From: an uncultured Clostridia bacterium
GTDB taxonomy: Bacteria > Bacillota > Clostridia > Oscillospirales > JAAYOS01
Length of the DNA: 45,144 nt
Assembly (NCBI GenBank): GCA_944387575.1
Contig: CALXFK010000103.1
Span: forward strand, 1-45,144
Reading direction: 5' to 3'
Below the pieces are notes generated by a model. That model was not told where the DNA came from. It searched no databases and was given only the letters and a program-made list of their open reading frames with translations. The translations under genes and the position numbers were made by a program. This document shows positions 1 through 45,144 of the stretch, in pieces (the stretch's first letter is position 1; each line of letters starts with the position of its first letter).

Positions 1-64
1 TTCTGGTAAACGAACAGCCGGTAAGCCGGTGAATTGAAAACGGAAATAGCATCCGAACATCAAT

Positions 65-103
65 GGGACGCTCCAAACGAATGAAGTGCCGTTGGAGCGT
101 CCC
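65..103 (+). terminator. Hairpin, likely terminator of a gene left of the window
   Basis: Perfect 12-bp inverted repeat (GGGACGCTCCAA at 65-76, TTGGAGCGTCCC at 92-103) with a 15-nt loop, followed by a T-rich but interrupted tail. All three plus-strand frames meet a stop within the first 37 bases, so a plus-strand gene could end there and use this hairpin. No coding region could be assigned to bases 1-180. Confidence 0.55.
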
Positions 104-180
104 CTGTTATTATTCTATTATTCGCAGCGTCGGTGGAACTGCGGCATTTTTTATGCGTCATAGTCATAATAGAAGAGATA

Positions 181-225
181 ATTGACCCGGTTGACTCGGT
201 TGACATAATTAACCCAATTGACTAA
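181..225 (+). repeat. Five tandem degenerate 9-bp repeats in the EFR1 promoter region
   Basis: Five consecutive 9-mers, ATTGACCCG, GTTGACTCG, GTTGACATA, ATTAACCCA and ATTGACTAA, follow one another without gaps and share the core TTgAC. They overlap the putative -35 and -10 elements of the downstream gene. Such spaced direct repeats could be operator sites; they may also be a simple-sequence expansion of a -35-like motif. Confidence 0.6.
182..209 (+). promoter_or_regulatory. Putative sigma-A promoter of the EFR1-GNAT operon
   Basis: TTGACC (182-187) is followed after 16 bases by CATAAT (204-209), lying 31 bases before the start codon. A strong Shine-Dalgarno (GGAGGTGG, 228-235) follows. The tandem TTGAC repeats give several alternative -35 elements, so the exact register is uncertain. 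Confidence 0.45.
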
Positions 226-240
226 TTGGAGGTGGCGTGA

Positions 241-999
241 ATGGTAATATATTTTACCGGCACCGGAAACAGTCGGTACTGTGCAAAGGAACTTGCAGAG
301 CTTCTTGAGGATGAATGTACCGACTCGTTTGGATATATCCGCAGCGAAAGCGCCGGAATGTTCAGCTCGGAAAGACCGTGGGTGTTCGTCTGCCCGACCT
401 ATGCATGGCAGATACCAAAAGTGTTTGCGGACTTCATCCGGCGCAGCCGTTTTGATGGTAACCATGACGCATACTTTGTAATGACCTGCGGCGGTGAGAT
501 AGGAAACGCCCACCCGTCGAACCTCGCCCTGTGCTCGGAAAAGTCTTTTCGCTGTCGCGGGACAATCCCGGTCGTGATGCCGGAAAACTATATTGCCATG
601 TTCAGTGCGCCCGATCATTCCGAGGCGCTTCGTATCATATCCGCTGCACAGCCGCAGATACGGCAGGCGGCAGAATTTGTCGCGTCCGGGCAGGACTTCC
701 CTGTTCAGCGGACCGGGGCGCTTGACAAATTGAAGTCCGGTCCGATAAACGCGCTCTTCCTCCGGTTCAACAACCGCACAAAGCCGTTTTCGGTGTCGGA
801 CGCATGCACCTCCTGCGGTAAGTGTGAGCGGGTCTGCCCGGTCCATTGCATAGACATGCGGGATGGACGCCCGGAGTGGAGCGGGAAATGTACACAGTGC
901 ATGGCGTGCATTTGCGGGTGCCCGGTGTCCGCGATTGAGTACGGTAGGGCGAGCCGCGGCAAGCCCAGGTACCAGTGCCCGGAGTACGAAAGCCGATGA
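241..999 (+). CDS. EFR1 family ferredoxin (flavodoxin-like fold plus two 4Fe-4S clusters)
   Basis: A 252-residue redox protein. The N-terminus MVIYFTGTGNSRYCA is the FMN-phosphate loop of a flavodoxin-like domain (about residues 1-160). The C-terminal third carries two ferredoxin motifs of the CxxCxxCxxxC type, one starting CTSCGKC and one starting CTQCMAC, each ending in a CP pair. This domain order matches the EFR1 family found in anaerobic Clostridia, thought to move electrons in the cytoplasm; partner and substrate are unknown. The ATG at 241 has an excellent Shine-Dalgarno (GGAGGTGG). The stop codon overlaps the next start (ATGA), so the GNAT gene is probably translationally coupled. The family call is firm, the physiological role is not. 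Confidence 0.9.
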   Translation: MVIYFTGTGNSRYCAKELAELLEDECTDSFGYIRSESAGMFSSERPWVFVCPTYAWQIPKVFADFIRRSRFDGNHDAYFVMTCGGEIGNAHPSNLALCSEKSFRCRGTIPVVMPENYIAMFSAPDHSEALRIISAAQPQIRQAAEFVASGQDFPVQRTGALDKLKSGPINALFLRFNNRTKPFSVSDACTSCGKCERVCPVHCIDMRDGRPEWSGKCTQCMACICGCPVSAIEYGRASRGKPRYQCPEYESR

Positions 1000-1625
1000 A
1001 CGAGAACATAGTTATTCGCAGAGAGACGCCTGCGGACTTCCGCGCCGCGGAGGAACTCACGCGCGAGGCATTCTGGAACGTGTACCGTCCCGGCTGTATG
1101 GAGCACTATCTGCTCCACGTTCTGCGGGATGACCCAGATTTCATTGCTGAGCTTGACCTTGTAATGGAGCGAGACGGGCAACTCATTGGTCATATCATGT
1201 ACATGCGCGCCGAGATACACGCAGACGGCGGCAATGTAATTCCAGTGATGACATTTGGTCCGGTGAGCATACGTCCGGACGTTCAGCGCATGGGCTACGG
1301 CACCATGATTGTCAGGCACTCGATGCGCATGGCGGCAGAACTCGGTGCGGGGGCGCTCTGTATCGAGGGTAACGCCGCGTTTTACGGGAAATGCGGATTT
1401 GCAGCCGCTTACACGCGCGGCATACGCTGGCAGGGCGAGCCGGAAAACGCCTCCTCTCCTCACAACCTGCTCTGCGTGCTGAAAGAAGGTTTTCTTGACG
1501 GCATTACCGGTGTATACTGCACTCCGCCGGGCTATTTTGTGGATGACGCGGCGGTTGAGGCGTTTGACGCAACCTTTCCTCCGAAAGCAAAAGCCAAAAA
1601 ACCGGCGGTTGACATCACAAAATAA
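996..1625 (+). CDS. GNAT family N-acetyltransferase
   Basis: A 209-residue acyltransferase of the GNAT fold, expected to move an acetyl group from acetyl-CoA to an amine. The acetyl-CoA pyrophosphate loop is visible as QRMGYG following the beta-4 strand VIPVMTFGPVSIRP. The start was set at ATG 996, which overlaps the TGA of the ferredoxin gene (ATGA); an in-frame GTG at 975 would add seven residues but has no better ribosome site. The C-terminus is lysine-rich (PPKAKAKKPA). The substrate cannot be read from sequence; pairing with an EFR1 ferredoxin gives no clear clue. Confidence 0.88.
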   Translation: MNENIVIRRETPADFRAAEELTREAFWNVYRPGCMEHYLLHVLRDDPDFIAELDLVMERDGQLIGHIMYMRAEIHADGGNVIPVMTFGPVSIRPDVQRMGYGTMIVRHSMRMAAELGAGALCIEGNAAFYGKCGFAAAYTRGIRWQGEPENASSPHNLLCVLKEGFLDGITGVYCTPPGYFVDDAAVEAFDATFPPKAKAKKPAVDITK

Positions 1626-1641
1626 AGGAACAAACGGACGA

Positions 1642-1679
1642 AAGAGCGCAGGCACTTTGAAGTGTCTGCGCTCTTTTAT
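1642..1679 (+). terminator. Rho-independent terminator of the EFR1-GNAT operon
   Basis: A 16-bp stem (left arm 1642-1657, right arm 1660-1675, a single G-U pair, 2-nt gap at the apex) runs straight into TTTTATTAA. The following 1680-1825 holds no gene or structure I can support. Confidence 0.85.
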
Positions 1680-1825
1680 TAAGTTTAAACCGAGCTGAAC
1701 GAATATGCCTCTCGCACGCCTGTGCCACGAGAACCCTCGCTCCGCCCGCATTTCCCCCGCCGCCAATCATCCTTGCAGCGTGTCAATTTCAGGTTTTAAG
1801 CGATGCCGGTGAGCCCTGTACACCG

Positions 1826-2284
1826 CTATTTGCGCTCGCCAAGCAGCTTTTGAAGCTCCTTCATGAAACTGTCCACGTCCTTGAACTGGCGGTACACTGA
1901 CGCAAAACGCACATATGCGACCTCGTCTATCTGCCGCAACTCAGCCATAGCAAGCTCGCCGATGTCCTTTGAGCTGACTTCCCTGTCGAGCGTGTTTTGA
2001 ATGATAGCCTCAATGTTGGAGGTGGCTTTCTCAAGCTCGTCCAACGTGACCGACCGTTTTTCTATCGCGCGCAGCATGGAATTGAGCAGTTTTTCGCGGT
2101 TGAACGGCTCGCGCGTCCCGTCCCGCTTTATCACTACTATCGGCATCGATTCGACAGTCTCATATGTAGTGAACCTTTTCCCGCAGGACAGACACTCGCG
2201 GCGTCTACGAATTGTGGAGCTCTCGTCCGCCGGACGCGAATCCACGACCTTGCTCTCTGTATATCCACAGAATGGACATTTCAT
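1826..2284 (-). CDS. nrdR: Transcriptional repressor NrdR
   Basis: A 152-residue zinc-ribbon and ATP-cone repressor of ribonucleotide reductase genes. The N-terminal zinc ribbon has CPFC (Cys3, Cys6) and CLSC (Cys31, Cys34) around the conserved stretch [17 protein letters not shown]. An ATP-cone follows from about residue 49 ([17 protein letters not shown]), which senses ATP or dATP. Length and order match the family. No ribonucleotide reductase gene lies in the window, so its targets are elsewhere. It diverges from the cytidylate-kinase-like gene. There is no obvious strong Shine-Dalgarno before the ATG at 2284, so initiation may be weak. Confidence 0.97.
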
Positions 2285-2321
2285 TTAATCATCCACACTT
2301 TCATATTTTTACTGTATATTT

Positions 2322-2350
2322 TATATATCATACCCCGAGGGCTTAGTCAA
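2322..2350 (-). promoter_or_regulatory. Putative promoter of nrdR
   Basis: On the minus strand TTGACT (2345-2350) is spaced 17 bases from TATATA (2322-2327). The -10 lies in a nearly palindromic AT-rich block (TGTATATTTTATATATCA on the plus strand, 2313-2330). Confidence 0.5.
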
Positions 2351-2389
2351 GCGCAAGCGGTAAATGTCTATGTAAAGGTAAATAAATAC

Positions 2390-2403
2390 CAAAATATATC
2401 TTG
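2390..2403. promoter_or_regulatory. Imperfect palindrome overlapping the -35 of the cytidylate-kinase-like gene
   Basis: CAAAATATATCTTG is symmetric except for one pair and overlaps the first bases of the -35 at 2401. Its centre resembles the AT-rich core of NrdR boxes, and nrdR is the divergent neighbour, but the outer bases match the box consensus only partly. Confidence 0.3.
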
Positions 2404-2429
2404 CACAATTAGATAATTTAAGCTATAAT
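2401..2429 (+). promoter_or_regulatory. Sigma-A promoter of the cytidylate-kinase-like / epimerase operon
   Basis: TTGCAC (2401-2406), a 17-base spacer and a consensus TATAAT (2424-2429). The predicted start near 2436 is followed by the inverted repeat TGTAGT-n6-ACTACA (2442-2459) and a Shine-Dalgarno GGGAGGG just before the ATG at 2477. Confidence 0.8.
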
Positions 2430-2476
2430 GACAATACAAGTTGTAGTGTCTTTACTACATAAGGGAGGGATATAGC

Positions 2477-3112
2477 ATGACCGGAAAGCATCTTGTTACA
2501 ATTAACAGACAGTACGGTTCAAATGGCGACAAGGTAGGGCGTATTCTTGCGGAGAAGCTAGGCTTTGCGTTTTACGACAAGGAGCTCATTGCCCTAGCTG
2601 CAAAGGACAGCGGTTTTACCGAGACTATTTTCGAAAACGCTGACGAAAAGCCGTCGAACAGTCTTCTCTACTCAATAGTTACCGGGTCGTACAATCCCCG
2701 CTCGTGGTTCGTCGGGAACATGGATATGCTAACCAACGATACGCTGTTCAATATCCAGGCTGACGTCATACGTTCGCTTTCCGACCACTCCTGCGTCATA
2801 GTAGGCAGATGCGCAGATTTTATTCTGCGTGATATGCCGGAGCTCCTCACGGTGTTTATCCACTCGTCGTTTGCAAACCGTGTGGAATATGCCCGCACCG
2901 AGCGTCCCTCGATGACAACAAAGGAGCTGGAGGCTTACGTCCGCAAGCAGGACAAGAGCCGCACGAGTTATTACAGCTACTATGCCAACCGTCCGTGGGA
3001 TGTCGCGTCGAATTACGACCTCGTAATAGACATCGACAAGTTTGGTGTAGACGGTGCAGTATCTATCATTACATCTGCGCTTGAAATAAAGGATAGGGAT
3101 CAAACCAAGTGA
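2477..3112 (+). CDS. Cytidylate kinase-like family protein
   Basis: A 211-residue P-loop protein of the cytidylate-kinase-like family common in Clostridia. The N-terminus HLVTINRQYGSNGDKVGRIL fits the family's divergent nucleotide-binding loop in which the usual GxxxxGKS is replaced by RQYGSNG. FYDKELI and VIVGRCADFIL are further family landmarks. It is not the housekeeping Cmk, which has a canonical P-loop and different length; its substrate is unknown. The strong promoter directly upstream and the inverted repeat in the 5' leader suggest regulation. It overlaps the next gene by 4 bases (GTGA). Confidence 0.85.
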   Translation: MTGKHLVTINRQYGSNGDKVGRILAEKLGFAFYDKELIALAAKDSGFTETIFENADEKPSNSLLYSIVTGSYNPRSWFVGNMDMLTNDTLFNIQADVIRSLSDHSCVIVGRCADFILRDMPELLTVFIHSSFANRVEYARTERPSMTTKELEAYVRKQDKSRTSYYSYYANRPWDVASNYDLVIDIDKFGVDGAVSIITSALEIKDRDQTK

Positions 3113-4089
3113 AAGCACTGTTTATTGGTGGAACCGGACTTATAAGCAGCGCGGTCACCGAGCTTGCGCTAAGGTCGGGTATCGAGGTATATCTTCTTAA
3201 CCGTGGTTCAAAGCGCGGGTTTGAGGAGAGCGGCGCGCACTACATCGTCTGCGACATACACGATGAGGATGCGGTCGCGAACAGTATTCGTGGCATGGAG
3301 TTCGACGTCGTGGCGGACTTCATTGCGTACGCCCCTTCGGATGTTGAGCGTGACTACCGCCTTTTTGCTGACAGGACCAGACAGTATATATTTATCTCAT
3401 CCGCTTCCGCATATTCGAAGCCGGTAATGAGTCACCCTATTACCGAGAGCCATCCTCTCGGGAACAGGTTCTGGCAGTATTCGCAGCTCAAAGCCGATTG
3501 TGAGCGGTTCCTGTTCGACAAATTTGCCGAGGAAGGTTTCCCGGTCACTGTTGTTCGTCCGTCGCACACCTATGGCGACGGAAAGTTCCTCGTTCCCCTC
3601 TCCGGTGCAAAGACTCAGTGGACATACCTCGACCGCATTCTGCGCGGAGCACCGGTCGTGGTTCACGGGGATGGGAAATCGCTCTGGACGGTCACCCATA
3701 ACACCGACTTTGCAAAGGCTTTTGTCGGGCTTATGGGGAACTATTCGGCAGTCGGTCAGGCTTTTCACATCGTGAGCGACGAGGCACTCACATGGGACAA
3801 CATTATCTCTGTTGAGAGCCGCCTTCTCGGAGTCGAACCAAATATAGTCCACGTCGCTTCCGAGCGGATAGCGCGGACACTTCCCGAGTACTACGGAGGG
3901 CTGCTAGGTGATAAGTCGGAGTCGATGTTGTTCGACACATCTAAAATCAAGAGATTTGTGCCGTCGTTCATATGTACTACTCCGTTTTCGGTAGGTATCC
4001 GCCGCTCCATCGAGGCGATAATGAGCGGTGAACGGATAGTTGACGAGTCGTACAACGCTCGCGTGGATCTGCTGTTGAGTGAACTGTAA
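3109..4089 (+). CDS. NAD-dependent epimerase/dehydratase family protein
   Basis: A 326-residue extended short-chain dehydrogenase/reductase. The Rossmann nucleotide loop is GGTGLISS at residues 7-14. The family's usual YxxxK pair may be YSQLK in RFWQYSQLKADCE. The C-terminal half, with GDGKSLWTVTHNTDFAKA, resembles clostridial NAD-dependent sugar-nucleotide epimerases or isoflavone-reductase-like proteins. Start is GTG, overlapping the previous TGA, with AGGATAGG upstream; the two genes are translationally coupled. The substrate is unknown. Confidence 0.85.
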   Translation: MKALFIGGTGLISSAVTELALRSGIEVYLLNRGSKRGFEESGAHYIVCDIHDEDAVANSIRGMEFDVVADFIAYAPSDVERDYRLFADRTRQYIFISSASAYSKPVMSHPITESHPLGNRFWQYSQLKADCERFLFDKFAEEGFPVTVVRPSHTYGDGKFLVPLSGAKTQWTYLDRILRGAPVVVHGDGKSLWTVTHNTDFAKAFVGLMGNYSAVGQAFHIVSDEALTWDNIISVESRLLGVEPNIVHVASERIARTLPEYYGGLLGDKSESMLFDTSKIKRFVPSFICTTPFSVGIRRSIEAIMSGERIVDESYNARVDLLLSEL

Positions 4090-4128
4090 AAAAGAAGTGA
4101 GAGCCATTCCGGCTCTCACTTCTTTTTT
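4088..4128. terminator. Bidirectional terminator between convergent genes
   Basis: Perfect 12-bp stem (GAAGTGAGAGCC at 4094-4105, its complement at 4111-4122) flanked by six A on the left and six T on the right, so it can end both the epimerase operon and the PepSY operon. Confidence 0.92.
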
Positions 4129-4143
4129 ACAATAAGTTACTTA

Positions 4144-5259
4144 TCAGTTGAAGTCGACGCTCTTGGAGATTATCTGTCCGGTGTATCCGTCGATGTCGTA
4201 GTCGTACTCGTTCCTACCTGCCATGAACTCGATCTCGTACTTATAACGGTTGTCGTCGCGGTCGCGCTCGCACTTGATAAACACGACTTCACTTGCGGAG
4301 TATCCAGCATCCTTCAGCGCGGCGCTCTTTGCGGCTTCATTGCCGATAAGCGTACCGCTGCCCTGAGGCTTTGAAAAGATCTCCATATCATATTCGTACA
4401 GCGCGCCGGTGTATGCGTCGATGGTGTAATCGTACTTCGCGCTTGAGGTGTAGAAATCGACTTCATAGACCTTCTTCCCGGAGTCTCGCTCAAGCTCAGT
4501 TTTGGTGAAAGTGACCTCGCTGGACTTGAACCCTGCATAGCCAAGAACGGTGCTCTTTGCAGTGTCGGCGGTCATGGTGTCGCCAGTGCTGGCAGTGTTA
4601 TTGTTATTGGTATTATTGTTGTTGCTGCCTGTGTTGGTGTTTCCACCGGTATTTGTGTCGACAAAGCTGTCGGCGTCGGTCACGAGGCTGCCGGAACCGG
4701 GAGACGTGAGGGTTATAGTATAAGTTGTGGCGTTCCAGCTAACGGTGTCCCCCATCAGCTCACCTATTGCACGGATCGGGAGGTAGGTCGAACCGTTGTA
4801 CAGTATCGGGTAGACCGTTCTGCCCTGGGCATCGGTGAAGTTGCGTACAACTCCATCCACGATGATTGTGAAGTCGGGTCTGAGCTGAGCATAGATATCC
4901 TGCTCGGCTGTGGTAGTGTCGGGAGTGCCGGTGACCGGAGTGGAAAGGCGGGGCGACGAGAGGGTGACGGTGAGCGTGGTCTGATCCCAGTTCACGTTTT
5001 TACCCATCAATTCGCCGATAGCGCGGACCGGAAGATAGTGGGTACCGTTATAGAAAATGGTGTGGACCTCTTTGCCCTGTGCATTGTAGAAGGTTTGCTC
5101 TGTCCCGTCGATGACGACCTTTACGCCGGGACGGAGCTCCGCGACGATGTTGCTTGCTGTTCCTGCCGCAAAGCCTAACGTGAGCAGACTGAACATAGTC
5201 ATCACTGCGAGAACAATTGCGGCAATTCGTTTCCAGGTTTTTGATTGTCTGATTTTCAT
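4144..5259 (-). CDS. Exported stalk-domain protein with two PepSY repeats
   Basis: A 371-residue secreted protein. Residues 1-33 are a signal peptide (basic KIRQSKTWKR, hydrophobic core, cleavage near GFAAG). Two copper-amine-oxidase-type stalk domains follow (about 38-103 and 122-190), each with V.VDG..., a YNG..YLP[VI]RAIGELMG motif and a W-x-TT..TL end. A low-complexity Asn/Thr/Gly linker (about 205-225) leads to two PepSY domains (about 233-295 and 300-371) ending in DAYTG and DGYTG. The start was placed at ATG 5259 behind GAGGAGGG; a TTG at 5277 lies inside that ribosome site. It is 30 bases downstream of the PepSY lipoprotein gene and surely co-transcribed. PepSY domains usually inhibit or bind peptidases; here no peptidase is present, so a binding or sensing role at the cell surface is inferred. 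Confidence 0.88.
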   Translation of the reverse strand: MKIRQSKTWKRIAAIVLAVMTMFSLLTLGFAAGTASNIVAELRPGVKVVIDGTEQTFYNAQGKEVHTIFYNGTHYLPVRAIGELMGKNVNWDQTTLTVTLSSPRLSTPVTGTPDTTTAEQDIYAQLRPDFTIIVDGVVRNFTDAQGRTVYPILYNGSTYLPIRAIGELMGDTVSWNATTYTITLTSPGSGSLVTDADSFVDTNTGGNTNTGSNNNNTNNNNTASTGDTMTADTAKSTVLGYAGFKSSEVTFTKTELERDSGKKVYEVDFYTSSAKYDYTIDAYTGALYEYDMEIFSKPQGSGTLIGNEAAKSAALKDAGYSASEVVFIKCERDRDDNRYKYEIEFMAGRNEYDYDIDGYTGQIISKSVDFN

Positions 5260-5289
5260 TAAAAGTGCCCTCCTCAAAATTTATTTAGC

Positions 5290-6174
5290 TCAACGGTGGA
5301 TAGACTCTGCTTCCCAGCTTCTGATCGCGCCGCTGTAACCGTCTATTTCAAACTCGTACTCCATGTTCCCGTAGTAAATTTTCCCCTCATATTCGAGCCT
5401 GCCGTCATCATAGTCGACCTCAAACTCGTATATGTCACTTGTTGTCGAGCCCGGAACCTGAGATATTGCAATGTTCTTCGCCTCTTCGGCAGTTATCTCC
5501 TTATTCGAGCCTGATGTGGGAGGAGTGTAGTTCTCGATATCGTAGTCAAAACTTACAATATCACCGGTGTATGCGTCCACTTCGTAGTCATACTCAGTGT
5601 AGTCGGTGCTGTAAAACTCGATGTCGTACACTGTGTATCCGTCGTCCCGGTCAAGCTCGCCCTTGATAAAGGACACCTGGTCGGAACTGAGCCCGGCATG
5701 CGCGATTGCAAGCTCCTTTGCCCGGTCGACCGAGATCATTGTGCCGGAGCTACTTTGCGTATTCTGCGTGGGCTGTGCGGACGGTGGTGTAGAGATCTGC
5801 TCATACGTGTCTGCGTCGGTCACAAGGCTATCACTGGGAGCCGGTGCATCGGTTGCCGGTGCAGTTTCCTGAGCGACCGAGTCTAGCGTGTCAGGCGTCG
5901 TGCTTTCAAGTACTCTGCCGGTCATAGCGTCGATGTCGTACCGGTAGGAACCGCCGCCGGAGGTGAAGGTAACTTCGTAGTAATAGACGCCATCGCGGCT
6001 CTCAAGATCGGTCTTAATGGTGTCGACCAGATCGGTTGTGACCCCGGCTGCCGCAAGCGCGTAAATTTTTGCGCCTTCGCTGCCGATATATCCGAGCTGC
6101 GACTGGTCCTGCATGCATCCGGTGAGAAGCAGTCCGCAGACAAGAGTTGTAAATAAGATGTAGAATGCTTTCAT
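5290..6174 (-). CDS. PepSY-repeat lipoprotein
   Basis: A 294-residue lipoprotein with the lipobox LLTGC (Cys20), so it is anchored on the outer face of the membrane. It contains three PepSY units (about 30-85, 145-205 and 225-290), each ending in an acidic strand and a D-A/G-Y-S/T-G or DAMTG motif (DIDAMTG, EVDAYTG, EIDGYSG). Threonine/serine/proline-rich linkers join them. The ATG at 6174 has AAAGGAG upstream. It heads a two-gene operon with the stalk-PepSY protein and lies directly downstream of a two-component system; a paired 7-bp direct repeat in its promoter region suggests it is the target of that system. Possible roles are cell-surface ligand binding or control of an extracytoplasmic protease. 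Confidence 0.88.
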   Translation of the reverse strand: MKAFYILFTTLVCGLLLTGCMQDQSQLGYIGSEGAKIYALAAAGVTTDLVDTIKTDLESRDGVYYYEVTFTSGGGSYRYDIDAMTGRVLESTTPDTLDSVAQETAPATDAPAPSDSLVTDADTYEQISTPPSAQPTQNTQSSSGTMISVDRAKELAIAHAGLSSDQVSFIKGELDRDDGYTVYDIEFYSTDYTEYDYEVDAYTGDIVSFDYDIENYTPPTSGSNKEITAEEAKNIAISQVPGSTTSDIYEFEVDYDDGRLEYEGKIYYGNMEYEFEIDGYSGAIRSWEAESIHR

Positions 6175-6214
6175 CTCGCGTTCTCCTTTCGGTTTTTACA
6201 TGCTGATACTACCC

Positions 6215-6237
6215 GGTCAACATGAATTCTACATGAA
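6215..6237 (-). promoter_or_regulatory. Direct repeat TTCATGT with 11-bp period before the PepSY operon, likely response-regulator site
   Basis: On the minus strand TTCATGT (6231-6237) is repeated after four bases (6220-6226), giving an 11-bp period, and is followed at once by TTGACC (6215-6220), a possible -35. OmpR-family regulators typically bind two 7-bp half-sites one helical turn apart just upstream of -35. No good -10 was found (weak candidate about 16 bases downstream), which fits an activated promoter. Confidence 0.5.
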
Positions 6238-6261
6238 ATTTTGAGGCACTACAAAAAAAAC

Positions 6262-7626
6262 TTACATATTTTTTCCCTCGACCGGCGACCCCGGAAGGTG
6301 CAGCGTAAACACGCTTCCAAGCTCAGGAACGCTTTCAAGTGTCATGTGTCCCCCGTGCAGCTCGGCTATCTGACGCACCATTGCGAGCCCGAGCCCAACT
6401 CCGCCGCTTACGCCGCTGCGCGAAGGGTCGACCTGGTAGAACCGCTGCCATATCTTCTCCTGCTGTTCGGGCGGGATACCTATGCCGTCATCCCGGACAG
6501 AGACAGTCGCCTCCCCGCCGCGCTGCGCGGTCGTGACCCACACGTGACCTTCCGGCTTTCCGTACTTGAATGCGTTTGTCACAAGGTTCTTGACCAGCAC
6601 CGACAGAAGCGACGCATCCCCAGCCACCCAAACCGGTTTATCCGCGTTTATTGTGAGTCGCGTGCTGTCAAAGTCCTGACCGGTGAGCGTTTCACAAACG
6701 AGATTGCTCAGATCGACCGCCGCCATATTTGCGGATTCTACCCCCTGGTCGAGCCGAGTCATGCTGAGAAGCTGGGAGATGAGCTCGGACATCTTTGACG
6801 CTTGACGCTCTATCATCTCGAGCGTCTCCTGTCGTTCCTCTGGCGTCTCGTCGTATTTCCTTGCGTACTCGCACGCACCCTTGATTATCGAAACCGGTGT
6901 GCGGAGTTCGTGCGAGGCGTCGGCGGTAAACTGTTTTTCCGATTCAAAAGCGCGTTCAAGGCGCTCAAAGAGCTGGTCAAATGTTCCCGCAAGCCGCGAA
7001 AACTCGTTGTTCCCGGGCGGGAGGTCTATCCTGCGGGACAGGTCTTTCGCTTCGCTGATTGCGGCGGCGGTCGAGTTTATCCTGTCAAGCGGGCGGAATG
7101 ACCGACGCACGATTATATACCCGCCGGCGGCAGCAAGAATTACAAATACAGGTATCGTCAGCGCCGCAACGCGCAAAAGGTTGGACGACACCTGCTGTGA
7201 GTTTGAAAGTTCGTAAAGCCCGCGCACCCACACTCCGTCCTCCCAGCCGTCGGGAACCCATATGTCGAGCACCAGAAATTCAACGCTTCCGCATTCAACC
7301 GTGCGGATAGATCCGTTGGTAAACGGTTCGGTCGCCGTGAATGCAACAGGGAGCTGCCCCGCCAGCAGGCTCTCGTTCTTGCTGTATACGAGCGTGCTCA
7401 CCCCGCTGCGCGAGAATACGAACTCCGACGAGAGAGTTAGCTTTCCGTCGGTGAGCTCTACACATTTCACATTCTGCTGTACCTCGGACGTGATGTATTC
7501 CATCGCGGTCCTATTTGCCGTCGACCGGCTGATAAGCAACATAAACACGAGCATTGTTAAGCTCAGCACCACCATCAACACAGTGAGCCAGGCAGTAATT
7601 TTTGACTTTATTGAGACCTTACGCAT
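6262..7626 (-). CDS. HAMP-domain sensor histidine kinase
   Basis: A 454-residue membrane kinase. Transmembrane segment 1 is at about 12-33, an extracytoplasmic sensor domain of some 118 residues follows, and transmembrane segment 2 at about 152-174. HAMP begins at RRSFRPLDRI. The phospho-accepting His239 lies in FTADASHELRTP; the ATP domain shows the N box (NLVTNAFKYG, 347-356), G1 (DDGIGIP, 379-385), F box (WQRFYQVD) and G2 (GLGLA, 411-415). All catalytic motifs are intact. It overlaps the response-regulator stop by 8 bases, so they are translationally coupled. The ligand is unknown; the neighbouring exported PepSY proteins suggest envelope sensing. Confidence 0.95.
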   Translation of the reverse strand: MRKVSIKSKITAWLTVLMVVLSLTMLVFMLLISRSTANRTAMEYITSEVQQNVKCVELTDGKLTLSSEFVFSRSGVSTLVYSKNESLLAGQLPVAFTATEPFTNGSIRTVECGSVEFLVLDIWVPDGWEDGVWVRGLYELSNSQQVSSNLLRVAALTIPVFVILAAAGGYIIVRRSFRPLDRINSTAAAISEAKDLSRRIDLPPGNNEFSRLAGTFDQLFERLERAFESEKQFTADASHELRTPVSIIKGACEYARKYDETPEERQETLEMIERQASKMSELISQLLSMTRLDQGVESANMAAVDLSNLVCETLTGQDFDSTRLTINADKPVWVAGDASLLSVLVKNLVTNAFKYGKPEGHVWVTTAQRGGEATVSVRDDGIGIPPEQQEKIWQRFYQVDPSRSGVSGGVGLGLAMVRQIAELHGGHMTLESVPELGSVFTLHLPGSPVEGKNM

Positions 7627-8329
7627 CGCCGCCCTCGTCCCCGTTCACGTCGTTACCGTCGTCGTTTCTCAACACCCACCCCGATCCACGGATAGTGTGC
7701 AGGAGCTTCGGGGTGCGGTTTTCGTCTATCTTCTTGCGCAGTCTGCTCATGTAGCCGTCTACATTATTTGAATTGCCGGAACGCTCGTAGTTCCAGATCC
7801 TGTCCTCTATCTGCTCGCGCGAAAGAACGATGCCCTTGTTTCTTATCATGTACTCGAGTATCGTAAACTCCTTCGGCAAAAGAGAGATGTTTTCTCCCCC
7901 ACGTGTGACCGTCCGCCGCGCGGTATCCACCGTCAGGTCTGCGAGCGTAAAGACGTTGCTGCGGCTGCCCGAGCGCTTTCGGGTCATTGCGCGTATGCGG
8001 GCGAGAAGCTCGTCAAAATCAAACGGCTTTATTAGGTAGTCGTCTGCACCGAGGTCAAGACCGGTCACCCGGTCGCTTACCGCATCGCGAGCGGTGAGAA
8101 ACAGCACAGGCGTATCGTTGCCGTTCGCCCTCATACGTCGCAGAAGTTCGTAACCGTCGAGCTTCGGCATCATCACGTCGAGAACTATGCCGTCGTACTC
8201 GGCACCGAGCATATAGTCGAGTGCCTCCTCGCCGTTATAGCATCCGTCCACGCTATAACCGGATTTTGTCAGGGTTTTAACTATGAGACGGTTCATGTCT
8301 ACCGCATCCTCCACAACAAGGATCCTCAT
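7619..8329 (-). CDS. OmpR/PhoB-type response regulator
   Basis: A 236-residue transcription factor with a receiver domain (acidic pair EDA at 7-9, phospho-acceptor Asp51 in LDVMMP, Thr79, Lys101 in IKPF) and a winged-helix DNA-binding domain from about residue 125 (LLPKEFTILEYMI ... NNVDGYMSRLRKKI ... IRGSGWVL). The start was set at ATG 8329, behind GGGAGGTG at a good distance; in-frame codons further upstream lie in the promoter. It is transcribed with the kinase and most likely controls the PepSY operon and its own promoter. The acidic C-terminal tail (NDDGNDVNGDEGGDA) is longer than usual. Confidence 0.95.
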   Translation of the reverse strand: MRILVVEDAVDMNRLIVKTLTKSGYSVDGCYNGEEALDYMLGAEYDGIVLDVMMPKLDGYELLRRMRANGNDTPVLFLTARDAVSDRVTGLDLGADDYLIKPFDFDELLARIRAMTRKRSGSRSNVFTLADLTVDTARRTVTRGGENISLLPKEFTILEYMIRNKGIVLSREQIEDRIWNYERSGNSNNVDGYMSRLRKKIDENRTPKLLHTIRGSGWVLRNDDGNDVNGDEGGDA

Positions 8330-8363
8330 TAGCGCACCTCCCGATAAATCGATCATTTTCACT

Positions 8364-8392
8364 ATTATACAGCGTTTTCACGATCGATTCAA
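8364..8392 (-). promoter_or_regulatory. Promoter of the two-component operon, flanked by repeats
   Basis: Minus strand TTGAAT (8387-8392), 17-base spacer, TATAAT (8364-8369). The -10 is bracketed by an inverted ATCGATC...GATCGAT pair and two direct copies of GTGAAAA spaced 19 bases apart, which may be operator half-sites. Confidence 0.75.
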
Positions 8393-8400
8393 ATCAAATT

Positions 8401-8421
8401 GGGGCAGCCATTGGCTGCCCC
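8401..8421 (-). terminator. Hairpin after the anti-sigma gene, likely terminator
   Basis: Perfect 9-bp stem GGGGCAGCC / GGCTGCCCC with a 3-nt loop, lying 43 bases past the anti-sigma stop codon. On the minus strand it is followed by AATTTGATTTG, T-rich but not a clean run. Confidence 0.6.
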
Positions 8422-8463
8422 TCACACAAAATATTATAAATGTAATAATGTAATGTGGACCAT

Positions 8464-9246
8464 TTAAAAGCTAAGATAAACTGTGAGCGTCATCGTTTCA
8501 ATATCGTATGAGCTGTCTAAAACGGAGTATATACCTGGGTATTCCCCAACCTCTGGCACGCTGTCTAGCACAACCACTACTTGCTCAACTGTACTGCCAA
8601 CGTTCTGCTCCACGAGCACAAGCTGCTCTTCGCTCAAAATCAACTCGACCATTCCGTCGTCAGAGACCGCAAGCGTTCCTTCGATGCTGGAAAACGCAGT
8701 CGAGCCTCCGGCAGAAGCGACAGCATTGATCTGCGGTTTTGCGGCGTCACTTTCCCCGTCTGCCATATCGCTTGTTACGATAGACGTGTTAGGCTGTTCT
8801 GCTATCGAGGCGTTTTCAAGCGGGGCAGAGCCGTCCAATGTGTCAAATGCGTTGCATTCGAACAGGGCGCTTTCTGCATTGCGCAAAGTTTCTCCGCCGG
8901 TATCCGAACTTGAACCGATACTGCCAAACAGCCCGGAACGCGCTACGAGTACAAGCGCGATGCTCGCGGCGATAAGCGCTCCGCCTCGCGGAAGCCAGAA
9001 CCGCAACCCGCTCCTTTTGCGCTTTGCAGTCTTCTGCTTTTGAACCTCACTCAAAACATTGCCGATAAGCTCCTCGGGTGCATCCTCTATCGGCAGATTC
9101 CCCTCAATGGCACGGCAAAACTCCAGGAACTCCCTGCACTCGGAGCACACCGAGAGGTGCTCCGCAAGTTCGTCTTTTTCGACATCCCCAAGCGTCTCGT
9201 CAACAGAACGGCTCGCAAGCTCCATGTAATATTCGTGGTCTTTCAA
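8464..9246 (-). CDS. Anti-sigma factor with zinc-finger (zf-HC2) domain
   Basis: A 260-residue single-pass membrane protein. The N-terminal zinc-binding anti-sigma motif is visible as H30-x3-C34-x2-C37 (EHLSVCSEC), and should hold the ECF sigma factor at the membrane. A basic stretch (KRKRSG) precedes one transmembrane helix (about 88-108). The outer part of about 150 residues is acidic and Ser/Thr-rich with no recognised domain, and ends in beta-strand-like sequence. It overlaps the sigma gene by ATGA. Release of the sigma factor would normally require a signal or proteolysis; an rseP-type protease lies in this window at 25231, though a link is only inference. Confidence 0.88.
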   Translation of the reverse strand: MKDHEYYMELASRSVDETLGDVEKDELAEHLSVCSECREFLEFCRAIEGNLPIEDAPEELIGNVLSEVQKQKTAKRKRSGLRFWLPRGGALIAASIALVLVARSGLFGSIGSSSDTGGETLRNAESALFECNAFDTLDGSAPLENASIAEQPNTSIVTSDMADGESDAAKPQINAVASAGGSTAFSSIEGTLAVSDDGMVELILSEEQLVLVEQNVGSTVEQVVVVLDSVPEVGEYPGIYSVLDSSYDIETMTLTVYLSF

Positions 9247-9863
9247 CGCGCATCACCGTCCTTCACATCTTTAGACGGACGTGTCGACGGAATGTTCCCG
9301 GAAATTTTTAGAATTTCCTGGAGCTGCCTGCGCGCCCTGAAAAGCCTGGATTTGACTGTACCTTCCTCGATTTCGAGCGCTTCGGCTATTTCCGAATAGC
9401 TCATATCGCTTATTTCACGCATTACGAAAACCGTTTTCCATTCCGGCTTCAGCTCGTTTATAGCGCGCTCGAGCGCGTCGGACAGTTCATCGTTTTCAAC
9501 GCTTCGTTCCGGGCTGTGCTTCTCGTCTGGCAATTCGAGCTGCGTGTCCTCTCCCTCGTCATCGCTTGTGGTGATCGAAACAGTCTGCATACGCGAATTT
9601 TTCCGGTAAAAGTCGGTGCAGATGTTGGAAACTATGCGGTAGAGCCAGGTGGAGAACTTGGATTCGGAATTGAACTGCGGCAGCGCGCGCCAGACCCGCA
9701 CAAAGGTCTCCTGCGAAATGTCGAGCGCGTCCTCCCGGTTGCCGGACATCCGCAGCGCAATCGAAAAAACCTGGTTCTGGTGCAGACGGACAAGCTCCTC
9801 AAACGCTGCGATGTCGCCCGCCCCTGCGCGAACGGCAAGTAAATTGGAGTCCACCGGATTCAC
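9243..9863 (-). CDS. ECF-type RNA polymerase sigma factor
   Basis: A 206-residue sigma-70 family member with only regions 2 and 4. Region 2 is seen in DALDISQETFVRVWRALPQF and the DNA-melting segment FSTWLYRIVSN; region 4 in PEWKTVFVMREISDMSYSEI and the helix-turn-helix EEGTVKSRLFRARRQL. A charged linker (about 105-135) separates them. Start is GTG at 9863, overlapping the dus stop codon (GTGA) with AGGGAAGAG in front, so it is coupled to dus. It is paired with the zinc anti-sigma factor downstream. Its regulon is unknown; no duplicate of a GGAAC-type promoter was recognised before the operon. Confidence 0.94.
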   Translation of the reverse strand: MNPVDSNLLAVRAGAGDIAAFEELVRLHQNQVFSIALRMSGNREDALDISQETFVRVWRALPQFNSESKFSTWLYRIVSNICTDFYRKNSRMQTVSITTSDDEGEDTQLELPDEKHSPERSVENDELSDALERAINELKPEWKTVFVMREISDMSYSEIAEALEIEEGTVKSRLFRARRQLQEILKISGNIPSTRPSKDVKDGDAR

Positions 9864-10834
9864 CTCTTCCCTGCAAGGTCACGTCGTATTCCCTTTGTGA
9901 CGTCGTATATGTCCTGCATGGTCTTTATCTGAGTGATTTTTTCCTTATAATATCCCGCATATGGAACGCCCCTGAGATACCAGGCATAGTGTTTGCGAGC
10001 CTCAAGGCACGCAATCTTTTCGCCCTTGTATTGCGCGGCAAGCTCAAATTGACGCAGAGCGATGTCGCACTTCGTGTTGAGGTCGGGCTCGGGCGGGATC
10101 TCCTCTCCTTCAAACAGAGCCCGTATCTGCGAGAATAGCCACGGTCTGCCAAACGAGGCTCGACCTATCATCACCGCATCCGCGCCGGTGTAGTCGAGGA
10201 TGCGCCGAGCATCGCGAGCAGAGACAACATCGCCGTTTGCAATTACCGGAATTTTTACCGCGCGCTTCACGTCGCGTATCCAGTCCCAGTTCGCCGTTCC
10301 GGTATAGAGCTGCACGCGCGTTCTGCCGTGTATGCATACAGCGGACACTCCAAGCTGTTCACATCGCTGAGCAAGCTCGACGCAGTTTATCGAACCGCGG
10401 TCCCAACCGGCGCGCATCTTCACCGAGACCGGCACGGGACTGGCGGACACGACCGCCTCTATGACTGCGGATGCCTTTTCAAGGTCGCGCATCAGCGCCG
10501 ACCCCTCGCCGTTTGAAGTTATTTTCCCCATCGGGCAGCCCATATTGATGTCTATCACATCCGCTCCGCTCAATTCGGCGGCGATCTTTGTGCCTTCGCG
10601 CATCGCAGCCGGGTCGGAGCCGAAAATCTGGACGGCGTACGGGTGCTCGTCCTGCCCCGGCGTGACGAGTGAAAACGACTTGCGGTCTTTGTATGTGAGC
10701 GCCTTTGCGCTGACCATTTCTGAATACGTATACTGCGCACCCGCCTCCCGGCAGACCGTCCTGAATGCTATATCAGTGACCCCCGCCATCGGTGCGAGCA
10801 CCACCCTGTTCCTGTCAAAAAAATCAATAACCAT
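9860..10834 (-). CDS. dus: tRNA-dihydrouridine synthase
   Basis: A 324-residue FMN enzyme that reduces uridine to dihydrouridine in tRNA. The TIM-barrel opens with LAPMAGVTDIAFR, the catalytic cysteine is Cys100 in DINMGCPMGKI, and HGRTRVQLYTG plus the phosphate-binding VMIGRASFGRPWLF are typical of the bacterial DusB-like group. I place the start at ATG 10834 because the family begins with such a short N-terminus; in-frame ATGs upstream lie in or before the promoter. No Shine-Dalgarno precedes it, and the promoter is so near that the transcript may be leaderless. The ECF sigma factor follows with a 4-base overlap. Confidence 0.94.
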   Translation of the reverse strand: MVIDFFDRNRVVLAPMAGVTDIAFRTVCREAGAQYTYSEMVSAKALTYKDRKSFSLVTPGQDEHPYAVQIFGSDPAAMREGTKIAAELSGADVIDINMGCPMGKITSNGEGSALMRDLEKASAVIEAVVSASPVPVSVKMRAGWDRGSINCVELAQRCEQLGVSAVCIHGRTRVQLYTGTANWDWIRDVKRAVKIPVIANGDVVSARDARRILDYTGADAVMIGRASFGRPWLFSQIRALFEGEEIPPEPDLNTKCDIALRQFELAAQYKGEKIACLEARKHYAWYLRGVPYAGYYKEKITQIKTMQDIYDVTKGIRRDLAGKR

Positions 10835-10843
10835 AACAGTGTA

Positions 10844-10872
10844 ATAATACCACATTGCCATTCGCTTATCAA
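10844..10872 (-). promoter_or_regulatory. Promoter of dus-sigma-antisigma operon, apparently leaderless
   Basis: Minus strand TTGATA (10867-10872), 17-base spacer, TATTAT (10844-10849). Only nine bases separate the -10 from the dus ATG at 10834, so transcription should start within a few bases of the start codon. Confidence 0.7.
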
Positions 10873-10940
10873 GCGGCATGCGAATATACAAAGGGCTGCG
10901 GTGAGAAAATAATTACACATTCTTTTAAGGGGGAAACTGT

Positions 10941-11948
10941 GTGAAAACGGCATTTTTTGACAGCAAACCGTATGACAAAATATGGTTTGAGCCGCTTTTA
11001 AAGGCGGCTGGTATCGAGTACAAATTCTTTGAATACAAGTTGTCGGCGGAGACGGCGCGGCTTGCCGACGGATACGATGCTGTGTGCATATTCGTAAATG
11101 ACCGGGCGGACGCCGCCGCGATAGATGCGCTGTACCGAGGCGGTGTACGCCTGATAGCGCTGCGCTGTTCGGGCTACAACAATATAGATTTTGCGGCGGC
11201 GAAGGGAAAGATACGCATAGTGCGTGTCCCGGCGTACTCGCCCTCTGCGGTCGCGGAGTACACGATGGGGCTACTGCTTGCGATCGGGCGGAAGATACCC
11301 CGCGCATATAGCCGCACGCGCGCTGGAAATTTCTCGATAAACGGGCTTATTGGGTTTGACTTTGAGGGGCGTACCGCAGGAATTATCGGAACAGGGCGGA
11401 TAGGAAGGAATTTTATACGCATATGTTCTGGACTCGGGATGAAGGTGGTTGCCTACGACCCCTACCCTGCTGCCGATTCCGGCATTGATTACCGTCCGCT
11501 CAGCGAGCTGTTGCGGGTGTCGGATGTCATCTCGCTTCACTGTCCTCTCACCGAGGAGACGCACCACATAATATGTGATAAGAGTATTTCTCAGATGAAG
11601 GACGGGGTACTGATAGTAAACACTTCACGAGGAGCTCTCATAGATACCGGGGCCCTGCTTGACGGGTTGAAGTCCGGAAAAATCGGAGGCGCGGGGCTAG
11701 ACGTGTACGAGGAGGAGGAGCAGTATTTCTTTGAGGACTGTTCAAACGAGGTTATCCGAGATGAGGAGCTTCTGCAGCTACTCTCGATCCCGAATGTCGT
11801 GATGTCCTCTCACCAGGCATTTTTCACCGAGGATGCGTTGCGCGCGATCGCGGAGGTCACGGTAGACAATCTGCGCACATTTTTCCAGGGTAAGCCACTA
11901 AAAAACGAGCTCTGTTTAGACTGCCGTGAGGTGACAGCCGCTCGCTGA
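10941..11948 (+). CDS. D-2-hydroxyacid dehydrogenase, probably D-lactate dehydrogenase
   Basis: A 335-residue NAD enzyme that would reduce pyruvate or a related 2-keto acid to the D-hydroxy acid. The NAD loop GTGRIG is at 150-155 and the catalytic residues are Arg230 (NTSRGALIDT), Glu259 (LDVYEEE) and His291 (SSHQAFFT). The insert YEEEEQYFFEDCSN and the HQAFFT end are hallmarks of the fermentative D-LDH (LdhA) subgroup rather than SerA or glyoxylate reductases; aromatic 2-keto acids are also possible substrates. It starts at GTG 10941 behind AAGGGGGAAA. It is monocistronic, with the coaW promoter or an inverted repeat right behind it. Confidence 0.87.
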   Translation: MKTAFFDSKPYDKIWFEPLLKAAGIEYKFFEYKLSAETARLADGYDAVCIFVNDRADAAAIDALYRGGVRLIALRCSGYNNIDFAAAKGKIRIVRVPAYSPSAVAEYTMGLLLAIGRKIPRAYSRTRAGNFSINGLIGFDFEGRTAGIIGTGRIGRNFIRICSGLGMKVVAYDPYPAADSGIDYRPLSELLRVSDVISLHCPLTEETHHIICDKSISQMKDGVLIVNTSRGALIDTGALLDGLKSGKIGGAGLDVYEEEEQYFFEDCSNEVIRDEELLQLLSIPNVVMSSHQAFFTEDALRAIAEVTVDNLRTFFQGKPLKNELCLDCREVTAAR

Positions 11949-11978
11949 GCGCGTTTTGGCAAACACTGCCGTATTTGC

Positions 11979-12029
11979 TTGCATTCTGTGCCGTATGATG
12001 GTATAATAACCGAACGGCGGTTATTATAC
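11979..12029 (+). promoter_or_regulatory. coaW promoter with a 12-bp inverted repeat covering -10 and start site
   Basis: TTGCAT (11979-11984), 17-base spacer, TATAAT (12002-12007). The -10 is inside the left arm of a perfect inverted repeat, GTATAATAACCG (12001-12012) and CGGTTATTATAC (12018-12029), so the start site near 12014 lies in its loop. It could be a repressor operator; alternatively the same hairpin, followed by TTTAATT, may end the ldh transcript. Confidence 0.65.
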
Positions 12030-12039
12030 TTTAATTCAA

Positions 12040-12100
12040 GCCGTTTTTCTCGTCCCTTACGGGACAACCGAAAAACATGGCAATTATGCCGTTCCGGCAT
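12040..12100 (+). promoter_or_regulatory. Structured 5' leader of coaW (two hairpins)
   Basis: Hairpin A spans 12040-12081: GCC and GTTTTTC pair with GAAAAAC and GGC, with an inner GTCCC-TTAC-GGGAC stem. Hairpin B is ATGCCG-TTC-CGGCAT (12086-12100). Together they fill the roughly 110-nt untranslated leader before the GTG at 12126. No known riboswitch class was recognised. Confidence 0.45.
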
Positions 12101-12125
12101 AACAGACACAAGGATGTGGTAAACG

Positions 12126-12971
12126 GTGGGAATTGTAGTAGGGATCGATATAGGTGGGAGCACGACCAAAATTATCGGTGTGCGCGACGGTGAGATAATA
12201 ACGCCGCTCATGGTGAGGGCAAACGACCCGATAGCGTCGCTATTTGGTGCGTTCGGAAAGTTTATCGACATCAATTGTTTGACAATTGATAACGTCGAGA
12301 GGGTCGCGATAACCGGCGTCGGTTCATCCGGCGTCACAAGACCGATTTATGGTATCCCGACGGTTCGCGTGGAGGAGTTTCTGGCAAACGGGTTCGGGGG
12401 TCTCTACCTCTCGAAGCTCGACGATGCACTGATAGTGAGTATGGGCACCGGTACCGCGTTCGTCATCGCGGACCGTACCGGCAGCACGAAACACATCGGC
12501 GGAACCGGAATGGGCGGCGGCGCGCTGCTTGGTCTTTCGAGCCTGCTGCTCAACATCAGGAATATTGATGTCCTGATAGACCTCGCCTCGACCGGTAACC
12601 TCGGCAATATCGACCTGACGGTCGGCGATATTTCAAAGGGAGAGATATCAACTCTCAAGCCATATACAACCGCTGCGAACTTCGGAAAGATCAGCGATGT
12701 GGCGGAGAAGAGCGACATTGCGCTTGCGATATTTAACCTTGTATTCCAGACGATAGGTATTATGGCGGTTTTTGCAGCGCGCGGGCTTGGCAGGGATGAG
12801 GCGGTGCTAATAGGCAACCTCACGACTATCCCCTACTGCCGGACGATACTCGCGGGTCTGTATGAGCTGCACGGGTTCCGATTCATTATCCCCGAGCACG
12901 CCGAATACGGTACCGCACTCGGCGCGGCGCTTGCGACTAAGCGCCCGGAGCAGCCGTTCGTGGTAATATAA
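12126..12971 (+). CDS. coaW: Type II pantothenate kinase
   Basis: A 281-residue kinase of the actin-like ASKHA fold that phosphorylates pantothenate, the first step to coenzyme A. The phosphate-1 loop GIDIGGSTTKI is at residues 6-16; VAITGVGSSG, VSMGTGTAFV and HIGGTGMGGGALLGL match the Fumble/CoaW type II family. This form is usually insensitive to CoA feedback and is common in staphylococci and Clostridia. It starts at GTG 12126 with AAGGATG upstream. It has its own promoter and structured leader and is followed by a strong terminator. I did not see a type I or III pantothenate kinase here to compare. Confidence 0.9.
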   Translation: MGIVVGIDIGGSTTKIIGVRDGEIITPLMVRANDPIASLFGAFGKFIDINCLTIDNVERVAITGVGSSGVTRPIYGIPTVRVEEFLANGFGGLYLSKLDDALIVSMGTGTAFVIADRTGSTKHIGGTGMGGGALLGLSSLLLNIRNIDVLIDLASTGNLGNIDLTVGDISKGEISTLKPYTTAANFGKISDVAEKSDIALAIFNLVFQTIGIMAVFAARGLGRDEAVLIGNLTTIPYCRTILAGLYELHGFRFIIPEHAEYGTALGAALATKRPEQPFVVI

Positions 12972-12995
12972 AAATAAAGAGTAAGCAGCGAAGTG

Positions 12996-13028
12996 ACCGG
13001 GAGCGCCTGACAGCGCTCCCGGTTTTAT
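12996..13028 (+). terminator. Rho-independent terminator of coaW
   Basis: Perfect 11-bp GC-rich stem ACCGGGAGCGC (12996-13006) / GCGCTCCCGGT (13013-13023) with a 6-nt loop and TTTTAT tail. Confidence 0.85.
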
Positions 13029-13128
13029 GTGTCCTTTTAAAAAGAAAGTGTAAATGTAACATACTGACCTCCGTTCGCATACGATATGACGAAAGATAAC
13101 CCGATTTCACTGAGAACTGGAGGCATAT

Positions 13129-13407
13129 ATGGACGAACTCCTCATACGCACGATCCTTTCCGGACCGCAAGGTGCAAAAATCATAGGAAACCTTGAAAAG
13201 GTAAAAAGTGTACTCGCAAGCCCGTCCGGGCGTGAGACTCTCAAGCTGCTGTCCGGCGGTGGTGGCGATGCGCTGAAGGCTGCGGCTGCTGCCGCGATGG
13301 AGGGAGACAAAGACGCGGCGTCCCGTATGATAAGCACACTTACGTCAACGCCGGACGGCGCAAAGCTCCTTCAGTCGGTAGTCGCAATGATAGCCTCTGG
13401 AAAGTGA
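13129..13407 (+). CDS. Uncharacterised small helical protein, first of a three-gene operon
   Basis: A 92-residue protein I do not recognise as a named family. It is predicted all-helical, rich in Ala, Gly, Ser and Lys, with GGGGDALKAAAAAAMEGDK in the middle and TPDGAKLLQSVVAMI at the end. It has no signal peptide, transmembrane segment or cysteine. A good Shine-Dalgarno (CTGGAGGC) precedes ATG 13129. Its start MDELLIRTILSGP resembles that of the next protein (MDEKLASLLSSP), and both end in a DG/EGxKLxxS helix, suggesting a diverged pair. Regulation is unclear; a CATACGAT at 13078-13085 is one base off the sigma-E -10 consensus. Confidence 0.75.
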   Translation: MDELLIRTILSGPQGAKIIGNLEKVKSVLASPSGRETLKLLSGGGGDALKAAAAAAMEGDKDAASRMISTLTSTPDGAKLLQSVVAMIASGK

Positions 13408-13414
13408 GGCATTC

Positions 13415-13828
13415 ATGGACGAAAAACTCGCGAGTCTTCTATCCTCCCCTGAGGTGATGGGGCAGGTAATGAACATTGTAAAATCTCTCTCCTCGCAGTC
13501 GGATACCAATTCCGATCCCCCATCCGTGACCGCAAATGCCACCCCGGACACATCCGAGTCTAATCAGGCGTCGCAGGTATCGGAAAAGAAGGCCGGACAG
13601 GAAGCTGGCGAGTACTCGCTGCTTTCAAAAATCGATCCGCGTCTTATTAGTTCGGCGATGAACGCATTTGGGGAGTACTCGAAGGATGACGAGGGCGTAA
13701 AACTGGTAAAGTCGCTCAAAGCACATCTGGGAGGCGAGTACTCCGGGCGCGTGGACCGAGCGGTGGAGGCGCTGAGATTGTCGCGCTCGGTCCGCTCGGC
13801 ACTCCATTCCATAAAGGGAGGCGGTTGA
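13415..13828 (+). CDS. Uncharacterised protein, second of the three-gene operon
   Basis: A 137-residue protein with an N-terminal helix (MDEKLASLLSSPEVMGQVMN), a disordered Ser/Asp/Pro/Ala/Gln linker (about 25-65) and a C-terminal helical, basic domain (about 68-137; KIDPRLISSAMNAF, VKLVKSLKAHL, Arg-rich RAVEALRLSRSVR). It has no membrane segment. It begins 7 bases after the first gene, with GTGAGGC as ribosome site, and its stop abuts the third gene. Basic C-terminus could bind nucleic acid or an acidic partner such as the third protein; this is speculation. Confidence 0.75.
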   Translation: MDEKLASLLSSPEVMGQVMNIVKSLSSQSDTNSDPPSVTANATPDTSESNQASQVSEKKAGQEAGEYSLLSKIDPRLISSAMNAFGEYSKDDEGVKLVKSLKAHLGGEYSGRVDRAVEALRLSRSVRSALHSIKGGG

Positions 13829-14161
13829 ATGTACTCGAGGTATAACCCGGTCCCGAACGAGAGGTTCTATCCGGTGACCGATACTCAGGAACGTGAACCT
13901 GATTTTGAGCTTGAGCCGGTACACAATTCCGCGTCCGAGGAGGCGGAGGAGGTACACGGCGGGATGCCGGCGCGGGAACCCGGGCTTCTTAAACCGGGAC
14001 TTATGAACGGTATACTCGACGCATTCAAGCACGAGGACGGGAAACTGGACTACGGGAGCCTAATAATACTGCTCATAACGATAATGATATTTCTAGAGGA
14101 TGGCAACAGCGAGACTGACCTTCTTATAATAGCGGCGGCACTAATCATAGTTGGATTTTAA
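13829..14161 (+). CDS. Uncharacterised small membrane protein, third of the three-gene operon
   Basis: A 110-residue protein with an N-terminal polar, acidic region (residues 1-67; Pro, Glu-rich, EEAEEVHGG) and a C-terminal hydrophobic hairpin (about 74-110): two short membrane helices separated by an acidic turn, FLEDGNSETDLL. Small Clostridia proteins with a comparable two-helix tail exist, but I cannot name a function. The ATG follows directly after the preceding stop, with GGGAGGCGG in front, so it is translated as part of the operon. A strong terminator follows at 14166. Confidence 0.78.
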   Translation: MYSRYNPVPNERFYPVTDTQEREPDFELEPVHNSASEEAEEVHGGMPAREPGLLKPGLMNGILDAFKHEDGKLDYGSLIILLITIMIFLEDGNSETDLLIIAAALIIVGF

Positions 14162-14165
14162 AAAA

Positions 14166-14193
14166 CAGGGTCGGGGGTGAGCCTCCGACCCTG
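14166..14193 (+). terminator. Terminator of the small-protein operon
   Basis: 12-bp stem CAGGGTCGGGGG / CCTCCGACCCTG (one G-U pair) with loop TGAG, five bases after the stop codon. The T tract is poor. Confidence 0.65.
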
Positions 14194-14221
14194 CTCCGTT
14201 GGCCGCTGAATGAAGAAAACC

Positions 14222-14248
14222 GCCCCGCGGGCATTTTGCTCACGGGGC
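14222..14248 (-). terminator. Terminator of the minus-strand alr/mazF-side operon
   Basis: Stem GCCCCG / CGGGGC with an inner GGGCA / TGCTC stem. On the minus strand it is followed by GGTTTTCTT. It lies 26 bases past the stop codon of the exported coiled-coil protein. Confidence 0.7.
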
Positions 14249-14273
14249 AGGTCGAAAGATATGTCGCTGTTTT

Positions 14274-14939
14274 TTAGCCGACGGTGTACGGACCCTTTAT
14301 CAGGATCACGACATCGGAAGTGCACTTGAAACCGCGTCCGTCCGCCATGCTGACAACATAGTGATGGTTCTGGCGGAGCTGACCGCCGGCGGCGAGATCC
14401 TCGCCGGTGGTGACATCGATAAGTCCGGGGGAACCGCTGGACACGCAGGTCGCGGTGCCTATGCGCCAGAGTATCTCGGTGCCGACCGAGCCGTACACGG
14501 TGGTACCCGACGAGAAGCGCACGGTCTGGAAGAGATTGGAGTTGCCGGTCGCGGGAGAATCGCCCTCACCGGTGTCCTCGCCGCCGGACGAGATGGTGCC
14601 GCCCGACTTGTCGATGACCGCAGCGGCGACCTTTGCAACGAAATCATCGTTTGCAAACCCGGCCGCGTATTGCTCCTCAAATAAACTTATTTTGTCGTCG
14701 ATCGACTGGTTTACCTCGGCGACCTTGGTCTCAAGGGCGGCATCGAACTCTGCTGTCTTCTCCGCGACCGCAGCCGAAATGCTCTCCTGAAGTTCAGGCA
14801 TCAGCTCCTGAATATAACTGAGCGTGACGAGCGGATCATCCCTTCCGCCAAGTTCTGCAGCAATCGCCATATACCCGCCAAAAAGCAGGGTGGCGAGCAG
14901 CACCGAAACAACACCTATAACCCATTTTTTAGGAAGCAT
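14274..14939 (-). CDS. Exported coiled-coil protein with a conserved C-terminal domain, function unknown
   Basis: A 221-residue protein. An N-terminal signal anchor (about 7-27) is followed by a charged helical region (about 45-100, ESISAAVAEKTAEFDAAL and similar), likely coiled coil, then a Gly/Ser/Asp linker. The C-terminal domain (about 135-221) with TTVYGSVGTEILWRIGTATC, DVTTGEDL and a final VVILIKGPYTVG resembles a domain I recall from secreted hypothetical proteins of spore-forming Clostridia, without an assigned function. It lies 16 bases after mazF and is likely co-transcribed. The Cys in the C-terminal domain (GTATC and GFKC) could form a disulfide. Confidence 0.78.
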   Translation of the reverse strand: MLPKKWVIGVVSVLLATLLFGGYMAIAAELGGRDDPLVTLSYIQELMPELQESISAAVAEKTAEFDAALETKVAEVNQSIDDKISLFEEQYAAGFANDDFVAKVAAAVIDKSGGTISSGGEDTGEGDSPATGNSNLFQTVRFSSGTTVYGSVGTEILWRIGTATCVSSGSPGLIDVTTGEDLAAGGQLRQNHHYVVSMADGRGFKCTSDVVILIKGPYTVG

Positions 14940-14955
14940 TTCAACAAACCTCTCT

Positions 14956-15315
14956 TTAATGATTCCCGCCTATGCCAAAGCTGACGGCAATGGCATTGTC
15001 AATACGATTCATGAGAGACCCGTCGACCGTGCCCATCTTCTCGCGCAACCGTCTCTTGTCGATCGTCCGGATCTGCTCGAGCAGGACGACCGAGTCTTTA
15101 GAAAGACCAAAGCTGTTTGCGGCAAGCTCAATATGGGTCGGCAACCTCGCTTTGTTTATCTGCGAGGTTATCGCCGCAGCGATCACGGTCGGACTGTACC
15201 GGTTGCCGACATCATTTTGTACTATCAGCACCGGGCGCATACCGCCTTGCTCGCTGCCAACCACCGGACTGAGGTCGGCGTAATAAATCTCTCCGCGCTT
15301 AACGTTGTTATCCAT
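14956..15315 (-). CDS. mazF: MazF/EndoA-type mRNA interferase without a visible antitoxin
   Basis: A 119-residue endoribonuclease very close to Bacillus EndoA (NdoA): [42 protein letters not shown]. The catalytic pair known from EndoA is present as Arg27 and Thr50. ATG 15315 was chosen by homology. In Bacillus the order is alr-ndoAI-ndoA; here alr is upstream but the 261 bases between (15316-15576) hold no plausible ndoAI/mazE, so the antitoxin is elsewhere or absent. It has its own promoter and a leader with a hairpin and a sequence complementary to its ribosome site. The upstream GGAG is about 12 bases from ATG, longer than usual. Confidence 0.93.
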
Positions 15316-15375
15316 TTGCGTTTCACTCTCCGACAGTCTTGGTCGCAGCCGCCGCATCCGCCGTCATCAGGAGGT

Positions 15376-15406
15376 GACTTATGTAGCAAGCTGCGCAACA
15401 TAAGTC
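15376..15406 (-). promoter_or_regulatory. Inverted repeat in the mazF leader
   Basis: Perfect 9-bp arms GACTTATGT (15376-15384) and ACATAAGTC (15398-15406). Directly beside it the mRNA carries TCACCTCCT (complement of 15369-15377), which matches the 3' end of 16S rRNA and can also pair with the mazF ribosome site GGAGAGTGA (complement of 15323-15331) apart from one bulged A. Confidence 0.45.
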
Positions 15407-15500
15407 TGCCCACTGCCGACGGGGTTTATTCGCGCAGCCTGCGCGGCTGCCCAGACCATACTATTCAAATGGACATACACTGTCGAAACGCCTTACCGCC

Positions 15501-15529
15501 ATTATATCAGCGCTGACCCAAAATGGCAA
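15501..15529 (-). promoter_or_regulatory. Promoter of mazF
   Basis: Minus strand TTGCCA (15524-15529), 17-base spacer, consensus TATAAT (15501-15506). It lies after the alr stop codon (15577), so mazF and the following gene can be expressed separately from alr with a leader of roughly 180 nt. Confidence 0.75.
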
Positions 15530-15576
15530 CAGCAAATATTTTGTTAAGCGCAATATTATGTAAATCCGGTCGAAAA

Positions 15577-16710
15577 TTATTCGTGCGGAACCACCCGCAG
15601 CCTGACTCTTCGTGACAGTGCGCATGTGAGCTCGTACGGAATAGTTCCTGCGAGACCCGCAAGCTCGCTTACGCCCGTAAACTCGTCGCCATCCGCTCCG
15701 AACACGGTCACGACATCCCCCTCCCGCGCCTGCGGGACGTTGGAGAGGTCTATCATGCACATGTCCATACATATACTGCCTATCTGAGGTGCGCGCCTGC
15801 CGCGCACAAGCATGTCCATCCTTCCGGAGAGCGCACGGTGAAGTCCGTCGGCATACCCGATGGAGACGGTACCTATCCTGGAAAATCCGGAAGTCCGGAA
15901 GTGCCGCCCGTAGCTGACAGTGACCGGGTTTTCGTACTCGTGTATCTGCACAAGGCGTGAGCGCAGGCTCATGACCGGGAGCAGCTCTCCCCCGCGTCCG
16001 GTACGTCCGTCGGGATAGATGCCGTAGAGTATTATGCCTGGGCGCACCGCGTTGAACCTTGCGTCTGGCACGTTCAGGATGGCTCCACTGTTAGAGCTGT
16101 GTACAACCTCAAAGTTGACGCCGCGCGCGGCGAGCGCATCAAGGACGGCGCGGAACCGCGATATCTGCTCCGGGACAAATGGGTCGTCCGGAAGCTCGGA
16201 TGTCGCAAAGTGTGTGAAAATACCCTCTGCATACAGACCTTCGCTTGATGCAGCGGTTTCGATCTCCTCGACCGACCGCTCTATGCGCTCCTGTTCGGTT
16301 ACGAACCCGAGCCTGCTCATGCCGGTATCCACCGCGAGGTGTATCTTTAGGCGACGACCGAGTCCACGCACCGCGTAAGCAAGCGACGAGGCATGCGCGG
16401 CGGAAACTGCTGTGAGCGTAACGTTGTGCTCAAGCATCTCGCCTGCGTCTGTGGGAGACACCCATCCGAGCACGAGGATGTCGGAGCGCACGCCCGCTCG
16501 CCTCAGCTCGAGCGCCTCCTCCGGCGTTGCTACCGCAAAACGGCGCGCGCCCTCGAGTTCGAGAAGCGGCACTACGCAGACCGCACCGTGACCATATGCG
16601 TTCGACTTGACGACCGGGATAAGCTCAGCCGGTGCGGCAAGTTTTTTAATTGTTTGATAATTGGAAATTATGGCTTCGGACGATATGTCCGCCCATACTC
16701 TGTCGGTCAT
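15577..16710 (-). CDS. alr: Alanine racemase
   Basis: A 377-residue PLP enzyme converting L- to D-alanine for peptidoglycan. The PLP lysine is Lys35 in VVKSNAYGHG; the second catalytic base is Tyr286 in SIGYADG. HLAVDTGMSRLGF and GRMDMLVRGRRAPQIGSICMDM are family landmarks. The ATG at 16710 has a GGAAAGAGGA ribosome site. The gene is 26 bases downstream of the LolA-like lipoprotein gene, in the same order as acpS-ydcC-alr in Bacillus. All active-site residues look intact. Confidence 0.96.
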   Translation of the reverse strand: MTDRVWADISSEAIISNYQTIKKLAAPAELIPVVKSNAYGHGAVCVVPLLELEGARRFAVATPEEALELRRAGVRSDILVLGWVSPTDAGEMLEHNVTLTAVSAAHASSLAYAVRGLGRRLKIHLAVDTGMSRLGFVTEQERIERSVEEIETAASSEGLYAEGIFTHFATSELPDDPFVPEQISRFRAVLDALAARGVNFEVVHSSNSGAILNVPDARFNAVRPGIILYGIYPDGRTGRGGELLPVMSLRSRLVQIHEYENPVTVSYGRHFRTSGFSRIGTVSIGYADGLHRALSGRMDMLVRGRRAPQIGSICMDMCMIDLSNVPQAREGDVVTVFGADGDEFTGVSELAGLAGTIPYELTCALSRRVRLRVVPHE

Positions 16711-16736
16711 GCTGGATGTCCTCTTTCCTTTTTTGC

Positions 16737-17306
16737 CTATTCAGAAATACTCATTTCACCGAAAGTGACCTGCTCAAAAGTGCAGGAGATAATGCGCTTC
16801 CCGTCGAGATATATTTCGGCGGAAATCGGCGCGAAGCTCTCCGCCGAGAAGAGTGTACGGTACTCGTACTGCCCGGAGCTATGTACGGTCGAGATGAGTT
16901 TCTGACCGTCATCCTTCTCGGTCCCGTTCTCTGAGATGTAACCGTTTTTCCAAACGCGGACGAGTTCGGCAAAGACTGTCGCAGGAGAGATGCCGCCCTC
17001 CCCCGCCTCTATACTGCTTCCCGCATACTCGACAGTGAGACCGTTCTCCTCCACGAGTATCTCAACGCCGCCTATCTCCGCCGGTTCGGTCACCGTAACC
17101 GAACATCTACCGTCGGAATATGCGCAGTCCATGCGAAAATCCACGGCATAATCGTCGAACTCCGCGCGGACCGCAACCTCCGCCGACACACTGCCGGTGC
17201 GCTGCCAGAATTCCGCGACGCTCTCCCGCACCGGAGGCGCTGCGCTTTCGCAGGCGCATAGCATCAACATTAAGACGACCGGAAGAAGCAGCCTTTTCAA
17301 ATTCAA
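16737..17306 (-). CDS. LolA-like lipoprotein (YdcC position)
   Basis: A 189-residue exported lipoprotein: hydrophobic signal (LLLPVVLMLMLCAC) with Cys19 as the likely lipidated residue. The rest is a beta-rich sequence with alternating hydrophobic residues (VAEFWQRTGSVSAEVAVRAEF, VEEN.LTVEYAG, EYRTLFSAE, AEIYLDGKRIISCTFEQV), resembling the LolA-like half-barrel that binds lipids. In Bacillus the gene between acpS and alr (ydcC) encodes such a lipoprotein, which supports the call. Function is not established. The fold is inferred from sequence pattern and synteny; sequence identity was not tested. Confidence 0.7.
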   Translation of the reverse strand: MNLKRLLLPVVLMLMLCACESAAPPVRESVAEFWQRTGSVSAEVAVRAEFDDYAVDFRMDCAYSDGRCSVTVTEPAEIGGVEILVEENGLTVEYAGSSIEAGEGGISPATVFAELVRVWKNGYISENGTEKDDGQKLISTVHSSGQYEYRTLFSAESFAPISAEIYLDGKRIISCTFEQVTFGEMSISE

Positions 17307-17318
17307 ACACCCCGTTAA

Positions 17319-18197
17319 TCAGTTATAGGAGCGTGAACTGAACTGTTTCAGCGTATACGGCAGTTTCGCTATGAGGTCGGACGGAAGCATCCCGAATTCC
17401 CCGAGCTCGGCGGCGGCAATGTCGCCCGCAAGCCCGTGGATATACACCCCACAGACTGCCGCGTCCAGCGCGCTGAGACCCTGCCCAAGAAGTGAGCCGA
17501 TTACCCCCGCGAGCGCGTCCCCGCTGCCCCCGGTAGCCATTCCGGGGTTTCCGGTGGTATTTACAAAAACGCTGCCGTCCGGACCTGCAGTGACTGTGCG
17601 GTGCCCCTTGAGCACCACCACCGCACCGAGACGCGCCGCAAGCTCGACCGCGCCGTGCTCCCTGCCTGCCGAGAGATCTCCGCCCAGCCGCTGGAATTCG
17701 ACTTCATGCGGCGTCAGAACCGTTTCACCCGTGCGTTCACGCAGTATATCTATATTCCGTGATACTGCGTTTATTCCGTCCGCATCAATAACGAGCGGAC
17801 GCGCAAATCCATGTATGAGGCGGTATACGACCTCCGCCGCCCCGTCTCCCGACCCGAGCCCCGGACCGACCACACAAGCGTCATAGGCGACGTTTCCTGA
17901 AAGTATCTGCTCCGCCGCCTTTGCCACAAGTCCGTTTTCGTCGCTTGCAAGCGGTGTGCAGACCTCCTCTACACAGCGCGATGCCTGTATCTGGTATATG
18001 CACTCGGGCGCGGACAGAAACACGATGCCGGCGCCGGTGCGCAGCGCTGCCCTCGCGGCAATTACCGGCGCGCCGGTGTATCCACGGCTCCCGCCGACAA
18101 TCAGCAGCTTGCCGTAGTTTCCCTTGTGGCTCTCCGCAGGTCTCGGCTTTATCCTTGAAGCGAGAAAACCCGCGTCAATAGTAACCATTTCTCTCAT
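17319..18197 (-). CDS. nnrD: ADP-dependent NAD(P)H-hydrate dehydratase
   Basis: A 292-residue ribokinase-like repair enzyme that restores NAD(P)H from its hydrate. Visible are KGNYGKLLIVGGSRGYTGA, GPGLGSGD, LTPHEVEF, VVLKGHRTV and the anion-hole NPGMATGGSGDALAGV. In many bacteria the NnrE epimerase is fused at the N-terminus; here only the NnrD domain is present and no NnrE lies nearby. The ATG at 18197 shares its A with the end of the acpS stop (TAATG), so it is coupled to acpS. A second ATG at 18188 is also possible. Confidence 0.93.
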   Translation of the reverse strand: MREMVTIDAGFLASRIKPRPAESHKGNYGKLLIVGGSRGYTGAPVIAARAALRTGAGIVFLSAPECIYQIQASRCVEEVCTPLASDENGLVAKAAEQILSGNVAYDACVVGPGLGSGDGAAEVVYRLIHGFARPLVIDADGINAVSRNIDILRERTGETVLTPHEVEFQRLGGDLSAGREHGAVELAARLGAVVVLKGHRTVTAGPDGSVFVNTTGNPGMATGGSGDALAGVIGSLLGQGLSALDAAVCGVYIHGLAGDIAAAELGEFGMLPSDLIAKLPYTLKQFSSRSYN

Positions 18198-18559
18198 TAC
18201 AACCTCTCCGCTGTGACAAAAGCGCCCGCGGTTTCCGAAGTGTGAGTCAGCGACAGGTTGAACACCAGCCCCGCATACTTCTCCGCGGTCGCACCATGCA
18301 ACACTACATATGGGGCTCCAGCATCTCGGTGTGCGACCTCAATATCACGCAGCGGGATCTCGAGACCCCGCCCAAGCGCCTTTGAAACAGCCTCTTTCGC
18401 ACAGAAAATTGCAGCGGCAGACGCGGCTGCCGCCCTCCCCTTTGAAGCGATGTACTCGCGTTCACCTTCTGTATACACTCTGCGCATGAATGCGTCGTTC
18501 TGCAACAGCCGGGAGACCCTGCTTATTTCTAGCAGGTCTATGCCCACCCCGTAGATCAT
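18197..18559 (-). CDS. acpS: Holo-[acyl-carrier-protein] synthase
   Basis: A 120-residue phosphopantetheinyl transferase that activates acyl carrier protein with coenzyme A. The magnesium ligands are Asp8 in GVGIDLLEI and Glu56 in FCAKEAVSKALG. LSLTHTSETAGAFV is the typical C-terminal motif. The length is standard. It overlaps the upstream membrane-protein gene by ATGA and nnrD by one base, so the three are tightly coupled. It sits at the start of the acpS/lipoprotein/alr group. Confidence 0.96.
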   Translation of the reverse strand: MIYGVGIDLLEISRVSRLLQNDAFMRRVYTEGEREYIASKGRAAAASAAAIFCAKEAVSKALGRGLEIPLRDIEVAHRDAGAPYVVLHGATAEKYAGLVFNLSLTHTSETAGAFVTAERL

Positions 18560-19095
18560 TGACCGTCTTCGCTCTGTGGGATCTCTCCCTTGATCTTGCT
18601 GGGTATGAGTTTGCCCATCGCGGTGAGCAGCCGGGCGTTGGGGTTGAAGATGAGCAGAGTGTCCACGCCGGCATCGTCGGTGTACCGCGCAAACCAGCGC
18701 CCCTCCGAACGCTCACCCTTCGAAGCGTCGAAATGAGCTCCGATGGCGTTTGAGTTGTACTCCTTTGCAAATTCCTCGGTCATCGGCGCGAGGATGGTGA
18801 ACTGGCGAACCCGTACCGACAGGACGTGCTGACGCACCTTTCGGTTGAGGATCTTGTCTACGTCGAGGTCTCCGTTTGTATACGAGTATTCAAATTCAAC
18901 GTTGAACCGCCCGATATAGGTCCACAGGAACCAGCAGGACACCGCCAGAGTGACCGGGAATATTGCCCGCAGCACTCCGAAAAACAGGACCACCGTATTC
19001 AGGAGAAGTATTCCGAATATTATCCCCATTTGTTTGAAACGGGTCTTTACCGTCATTGTGCGCGAAATTATCTGTTCTACAAATACGTCGTTCAT
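18556..19095 (-). CDS. Membrane protein, DUF6106-like
   Basis: A 179-residue protein with two closely spaced membrane helices (about 24-44 and 46-62; IIFGILLLNTVVLFFGVL then IFPVTLAVSCWFLWTYIG) and a cytosolic C-terminal domain (about 63-179) with EFEYSYTNGDLDVDKI. The start MNDVFVEQIISR and that motif resemble the DUF6106 family of Clostridia, which has no known function; I recall this from memory and did not search. It leads the operon with acpS. ATG 19095 has GCGGAGGCAG in front, and the promoter at 19139-19167 is nearly consensus. Confidence 0.75.
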   Translation of the reverse strand: MNDVFVEQIISRTMTVKTRFKQMGIIFGILLLNTVVLFFGVLRAIFPVTLAVSCWFLWTYIGRFNVEFEYSYTNGDLDVDKILNRKVRQHVLSVRVRQFTILAPMTEEFAKEYNSNAIGAHFDASKGERSEGRWFARYTDDAGVDTLLIFNPNARLLTAMGKLIPSKIKGEIPQSEDGQ

Positions 19096-19138
19096 GACTG
19101 CCTCCGCATGACATGTGATTTTAATGCCATTTACGCCT

Positions 19139-19167
19139 ATTATAATTTACCTGAGCCGTATAGTCAA
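19139..19167 (-). promoter_or_regulatory. Promoter of the DUF6106/acpS/nnrD/alr operon
   Basis: Minus strand TTGACT (19162-19167), 17-base spacer, TATAAT (19139-19144); about 44 bases before the start codon at 19095. Confidence 0.85.
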
Positions 19168-19221
19168 ATAAAATCCGGAGCGCCGCGACAAAAAAGCCGT
19201 TCACTCTGTGCGGTCGGGGTG

Positions 19222-19250
19222 TTGCGGACGGTGCCGCAAAATGTTATAAT
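19222..19250 (+). promoter_or_regulatory. Promoter of the phosphoribosyltransferase gene
   Basis: TTGCGG (19222-19227), 17-base spacer, TATAAT (19245-19250). The start codon is 45 bases downstream. Confidence 0.78.
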
Positions 19251-19295
19251 AGATCGTTACCACCGGCGCAAAATCAGTGTAAGGGAGTCTAACAG

Positions 19296-19850
19296 ATGGA
19301 TTACAAAATGAATATTGCCGGTATTGAGCGTGCGCTTCCGCTCTGCCCGGTCTCGGACGAGCTGTATATCGCGGCGTTCATAATTTTCGGGGACGTGGAG
19401 CTGACAGAGGCATGTGCAAGGGAACTCATAAAAAAATTGCCCGAGCACGACATACTTATTACCGCAGAGTCGAAAGGAATTCCGCTCGTCTACGAAATGG
19501 CACGCCAGCTTGGCGGTCAGAACTATCTCGTAGCGCGTAAGGCGGCAAAGCTTTACATGCGCGACATATTCTCGGTGCATGTAAAGTCGATAACTACTGC
19601 AAATGTCCAGACGCTCTACCTCGACGGCAAGGATAAGGAGCTCATGAACGGGCGCCGCGTAGTTATAGTGGACGACGTCATCTCGACTGGCGCATCGCTC
19701 GAGGCGCTCGAGCAGCTCGTAAAGCAGGCGGGCGGGAACATAGTCGCGCGCGCGGCGATACTCGCTGAGGGCGAGGCGTGCTCCCGTGACGACATCATCT
19801 ACCTTGAGCGGCTTCCCCTCTTCAATAACAAGGGTGAGATAATCGGCTGA
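19296..19850 (+). CDS. Purine phosphoribosyltransferase family protein (Apt/Xpt-like)
   Basis: A 184-residue type I phosphoribosyltransferase. The PRPP loop is VVIVDDVISTGAS; an upstream TAESKGIPLVYEMARQLG and VARKAAKLYM match adenine or xanthine phosphoribosyltransferases. It would link a nucleobase to PRPP in purine salvage, or act as a regulator of the PurR type, which lacks catalysis. No DNA-binding wing is seen, so an enzyme is more likely. It is monocistronic with its own promoter and terminator, divergent from the acpS operon. The base specificity cannot be told from the sequence. Confidence 0.82.
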   Translation: MDYKMNIAGIERALPLCPVSDELYIAAFIIFGDVELTEACARELIKKLPEHDILITAESKGIPLVYEMARQLGGQNYLVARKAAKLYMRDIFSVHVKSITTANVQTLYLDGKDKELMNGRRVVIVDDVISTGASLEALEQLVKQAGGNIVARAAILAEGEACSRDDIIYLERLPLFNNKGEIIG

Positions 19851-19866
19851 ACGGCGTATAAACTGT

Positions 19867-19912
19867 AAAGGCTAACACTTGCGCACCATGGCGCCGGTGT
19901 TAGCCTTTTTGA
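19867..19912 (+). terminator. Terminator between the phosphoribosyltransferase and polC
   Basis: Stem AAAGGCTAACAC (19867-19878) / GTGTTAGCCTTT (19897-19908), with an inner GCGC/GCGC stem, and a T run (CCTTTTTGA) on the plus strand. On the minus strand it may also serve polC, with a shorter TTT. Confidence 0.88.
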
Positions 19913-19927
19913 TTGATAGCATTCTTC

Positions 19928-22900
19928 TCAGAACAAACTCACCTGTGTGGTAGCGGGGACCTCGTCGAGCGCGCCGGCAGATGCTAACTGCTCTATAACA
20001 GACTTTGAAACCTTTGAGCACCTGAGCTGCATGTCCTCGACCGAGATAAACTTTCCGTTTTTGCGCTGGGCGACAATCTCGCGCGCGGCGATGTCCCCCA
20101 CTCCGGGAAGAGAGGTAAACGGCGGGAGCAGGTGATTACCGTCAACCACGAGAAACTTTTCCGAGTCGGAACGGTAGATGTCCATTTTCTCGAACTCGAA
20201 TCCACGCCGGTAGAACTCGTAGACCACCTCGAGGGTGGTAACCATGTCCTCGTCCTTCTGCGTGAGATTTTTCGCGGCGCGCAGCTCGCGGAGCTTGTCT
20301 TTGACCGCGTCGAACCCTACGGTCATCACCGAGGCGTCGAAGCTCTTCGCGCGAATGGTGAAGTAAGTGCAGTAAAATTCTGCCGGGCGGTGGACCTTGA
20401 ACCAGGCTATTCTAAACGCCATGAGAACGTAAGCCGCCGCGTGCCCCTTCGGGAACATGTACTTTATTTTCTTGCAGGACTCGAGATACCACTCGGGTAC
20501 TCCCTTCGCACGCATCTCCTCTTCCCACTCGGGCTTCAGACCGCGACCCTTTCTCACGCTCTCCATTATCGTAAATGCCAGCTTGCGCTCAAGCCCGTTT
20601 TCAATCAGGTAGAGCATTATGTCGTCGCGGCAGCTCACTATTTCTTTCAGTGTTGCGACGCCGCTCTCGATGTAGTCCTTGGCGTTTCCGAGCCAGACGT
20701 CGGTGCCGTGGCTGAGACCGGATATTCGGAGCAGCTCGTCGAAGGTGGTCGGGTTTGTGTCCTGGAGCATTCCGCGAACGAAGTTTGTACCGAACTCGGG
20801 CACGGCAAAGGTGCCCCTGTCGCCGCAGACCGGGTCTCCGGTAAAGCCAAGCGCCTCGGTGCTTGTGAAGAGGCTCATGGTCGGTTTGTCATCCAGAGGT
20901 ATTTTCTGCGGATCGATACCGGTGAGGTCCTGGAGCATTCGGATCATCGTCGGGTCGTCGTGCCCGAGCTCATCCAGCTTCAGAAGGTTCTCCTCAATCG
21001 AGTGGTAGTCGAAATGCGAGGTTATGACGTCGCGGTCGCTTTTGTCCGCCGGATGCTGCACCGGGGTGAACTGGTTGATGTCGTACCCCTCAGGCACGAC
21101 TATTAGTCCGCCGGGGTGCTGACCGGTGCTCTTCTTGACGCCGACGATACCGGCGATGAGGCGGCTCTCCTCCGCGCGGTTCACGGTGAGCCCGCGCTTC
21201 TCCAAGTATTTTTTAATGTAGCCGTAGGCGTTCTTGTCCTTCAGCGTACTTATAGTGCCCGCGCGGAACACGTGCCCCTCTCCGAAGAGCTCTCCGGTGT
21301 ACGCATGCGCTCGCGCCTGATACTCGCCGGAGAAGTTCAGGTCGATATCCGGCTTCTTGTCGCCGTCGAAGCCGAGGAAGGTCGCAAACGGGATGTCAAA
21401 CCCATCCTTCTCATACGGTGTGCCGCACACCGGGCAGTTTTTGTCCGGGAGGTCTGGACCGGTCTTTGCGGCGTCGGAAAATTCGTGGTGCTTACAGTTC
21501 GGACAGCGGTAGTGTGGTGGCAGCGCGTTGACCTCGGTTATGTCCGAGAAAAACGCGACCACCGATGAGCCGACCGACCCCCGCGAACCGACCAGATACC
21601 CCTCCTCAAGCGATTTGGAGACCAACTTCTGAGCTATCATGTAAATGACATCAAAGTGGTGCTTGACTATCGAATTGAGCTCGGTATCCACCCTCTCGCG
21701 GAGTTCGGGCAGCGGATTGTCGCCATAGAGGCGGCTGAGCTTAGCCTCAACAAGGGAACGCAGCTCCTCCGCGGAGTTCTCTATCTCGGGGGCGTAAGTT
21801 CCGTCGCGGACCGGCTTTACATATTCGCACATGTCCGCAATTTTGTTTGTGTTGGTGACAACGACCTCGTATGCCTTCTCGTTTCCAAGGTATGCGAACT
21901 CCTCGAGCATCTCGTTTGTAGTTCTGAAATAGAGCGGCGCCTGGTTGTCCCCGTCGTCAAAGTCGCTCATCAAGATTCGGCGGAAAACCTCGTCTCGAGG
22001 CTCCATGAAGTGGACGTCGCAGGTCGCGCAGACCGGCTTTCCGAGCTCGTCGCCAAGCGCCACTATCGCCCGGTTCAGGTCCTCGAGCCCCTCCCGAGTC
22101 TGCACCTTTCCGTTACGCAGCAGGAACTCGTTGTTCCCGAGCGGCTGGATTTCAAGGTAGTCGTAGTAACTCGCGATGCGCACAAGCTCCTCGTGCGACG
22201 CACCGTTCAGCAGAGCTTTGAAGAGCTCCCCCGCCTCGCACGCCGAGCCTACTATCAGACCCTCGCGGTGACGGTCGAGCTCACTTCGCGGGATTATCGG
22301 GGTGCGGTTGAAATATTTGAGGTGCGAAAGCGAGATGAGCTGGTACAGATTATAAATACCGGTCTCGTTTTTCGCGAGCAGTATCATATGATTCGAGCCG
22401 CCGTCGCTCTTAATGTGCTTTCCCGCCTCCTCGGCGAGCACCGCGTTTACCTCCGTGACGCGCGACGCGCCAAGTGCCTTGAGCCGCGCAATGAAGTCAA
22501 ACAGGATATACGCGACCGCCCCCGCATCGTCCGACGCGCGGTGATGGTTGAACGGCGGTATTTTCAGCTCTTCGGAGAGCGTATGCAGGTCGAACCGCTT
22601 GAGCGTGGGCATGAGCCCGCGCGCCATGTTACGGGTGTCAATGAATGTCGGATCGAACTCCAGACCGAGTTGGCGGCAGGCATTCGAGATGAATCCGACA
22701 TCGAAGGTCGCGTTGTGAGCGGCGAGCACGCGACCACCCGCGAACTCGAGAAACGCGGTGACCGCTTCGCGAAGCGGCGGCGCGCCCTTCAGCATCTTGT
22801 CGTCAATGCCGGTAAGCTCGGTTATCTTCTGCGGCACCGGGCGCTCCGGGTCGCAGAATGTGTTGAACGTGTCCACTATCTCGCCGTCGCGGAACAGTAC

Positions 22901-24178
22901 CGCGCCGATTTCAATAATGCGGTCGCTCGTCTGCGAAAGCCCGGTAGTCTCTATGTCGAACGCGATGAACTCATCGTCGAGCGCCGCGTCGCCGTTTCCA
23001 TACACCGAGCGCACCCGCTCGATATTGTTTACAAAATAGCACTCGGTGCCGTACAGCACCTTGAACCTGTCGTTGCCCTCTCGATCCTCGTTAATCTTGT
23101 CCGCGTTCTGCATGGCTTCCGGGAATGACTGCACGACGCCGTGGTCGGTGATGGCCAGCGCGCGATGCCCCCACTTTGCAGCGCGCTTTACCGCGTCGGC
23201 AGCGTCGACGACCGCGTCCATCGCGCTCATCTTCGTGTGGAAGTGCAGCTCCACCCGCTTGACCGGCGCATCGTCCACCCGCTCGGGCAGGTCGTCTCCG
23301 ACGGTGATGCTGTCCGGATCGAATACGAGGTCGTTTTCAAACTTGTTATAGGTGAGTCTACCGGACACGATGAGGGTGATACCTGGCTGGATATCGTCGA
23401 CAAACTCCCTCGCTGCATCTGCGTCCATGAACTTGTTTATGCGAAGCGAGCCGGTGTAGTCTGTGATGTCGAAGCAGAGCACGACCGCGTTCATCTTCGG
23501 GATTTGGCGGTGTTCCGCCCAGAACACCTTCCCGTGCACCGTCACCCGCCCAGAGTCCGAGTTGACGTCCGACATCGGGGTAGGTGCGTCTGCCGACTTT
23601 CTGCCGAAAAACGTGCGCTTCTGTTCCTTCTTCGCAACTGCGCGCTTCTTTACTGTTTTGCGCTGCTCGTCCATTATCTCGCGACTGCGCAGCTCGACCT
23701 TCTCAACAAGCGACTGCACGCACTCATCGCCGCCGTCCGTAATATGTATCGCGACCCTTCTACCGAGCCTCGCCTCAAGTTCTCTCTCGGCGGACTGTCG
23801 CCAGTGCTCGGCATATGCCGCTCCGCCGTGCGCGAGCCGGATGTTGAGCACGCCGTTCTCCTCGCTGAGTTCGCAGCCTGCAAAGAGTGCGCGAACCGAC
23901 GGGACCTCGGCGGCTATCCGCAGGAACTCCTCTGCGGCGCTCCGGGTACAGGTGTCCCCACCAGCAAGCCGACACGTAACCCCGTTGAGCCCGTAAGTCC
24001 GCCGGACAGCCTCCGCAAACTCGTCGATTATCCCGTTCGGCTGCTCCGTCTTGAGGCGGAGCACAATACTCATTGTATTGCGGCTCCGGTCGAGGTGCAC
24101 CTCCTCGACGTAAGCCTCGCCGAGTGCGGATGACTCGTGGAGCTCACCGAACATCTCGGAAATAGGGTAACTCGACAT
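19928..24178 (-). CDS. polC: DNA polymerase III PolC-type alpha subunit
   Basis: A 1416-residue replicative polymerase of the Bacillota. From the N-terminus: variable domain; OB fold (about 212-290, VTVHGKVFWAEH); PHP domain beginning about 306 (ELHFHTKMSAMD, ITDHGVV); DEDD proofreading exonuclease inserted in it (DIETTGL near 408); zinc-ribbon CPNC/CPVC pair followed by PDIDLNF, the palm with catalytic aspartates; and C-terminal LPGVGDIAAREI helix-hairpin-helix. ATG 24178 was chosen: it follows GGAGGCGCGC and overlaps the ispG TGA by one base; ten further residues upstream are in ispG. It is the last gene of a nine-gene operon. Length agrees with the family (about 1400-1450). Confidence 0.96.
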   Translation of the reverse strand: MSSYPISEMFGELHESSALGEAYVEEVHLDRSRNTMSIVLRLKTEQPNGIIDEFAEAVRRTYGLNGVTCRLAGGDTCTRSAAEEFLRIAAEVPSVRALFAGCELSEENGVLNIRLAHGGAAYAEHWRQSAERELEARLGRRVAIHITDGGDECVQSLVEKVELRSREIMDEQRKTVKKRAVAKKEQKRTFFGRKSADAPTPMSDVNSDSGRVTVHGKVFWAEHRQIPKMNAVVLCFDITDYTGSLRINKFMDADAAREFVDDIQPGITLIVSGRLTYNKFENDLVFDPDSITVGDDLPERVDDAPVKRVELHFHTKMSAMDAVVDAADAVKRAAKWGHRALAITDHGVVQSFPEAMQNADKINEDREGNDRFKVLYGTECYFVNNIERVRSVYGNGDAALDDEFIAFDIETTGLSQTSDRIIEIGAVLFRDGEIVDTFNTFCDPERPVPQKITELTGIDDKMLKGAPPLREAVTAFLEFAGGRVLAAHNATFDVGFISNACRQLGLEFDPTFIDTRNMARGLMPTLKRFDLHTLSEELKIPPFNHHRASDDAGAVAYILFDFIARLKALGASRVTEVNAVLAEEAGKHIKSDGGSNHMILLAKNETGIYNLYQLISLSHLKYFNRTPIIPRSELDRHREGLIVGSACEAGELFKALLNGASHEELVRIASYYDYLEIQPLGNNEFLLRNGKVQTREGLEDLNRAIVALGDELGKPVCATCDVHFMEPRDEVFRRILMSDFDDGDNQAPLYFRTTNEMLEEFAYLGNEKAYEVVVTNTNKIADMCEYVKPVRDGTYAPEIENSAEELRSLVEAKLSRLYGDNPLPELRERVDTELNSIVKHHFDVIYMIAQKLVSKSLEEGYLVGSRGSVGSSVVAFFSDITEVNALPPHYRCPNCKHHEFSDAAKTGPDLPDKNCPVCGTPYEKDGFDIPFATFLGFDGDKKPDIDLNFSGEYQARAHAYTGELFGEGHVFRAGTISTLKDKNAYGYIKKYLEKRGLTVNRAEESRLIAGIVGVKKSTGQHPGGLIVVPEGYDINQFTPVQHPADKSDRDVITSHFDYHSIEENLLKLDELGHDDPTMIRMLQDLTGIDPQKIPLDDKPTMSLFTSTEALGFTGDPVCGDRGTFAVPEFGTNFVRGMLQDTNPTTFDELLRISGLSHGTDVWLGNAKDYIESGVATLKEIVSCRDDIMLYLIENGLERKLAFTIMESVRKGRGLKPEWEEEMRAKGVPEWYLESCKKIKYMFPKGHAAAYVLMAFRIAWFKVHRPAEFYCTYFTIRAKSFDASVMTVGFDAVKDKLRELRAAKNLTQKDEDMVTTLEVVYEFYRRGFEFEKMDIYRSDSEKFLVVDGNHLLPPFTSLPGVGDIAAREIVAQRKNGKFISVEDMQLRCSKVSKSVIEQLASAGALDEVPATTQVSLF

Positions 24179-25224
24179 CAGCGCGCCTCCAGCATGTCTA
24201 TCTGCCACATAAGCTCATCAAGCAGCATGTCGTACGGGACCTTTTTCACTATCTCGCCTTTGCAGAACACGAGACCCTCCTGGTCTCCGCCGGCGATCCC
24301 GACGTCAGCCTCGCGCGCCTCCCCCGGACCGTTCACTGCGCAGCCCATCACCGCAACGGTGATAGGCTTTTTCACGTCGCGCAGCCGCTCCTCGACCCGG
24401 TTTGCAAGCGAAATCAGGTCTATTTTGCAACGTCCGCATGTGGGGCAGGCAATAACGTTCAGCCCGCGCCGAAGCTCGAGCGATTTAAGTATATCTATCC
24501 CGGCATAGACCTCCTCGACCGGGTCCGCAGTGAGCGAGACGCGGATGGTGTCCCCAATCCCCTCGCTCAGCAGCGCCCCTATCGCTGCAGCCGACTTTAT
24601 TATGCCAATGTGCGAGGTGCCCGAGTGGGTGAGTCCGACGTGCATCGGGTAGTCGCGCAGCCTGCTCATCCGCCGATACGCCTCGATGGTGAGCGGCACC
24701 GACGGCGCCTTTATCGAGACCGCGATATCAAAAAATCCGCAGTCCTCAAGAAGTTCTATATGACTTACCGCACCCTCCGCGAGCGCGTCAGCGGTGACTC
24801 CGCCGTATTTCGCGATTATGTCGCGTCGCACCGAGCCGGCGTTTACTCCGACCCGTATTGGAACTCCACGCTCCTTGCACGCCTCCGCGACCTTGCGCAC
24901 CCTGTCCGGCGAACCGATATTTCCCGGGTTGATGCGTATCTTGTCGATACCGCTCTCGAGCGCGGCGAGCGCGAGGCGGTAGTCGAAGTGTATATCCGCG
25001 ACAAGCGGAACGCGAGCAACCTTTTTCAGCTCGCACACCGCCTGCGCCGCCTCCATATCCGGCACAGCGAGGCGGATTATTTCGCATCCGGCATCCTCAA
25101 GCGCGCGTATCTGCGCCGCCGTCGCTTTGACGTTCGCGGTCTGCGTGTTAGTCATCGACTGCACGCTCACCGGCGCGCCACCGCCTATTTCAACTCCGCC
25201 AACATTTATCTTCCGCGTCTGCAT
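24178..25224 (-). CDS. ispG: 4-hydroxy-3-methylbut-2-en-1-yl diphosphate synthase
   Basis: A 348-residue iron-sulfur enzyme of the methylerythritol phosphate route. The cluster ligands are Cys260 and Cys263 (ACPTCGRC), Cys295 (MGCAVNGPGEA) and Glu302. The N-terminal TIM barrel starts with the conserved V.IGGGAPV.VQSMTNT. The electron donor is usually a flavodoxin or ferredoxin, which the EFR1 gene could in theory supply, but nothing links them. It lies between rseP and polC, seven bases after the former and overlapping the latter by one, in the conserved clostridial order. Confidence 0.97.
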   Translation of the reverse strand: MQTRKINVGGVEIGGGAPVSVQSMTNTQTANVKATAAQIRALEDAGCEIIRLAVPDMEAAQAVCELKKVARVPLVADIHFDYRLALAALESGIDKIRINPGNIGSPDRVRKVAEACKERGVPIRVGVNAGSVRRDIIAKYGGVTADALAEGAVSHIELLEDCGFFDIAVSIKAPSVPLTIEAYRRMSRLRDYPMHVGLTHSGTSHIGIIKSAAAIGALLSEGIGDTIRVSLTADPVEEVYAGIDILKSLELRRGLNVIACPTCGRCKIDLISLANRVEERLRDVKKPITVAVMGCAVNGPGEAREADVGIAGGDQEGLVFCKGEIVKKVPYDMLLDELMWQIDMLEAR

Positions 25225-25230
25225 GTTAAA

Positions 25231-26307
25231 CTACCTTACCAATCTAACAATGTCGTTAAACGATACATAGACCATAAGACCGAGCAGTGCAAAAAGGAAC
25301 ACGCCATTGAGCACCTGCTCGTACTTTGCATTGAGCGGTTTTCCCCTGAGCACGAGCACTATCTGCCCGATAATAAGGAACAGTATCCGCCCGCCGTCGA
25401 GTGCGGGTATCGGTAGCAGGTTCATCACCGCGAGGTTCACCGCGATAAGTGCGACAAACATCCACATCGTGGACATAGACTGCTGAGCGGTCGTGGTTAT
25501 TTCGGTGGCTATCCCGACCGGTCCCATGAGCTCGCTTACATTTGTGTTGCCGCTGAACAGGCTGAAAATGCTGACCTTGACAAACCGCGCAAAGTCGACT
25601 GCATTGAGAATTGAAAGCTTTATCTTGCCGAAAAACGTTGCGTCGTCCGCCTCGAATATTAGTCCGTATCTGAGCTCCTGATACTCGACCTCGTTTCCGT
25701 TCTCGTCGACGCCGATATAGGTGTACATCTGCTTCTCGAGAGGCAGGTTGCGAATGAGTATTTTCTCCCCGTTCCGCTCCACCTCGATGTCGTACGGCTG
25801 ACCGCTGTCGTACTCGAGGAAGGTCGCAATGTCCGCGTTGAGGTAGATGTTGTAGCCGTTGATTTTAGTTATCCTGTCGCCTGGCATGAGCATATTCTCG
25901 CCTGTGTACTGGAAATCAGATGCAAACCCGGCGATCCGGGTGGTCACATACGAGTCGATGCCTGAAAACAGAATGAAGAGGATGACCATTCCGGCAAACA
26001 GATTCATAAGCGAACCACTCATGAGCACGATTACCCGTTGCCACACCGGGCGCGAGTTGAACGACCCCTCCTCGTTCAAGTCACCATCCTCTCCCTCGAG
26101 CGCGCAATATCCCCCGAGTGGGAATATTCTGACCGAGTAGAGTGTTGACTTCCCCTGCTTCTTGAATATCGCAGGACCCATTCCTATGGCGAACTCGAGC
26201 ACGTTCATTTTAAAGAGTTTTGCGGTGATGAAGTGCCCAAATTCATGAATACCTATAAGAAAACCAAAGATAACTATTGCCAAAAGAATATAAAGAACAG
26301 TACTGAT
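25231..26307 (-). CDS. rseP: RIP zinc metalloprotease RseP, with apparent AUC start
   Basis: A site-2 intramembrane protease: HEFGH zinc motif at residues 21-25 inside transmembrane segment 1, a PDZ-like domain in the middle (GDRITKINGYNIYLN), NLLPIPALDGGRILF near the C-terminus as the third metal ligand and two further membrane segments. Tuned for anti-sigma or signal-peptide cleavage. Family members start with M-S-T-like residues just before LYILLAIVIF; the codon in that place here is ATC at 26305-26307. It lies 7 bases behind GGAGG (complement of 26315-26319) and 4 bases after the dxr stop. The first recognised start is a TTG at 26283, which would lose eight residues of the first membrane segment and leave the ribosome site 31 bases away. 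I therefore prefer 26307; a sequencing error for ATG is the main alternative. Confidence 0.85.
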   Translation of the reverse strand: MSTVLYILLAIVIFGFLIGIHEFGHFITAKLFKMNVLEFAIGMGPAIFKKQGKSTLYSVRIFPLGGYCALEGEDGDLNEEGSFNSRPVWQRVIVLMSGSLMNLFAGMVILFILFSGIDSYVTTRIAGFASDFQYTGENMLMPGDRITKINGYNIYLNADIATFLEYDSGQPYDIEVERNGEKILIRNLPLEKQMYTYIGVDENGNEVEYQELRYGLIFEADDATFFGKIKLSILNAVDFARFVKVSIFSLFSGNTNVSELMGPVGIATEITTTAQQSMSTMWMFVALIAVNLAVMNLLPIPALDGGRILFLIIGQIVLVLRGKPLNAKYEQVLNGVFLFALLGLMVYVSFNDIVRLVR

Positions 26308-26311
26308 AGCG

Positions 26312-27451
26312 CTACCTCCATACCCCTGCTCCGCAGAGCCTCTTTACCTCTTCGCGCGCTGTCGCGTCCGCCCGGAAAATGTCCTCGAGCGAACTCCCGG
26401 AAACGTGCGACCGGTCCGCCGCCCTCTCTACGAGCTCCGCTATCGCGGTGAGCGGAATCCGCCCCGCGATGAACTCGGCGACCGCAGCCTCGTTTGCGCC
26501 GTTGAGCGCCGCGCGGTCCGCCTGCGGACGCGAGGCGTAGCTTATCGCGAGGGGCAGACACTTAAATGTATTGGTATCCGGCTTTGAAAATGACAGCGAC
26601 TGTATTTTTGAAAAGTCTGGCGCGGCGACGGCTGGAGCCCGTTCCGGATAGGTCAGTGCGTACTGTATCGGTATCTCCATGTCTGGGATACCGAGCTGCG
26701 CGATGACCGCACCGTCCACAAATTCCACCATCGAATGGATGATGCTCTCGCGCTGTATCACGACCTCGATAGCGTCCGCGCTCACTCCGAAGAGCTGCAT
26801 TGCTTCGATGAATTCAAGACCCTTGTTCATCAGCGTCGCACTGTCCACTGTGATCTTCGCGCCCATACTCCAGTTTGGGTGCCGGAGCGCGTCGGCGACA
26901 GTCACCCTCTCGAGCATCTCACGAGTGTACCCGAAAAACGGACCGCCCGAAGCGGTCAGAATCAGCTTTTTTACGCCGCCACGCCGGTCGAGGCACTGGA
27001 ATATCGCGGAGTGCTCGCTATCCACCGGGATGACTTCAACACCGCGTCGCCTGGCTTCGGACAGCACGGTCTCCCCCGCGCAGACGAGCGACTCCTTGTT
27101 AGCCAGCGCGAGCCGCCGTGCGCCGGACAGTGCAGCAAGAGCGGGGCGCAGCCCCGCTATCCCGACGACCGCGTCGATACAGACGTCGCACTCGGACGCC
27201 GCAGCCTCCAGCACTCCCGACTCTCCGGCGAGCACTTTTGTGTCGGTGTCCGCAAGCGCACGCTTCAGCTCAGCCGCAGCGTGCTCGTCGCCCATTGCGG
27301 CGATACGTGGTCTGAACAGCCGCGCCTGTCTTTCAGCCTCCGCGACATTCTGTCCCGCAGCTATCGCCACGACTTCGGCGTTCAGCCGCTCCGCTATTCT
27401 CGCCGCAGAGCAGCCTATCGAGCCGGTCGAACCAATTATAGAAATCCTCAT
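26312..27451 (-). CDS. dxr: 1-deoxy-D-xylulose 5-phosphate reductoisomerase
   Basis: A 379-residue NADPH enzyme converting DXP to methylerythritol phosphate. Visible are the NADPH loop GSTGSIG (8-14), ANKESLVCAG, the metal site VDSEHSAIFQC, LTASGGPFFG, HPNWSMGAKITVDSATLMNKGLE and GANEAAVAEF. All are at normal positions and the length is standard. It starts 9 bases after cdsA and shares the operon with uppS and ispG, so three steps leading to the undecaprenyl carrier are co-expressed. Confidence 0.97.
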   Translation of the reverse strand: MRISIIGSTGSIGCSAARIAERLNAEVVAIAAGQNVAEAERQARLFRPRIAAMGDEHAAAELKRALADTDTKVLAGESGVLEAAASECDVCIDAVVGIAGLRPALAALSGARRLALANKESLVCAGETVLSEARRRGVEVIPVDSEHSAIFQCLDRRGGVKKLILTASGGPFFGYTREMLERVTVADALRHPNWSMGAKITVDSATLMNKGLEFIEAMQLFGVSADAIEVVIQRESIIHSMVEFVDGAVIAQLGIPDMEIPIQYALTYPERAPAVAAPDFSKIQSLSFSKPDTNTFKCLPLAISYASRPQADRAALNGANEAAVAEFIAGRIPLTAIAELVERAADRSHVSGSSLEDIFRADATAREEVKRLCGAGVWR

Positions 27452-27460
27452 GATAGTATA

Positions 27461-28291
27461 TCACCAAATCACCGGGAGCACGCGCATGATGACCTCGCAG
27501 AGCGGAGCCGCGAACAGCACGCTGTCAAAACGGTCGAGCACGCCGCCATGCCCCGGAAGAATGCGCCCGAAATCCTTTACCGAATACCGCCTCTTAACAT
27601 ATGACATCGAGAGGTCGCCAAGCTGACCCGCAAACGCGGCGGCTACCCCGCACACTATTGCGGACGGATAGCTCACCGAGTACCCGCAGGTGCGGGAAAG
27701 TATGAACACATACAGCACAACCAGCACCGGCGCCATGACGAATCCGCCGAGAGAACCCTCGACCGTTTTTTTGGGGCTGATATCCGGGCAAAGTTTGCGT
27801 CTGCCGAACGCGCGCCCGGTGAGGTACGCAAAGGTGTCCGACGCAAACGCCCCTACTATCGGGACATAGACGAGGAACCGCCCCCTCTGTGCATCTCCCC
27901 CGCCAAGTCCAACGAGCCGGATAGCGGAACAGAGGAGGTACGGAAGCGCGGTGGCGGCGAAAAAGGCGATGCATATTTCGCCGAATCCGGGCGTTGTTCT
28001 CGAGGTCATTGCTGCGGCAAAGAGCGACATCACAAGTACGAGTATGCCGAGCACCGACCATACGTCCGGTTCCCCAAGGTAGACCCAGAAGGGCACGAGT
28101 GCGGCAAATATCACCGCTATCGCTGCAAACGGACGGTTTACAGCACTGAGACCGGTTGCCGCGACCATCTCGTGCGCCGCTATCGCCGTCATTGCCGCAA
28201 GCGCAAAGGGCAGCACCCACACCGGCGCCACCGACACCACAACGATCAGCACCGCTATTATTGCCGCGCCGGTCACCGTTCTAATCAGCAT
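27461..28291 (-). CDS. cdsA: Phosphatidate cytidylyltransferase
   Basis: A 276-residue polytopic membrane enzyme that makes CDP-diacylglycerol from phosphatidic acid and CTP. Many hydrophobic segments cover the chain; the signature S-x8-LS...K[RK]...KDxxxxxPGHGGxxDRxD is visible near the end as VKDFGRILPGHGGVLDRFDS. SPKKTVEGSLGGF is the other conserved block. ATG 28291 has AGGAAG upstream. It lies two bases from uppS, as in most Bacillota. Confidence 0.96.
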   Translation of the reverse strand: MLIRTVTGAAIIAVLIVVVSVAPVWVLPFALAAMTAIAAHEMVAATGLSAVNRPFAAIAVIFAALVPFWVYLGEPDVWSVLGILVLVMSLFAAAMTSRTTPGFGEICIAFFAATALPYLLCSAIRLVGLGGGDAQRGRFLVYVPIVGAFASDTFAYLTGRAFGRRKLCPDISPKKTVEGSLGGFVMAPVLVVLYVFILSRTCGYSVSYPSAIVCGVAAAFAGQLGDLSMSYVKRRYSVKDFGRILPGHGGVLDRFDSVLFAAPLCEVIMRVLPVIW

Positions 28292-28293
28292 TT

Positions 28294-29049
28294 TTATCTT
28301 CCTTTTGCCTTGACCCCGCCGAAACGGCGGTCTCGGCGCGAATATTCTGCTATTGCCTGGTCGATATCCGACGGCTTGAAGTCTGGCCAGAGCACGTCGG
28401 TGAAGTAGAACTCAGAGTACGCGCACTGCCAGAGCAGGAAGTTTGAAAGACGCAACTCCCCGCTCGGGCGGATTATAAGGTCCGGATCTGGTATCCCTCT
28501 CGAGTATAAGTTCTGAGATATGTCGTCAAGCGAGATACTGTCCGCCTTTCGTTCGCTGCGCTCGCACTCCTGCGCAAGTGTGCGCACCGCGTGCAGTATC
28601 TCCTGACGTCCCCCATAGTTTAGGCATATACAGAGAGTAATACCGTCTATATGTGCGGATTTCTCGTCTATCTGCGCAAGAAGTCCCTTGATGTCGTCCG
28701 GCATGTCCGCACGGTCGCCCATTATCCGTATCTTGACCCGGTCCCTCTCCATCTTTTCAAGGCTTTCGATGAGGTACTTTCGCAGAAGTTCCCATATGGC
28801 GGAGACCTCCTCCGCCGGGCGGGACCAGTTTTCGGTGGAAAAAGCATAACAGGTCAGATACTCCACACCGATGTCGCGGCAATAGGTCGCGATGGTGCGA
28901 AAGGTCTCCGCGCCAACGGCGTGCCCGGCGCTTCTCGGCAGACCCCTTCTGGATGCCCACCTGCCGTTGCCGTCGAGCACGATCGCTATATGCCTGGGTG
29001 GTTTTATCTCGGTTTTTCTGTGACGGGAAAATCTGATCTTCATCGTCAT
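28294..29049 (-). CDS. uppS: Isoprenyl transferase (undecaprenyl diphosphate synthase)
   Basis: A 251-residue cis-prenyltransferase that makes the undecaprenyl diphosphate carrier for cell wall building. The catalytic Asp26 is in IAIVLDGNGRWA; STENWSRP and the C-terminal RPSGELRLSNFLLWQCAYSEFYF are diagnostic. The ATG at 29049 is two bases past the frr stop; ATG 29043 is an alternative. The ribosome site lies inside the frr 3' end (GGAGCTC, distant), so translational coupling to frr is likely. Confidence 0.97.
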   Translation of the reverse strand: MTMKIRFSRHRKTEIKPPRHIAIVLDGNGRWASRRGLPRSAGHAVGAETFRTIATYCRDIGVEYLTCYAFSTENWSRPAEEVSAIWELLRKYLIESLEKMERDRVKIRIMGDRADMPDDIKGLLAQIDEKSAHIDGITLCICLNYGGRQEILHAVRTLAQECERSERKADSISLDDISQNLYSRGIPDPDLIIRPSGELRLSNFLLWQCAYSEFYFTDVLWPDFKPSDIDQAIAEYSRRDRRFGGVKAKGR

Positions 29050-29051
29050 CG

Positions 29052-29594
29052 TTAGACGGTCATGAGCTCCTTTTCCTTCTGCTCGGCGACCTTGTCGATC
29101 TCCTTTATCTTCTTGTCAGTAATGTCCTGGATCTCCTTTTCAAGGACCTTGTAGTCATCCTCGGTGATCTCCGACTTCTTCTGCTGCTTCTTATACTCGT
29201 CTATCCCCTCGCGCCGGATATTGCGTACCGCGACCTTGCAGTCTTCGGCATACTTCTTGACGAGTTTCAGAAGCTCCTTACGGCGCTCCTCGGTGAGCTG
29301 CGGGAAGGTCAGACGGATGACCTTGCCGTCGTTCTGCGGGTTGATGCCGAGCTCGGAGGACTGTATCGCCTTCTCTATCGACTTGAGCGTCGAGGTATCC
29401 CATGGCTGAATGAGGATAGTGCGCGAATCGGGGGTGGAGATAGTGCCTATCTGCTGGATGGGCGTGGGCGAGCCGTAGTAATCGACGCGGATACGGTCGA
29501 GGACCGAGACGTTGGCACGACCTGCGCGAATGGTGGAGAACTGCTCGGTGAGCACTTTGATGGACTTGCTCATTTTTTCTTCGTAGACGTTCAT
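29052..29594 (-). CDS. frr: Ribosome recycling factor
   Basis: A 180-residue factor that splits post-termination ribosomes together with EF-G. MNVYEEKMSKSI, TIRAGRANVSVLDRI and the end DKKIKEIDKVAEQKEKELM match the family. The ATG at 29594 has AAAGGAG six bases upstream, so 20 residues of upstream open frame are not part of it. An 83-base gap separates it from pyrH; the leader there can form two alternative small hairpins next to the ribosome site. Confidence 0.97.
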   Translation of the reverse strand: MNVYEEKMSKSIKVLTEQFSTIRAGRANVSVLDRIRVDYYGSPTPIQQIGTISTPDSRTILIQPWDTSTLKSIEKAIQSSELGINPQNDGKVIRLTFPQLTEERRKELLKLVKKYAEDCKVAVRNIRREGIDEYKKQQKKSEITEDDYKVLEKEIQDITDKKIKEIDKVAEQKEKELMTV

Positions 29595-29603
29595 AATTTG
29601 CTC

Positions 29604-29621
29604 CTTTCGGGGCGAAAGCCC
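29604..29621 (-). promoter_or_regulatory. Mutually exclusive small hairpins at the frr ribosome site
   Basis: On the minus strand, GGGC-TTTC-GCCC (29610-29621) and CTTTCG-CCC-CGAAAG (29604-29618) share bases. The second includes the AAAG of the frr ribosome site AAAGGAG; the first leaves it free. Both are small, so this is only a hint of translational control. Confidence 0.3.
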
Positions 29622-29677
29622 AACCTTGTATTGTGAATAATTGTATAAAATCAACTAAAGCAATTGATTATTGCTCT

Positions 29678-30385
29678 CTACCTGATAAGCGTGCCAACGT
29701 CCTCGCCGCTTACCACCCGGCAGATGTTCTCCGGGTCGGAGAGTGCAAAGGCGTAGCACGGCATTGAATTGTCGCGCGCAAGCGCAGCTGCTGTGGCGTC
29801 GATCGCCTTGAGGTTCTTCTCGAGTATCTCGTCGTAGGTCAGTACACTGTACCGTTTTGCTGCGGGGTTCTTCTTCGGGTCACTGTCGTATATCCCGTCA
29901 ACATTCTTTGCCATAAGCACGATGTCCGCCGCTATTTCACACCCGCGAAGCACCGCACCGGTGTCGGTGGAGAAGAACGGGCACCCGGTCCCGCAGCCGA
30001 ACACGACCGTCTCGCCGTTTTCGAGATGGCGCACCGCCTCATCGCGCACGAACGGTTCTGCGACCTGGCGCATCTCGATGGCGGTCTGCACGCAGCTTTT
30101 CACTCCTGCCTTTTCAAGAGCGTCTGCAAGTGCGAGTGCGTTCATGGTGGTGGCGAGCATTCCCATATAGTCCGCCCGCGTCCGCTCGATTATCCCGCCG
30201 CCGTCCTTCGCTCCGCGCCAGAAGTTGCCGGCGCCAACGACTATGCCCATCTGGACTCCAGCGTCCACACAGCGCTTTATAACAGTACAAACGCTGCTCA
30301 CCGTCTTCATATCAAGTCCAAAACCTTTTCCGCCCGCAAGCGCCTCACCTGAGAGCTTGAGCAGCACACGCCTGTATTTGATCAT
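29678..30385 (-). CDS. pyrH: UMP kinase
   Basis: A 235-residue amino-acid-kinase-fold enzyme converting UMP to UDP. RRVLLKLSGEALAG, GIVVGAGNFWRG and GTGCPFFSTDTGA are the family motifs, and VLMAKNVDGIYDSDP is the substrate loop. In most Bacillota rpsB and tsf precede pyrH; here rarA is directly upstream (18 bases), so the usual rpsB-tsf-pyrH-frr order is broken. The length is normal. Confidence 0.97.
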   Translation of the reverse strand: MIKYRRVLLKLSGEALAGGKGFGLDMKTVSSVCTVIKRCVDAGVQMGIVVGAGNFWRGAKDGGGIIERTRADYMGMLATTMNALALADALEKAGVKSCVQTAIEMRQVAEPFVRDEAVRHLENGETVVFGCGTGCPFFSTDTGAVLRGCEIAADIVLMAKNVDGIYDSDPKKNPAAKRYSVLTYDEILEKNLKAIDATAAALARDNSMPCYAFALSDPENICRVVSGEDVGTLIR

Positions 30386-30403
30386 AACAGCACCTCCAAA
30401 ATT

Positions 30404-31669
30404 CTACTTTCCACGTATTCGTTCCCAATACTGCTTGAAAGCCTGTTCATTTTTATTCTTACCGTATTTGTAGTACACCGCCGATTTCAACTCGTCGGGC
30501 AGATACTGCTGCTCGACCCAGTTGTTCTCAAACGAGTGCGGATATTTATAGTCAAGTCCATGACCACGCTTTGCCGCGCCACTGTAATGCGAGTCGCGCA
30601 GCGCCGCCGGGATGTCCCCGGTCTTCCCCGCCGCAATATCCGCCGCCGCTGCGGCTATCGCCTCGGACGCCGAATTGGATTTCGGAGCAGTCGCCACCAT
30701 TATAACTGCCTGAGCAAGCGGTATCTGTGCCTCGGGCAGTCCGAGTCGGTCGGCAGCCTGTACCGCCGCGACCGCGGTTTGCAGCGCCTGGGGATACGCA
30801 AGCCCGACATCCTCTGCTGCGCACACGAGAAGCCGGCGGCATGCTGAGGCGAGGTCTCCTCCTGCGAGTATACGTGCAAGGTAATACACCGCGGCATCCG
30901 GGTCGGAACCGCGCATCGACTTCTGATATGCCGACAGGAGGTCGTAGTGATTGTCGCCATCGCGGTCGAACCGAAGTCCGGAGCGCCGTGTCACCTGTTC
31001 CGCATCCTCCAGCGTCAGAACTGTCTCCCCTCCCGAGCTCTGAGCCGCAAGTACAAGCACTTCGAGCGAATTGAGTGCCTTCCGCACGTCTCCGGCAGCG
31101 GACGCCGAAAGGTGACCGAGTACACCGTCCTCAAAGCGTATCGTGCTTCCGATATCTTTTTCGAGGAGAGCCGATGCACGAAGCAGGGCGCGCTCTATCT
31201 CGCTTTCCTCCACCGGCTTGAACTCGAACACGGTGGAACGGGACAGAATGGCGGTATAAACGTAGAAGTACGGGTTTTCGGTCGTGGATGCGATGAGCGT
31301 TATCATGCCGTTCTCGATGAACTCGAGCAGAGACTGCTGCTGTTTCTTTGTGAAATACTGGATTTCGTCGAGATAGAGCAGGATACCGTTCGGCGCGAGC
31401 AGCGTGCCCGCGTCCGCAATCATCTGTTTGATGTCCGCGACAGAGGCGGTGGTTGCGTTCAGCTTATAAAGCGTTTTGTTGGTCTCGCTTGCGATGATGT
31501 TTGCGACGGTGGTCTTTCCGGTGCCAGGAGGACCAAAGAAAATGAGGTTTGGAATGTTGCCAGCTGCGAGCATTCTGCGAAGTATCCCATTTTTGCCCAG
31601 GATAGACTCCTGCCCGACCACGTCGTCAAACGTGAGCGGACGCATCCTGTCCGCCAGCGGACGATACAT
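30404..31669 (-). CDS. rarA: Replication-associated recombination protein A (AAA ATPase)
   Basis: A 421-residue clamp-loader-like ATPase (RarA/MgsA) acting at stalled replication forks. Walker A GPPGTGKTT is at 46-54, Walker B LYLDEI and sensor STTENPYF follow; the C-terminal tetramerisation region has KSMRGSDPDAAVYYLARIL and PLAQAVIMVATAPKSN. ATG 31669 was chosen because GGGAGGTG lies ahead at good spacing; a GTG at 31678 is within that ribosome site. It is the first gene of the nine-gene operon ending with polC. Confidence 0.96.
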   Translation of the reverse strand: MYRPLADRMRPLTFDDVVGQESILGKNGILRRMLAAGNIPNLIFFGPPGTGKTTVANIIASETNKTLYKLNATTASVADIKQMIADAGTLLAPNGILLYLDEIQYFTKKQQQSLLEFIENGMITLIASTTENPYFYVYTAILSRSTVFEFKPVEESEIERALLRASALLEKDIGSTIRFEDGVLGHLSASAAGDVRKALNSLEVLVLAAQSSGGETVLTLEDAEQVTRRSGLRFDRDGDNHYDLLSAYQKSMRGSDPDAAVYYLARILAGGDLASACRRLLVCAAEDVGLAYPQALQTAVAAVQAADRLGLPEAQIPLAQAVIMVATAPKSNSASEAIAAAAADIAAGKTGDIPAALRDSHYSGAAKRGHGLDYKYPHSFENNWVEQQYLPDELKSAVYYKYGKNKNEQAFKQYWERIRGK

Positions 31670-31704
31670 TCTGCGCACCTCCCTCTTTTCCCGATAACAT
31701 TTGC

Positions 31705-31733
31705 ATTATACCCCACCTTCAGGATTAGCGCAA
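31705..31733 (-). promoter_or_regulatory. Promoter of the rarA-pyrH-...-polC operon
   Basis: Minus strand TTGCGC (31728-31733), 17-base spacer, TATAAT (31705-31710), 36 bases before rarA. All later intergenic gaps in the operon are short except 83 bases before frr. Confidence 0.82.
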
Positions 31734-31810
31734 GCACAAAACGGCTCTCGGTAGCAGGAACTGCAGAAAATTCCTCCACCCCGGTATACCCTCGCCTATT
31801 TACAGGTATA

Positions 31811-31840
31811 GAAAACGGCGAACCCGTGCGGGTTCGCCGT
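31811..31840 (-). terminator. Terminator of glyA
   Basis: Perfect 11-bp stem ACGGCGAACCC / GGGTTCGCCGT with a 4-nt loop (31815-31840), followed on the minus strand by TTTTCTAT. Confidence 0.88.
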
Positions 31841-31865
31841 CCGTAAATGTTTTTAACGTACCTTA

Positions 31866-33113
31866 TCAGCCACCGTAAACCGGATACTTCTCGCAGAGAC
31901 CCGCGACCTCGCGGAGGATCCTGTCCGAATTGCCCTCGTAATCCTGCGCGGCGAGCTGTATCAGCTCGGCAATCTTGACCATTTCCGCCTCACGGAAACC
32001 GCGAGAGGTCACTGCGGGAGTGCCGACGCGGATGCCGCTCGTGATACTCGGTTTCTGCGGGTCGCCCGGGATGGCGTTCTTGTTTGCGGTGATGTGCAGA
32101 GAGTCGAGCCGCTCCTCAAACTCCTTGCCGGTGAGCCCAAATGGACGCAGATCGACGAGCATGAGGTGGTTATCGGTACCGCCGCTCGCAAGCTCGAATC
32201 CCCTGTTTTTAAGTTCGGCGGCAAGAGTACGGGCATTGAGCACGACCTGGTGCTGGTACTCCTTGAACGACGACCCCAGCGCCTCGCCGAAACAAATTGC
32301 CTTCGCGGCGATGATGTGCATGAGCGGACCGCCCTGTATTCCGGGGAACACAGCCTTGTCGATAGCCTTCGCATACTGTTTCCCGCAGAGGATAAGACCG
32401 CCGCGCGGACCGCGGAGCGTCTTGTGGGTGGTGGTGGTGACAACGTCTGCATACGGGATCGGGCTCGGATGCTCGCCCGCCGCGACAAGTCCTGCGATGT
32501 GCGCCATGTCGACCATGAGATAGGCGCCAACGCTCTTTGCGATTTTGCTGAAACGCTCGAAGTCAATTATACGCGGGTATGCGGACGCGCCTGCGACGAT
32601 GAGCTGGGGCTTACACTCGTTTGCTATGCGCTCCACCTCGTCGTAGTCAATGAGACCGGTGTTGTCGTCCACACCGTAGGTGAATGATTCAAAATATCTG
32701 CCCGAAAAGTTAACTGCTGTACCGTGGGTGAGATGACCGCCGTGTGCAAGCTTCATACCGAGTACACGGTCGCCCGGTTTCAAAAGCGCATGGAATACCG
32801 CTGCATTTGCCTGCGCGCCCGAATGCGGCTGCACATTCGCGTGCTCTGCGCCGAACAGTTCGCATGCACGGCTCTGAGCCATACGCTCTACCTCGTCAAC
32901 GTACTCGCATCCGCCGTAGTAGCGCTTACCGGGTGTACCCTCTGCGTACTTATTTGTAAGCACGGTAGCGGCGGCAAGCACGACCGCTTCGCTTGCGATG
33001 TTTTCCGAGGCTATCAGTTCGATGTTGCGCTGCTGCCTTGCATACTCGCGCGCCACCGCGCCGCCGACCTCGGCGTCGACATTGGAGAGAAAACGCATGA
33101 TTTCATTGAGCAT
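31866..33113 (-). CDS. glyA: Serine hydroxymethyltransferase
   Basis: A 415-residue PLP enzyme exchanging serine and glycine with tetrahydrofolate, feeding one-carbon units to fhs/purine synthesis. The PLP lysine is Lys231 in [40 protein letters not shown] and [10 protein letters not shown] are conserved. ATG 33113 follows GGGAGGACA at good spacing; eleven more residues are open upstream but have no ribosome site. It diverges from nth over a shared 98-base region with a 10-bp inverted repeat. Confidence 0.97.
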
Positions 33114-33140
33114 TTGATTGTCCTCCCATTTAGACTTGTG

Positions 33141-33169
33141 TTGCATTTTTCGAGCATTTTTGATATATT
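33141..33169 (+). promoter_or_regulatory. Promoter of nth
   Basis: TTGCAT (33141-33146), 17-base spacer, TATATT (33164-33169). The expected start near 33176 falls inside the left arm of the inverted repeat at 33173-33202. A weaker minus-strand promoter for glyA can be drawn with TTACCT and TATATT (33181-33186). Confidence 0.65.
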
Positions 33170-33172
33170 ACA

Positions 33173-33202
33173 CAGTATACAATATACGATGGTTGTATAC
33201 TG
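33173..33202. promoter_or_regulatory. Perfect 10-bp inverted repeat between nth and glyA
   Basis: CAGTATACAA (33173-33182) and TTGTATACTG (33193-33202) with a 10-nt centre. It sits at the start sites of the divergent genes and its right arm touches the nth Shine-Dalgarno (GGAGG, 33202-33206). It can act as an operator or as an mRNA hairpin that hides the ribosome site. Confidence 0.6.
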
Positions 33203-33211
33203 GAGGTAATC

Positions 33212-33850
33212 ATGGATATAACCGAACGTGCCAGGATAATTGTGGAGCTGCTGAAAGAGGAATACCCGGAGGCGGTCTGCTCGCTGAGCTACGAAAAGGA
33301 CTACGAGCTCCTGTTTGCGACCCGCCTTGCAGCCCAGTGCACCGACGAGCGTGTAAACATAGTCACAAAGACGCTTTACAGCAGGTACCCTACCCTCGAG
33401 AGCTTTGCCGACGCGGACATAGACGAGCTTGAATCGCTCGTGCGCCCCACCGGTTTTTTCCGGATGAAGGCGCGGGACATAAAGGCAGCGGCACAGATGC
33501 TTATCGACGAGTATGGCGGACGTGTTCCGGACAGTATGGAAGAGCTTCTGAAACTGCCCGGCGTCGGACGCAAGACCGCAAACCTGATCCTCGGCGACGT
33601 GTATGGCAAAGAGAGTTACGTCTGCGACACCCACTGCATTCGGATAACGAATCTCCTCGGGCTCGCTCACTCTAAAGACCCGGCAAAAGTCGAAACTGAA
33701 CTTCGCGCAGTCATACCGCCGGAAGAGAGCGGAGCTTTCTGCCACCGGCTGGTTGAGCACGGACGCAGCGTGTGCGTCGCACGTCGACCGGACTGCGAAA
33801 ACTGCATTCTTAAGGATTACTGCGAGCACAGTCCAGCACGCGAAGCGTAG
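33212..33850 (+). CDS. nth: Endonuclease III (DNA glycosylase/AP lyase)
   Basis: A 212-residue base-excision-repair enzyme acting on oxidised pyrimidines. The helix-hairpin-helix with catalytic Lys121 reads LPGVGRKTAN, and Asp139 is in VCDTHCIRI. The iron-sulfur ligands Cys188, Cys195, Cys198 and Cys204 have the C-x6-C-x2-C-x5-C spacing. ATG 33212 has TGGAGGTAATC in front. It is single and ends in a shared bidirectional terminator. Confidence 0.97.
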   Translation: MDITERARIIVELLKEEYPEAVCSLSYEKDYELLFATRLAAQCTDERVNIVTKTLYSRYPTLESFADADIDELESLVRPTGFFRMKARDIKAAAQMLIDEYGGRVPDSMEELLKLPGVGRKTANLILGDVYGKESYVCDTHCIRITNLLGLAHSKDPAKVETELRAVIPPEESGAFCHRLVEHGRSVCVARRPDCENCILKDYCEHSPAREA

Positions 33851-33871
33851 GATTGGAACTGAAGAACGGAA

Positions 33872-33897
33872 AATGGGCGGCCTGCTGGTCGCCCATT
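33872..33897. terminator. Bidirectional terminator of nth and the aminotransferase gene
   Basis: AATGGGCG (33872-33879) / CGCCCATT (33890-33897), with A tract to the left (GGAAAAT) and ATTATTT to the right; lies between convergent genes. Confidence 0.78.
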
Positions 33898-33905
33898 ATT
33901 TACAA

Positions 33906-35099
33906 CTACTCTGCAAGAAATTCCTCGAGCCTGTCAAGACCTGCCTTTATGTCCTCGATCGAGGTCGCGTACGACCACCTGACGTGATTGGGCGCTCCAA
34001 ATGCGTCGCACGGAACGACTGCAACAAGCCCCTCCTCGAGGAATGCCTCCGCAAAATCGGTGACATTGTTGATCTTGTGCCCGCGTATGGTTCTGCCGAA
34101 GCAGGAGCTCACGTCCATCATAACGTAGAACGCTCCGTCCGGCGGGATTATGGAAATGCCCGGGATCTTCGAGCAGCGGTCGATAAAATAGTTGCGGCGC
34201 TTTGCAAACTCCTTGTACATAACGTCAATGCTCTCCTGCGAGCCGGCGAGTGCCTCGACCGACGCAGCCTGCGCAATGGAGTTCGGACCGGACGCAGCGT
34301 GGCTCTGAACGTTGCCAACCACCTTTGCGATGCGGCTATCAGCCGCGAGGTAGCCTATGCGCCAGCCGGTCATCGAGTACGACTTCGAGACACCGTTTAC
34401 AAGTATGGTGAGCGCCTTGACCTTGTCGCCCAGCGCGGCAAAGCTCGTAAACTTGTTGTCGCCATACACAAGACGGTAGTATATTTCGTCAGAGATCACA
34501 TAGATATCAGCCTCGACGCAGACTGCGGCAAGGCTCTCGAGTTCCTCCTTCGAGTAGACAACTCCGGAGGGATTGGACGGGTTATTGAGAATAAGCGCCT
34601 TGGTTGCAGGCGTTATAGCGGCGCGGAGCGCGTCGGCAGTGAGTTTCCAGCCGGTGGACTCGTCGGTGTACACCACCTTCGGAGTACCTCCGGTCATCTT
34701 TATAAGCTCATAGTAGCTGACCCAATAGGGCGCGGGCAGTATCATCTCGTCGCCCGGGTTGGTTATGGCGTAGAGCGCGTAGTAAAGACTCTGCTTTGCG
34801 CCGCTAGAAATGACTATCTGCGAGGGCTCATAGCTCACGCCGCAGTCCTCAAAGATACGCTTTGCGGCGGCTTTGCGGAGCTCGACAGTCCCGCTTGCAG
34901 GAGTGTAGCGTGTGACGTTGTTATTTATGGCGCTGATAGCAGCTTCCTTTATGTGGTCCGGCGTATTGTAGTCGGTCTCCCCGGCGCCGAAACCGATAAC
35001 ATCGATCCCGTTTGCCTTCATCTCTTTAAAACGGGTGTCTATCGCAAGCGTGGTAGACGCCTGAACTCTCTCCGCAGTAAGTGAAAGTGACTTTGGCAT
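33906..35099 (-). CDS. Pyridoxal phosphate-dependent class I aminotransferase, probably aspartate aminotransferase
   Basis: A 397-residue fold-type I enzyme of the AspB/AspC group. The PLP lysine is Lys239 in NGVSKSYSMTGWRIGYLA; NNPSNPSGVVYSKEEL, ISDEIYYRLVYGD and GAFYVMMD are conserved, and the substrate carboxylate arginine is in HVRWSYA. It likely interconverts aspartate and oxaloacetate, but aromatic or prephenate specificity cannot be excluded. ATG 35099 has CGAGGTGCG in front. The gene has its own promoter in an AT-rich region. Confidence 0.93.
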   Translation of the reverse strand: MPKSLSLTAERVQASTTLAIDTRFKEMKANGIDVIGFGAGETDYNTPDHIKEAAISAINNNVTRYTPASGTVELRKAAAKRIFEDCGVSYEPSQIVISSGAKQSLYYALYAITNPGDEMILPAPYWVSYYELIKMTGGTPKVVYTDESTGWKLTADALRAAITPATKALILNNPSNPSGVVYSKEELESLAAVCVEADIYVISDEIYYRLVYGDNKFTSFAALGDKVKALTILVNGVSKSYSMTGWRIGYLAADSRIAKVVGNVQSHAASGPNSIAQAASVEALAGSQESIDVMYKEFAKRRNYFIDRCSKIPGISIIPPDGAFYVMMDVSSCFGRTIRGHKINNVTDFAEAFLEEGLVAVVPCDAFGAPNHVRWSYATSIEDIKAGLDRLEEFLAE

Positions 35100-35354
35100 A
35101 TCGCACCTCGTTTAAATGAATAGTTCAGATTTCATATCATGCAAGAACTTCAGGGCGTATCCTGCATTATCTGTGTATCACTTTTTTCATTATACGTTTG
35201 CATCCACATTTTTGCAATAGACATTTCACTGGATTTACCCGAATCGACATCATCTGTTTTATATCAGATAGCCAAAGCGGTGTCGTTCCATGCAAGTTAC
35301 CTGCAATGTTTGGTGCATTTAATGAACAAGTCGATTTGTCTTTGTGTGATTTTA
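35100..35354. other. AT-rich intergenic region
   Basis: 255 bases of clearly lower GC than the neighbours. It contains the aminotransferase promoter at 35189-35217 and a 6-bp hairpin TGTGAT-TTT-ATCACA (35345-35359) overlapping the ABC-F stop codon. I found no gene in the upper part; an open frame on the minus strand (35167-35382) overlaps the ABC-F gene, and has no ribosome site or recognised homology. Confidence 0.4.
35189..35217 (-). promoter_or_regulatory. Promoter of the aminotransferase gene
   Basis: Minus strand TTGCAA (35212-35217), 17-base spacer, TATAAT (35189-35194), about 90 bases before the start codon. Confidence 0.75.
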
Positions 35355-37250
35355 TCACAGCTTTTCCATCAGTTCCGCCCACTCGCCGAGCAGCTCATCG
35401 AGCTTCTGCGAGCACTCCTCCTTGTCGAGCATCAGCTTCTCGAGGAGCTCAGCGTCGCTCGAGTTCGCCTCCATTTCGGCGTCTATCTCCGCCGAGCGCT
35501 TTTCGAGCCGTTCTATATCCCGTTCGATGATAGGAACGCGCTTTCTGAGCGCGTCGCTCTCGCGGTTGCGCTTTGGCGGCTGCTCTGTTGGCGCACTCGT
35601 CTTCCGTTCGGGCATCTTTTCGGTTTCGGGCTGGCGCTGGCGTTCATCCTCGAGCATTTCCGCATATGCGCGGTACTCGTTATACCCGCCGTCAAACACC
35701 ACTATCCCGCCCCTCTCGACCGACCATATGCGGGTCGCGAATTTCTCGAGGAAGTATCGGTCGTGCGACACGAGCAGCAGCGTACCGTCGAAGGCATCAA
35801 TGGCGTTTTCTATCCAGTCTCGCGAGCGGATGTCGAGGTGGTTTGTCGGCTCGTCGAGTATCAGCATGTTGACGCCGTTCTGCATCAGAATACACAGGCG
35901 CAGGCGGCTCTTTTCGCCACCTGACAGATCGCACACACGTTTGAACACATCGTCTCCAGAGAAGTTGAACGTGCCGAGCATACTGCGGGCGGTCCCCTCG
36001 GTCACCCGGAGCGACCGCGCCACCGTGTCCACGAGCGTGGCGTGTGGGTTGTCGAAGCTCACCATCTGCGGAAGATATGCGTGCTTTACCCCCACTCCCC
36101 ACTTTATCCTGCCGCAGTCCGGCGTCTCCGAACCGAGAAGTATGCGAAGCAGCGTGGTCTTTCCCGCTCCGTTCGCCCCGATAAGACCGATGCGGTCGTC
36201 CTTCTTTATCTCGAGGTCGACATCCGAGAAGAGAGTCCTGTCCCCGAAGCTCTTGCTGAGACCGGTGACGGTCAGGATATCCTCCCCCGGTCTCCGCGCG
36301 GAACCGAAAGAGGCACGTAGATTTCGACCCTGCTTTACTATGTGCGGCATCTCCTTGCGTATACGTTCAGCGCGCCGCTCCATATTGAACGCCCGGACGT
36401 GCAGTTTCTCCATGTTCATGGCATGGAACCTGCGCGCAGTATCCTCGAGCTGTTTTATCTTACGCTCGCTCTGGCGTATGCGCGCCTCGGCAGACTTCAG
36501 CCACTCCGCCTTCTGGTAGGCGTAGGCGGAATAATTCCCCTGCCACACGCGGCAGGTCTTTTCCTCTATCTCGACTATACGGCTCACCGTGCGGTCGAGA
36601 AAGTACCGGTCGTGCGAAATTATCACCGCTGCACCCTTGTACTCGTCGGTGAGGTATTCTTCAAGCCACTCAAGAGAGGCTATGTCGAGGTGGTTTGTCG
36701 GCTCGTCGAGCAGCATCAGATCTACGTTCAGCAGTATCATGCGCGCAAGGTTTATCCTCGTGCGCTCGCCGCCCGAAAGACGGTTGAACTCACTTGCGAG
36801 CATATTGGCGATTCCAAGACCGTTCGCCACCCGCTTCAGCTCCACCTCCACGTCGTAACCGCCGAGCCCCTCGTATGCAGCGGCAAGCTCGCCGTACTCG
36901 CGCAGTACGCTGTCGTCACCCTGCGACATCAGGCTCTCGAGCTTCTCCATCTTGCGTCGAAGCTCGGTAAACTCGTCAAACGCGGTTCGCAGCACCCGCT
37001 CGACCGTGACCCCATCCGGATACTCGGGTATCTGGTCGAGCACCCCTACACGCACAGAGGAGGCTATGTGTATGCTTCCGCGGTCGCACCGGTATTTGCC
37101 GGAAATCATTTTCAGAAGCGTAGTCTTGCCGGTCCCGTTATCCCCGACAAGCCCAACACGTTCGCCCGGCTGCACCTCGAAAGAGACGCTTTCAAGTATC
37201 GTATTGTCGCCGAAATCTTTTCCGGCACCGTTTACACTAAGGACTGCCAT
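35355..37250 (-). CDS. ABC-F family ATPase (translation factor type)
   Basis: A 631-residue soluble protein with two ATP-binding cassettes and no membrane segment. Walker A motifs are GDNGTGKTT (36-44) and GANGAGKTT (about 350), signatures LSGGERTRI and LSGGEKSRL, Walker B/H-loop LLDEPTNHLD twice. A charged helical linker (about residues 235-290) and a C-terminal coiled-coil tail (about 545-631, Glu/Lys-rich) are typical of ABC-F factors of the Uup/YfmR type that act on the ribosome. ATG 37250 has AGGTGGTTGC upstream; a longer open frame before it is a promoter region. No antibiotic-resistance role can be inferred. Confidence 0.92.
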   Translation of the reverse strand: MAVLSVNGAGKDFGDNTILESVSFEVQPGERVGLVGDNGTGKTTLLKMISGKYRCDRGSIHIASSVRVGVLDQIPEYPDGVTVERVLRTAFDEFTELRRKMEKLESLMSQGDDSVLREYGELAAAYEGLGGYDVEVELKRVANGLGIANMLASEFNRLSGGERTRINLARMILLNVDLMLLDEPTNHLDIASLEWLEEYLTDEYKGAAVIISHDRYFLDRTVSRIVEIEEKTCRVWQGNYSAYAYQKAEWLKSAEARIRQSERKIKQLEDTARRFHAMNMEKLHVRAFNMERRAERIRKEMPHIVKQGRNLRASFGSARRPGEDILTVTGLSKSFGDRTLFSDVDLEIKKDDRIGLIGANGAGKTTLLRILLGSETPDCGRIKWGVGVKHAYLPQMVSFDNPHATLVDTVARSLRVTEGTARSMLGTFNFSGDDVFKRVCDLSGGEKSRLRLCILMQNGVNMLILDEPTNHLDIRSRDWIENAIDAFDGTLLLVSHDRYFLEKFATRIWSVERGGIVVFDGGYNEYRAYAEMLEDERQRQPETEKMPERKTSAPTEQPPKRNRESDALRKRVPIIERDIERLEKRSAEIDAEMEANSSDAELLEKLMLDKEECSQKLDELLGEWAELMEKL

Positions 37251-37453
37251 CTGCAACCACCTAAAAAGAATTGATTTCAGTAAGAAAATGTAATATACTA
37301 AAGTTATACCAGAGGCTTTTAACTCCGCTGTAAAACCAATTATATTGCATATCCGCACAGTTTTTCCGGTATGACCGTTTGTACGGCTGTGCGAAATAAT
37401 AATTTTCGATTTTAATTAAAAAGAAATGATTTCAGAAAAGAGGGGATGTTTTC

Positions 37454-38461
37454 ATGGTGACTATACGCGACGTTGCAAAACTCGCCGGAGTGTCCTCGGC
37501 GACCGTATCGCGGGTGCTGAACAACAACTACGCGGTAAGCGACGAGCGGCGCGAGAAGGTCATGCGGGCGGTCGAGGAGCTCGGGTATCGCCCCAACATT
37601 ATCGGGCGCAACCTCAGCCGCAACGAGAACCGCACTATCCTTGTCGTAAGTTCGCACATAGACAGTCACATGATGCGTGGAGCATACTACGCCGCCACCG
37701 CCCTCGGCTACGACCTGATTCTTTCGTTCGCCCCGGACGGATACACCGAGGACGCGCTGAAGTACTATGAAAACGGACTTGCGGGCGGGATAATATTGAT
37801 AAATTTCAACGAGAGTGACGAGCAGATAGTCAACATATGCAAAAAATACCCGGTTGTCCAGTGCGCGGAGTACATCGATTTTCCCGGCTCCTGCCACGTC
37901 TCGATAGACGACACGCAGGCGACCTGCCAGATGACCGAAATGCTGATAAAGCGGGGCAGGAAGCGGCTCGCATTCATGGCTCCGGGCAACAGCCGCCAGG
38001 GCATTACGGTCGGTTATGCAGAGCAGCGCGAAAAGGGGTTCCGCGAGGCGCTGCGCCGCCATAACATTGTGCCGAATCCCGATTTCATTGCACGGCTGCA
38101 CCCAAACAGCTATGAAGCGGGTGCAAAGCAGATGCGCTCATGGCTCACTCTCCCGCCGGAAGAGCGACCGGACGCGGTGGTCTGCGCGCAGGACTTGCTC
38201 GGCGCCGCATGTGTGAGCGTTATCACTCATGCGGGCATCGACGTGCCGAGACAGATAGCGGTCACCGGGTACGACAATCTCATGTATTCCGGAATGTGTA
38301 TACCGAAGCTAACGACAGTTGCGCAGCCGTTCTACGAGATGGGCGCCGAGTCGGTGAGAATGCTGGTCAAGCGGATGACTGGTGCGGAGAACTTCGAGCG
38401 GACGGTCTACCTGCATCACGACATAATCCTGCGCGGCTCGACCGAGGAGGGTCTTGAATGA
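37454..38461 (+). CDS. LacI family transcriptional regulator
   Basis: A 335-residue regulator. The N-terminal helix-turn-helix TIRDVAKLAGVSSATVSRVL and hinge YRPNIIGRNLS are standard; a sugar-binding-type periplasmic-fold domain follows from about residue 62 (ILVVSSHIDSHMMRG ... VAVTGYDN-like ITGYDNLMYSG). ATG 37454 has AGAGGGGATG upstream. No sugar transport or catabolic genes lie next to it: the adjacent genes are an ABC-F factor and a convergent arylamine N-acetyltransferase, so its target may be elsewhere. It ends only 3 bases before the converging gene. Confidence 0.94.
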   Translation: MVTIRDVAKLAGVSSATVSRVLNNNYAVSDERREKVMRAVEELGYRPNIIGRNLSRNENRTILVVSSHIDSHMMRGAYYAATALGYDLILSFAPDGYTEDALKYYENGLAGGIILINFNESDEQIVNICKKYPVVQCAEYIDFPGSCHVSIDDTQATCQMTEMLIKRGRKRLAFMAPGNSRQGITVGYAEQREKGFREALRRHNIVPNPDFIARLHPNSYEAGAKQMRSWLTLPPEERPDAVVCAQDLLGAACVSVITHAGIDVPRQIAVTGYDNLMYSGMCIPKLTTVAQPFYEMGAESVRMLVKRMTGAENFERTVYLHHDIILRGSTEEGLE

Positions 38462-38464
38462 AAC

Positions 38465-39295
38465 CTATCTGTCCGCGAGGTTGAAATACTGCAGAAGTGC
38501 GGGCGCGACCTCGTCCTGCCCGAGCTCGCGCTCAGTACGGTTTCCGTTTTCAACCAGTGTCAGGCGGTTCTCGCTTATCGCGCAGTACCCGTCGGGGCGG
38601 CGCATATTGACCATGCGGGTGCGCGCGAACCTCGCCCCCGGTCCCTCCGAGCAAGCGCGGTTGAGTTCGATGAAATCGGTCGGTTCCCAGCTTGTGGGCG
38701 AGACGAGCATGACCGGCGCAGGCACGCATTGCTCACGCTTCTCCGGGTCAACGCCTATCGAGCTCACGTCCGCCTTACCACGGGTTATGCGCCGGAGCAT
38801 CCACCACCACTCGTCGGTCTGCGAAAACCAGAACGTCTCGCCGTGCACCGTCTTTTTCTCCCCGTTGAACGGCACCGCGAACGGAGCCATCGGTCCGCCG
38901 AATCCGACGTCACAGAAATACAGCTCTCCGTCTACGCGCACGATGTTGCCGCGGTGCATTATCTGGGAGCGGCGTGCGTTCTCGTCGCGGGTTATCCGGC
39001 AGGGGCAGCTCCATGCGTCGAAGCCGAGCGCGCAGAGTAGCGCAACAAACAGCCCGTTGAGCTCGAAGCAGTATCCGCCGCGCCCCCGCGTGACAATCTT
39101 GTCGAAGAGCTTGCCGGTCTCAAGCGACACCGCACGTCTGTACTCATACACGTCAAGATTTTCAAATGGGACGGTGCACTGATGTGCATAAACAAGCTCG
39201 TCAAGGTAGTCCACCGACGGCTCACGCATCCGCACGCCTATTCTGTCAAGATACGCCTGTATGTCCGGCAAAGCCTCGTAATATTCCTCGTTCAT
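38465..39295 (-). CDS. Arylamine N-acetyltransferase
   Basis: A 276-residue cysteine acetyltransferase. The catalytic triad is Cys76 (RGRGGYCFELNG), His114 (MHRGNIVRV) and Asp129 (FCDVGFGGP), close to the classical 69/107/122 numbering. The start is uncertain: ATG 39295 fits the family length best and has TAGGGA only a few bases ahead; ATG 39307 or GTG 39343 would add 4 or 16 residues. It would transfer acetyl from acetyl-CoA to arylamines or hydrazines. It lies between the pepF terminator and the end of the LacI gene, which converges on it. Confidence 0.9.
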   Translation of the reverse strand: MNEEYYEALPDIQAYLDRIGVRMREPSVDYLDELVYAHQCTVPFENLDVYEYRRAVSLETGKLFDKIVTRGRGGYCFELNGLFVALLCALGFDAWSCPCRITRDENARRSQIMHRGNIVRVDGELYFCDVGFGGPMAPFAVPFNGEKKTVHGETFWFSQTDEWWWMLRRITRGKADVSSIGVDPEKREQCVPAPVMLVSPTSWEPTDFIELNRACSEGPGARFARTRMVNMRRPDGYCAISENRLTLVENGNRTERELGQDEVAPALLQYFNLADR

Positions 39296-39349
39296 TTCCC
39301 TATACATAGGCGCGGAAATTGTGCGCCTGTCCCCTTTCACCACAAAAAG

Positions 39350-39387
39350 CCGCCGTCTCTTGCGCCCATCCGCGCGGGAGACGGCGG
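39350..39387 (-). terminator. Terminator of pepF
   Basis: Perfect 10-bp stem CCGCCGTCTC / GAGACGGCGG (39350-39359, 39378-39387) with an 18-nt loop. On the minus strand it is followed by CTTTTTG. It lies between pepF and the arylamine acetyltransferase. Confidence 0.85.
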
Positions 39388-39432
39388 TTATTTAGTTTAT
39401 TTTATCATCATAGCGCGGGATTGTAAAGCGGT

Positions 39433-41205
39433 TTACCCTATTTCAGCGGTAAATTCATCGATTGTGCGCTCAAACAGCTTCATGGCGCCGTCGACCGCGT
39501 CCGGCTTGGTGAGGTCGACGCCGGCTGCGCGCAGCTCATTGAGCGGATAGTCGCTTCCGCCCATCGACAGGAATTTCAGATAACCGGAGGCGTCGCCTGT
39601 GCGGTGAATCCTGCTCGCTATCTCGACCGCGCTCGAGAACCCGGTCGCGTACTGATACACGTAGAAATTGCGGTAGAAGTGCGGGATATACGCCCACTCA
39701 TAGCGCATGATGTCGTTTATGCCGATGCCCTCATAGTACCTGGAAATGAGGCGGTAATAGAGGTCGGAGAGCGTCTCCGCGGTGACCGGCTCCCCTGCGG
39801 TGTACATCCTGTGCGCGTCCCTCTCAAACTCCGCAAAGAGCGTCTGGCGGAACACGGTGGTGCGGAAACTCTCGAGGAAGTGGTTCAAAACGTATGCGCG
39901 GCGCTTCTTATCCTTTTCATGGTCGAGCAGGTAGAGTGCGAGCAGCACCTCGTTTACTGTGGATGCGACCTCCGCGACGAGTATCATATAGTCGTGGTTT
40001 GCGTAGTCCTGCTTCTCGGCGGAGAAGTAGGAGTGCATCGCGTGACCGAGCTCGTGCGCTACGGTAAACGCATCGTCGAGCGTGTCGGTATAGTTCAGCA
40101 GCACATACGGATGGACGCCGTACACGCCACAGGAGAACGCGCCGGAGGTCTTGCCCCGGTTCTCGTACACATCCATCCAGCGTTCGTCGAAGGCGCGGTC
40201 GAGCAGTTTTCCGTACTCCTCGCCGAGCGGCGCGAGTGCGTTCTTTACAAGTTCCCTTGCCTCACTGAACGGGACCTTCCAGTCCACATCCTCCACTATC
40301 GGGGTATAGAGGTCGAACATGTCTGCGTCCTCCCTGCCGAGCACACGGCGGCGGAGGTCAAGGTACTTGCGCATCGCCGGGAGCGCCGAATGCACCGACT
40401 CTATGAGGTTGTCGTATACGGATACCGGGACGTTGCTATTAAATATCGCCGCCTCGCACGCACTGTCGAACCCGCGAGCCTGGGCGTTGAAGCAGTCTAC
40501 CTTTACCGCGCCCGAATACATTGCGGCTATCGTGTTGACATACTTCTTGTACTGTCCGAAGAATGTGTTGAACGCCTCCTCGCGAACCGCGCGGTTCTCG
40601 CTCATGCGGTAGACGTTGAAATTTCCGGTGGTGAGCGGTACCTTGTTTCCGGTTTCGTCGGTAATATCCGGGAATGTCAGCTCCACGTCGTTGAAAGTAT
40701 TGAAGCAGTCACTCGGGATCTGCATGACCGCGCCGAGCTGTGCGAGCAGCTTCTCGCGGGCGGCATCGAGCGTGTGGCTGCGTGCACGAACCGCATCCTC
40801 GACGAAGTGGCGGTAAGTCGCAAGACGGTCACTCTGCATGAATTCATCAAGTTTCTTCTCATCTATTGCGAGAAGCTCGGGAAGCAGGTACGCCGTGGCA
40901 GTGTTCGCCGCGACCGAGAGATTGGTCGCGCGCATGTTCATCTCCTGATGCTTCGGGTCTCCGCCGTCCACCGCGCGGTGCAGGAAAGCATAAACGCACA
41001 CGCGCTCGAGCTTCTCGGTCGCGCTGAATATTGCGTCGAGTGCATCTGCAAGCGCGTCTGCCGACCGCCCGAGCGTCCCCTCGTACGACGAAAGCCCGCC
41101 CACCAGCTTCTCAGCCTCGCCGTATGCGCGCTCCCAGTCCTCAAATGTCGGGAAAATATCCGCGAAATTCCATGTGTCGCGGGGATTCATCTGTTCTCTA
41201 TTCAC
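39433..41205 (-). CDS. pepF: Oligoendopeptidase F (M3 metallopeptidase)
   Basis: A 590-residue cytosolic zinc peptidase cutting medium-length peptides. The zinc motif HELGH is at residues 384-388 with the third ligand Glu412 in LVAEVASTVNE; AHELGHAMHSYFS is the family signature. Start is GTG 41205, seven bases after GGAGG; ATG 41238 lies ahead of that ribosome site and ATG 41190 would need a further 15 bases. The protein has no signal peptide. Preceded by a hairpin region after fhs, so it may have its own transcript. Confidence 0.95.
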   Translation of the reverse strand: MNREQMNPRDTWNFADIFPTFEDWERAYGEAEKLVGGLSSYEGTLGRSADALADALDAIFSATEKLERVCVYAFLHRAVDGGDPKHQEMNMRATNLSVAANTATAYLLPELLAIDEKKLDEFMQSDRLATYRHFVEDAVRARSHTLDAAREKLLAQLGAVMQIPSDCFNTFNDVELTFPDITDETGNKVPLTTGNFNVYRMSENRAVREEAFNTFFGQYKKYVNTIAAMYSGAVKVDCFNAQARGFDSACEAAIFNSNVPVSVYDNLIESVHSALPAMRKYLDLRRRVLGREDADMFDLYTPIVEDVDWKVPFSEARELVKNALAPLGEEYGKLLDRAFDERWMDVYENRGKTSGAFSCGVYGVHPYVLLNYTDTLDDAFTVAHELGHAMHSYFSAEKQDYANHDYMILVAEVASTVNEVLLALYLLDHEKDKKRRAYVLNHFLESFRTTVFRQTLFAEFERDAHRMYTAGEPVTAETLSDLYYRLISRYYEGIGINDIMRYEWAYIPHFYRNFYVYQYATGFSSAVEIASRIHRTGDASGYLKFLSMGGSDYPLNELRAAGVDLTKPDAVDGAMKLFERTIDEFTAEIG

Positions 41206-41267
41206 TGTTTTTCCTCCATGTGGCAAGGGCATTGCCAATCTATATTCTGCCCGAAAAGCCGGAAATA

Positions 41268-41293
41268 CCGGCGGACTCCGCAGAATCCGCCGG
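41268..41293 (-). terminator. Hairpin after fhs, possible terminator
   Basis: CCGGCGGA (41268-41275) / TCCGCCGG (41286-41293), 8-bp perfect stem with a 10-nt loop, 15 bases past the fhs stop. The following tract on the minus strand is only weakly T-rich, so it may attenuate rather than end transcription toward pepF. Confidence 0.45.
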
Positions 41294-41308
41294 AAAATAT
41301 CTGTGGCA

Positions 41309-42976
41309 TTAGAAAAGACCGCTTATGACGCCGTTTTCATCCACGTCTATACGCTCTGCTGCCGGGGACTTCGGGAGCCCGGGCATCGTCATTATCTCAC
41401 CGGTAAGCGCGACAACAAAGCCGGCTCCGGCGGATATCTTGACATTGCGCACTGTGACGGTGAATCCCTCCGGCGCGCCGAGCTTGGACGCGTCGTCCGA
41501 GAAGCTGTACTGGGTCTTTGCCATGCAGACCGGGAGCTTCCCGTAGCCGAGTTTCTCGAGGGTGCGGATCTGACGGGACGCCTCGGAGGTGAACTCCACG
41601 CCTACGCCGCCATATATGCGGGTGACTATCGAGTTGATTTTGTCCTTGATCTTGTCCTCAGTGTCGTAGCAGAACTTGAAATCGCTCTTCTCGTTGCAGA
41701 GACGGACGACCTCCTCGGCAAGCTCGGTTCCACCTTCGCCGCCCTTTGCCCATACCTCGGAGAGAACAGTGTTGACGCCGAGTTCGCGGCACTTCTCGAT
41801 GACGAGCTCTATCTCAGCCTGTGTATCGGTCGGGAAACGGTTGACAGCGACCACGACCGGCAGCCCGTAGACGTCCTTTATGTTCGCGACATGCCGCAGG
41901 AGGTTGGGGAGTCCACGGATGAGCGCGTCGAGGTTCTCGTCGGTGAGCTCGGTCTTTGCCGCGCCGCCGTGCATCTTAAGAGCGCGGATCGTGGCGACGA
42001 TAACAACGGCATCCGGCTTGAGACCGGCGTAGCGGCACTTGATGTCGAGGAACTTCTCAGCGCCGAGGTCGGCGCCGAAGCCCGCCTCTGTCACCGCGTA
42101 GTCGCCCAGCCTGAGCGCCATGCGTGTAGCTATGACCGAGTTACAGCCGTGTGCGATGTTTGCAAACGGTCCGCCGTGGACGAATGCAGGAGTTCCCTCG
42201 AGGGTCTGAACGAGATTCGGCTTGAGCGCGTCCTTGAGCAGCGCGGTCATTGCTCCCTCAGCTTTGAGCTGACCGGCGGTGACCGGAGCGCCGGACCAGT
42301 TGTAACCTATTACTATGCGCGCTATGCGCTGCTTGAGGTCGGTTATCGAGGATGCGAGGCAGAGTATCGCCATAATCTCGCTTGCAACGGTGATGTCATA
42401 CCCGTCCTCGCGCGGCATTCCGTTTGCCTTTCCGCCAAGACCGTCTAAAACAAAGCGAAGCTGGCGGTCGTTCATGTCCACGCAGCGGCGCCAGGTTATA
42501 CGGCGCGGGTCGATGCCAAGGGCGTTGCCCTGGTATATGTGGTTGTCTATCATCGCGGCGAGCAGGTTGTTTGCGGCGCCTATAGCGTGGAAGTCGCCGG
42601 TGAAGTGCAGGTTTATGTCCTCCATCGGCACGACCTGCGCATATCCGCCGCCTGCCGCGCCGCCCTTGACGCCAAAGACAGGACCGAGCGACGGCTCGCG
42701 GAGCGCGACCACAACATTCTTTCCTATCCGGCGGAGACCGTCCGCAAGACCGACTGTCGTCGTGGTCTTGCCCTCGCCCGCCGGGGTCGGGGTTATCGCG
42801 GTGACGAGAATGAGTTTCCCGTCAGGGCGCTTGTTTTCCTCGAGAAGCTTAAGGTCAACTTTAGCCTTGTAGCGACCGTACTGGTCGATGTACTTCTCGT
42901 CGACGCCAGCGCGGGAAGCAATCACCGAAATCGGCTCTAGTTCTGTTGCCTGAGCGATTTCAATATCGGTTTTCAT
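41309..42976 (-). CDS. fhs: Formate--tetrahydrofolate ligase
   Basis: A 555-residue ATP enzyme making 10-formyltetrahydrofolate from formate, a key step in anaerobic one-carbon metabolism and in the Wood-Ljungdahl route. The P-loop [16 protein letters not shown] begins at residue 63; [21 protein letters not shown] and [17 protein letters not shown] are conserved. ATG 42976 follows GGAGGTTGA; a TTG at 42982 is nearer to that site but the ATG fits the family. It lies 17 bases after purL and is likely co-transcribed with it, giving formyl donor to purine synthesis. Confidence 0.97.
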
Positions 42977-42993
42977 TTTCAATCAACCTCCGT

Positions 42994-45144
42994 TTACTTA
43001 AACCATTTTACCGCAGAGCGGAATATACCCATATCATAATTGCCCGGAACGTTTTTGTAAAGGCCATTTCCAATTCGCTCGCTGTGACCCATCTTTCCGA
43101 GCACGCGACCGTCGGGAGAAGTGATGCCCTCTATCGCCATTGTCGAACCGTTCGGGTTGAACGCGACGTCATATGTGGGGTCGCCGTCGAGATCGACGTA
43201 CTGCGTCGCTATCTGACCGCCCGCCGCAAGTTTTGCAAGCAGCTCATCCGAGCAGATGAACCGCCCCTCGCCGTGCGATATCGGAACGGTGTACACCTCG
43301 TCCGGTTCTGTCTCCATGAGCCACGGAGACATGTTCGACGCGACGCGTGTACGCACAAGCCGGGACTGGTGTCTGCCTATCGTATTGAATGTGAGGGTCG
43401 GGCAGTTCTCGTCCGCATCCACTATCTTTCCGAACGGGACAAGACCAAGCTTTATGAGCGCCTGGAACCCATTGCAGATGCCGCAGATGAGACCGTCGCG
43501 CTTCTCGAGCAGCTCGGTGACCGCCTCGCGCACCGCTCCGCTCCTGAAGAATGCGGTTATGAATTTGCCGGAGCCGTCCGGCTCGTCTCCGCCGGAGAAC
43601 CCACCGGGCACGAATATCATCTGGCTCTGCGCTATCTTCTCCGCGAACACCTCGACCGACTCGCGCACCGCCGACGCGGTGAGGTTGCGGATTATTACAG
43701 TTTCGGGCGTACCGCCGGCGCGGCGTATCGCAGCCGCCGAGTCGTACTCGCAGTTGGTACCGGGGAACACCGGTATGAGCACGCGCGGGCTCGCCGCGTG
43801 AATGCTCGGGCGCGGGTGCGACGAAGCTCGGAAGGTGTACTTATCCGGGGTCTTTCCGCCCTGCTCGATGTTGCACGGGAACACCTGCTCGAGCACATCC
43901 TCATACTCTCTCTGGAGTTCTGCGAGTGACACGGTCTCCCCACCGCAGCGGAGCTCATAGTCCCCGATAGTGTGTCCGAGAAGCTCGGAGTCCGCGCAGT
44001 CCGCACCGTCCGCAAGCTCGACAATGAACGAGCCGTAACTGTATCCGAATATCTCACCGAGCGCCGCCTGTCCGAACTCGAACCCGACGCGGTTTCCTAT
44101 GCACATTTTAAGAACGCCCTCAGCCGCTCCGCCGTACCCGGGGGTCCATGCGGCGAGCACCTTTCCTTCACGCATAAGTGCGGTGACGCGGCGGTAGAGC
44201 TCGATGAGCGCTCCGTTGTCCGGAAGAGTTCCGTCAGCGCAGGCGGGGCGCAGAAACGCGACCCTGTGCCCCGCGCCTTTGAATTCGGGGGACACGACCT
44301 CGCCGGTCTTTCCGGTGGTGACGGCGAAGCTCACGAGCGTCGGCGGCACGTCGAGCGACTCGAAGCTGCCGCTCATCGAGTCCTTGCCTCCTATCGCGCC
44401 TATGCCGAGATCCATCTGCGCGGCAAACGCACCAAGCAGCGCCGCAAACGGCTGACCCCAGCGCTCCGGTGCGGAGCCGGGTTTCTCGAAGAACTCCTGG
44501 AAGGTGAGGTAGACGTCCTCGAACGACGCGCCGGTGGCAATCAGTTTGGATACCGACTCGACCACCGCGAGGTATGCGCCGTGGTACGGGCTTTTTTCGG
44601 CTATATACGGGTTGTACCCCCACGCCATAAACGAGCAGTCGTCGGTCTCCCCGTGCTCAAGCGAGATTTTGTTTACCATCGCCTGCACCGGGGTCTGCTG
44701 CCAGCGCCCGCCGAACGGCATGAGGACGCTGCCTGCACCTATCGTCGAATCGAACCGCTCCGAAAGTCCGCGCTTCGAGCAGACGTTGAGGTCGGTTGCA
44801 AGCGCGTGATATGCGCCGGCAAATGTCTTCGGCGCCGGACGCGCAAATTCCTGCGGACGCGCGGGCGCGATATTGATGTGTTTGTCCGCGCCGTTCGAGT
44901 CGAGGAAGCTGCGCGCAATGTCGACTATCTTTTCGCCGTTCCACTCCATGACGAGGCGGGGGCTCTCCGTCACGACCGCAACGCGGGTCGCCTCGAGGTT
45001 CTCGCCTGCGGCGAGCTCCATGAAGCGCGGCGCGTCCTCAGCCGCGACCACCACCGCCATCCGCTCCTGCGACTCGCTTATCGCAAGCTCGGTGCCGTCG
45101 AGACCCTCATACTTCTTCGGCACGGCGTTCAGGTCGATGAGCAG
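42994..45144 (-). CDS. purL: Phosphoribosylformylglycinamidine synthase, partial (5' end beyond the window)
   Basis: The C-terminal 716 residues of a large single-chain PurL of the E. coli type (normally about 1250-1300). The open frame runs in phase to the last base, so the start is outside the window. The first part contains half of the ATP-grasp-like synthetase domain (GGKDSMSGSF, GYNPYIAEKSPYHGAYLA); from about residue 460 a glutaminase domain follows (VLIPVFPGTNCEYDSA, catalytic Cys in CGICNGFQALI, His/Glu in ISHGEGRF), so PurQ is fused. It uses ATP and glutamine to make FGAM. fhs follows 17 bases downstream. Confidence 0.95.
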   Translation of the reverse strand: MLIDLNAVPKKYEGLDGTELAISESQERMAVVVAAEDAPRFMELAAGENLEATRVAVVTESPRLVMEWNGEKIVDIARSFLDSNGADKHINIAPARPQEFARPAPKTFAGAYHALATDLNVCSKRGLSERFDSTIGAGSVLMPFGGRWQQTPVQAMVNKISLEHGETDDCSFMAWGYNPYIAEKSPYHGAYLAVVESVSKLIATGASFEDVYLTFQEFFEKPGSAPERWGQPFAALLGAFAAQMDLGIGAIGGKDSMSGSFESLDVPPTLVSFAVTTGKTGEVVSPEFKGAGHRVAFLRPACADGTLPDNGALIELYRRVTALMREGKVLAAWTPGYGGAAEGVLKMCIGNRVGFEFGQAALGEIFGYSYGSFIVELADGADCADSELLGHTIGDYELRCGGETVSLAELQREYEDVLEQVFPCNIEQGGKTPDKYTFRASSHPRPSIHAASPRVLIPVFPGTNCEYDSAAAIRRAGGTPETVIIRNLTASAVRESVEVFAEKIAQSQMIFVPGGFSGGDEPDGSGKFITAFFRSGAVREAVTELLEKRDGLICGICNGFQALIKLGLVPFGKIVDADENCPTLTFNTIGRHQSRLVRTRVASNMSPWLMETEPDEVYTVPISHGEGRFICSDELLAKLAAGGQIATQYVDLDGDPTYDVAFNPNGSTMAIEGITSPDGRVLGKMGHSERIGNGLYKNVPGNYDMGIFRSAVKWFK

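Follow-up and report, generated by a model that had tools for sequence, protein, structure and literature searches.

A stretch of DNA of 45,144 nucleotides from an uncultured Clostridia bacterium, here called the window, was analyzed, and we found in it an operon of three small genes. Its relatives were present only in spore formers, both in the sample of the order and in that of the class. We read it as probably a late mother-cell operon of sigma-K, whose three small proteins would function together in the envelope of the spore. Since the set is confined to spore formers and the predicted promoter is of a late-sporulation type, the products probably help to build or service the outer layers of the spore.

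Organization of the operon

The three open reading frames lie on the plus strand, are separated by 7 and 0 bases, and each is preceded by a ribosome site of the GGAGG/GAGG type. The features, in window coordinates, are the following.

12995..13024, plus strand: terminator of the upstream pantothenate kinase gene (12-pair stem, T-rich tail, -25.7 kcal/mol, z -5.2)
13059..13060, plus strand: -35 element AC, sigma-K type
13078..13086, plus strand: -10 element CATACGATA (CATANNNTA), 17 bases 3' of AC
13119..13123, plus strand: ribosome site GGAGG of gene 1
13129..13407, plus strand: gene 1, 92 aa
13415..13828, plus strand: gene 2, 137 aa
13829..14161, plus strand: gene 3, 110 aa
14166..14193, no strand assigned: hairpin 3' of the operon (-24.6 kcal/mol, z -3.4; U-run on the minus strand only)

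An earlier note on this DNA had described a three-gene operon with these sizes, spacings and good ribosome sites, and all of this was confirmed. The three frames are taken as coding because homologues of equal order and spacing were found in other genera. The gene upstream encodes a pantothenate kinase of type II (it scores 249.8 bits with NF009842, for which the cut-off is 234), and as the strong terminator at 12995-13024 closes it, the operon starts its own transcript. A terminator had also been proposed to follow the operon. The hairpin at 14166-14193 is real, but with a U-run on the minus strand it belongs mainly to that strand, where it probably terminates the leftward gene at 14274-14939. 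In agreement, the plus-strand terminator scan did not list this hairpin, and no T-run follows it. Rfam gave no match within 12000-15500 of the window. The leftward gene (minus strand) encodes an exported coiled-coil-like protein with a weak match to the YSIRK signal, below cut-off, and is also found near the triad in loci L003 (24-692) and L006.

Distribution and conserved gene order

When genomes of the order were searched with a profile built on the C-terminal domain of gene 2, 136 of 147 were positive. This count is made up of 123 genomes matched by profile A4 and 13 of the remaining 24 matched by the wider profile A5; two of these 13 (G022, locus L289, and G067, locus L298) show no clear triad, and without both the count is 134/147. 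The class sample comprised 215 genomes, 11 of them from the order, and 127 matched. Gene 2 is usually flanked by a small gene before and a hydrophobic-hairpin gene after; the triad is common to the family members, and the same layout was seen in several other families of the class. All three genes were placed by position in 92 of the 110 order loci, the two gaps ranging from -17 to 122 and from -17 to 57 bases, and some of the gene 1 choices being surely wrong (e.g., L102). HMM calls in the same 110 loci gave gene 1 in 54, gene 3 in 87, and both in 40. It had been considered that the order might be conserved nowhere; it proved widely conserved in order and class, which supports the earlier description of a complete small unit.

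Matches thinned out in the phylum sample (45/298 genomes, many of them weak), and in other classes gene 2 was still paired with a gene 3-like hairpin protein. Among the named carriers, for which 183 loci were confirmed and 80 retained, Oscillospiraceae, Ruminococcaceae and Ruminococcus predominated; many of the genomes were metagenome-assembled, and a cultured carrier is Merdimmobilis hominis An559, of the family Oscillospiraceae. In a search of the freely accessible literature, limited to titles and abstract openings, neither a description of the operon nor a proteome of these species was found.

Association with sporulation

SpoIVA was found in 132 of the 147 order genomes. The 15 SpoIVA-negative genomes were checked for SpoIIIAE, which was present in eight of the nine with gene 2 and in none of the six without. 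The gene 2-positive genome negative for both markers, G106, gave two strong sigma-E/K-type matches, and in the six marker-negative genomes such matches reached 75 bits at most. Counting SpoIVA, SpoIIIAE and the sigma-E/K matches of G106, all 136 gene 2-positive genomes of the order (136/136) carry a sporulation marker. Five marker-positive genomes had no gene 2, nor did any of the six marker-negative ones (6/6; Fisher 3.7e-8). These six asporogenous genomes represent three lineages, i.e., the genus g34 (four genomes), G034 and G133. Within g34, the sporulating member G041 has the triad (L288), and the four asporogenous members are without it; sporulation was apparently lost recently within this genus. 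Compared with G041, the genomes G059, G072, G085 and G108 lack SpoIVA, SpoIIIAE, the mother-cell sigma genes and the triad together.

In the class, all 127 positives carry SpoIVA (125) or SpoIIIAE (2); 36 marker-positive genomes had no operon and 52 had neither marker nor operon. The operon is therefore not essential to all spores. The class negatives cluster in families f28, f30, f31 and f172, and since these contain sporulating members that are also without the operon, ancestry contributes to the class-level pattern. What had been a weak hint of sporulation was borne out much more strongly, as presence tracked spore markers in both order and class. Genome G000 contains SpoIVA and, as a sigma-E/sigma-K pair would lead one to expect, two strong matches to the spore sigma-K model; these score 251-254 bits, under the curated cut-off of 298.65.

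A promoter of the sigma-K type

The window promoter (13059-13086) is a full match to AC-N17-CATANNNTA. On both strands of the 45 kb, two such matches were found against 0.64 expected, the second of them at 34351-34378 (minus strand). Upstream regions of related operons were then compared, after removal of near-identical or short ones (85 of 101 kept in the order, 65 of 80 in the class). Among the 85 distinct order regions, 40 contained CATANANT, against 4.3 in shuffles. When regions were aligned on CATANANT, AC was found 19 or 18 bases earlier in 30 of 51, for a background of 0.048 per position, and ATA, the sigma-E mark, was not enriched in these aligned order regions.

As controls from the same genomes, we used dpaA, a published sigma-K gene, and spoIVA for sigma-E; dpaA was taken because yabG (PF05582) was found in 0/30 order genomes, all carrying the operon. 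These 30 genomes had been chosen for a -10 motif before their operon, so the rate for the operon is the one from the 85 regions. For dpaA, 18/30 loci were above cut-off, one of the 18 gave no start, and 17 regions were read; for spoIVA, 1/30 loci gave no start. The pattern AC-N16/17-CATA was present in 37/85 operons, 8/17 dpaA and 2/29 spoIVA regions, and the sigma-E-type pattern CATA-N14-16-CATA in 5/85, 0/17 and 11/29, respectively; the shuffle controls used with the two patterns preserved base but not dinucleotide content. In the class, AC-N16/17-CATA was found in 23/65 regions against 3.7 in shuffles of the same base-preserving kind, and some class loci were sigma-E-like, with ATA at -19 in 9/38. 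The AC-N16/17-CATA pattern thus occurs in under half of the loci. The -10 element, together with the spacing of the -35 AC, points to a late mother-cell promoter of the sigma-K type. The sigma-E-like -10 proposed in the earlier note was not upheld: with AC 17 bases before it, the element is dpaA-like and spoIVA-unlike. Sigma-E control was rejected, as the spoIVA -35 in the same genomes differs.

Features of the three proteins

Protein 1 contains a repeated 15-residue helix motif, common to its head and tail (LLSTPQGA / LMSTPEGA in relatives); the observed score was seen in 0/200 shuffles for six of seven sequences and in 25/200 for the seventh. This motif may resemble STI1/ubiquilin motifs. 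Protein 2 is composed of N-terminal helices, a disordered linker and a conserved C-terminal domain, DDxRxxLLxALKPxLxxxRxxxxDxA, and its AlphaFold model, of modest confidence (mean pLDDT 73), shows two N-terminal helices, the linker and a helical C-terminal domain. Comparison of protein 2 with solved folds gave no match (best E 3.8). Protein 3 starts with MYSRY, followed by an acidic flexible front and hydrophobic helices at 75-89 and 96-109 with an acidic turn between them. In the corresponding model, also of modest confidence (pLDDT 66), the front is flexible and a single short helix accompanies the hydrophobic pair; the two hydrophobic helices are 14-15 residues long, short for plain membrane spans. 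A hydrophobic C-terminal stretch was found in gene 3 of 82/92 order loci and Tyr at position 2 in 53/92. Judged from its sequence, protein 3 may be a membrane or coat anchor. Genes 1 and 3 diverge fast.

No Pfam family was matched above the curated cut-off by the window proteins or by 25 members of gene 1, 27 of gene 2 or 24 of gene 3, and no NCBIfam by the window proteins, 27 relatives of gene 2 and 24 of gene 3. The statement that the proteins have no recognised function stood, and membership in well-known families was not found in these scans. The ALF (E 0.0024), YppG and XopAD-type matches were all below cut-off, and when the gene 1 profile was compared with the PDB, its matches to TAL effectors were repeat sums in which no stretch passes alone. 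The weak match of gene 3 to the YppG-like protein PF14179 (E 0.1) had 13.8 bits against a cut-off of 27 and was not repeated in other gene 3 members.

Genes 1 and 2 had been regarded as distant paralogues. Alignment of the two families with hhalign covered 25 columns with a probability of 28%, falling to 3.5% when close relatives alone were used, and it paired the tail copy of the gene 1 motif with the first helix of gene 2. The likeness of a short helix was thus retained and full paralogy was rejected. The D/EGxKL helix said to be common to both does not hold, since its G is not conserved in the gene 2 family; this likeness is an accident of the window genome.

Proposed role and alternative explanations

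In the mechanism that we propose, the RNA polymerase with sigma-K would transcribe the operon in the mother cell, late, as the coat is finished, and the transcript would yield three small proteins in fixed order, working as one unit. Protein 3 would be held by its C-terminal hydrophobic hairpin, either in the outer membrane of the forespore or in the basal coat, and would leave exposed the flexible, acidic front that begins with MYSRY. Proteins 1 and 2, predicted to be soluble and helical and to have a short helix motif in common, might bind protein 3 or shield its hydrophobic tail, and might tether further envelope proteins; the main contact surface is likely to be the conserved LLxALKPxL domain of protein 2. 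We judge it fairly likely that the three form a complex located either at the basal coat or at the outer membrane of the forespore. Relatives of the operon in other classes adjoin Mn-catalase-like genes, which we count for the spore-envelope reading; the coat catalases of C. difficile are sigma-K genes (PMC3789822). A bolder version of this proposal, possible though doubtful, would see here an unnamed core late-sporulation machine of the Clostridia: a sigma-K operon older than the class and present in nearly all sporulating members of the order, where yabG was not found, in which the two helical proteins would chaperone and tether the hairpin anchor at the outer forespore membrane, coupled to SleB in several families and so linking coat building to later cortex breakdown.

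The chief alternative, raised by the adjacency of sleB, is that the products retain, stabilise or position SleB until the spore germinates, in the manner of YpeB in bacilli. The gene sleB came next, on the same strand and never reversed, in 20 of 101 class loci from six families (f144 with 12, f179 with 4, and f147, f150, f185 and f194), and in L138 and L139 the related genes likewise have a SleB-type gene on their upstream side. YpeB stabilises SleB by protein contact (PMC8745062) and the cortex-lytic SleC of C. difficile is made under sigma-K (PMC3789822). Nevertheless, no order locus had sleB in its fetched flanks, and 81/101 class loci were likewise without it. Where it is present, its distance from gene 3 varies from about 15 to 670 bases, and nothing suggests that the two are transcribed together. 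The forespore is where bacilli make SleB, which also counts against a helper of SleB. We consider this role unlikely.

The late mother-cell promoter, the fast divergence of genes 1 and 3, usual for coat proteins, and the shortness of the hydrophobic helices would also suit a minor structural component, located in the outer coat or exosporium, that makes no membrane contact and whose hydrophobic tail packs in the coat. We hold this to be quite unlikely, for the strict three-gene order and the conserved gene 2 domain argue for a defined assembly and not for bulk coat. A role in general physiology, with the link to sporulation due to shared ancestry, would fit the clustering of class negatives in families whose sporulating members are also without the operon, and is very improbable given that the order shows three independent cases of loss together with asporogeny, one of them inside a genus, and given a promoter resembling that of dpaA and not that of spoIVA.

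Comparison with known sporulation genes

The spore-envelope reading places the triad near known small-coat-protein operons of sigma-K, which are likewise short, have a late mother-cell sigma-K promoter and act in the spore envelope (PMC3789822); the triad differs from them in having no Mn catalase or CotJ/CotF protein and no Pfam family in common. The cotJA-cotJB-cotJC genes of B. subtilis are also a three-gene mother-cell operon that affects the coat. However, they are controlled by sigma-E according to a title cited there, are not always together, and encode proteins different from those of the triad (PMC8745062). As for sleB-ypeB, sleB adjoins the triad in the six families named above and is not adjacent in the order, and no sequence relation between the triad and YpeB was seen in Pfam scans. 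Like the triad, yabG is a conserved late mother-cell gene, yet it is missing from the 30 operon-carrying order genomes searched. Within the sporulation programme, conservation is described as lowest for the sigma-K, or spore-surface, part, and, apart from four co-opted vegetative genes, sigma-K gave one sporulation-signature gene, yabG (PMC10681294). We report here an operon of the sigma-K type that has been retained in most of an order of gut Clostridia, where that gene was found in none of the 30 genomes searched, and that reaches other classes. It could serve as a sporulation marker for uncultured gut bacteria and offers a testable entry into how the little-studied spores of such bacteria are built and opened.

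Neighboring genes

The commonest upstream neighbor, in 71/211 loci, was a divergent gene for a YfcE-like metallophosphoesterase (Metallophos_2; e.g., L019, 2242-2706). The window differs in this respect, its neighbors being the kinase and the leftward exported protein, not a metallophosphoesterase or sleB. In 19 order loci, a convergent gene 3' of the triad encodes an exported protein of ~250 aa (TPxTVQxVIxxLxRPxSY) with no Pfam match, for example at 445-1197 in L019 and 324-1124 in L016. A SleB-type gene stands beside the gene 2-gene 3 pair in L138, L139, L170, L175 and L309 and in 17 further class loci, spanning several families and another class; in L138 and L139 it is upstream. A sigma-G promoter before sleB was sought by eye, and nothing clear was seen. 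In L127, L128 and L130 the gene 2-gene 3 pair adjoins a Mn-catalase/ferritin-like gene of the coat type. In other classes (L134, L137, L142, L144 and L146), arrays of gene 2-like 'KPYLS' paralogues were observed with Nal1/trypsin-like and YbaB-family genes, and in several other families (L131-L133, L141, L145 and L136) gene 2-like proteins are encoded directly 3' of a subtilase gene.
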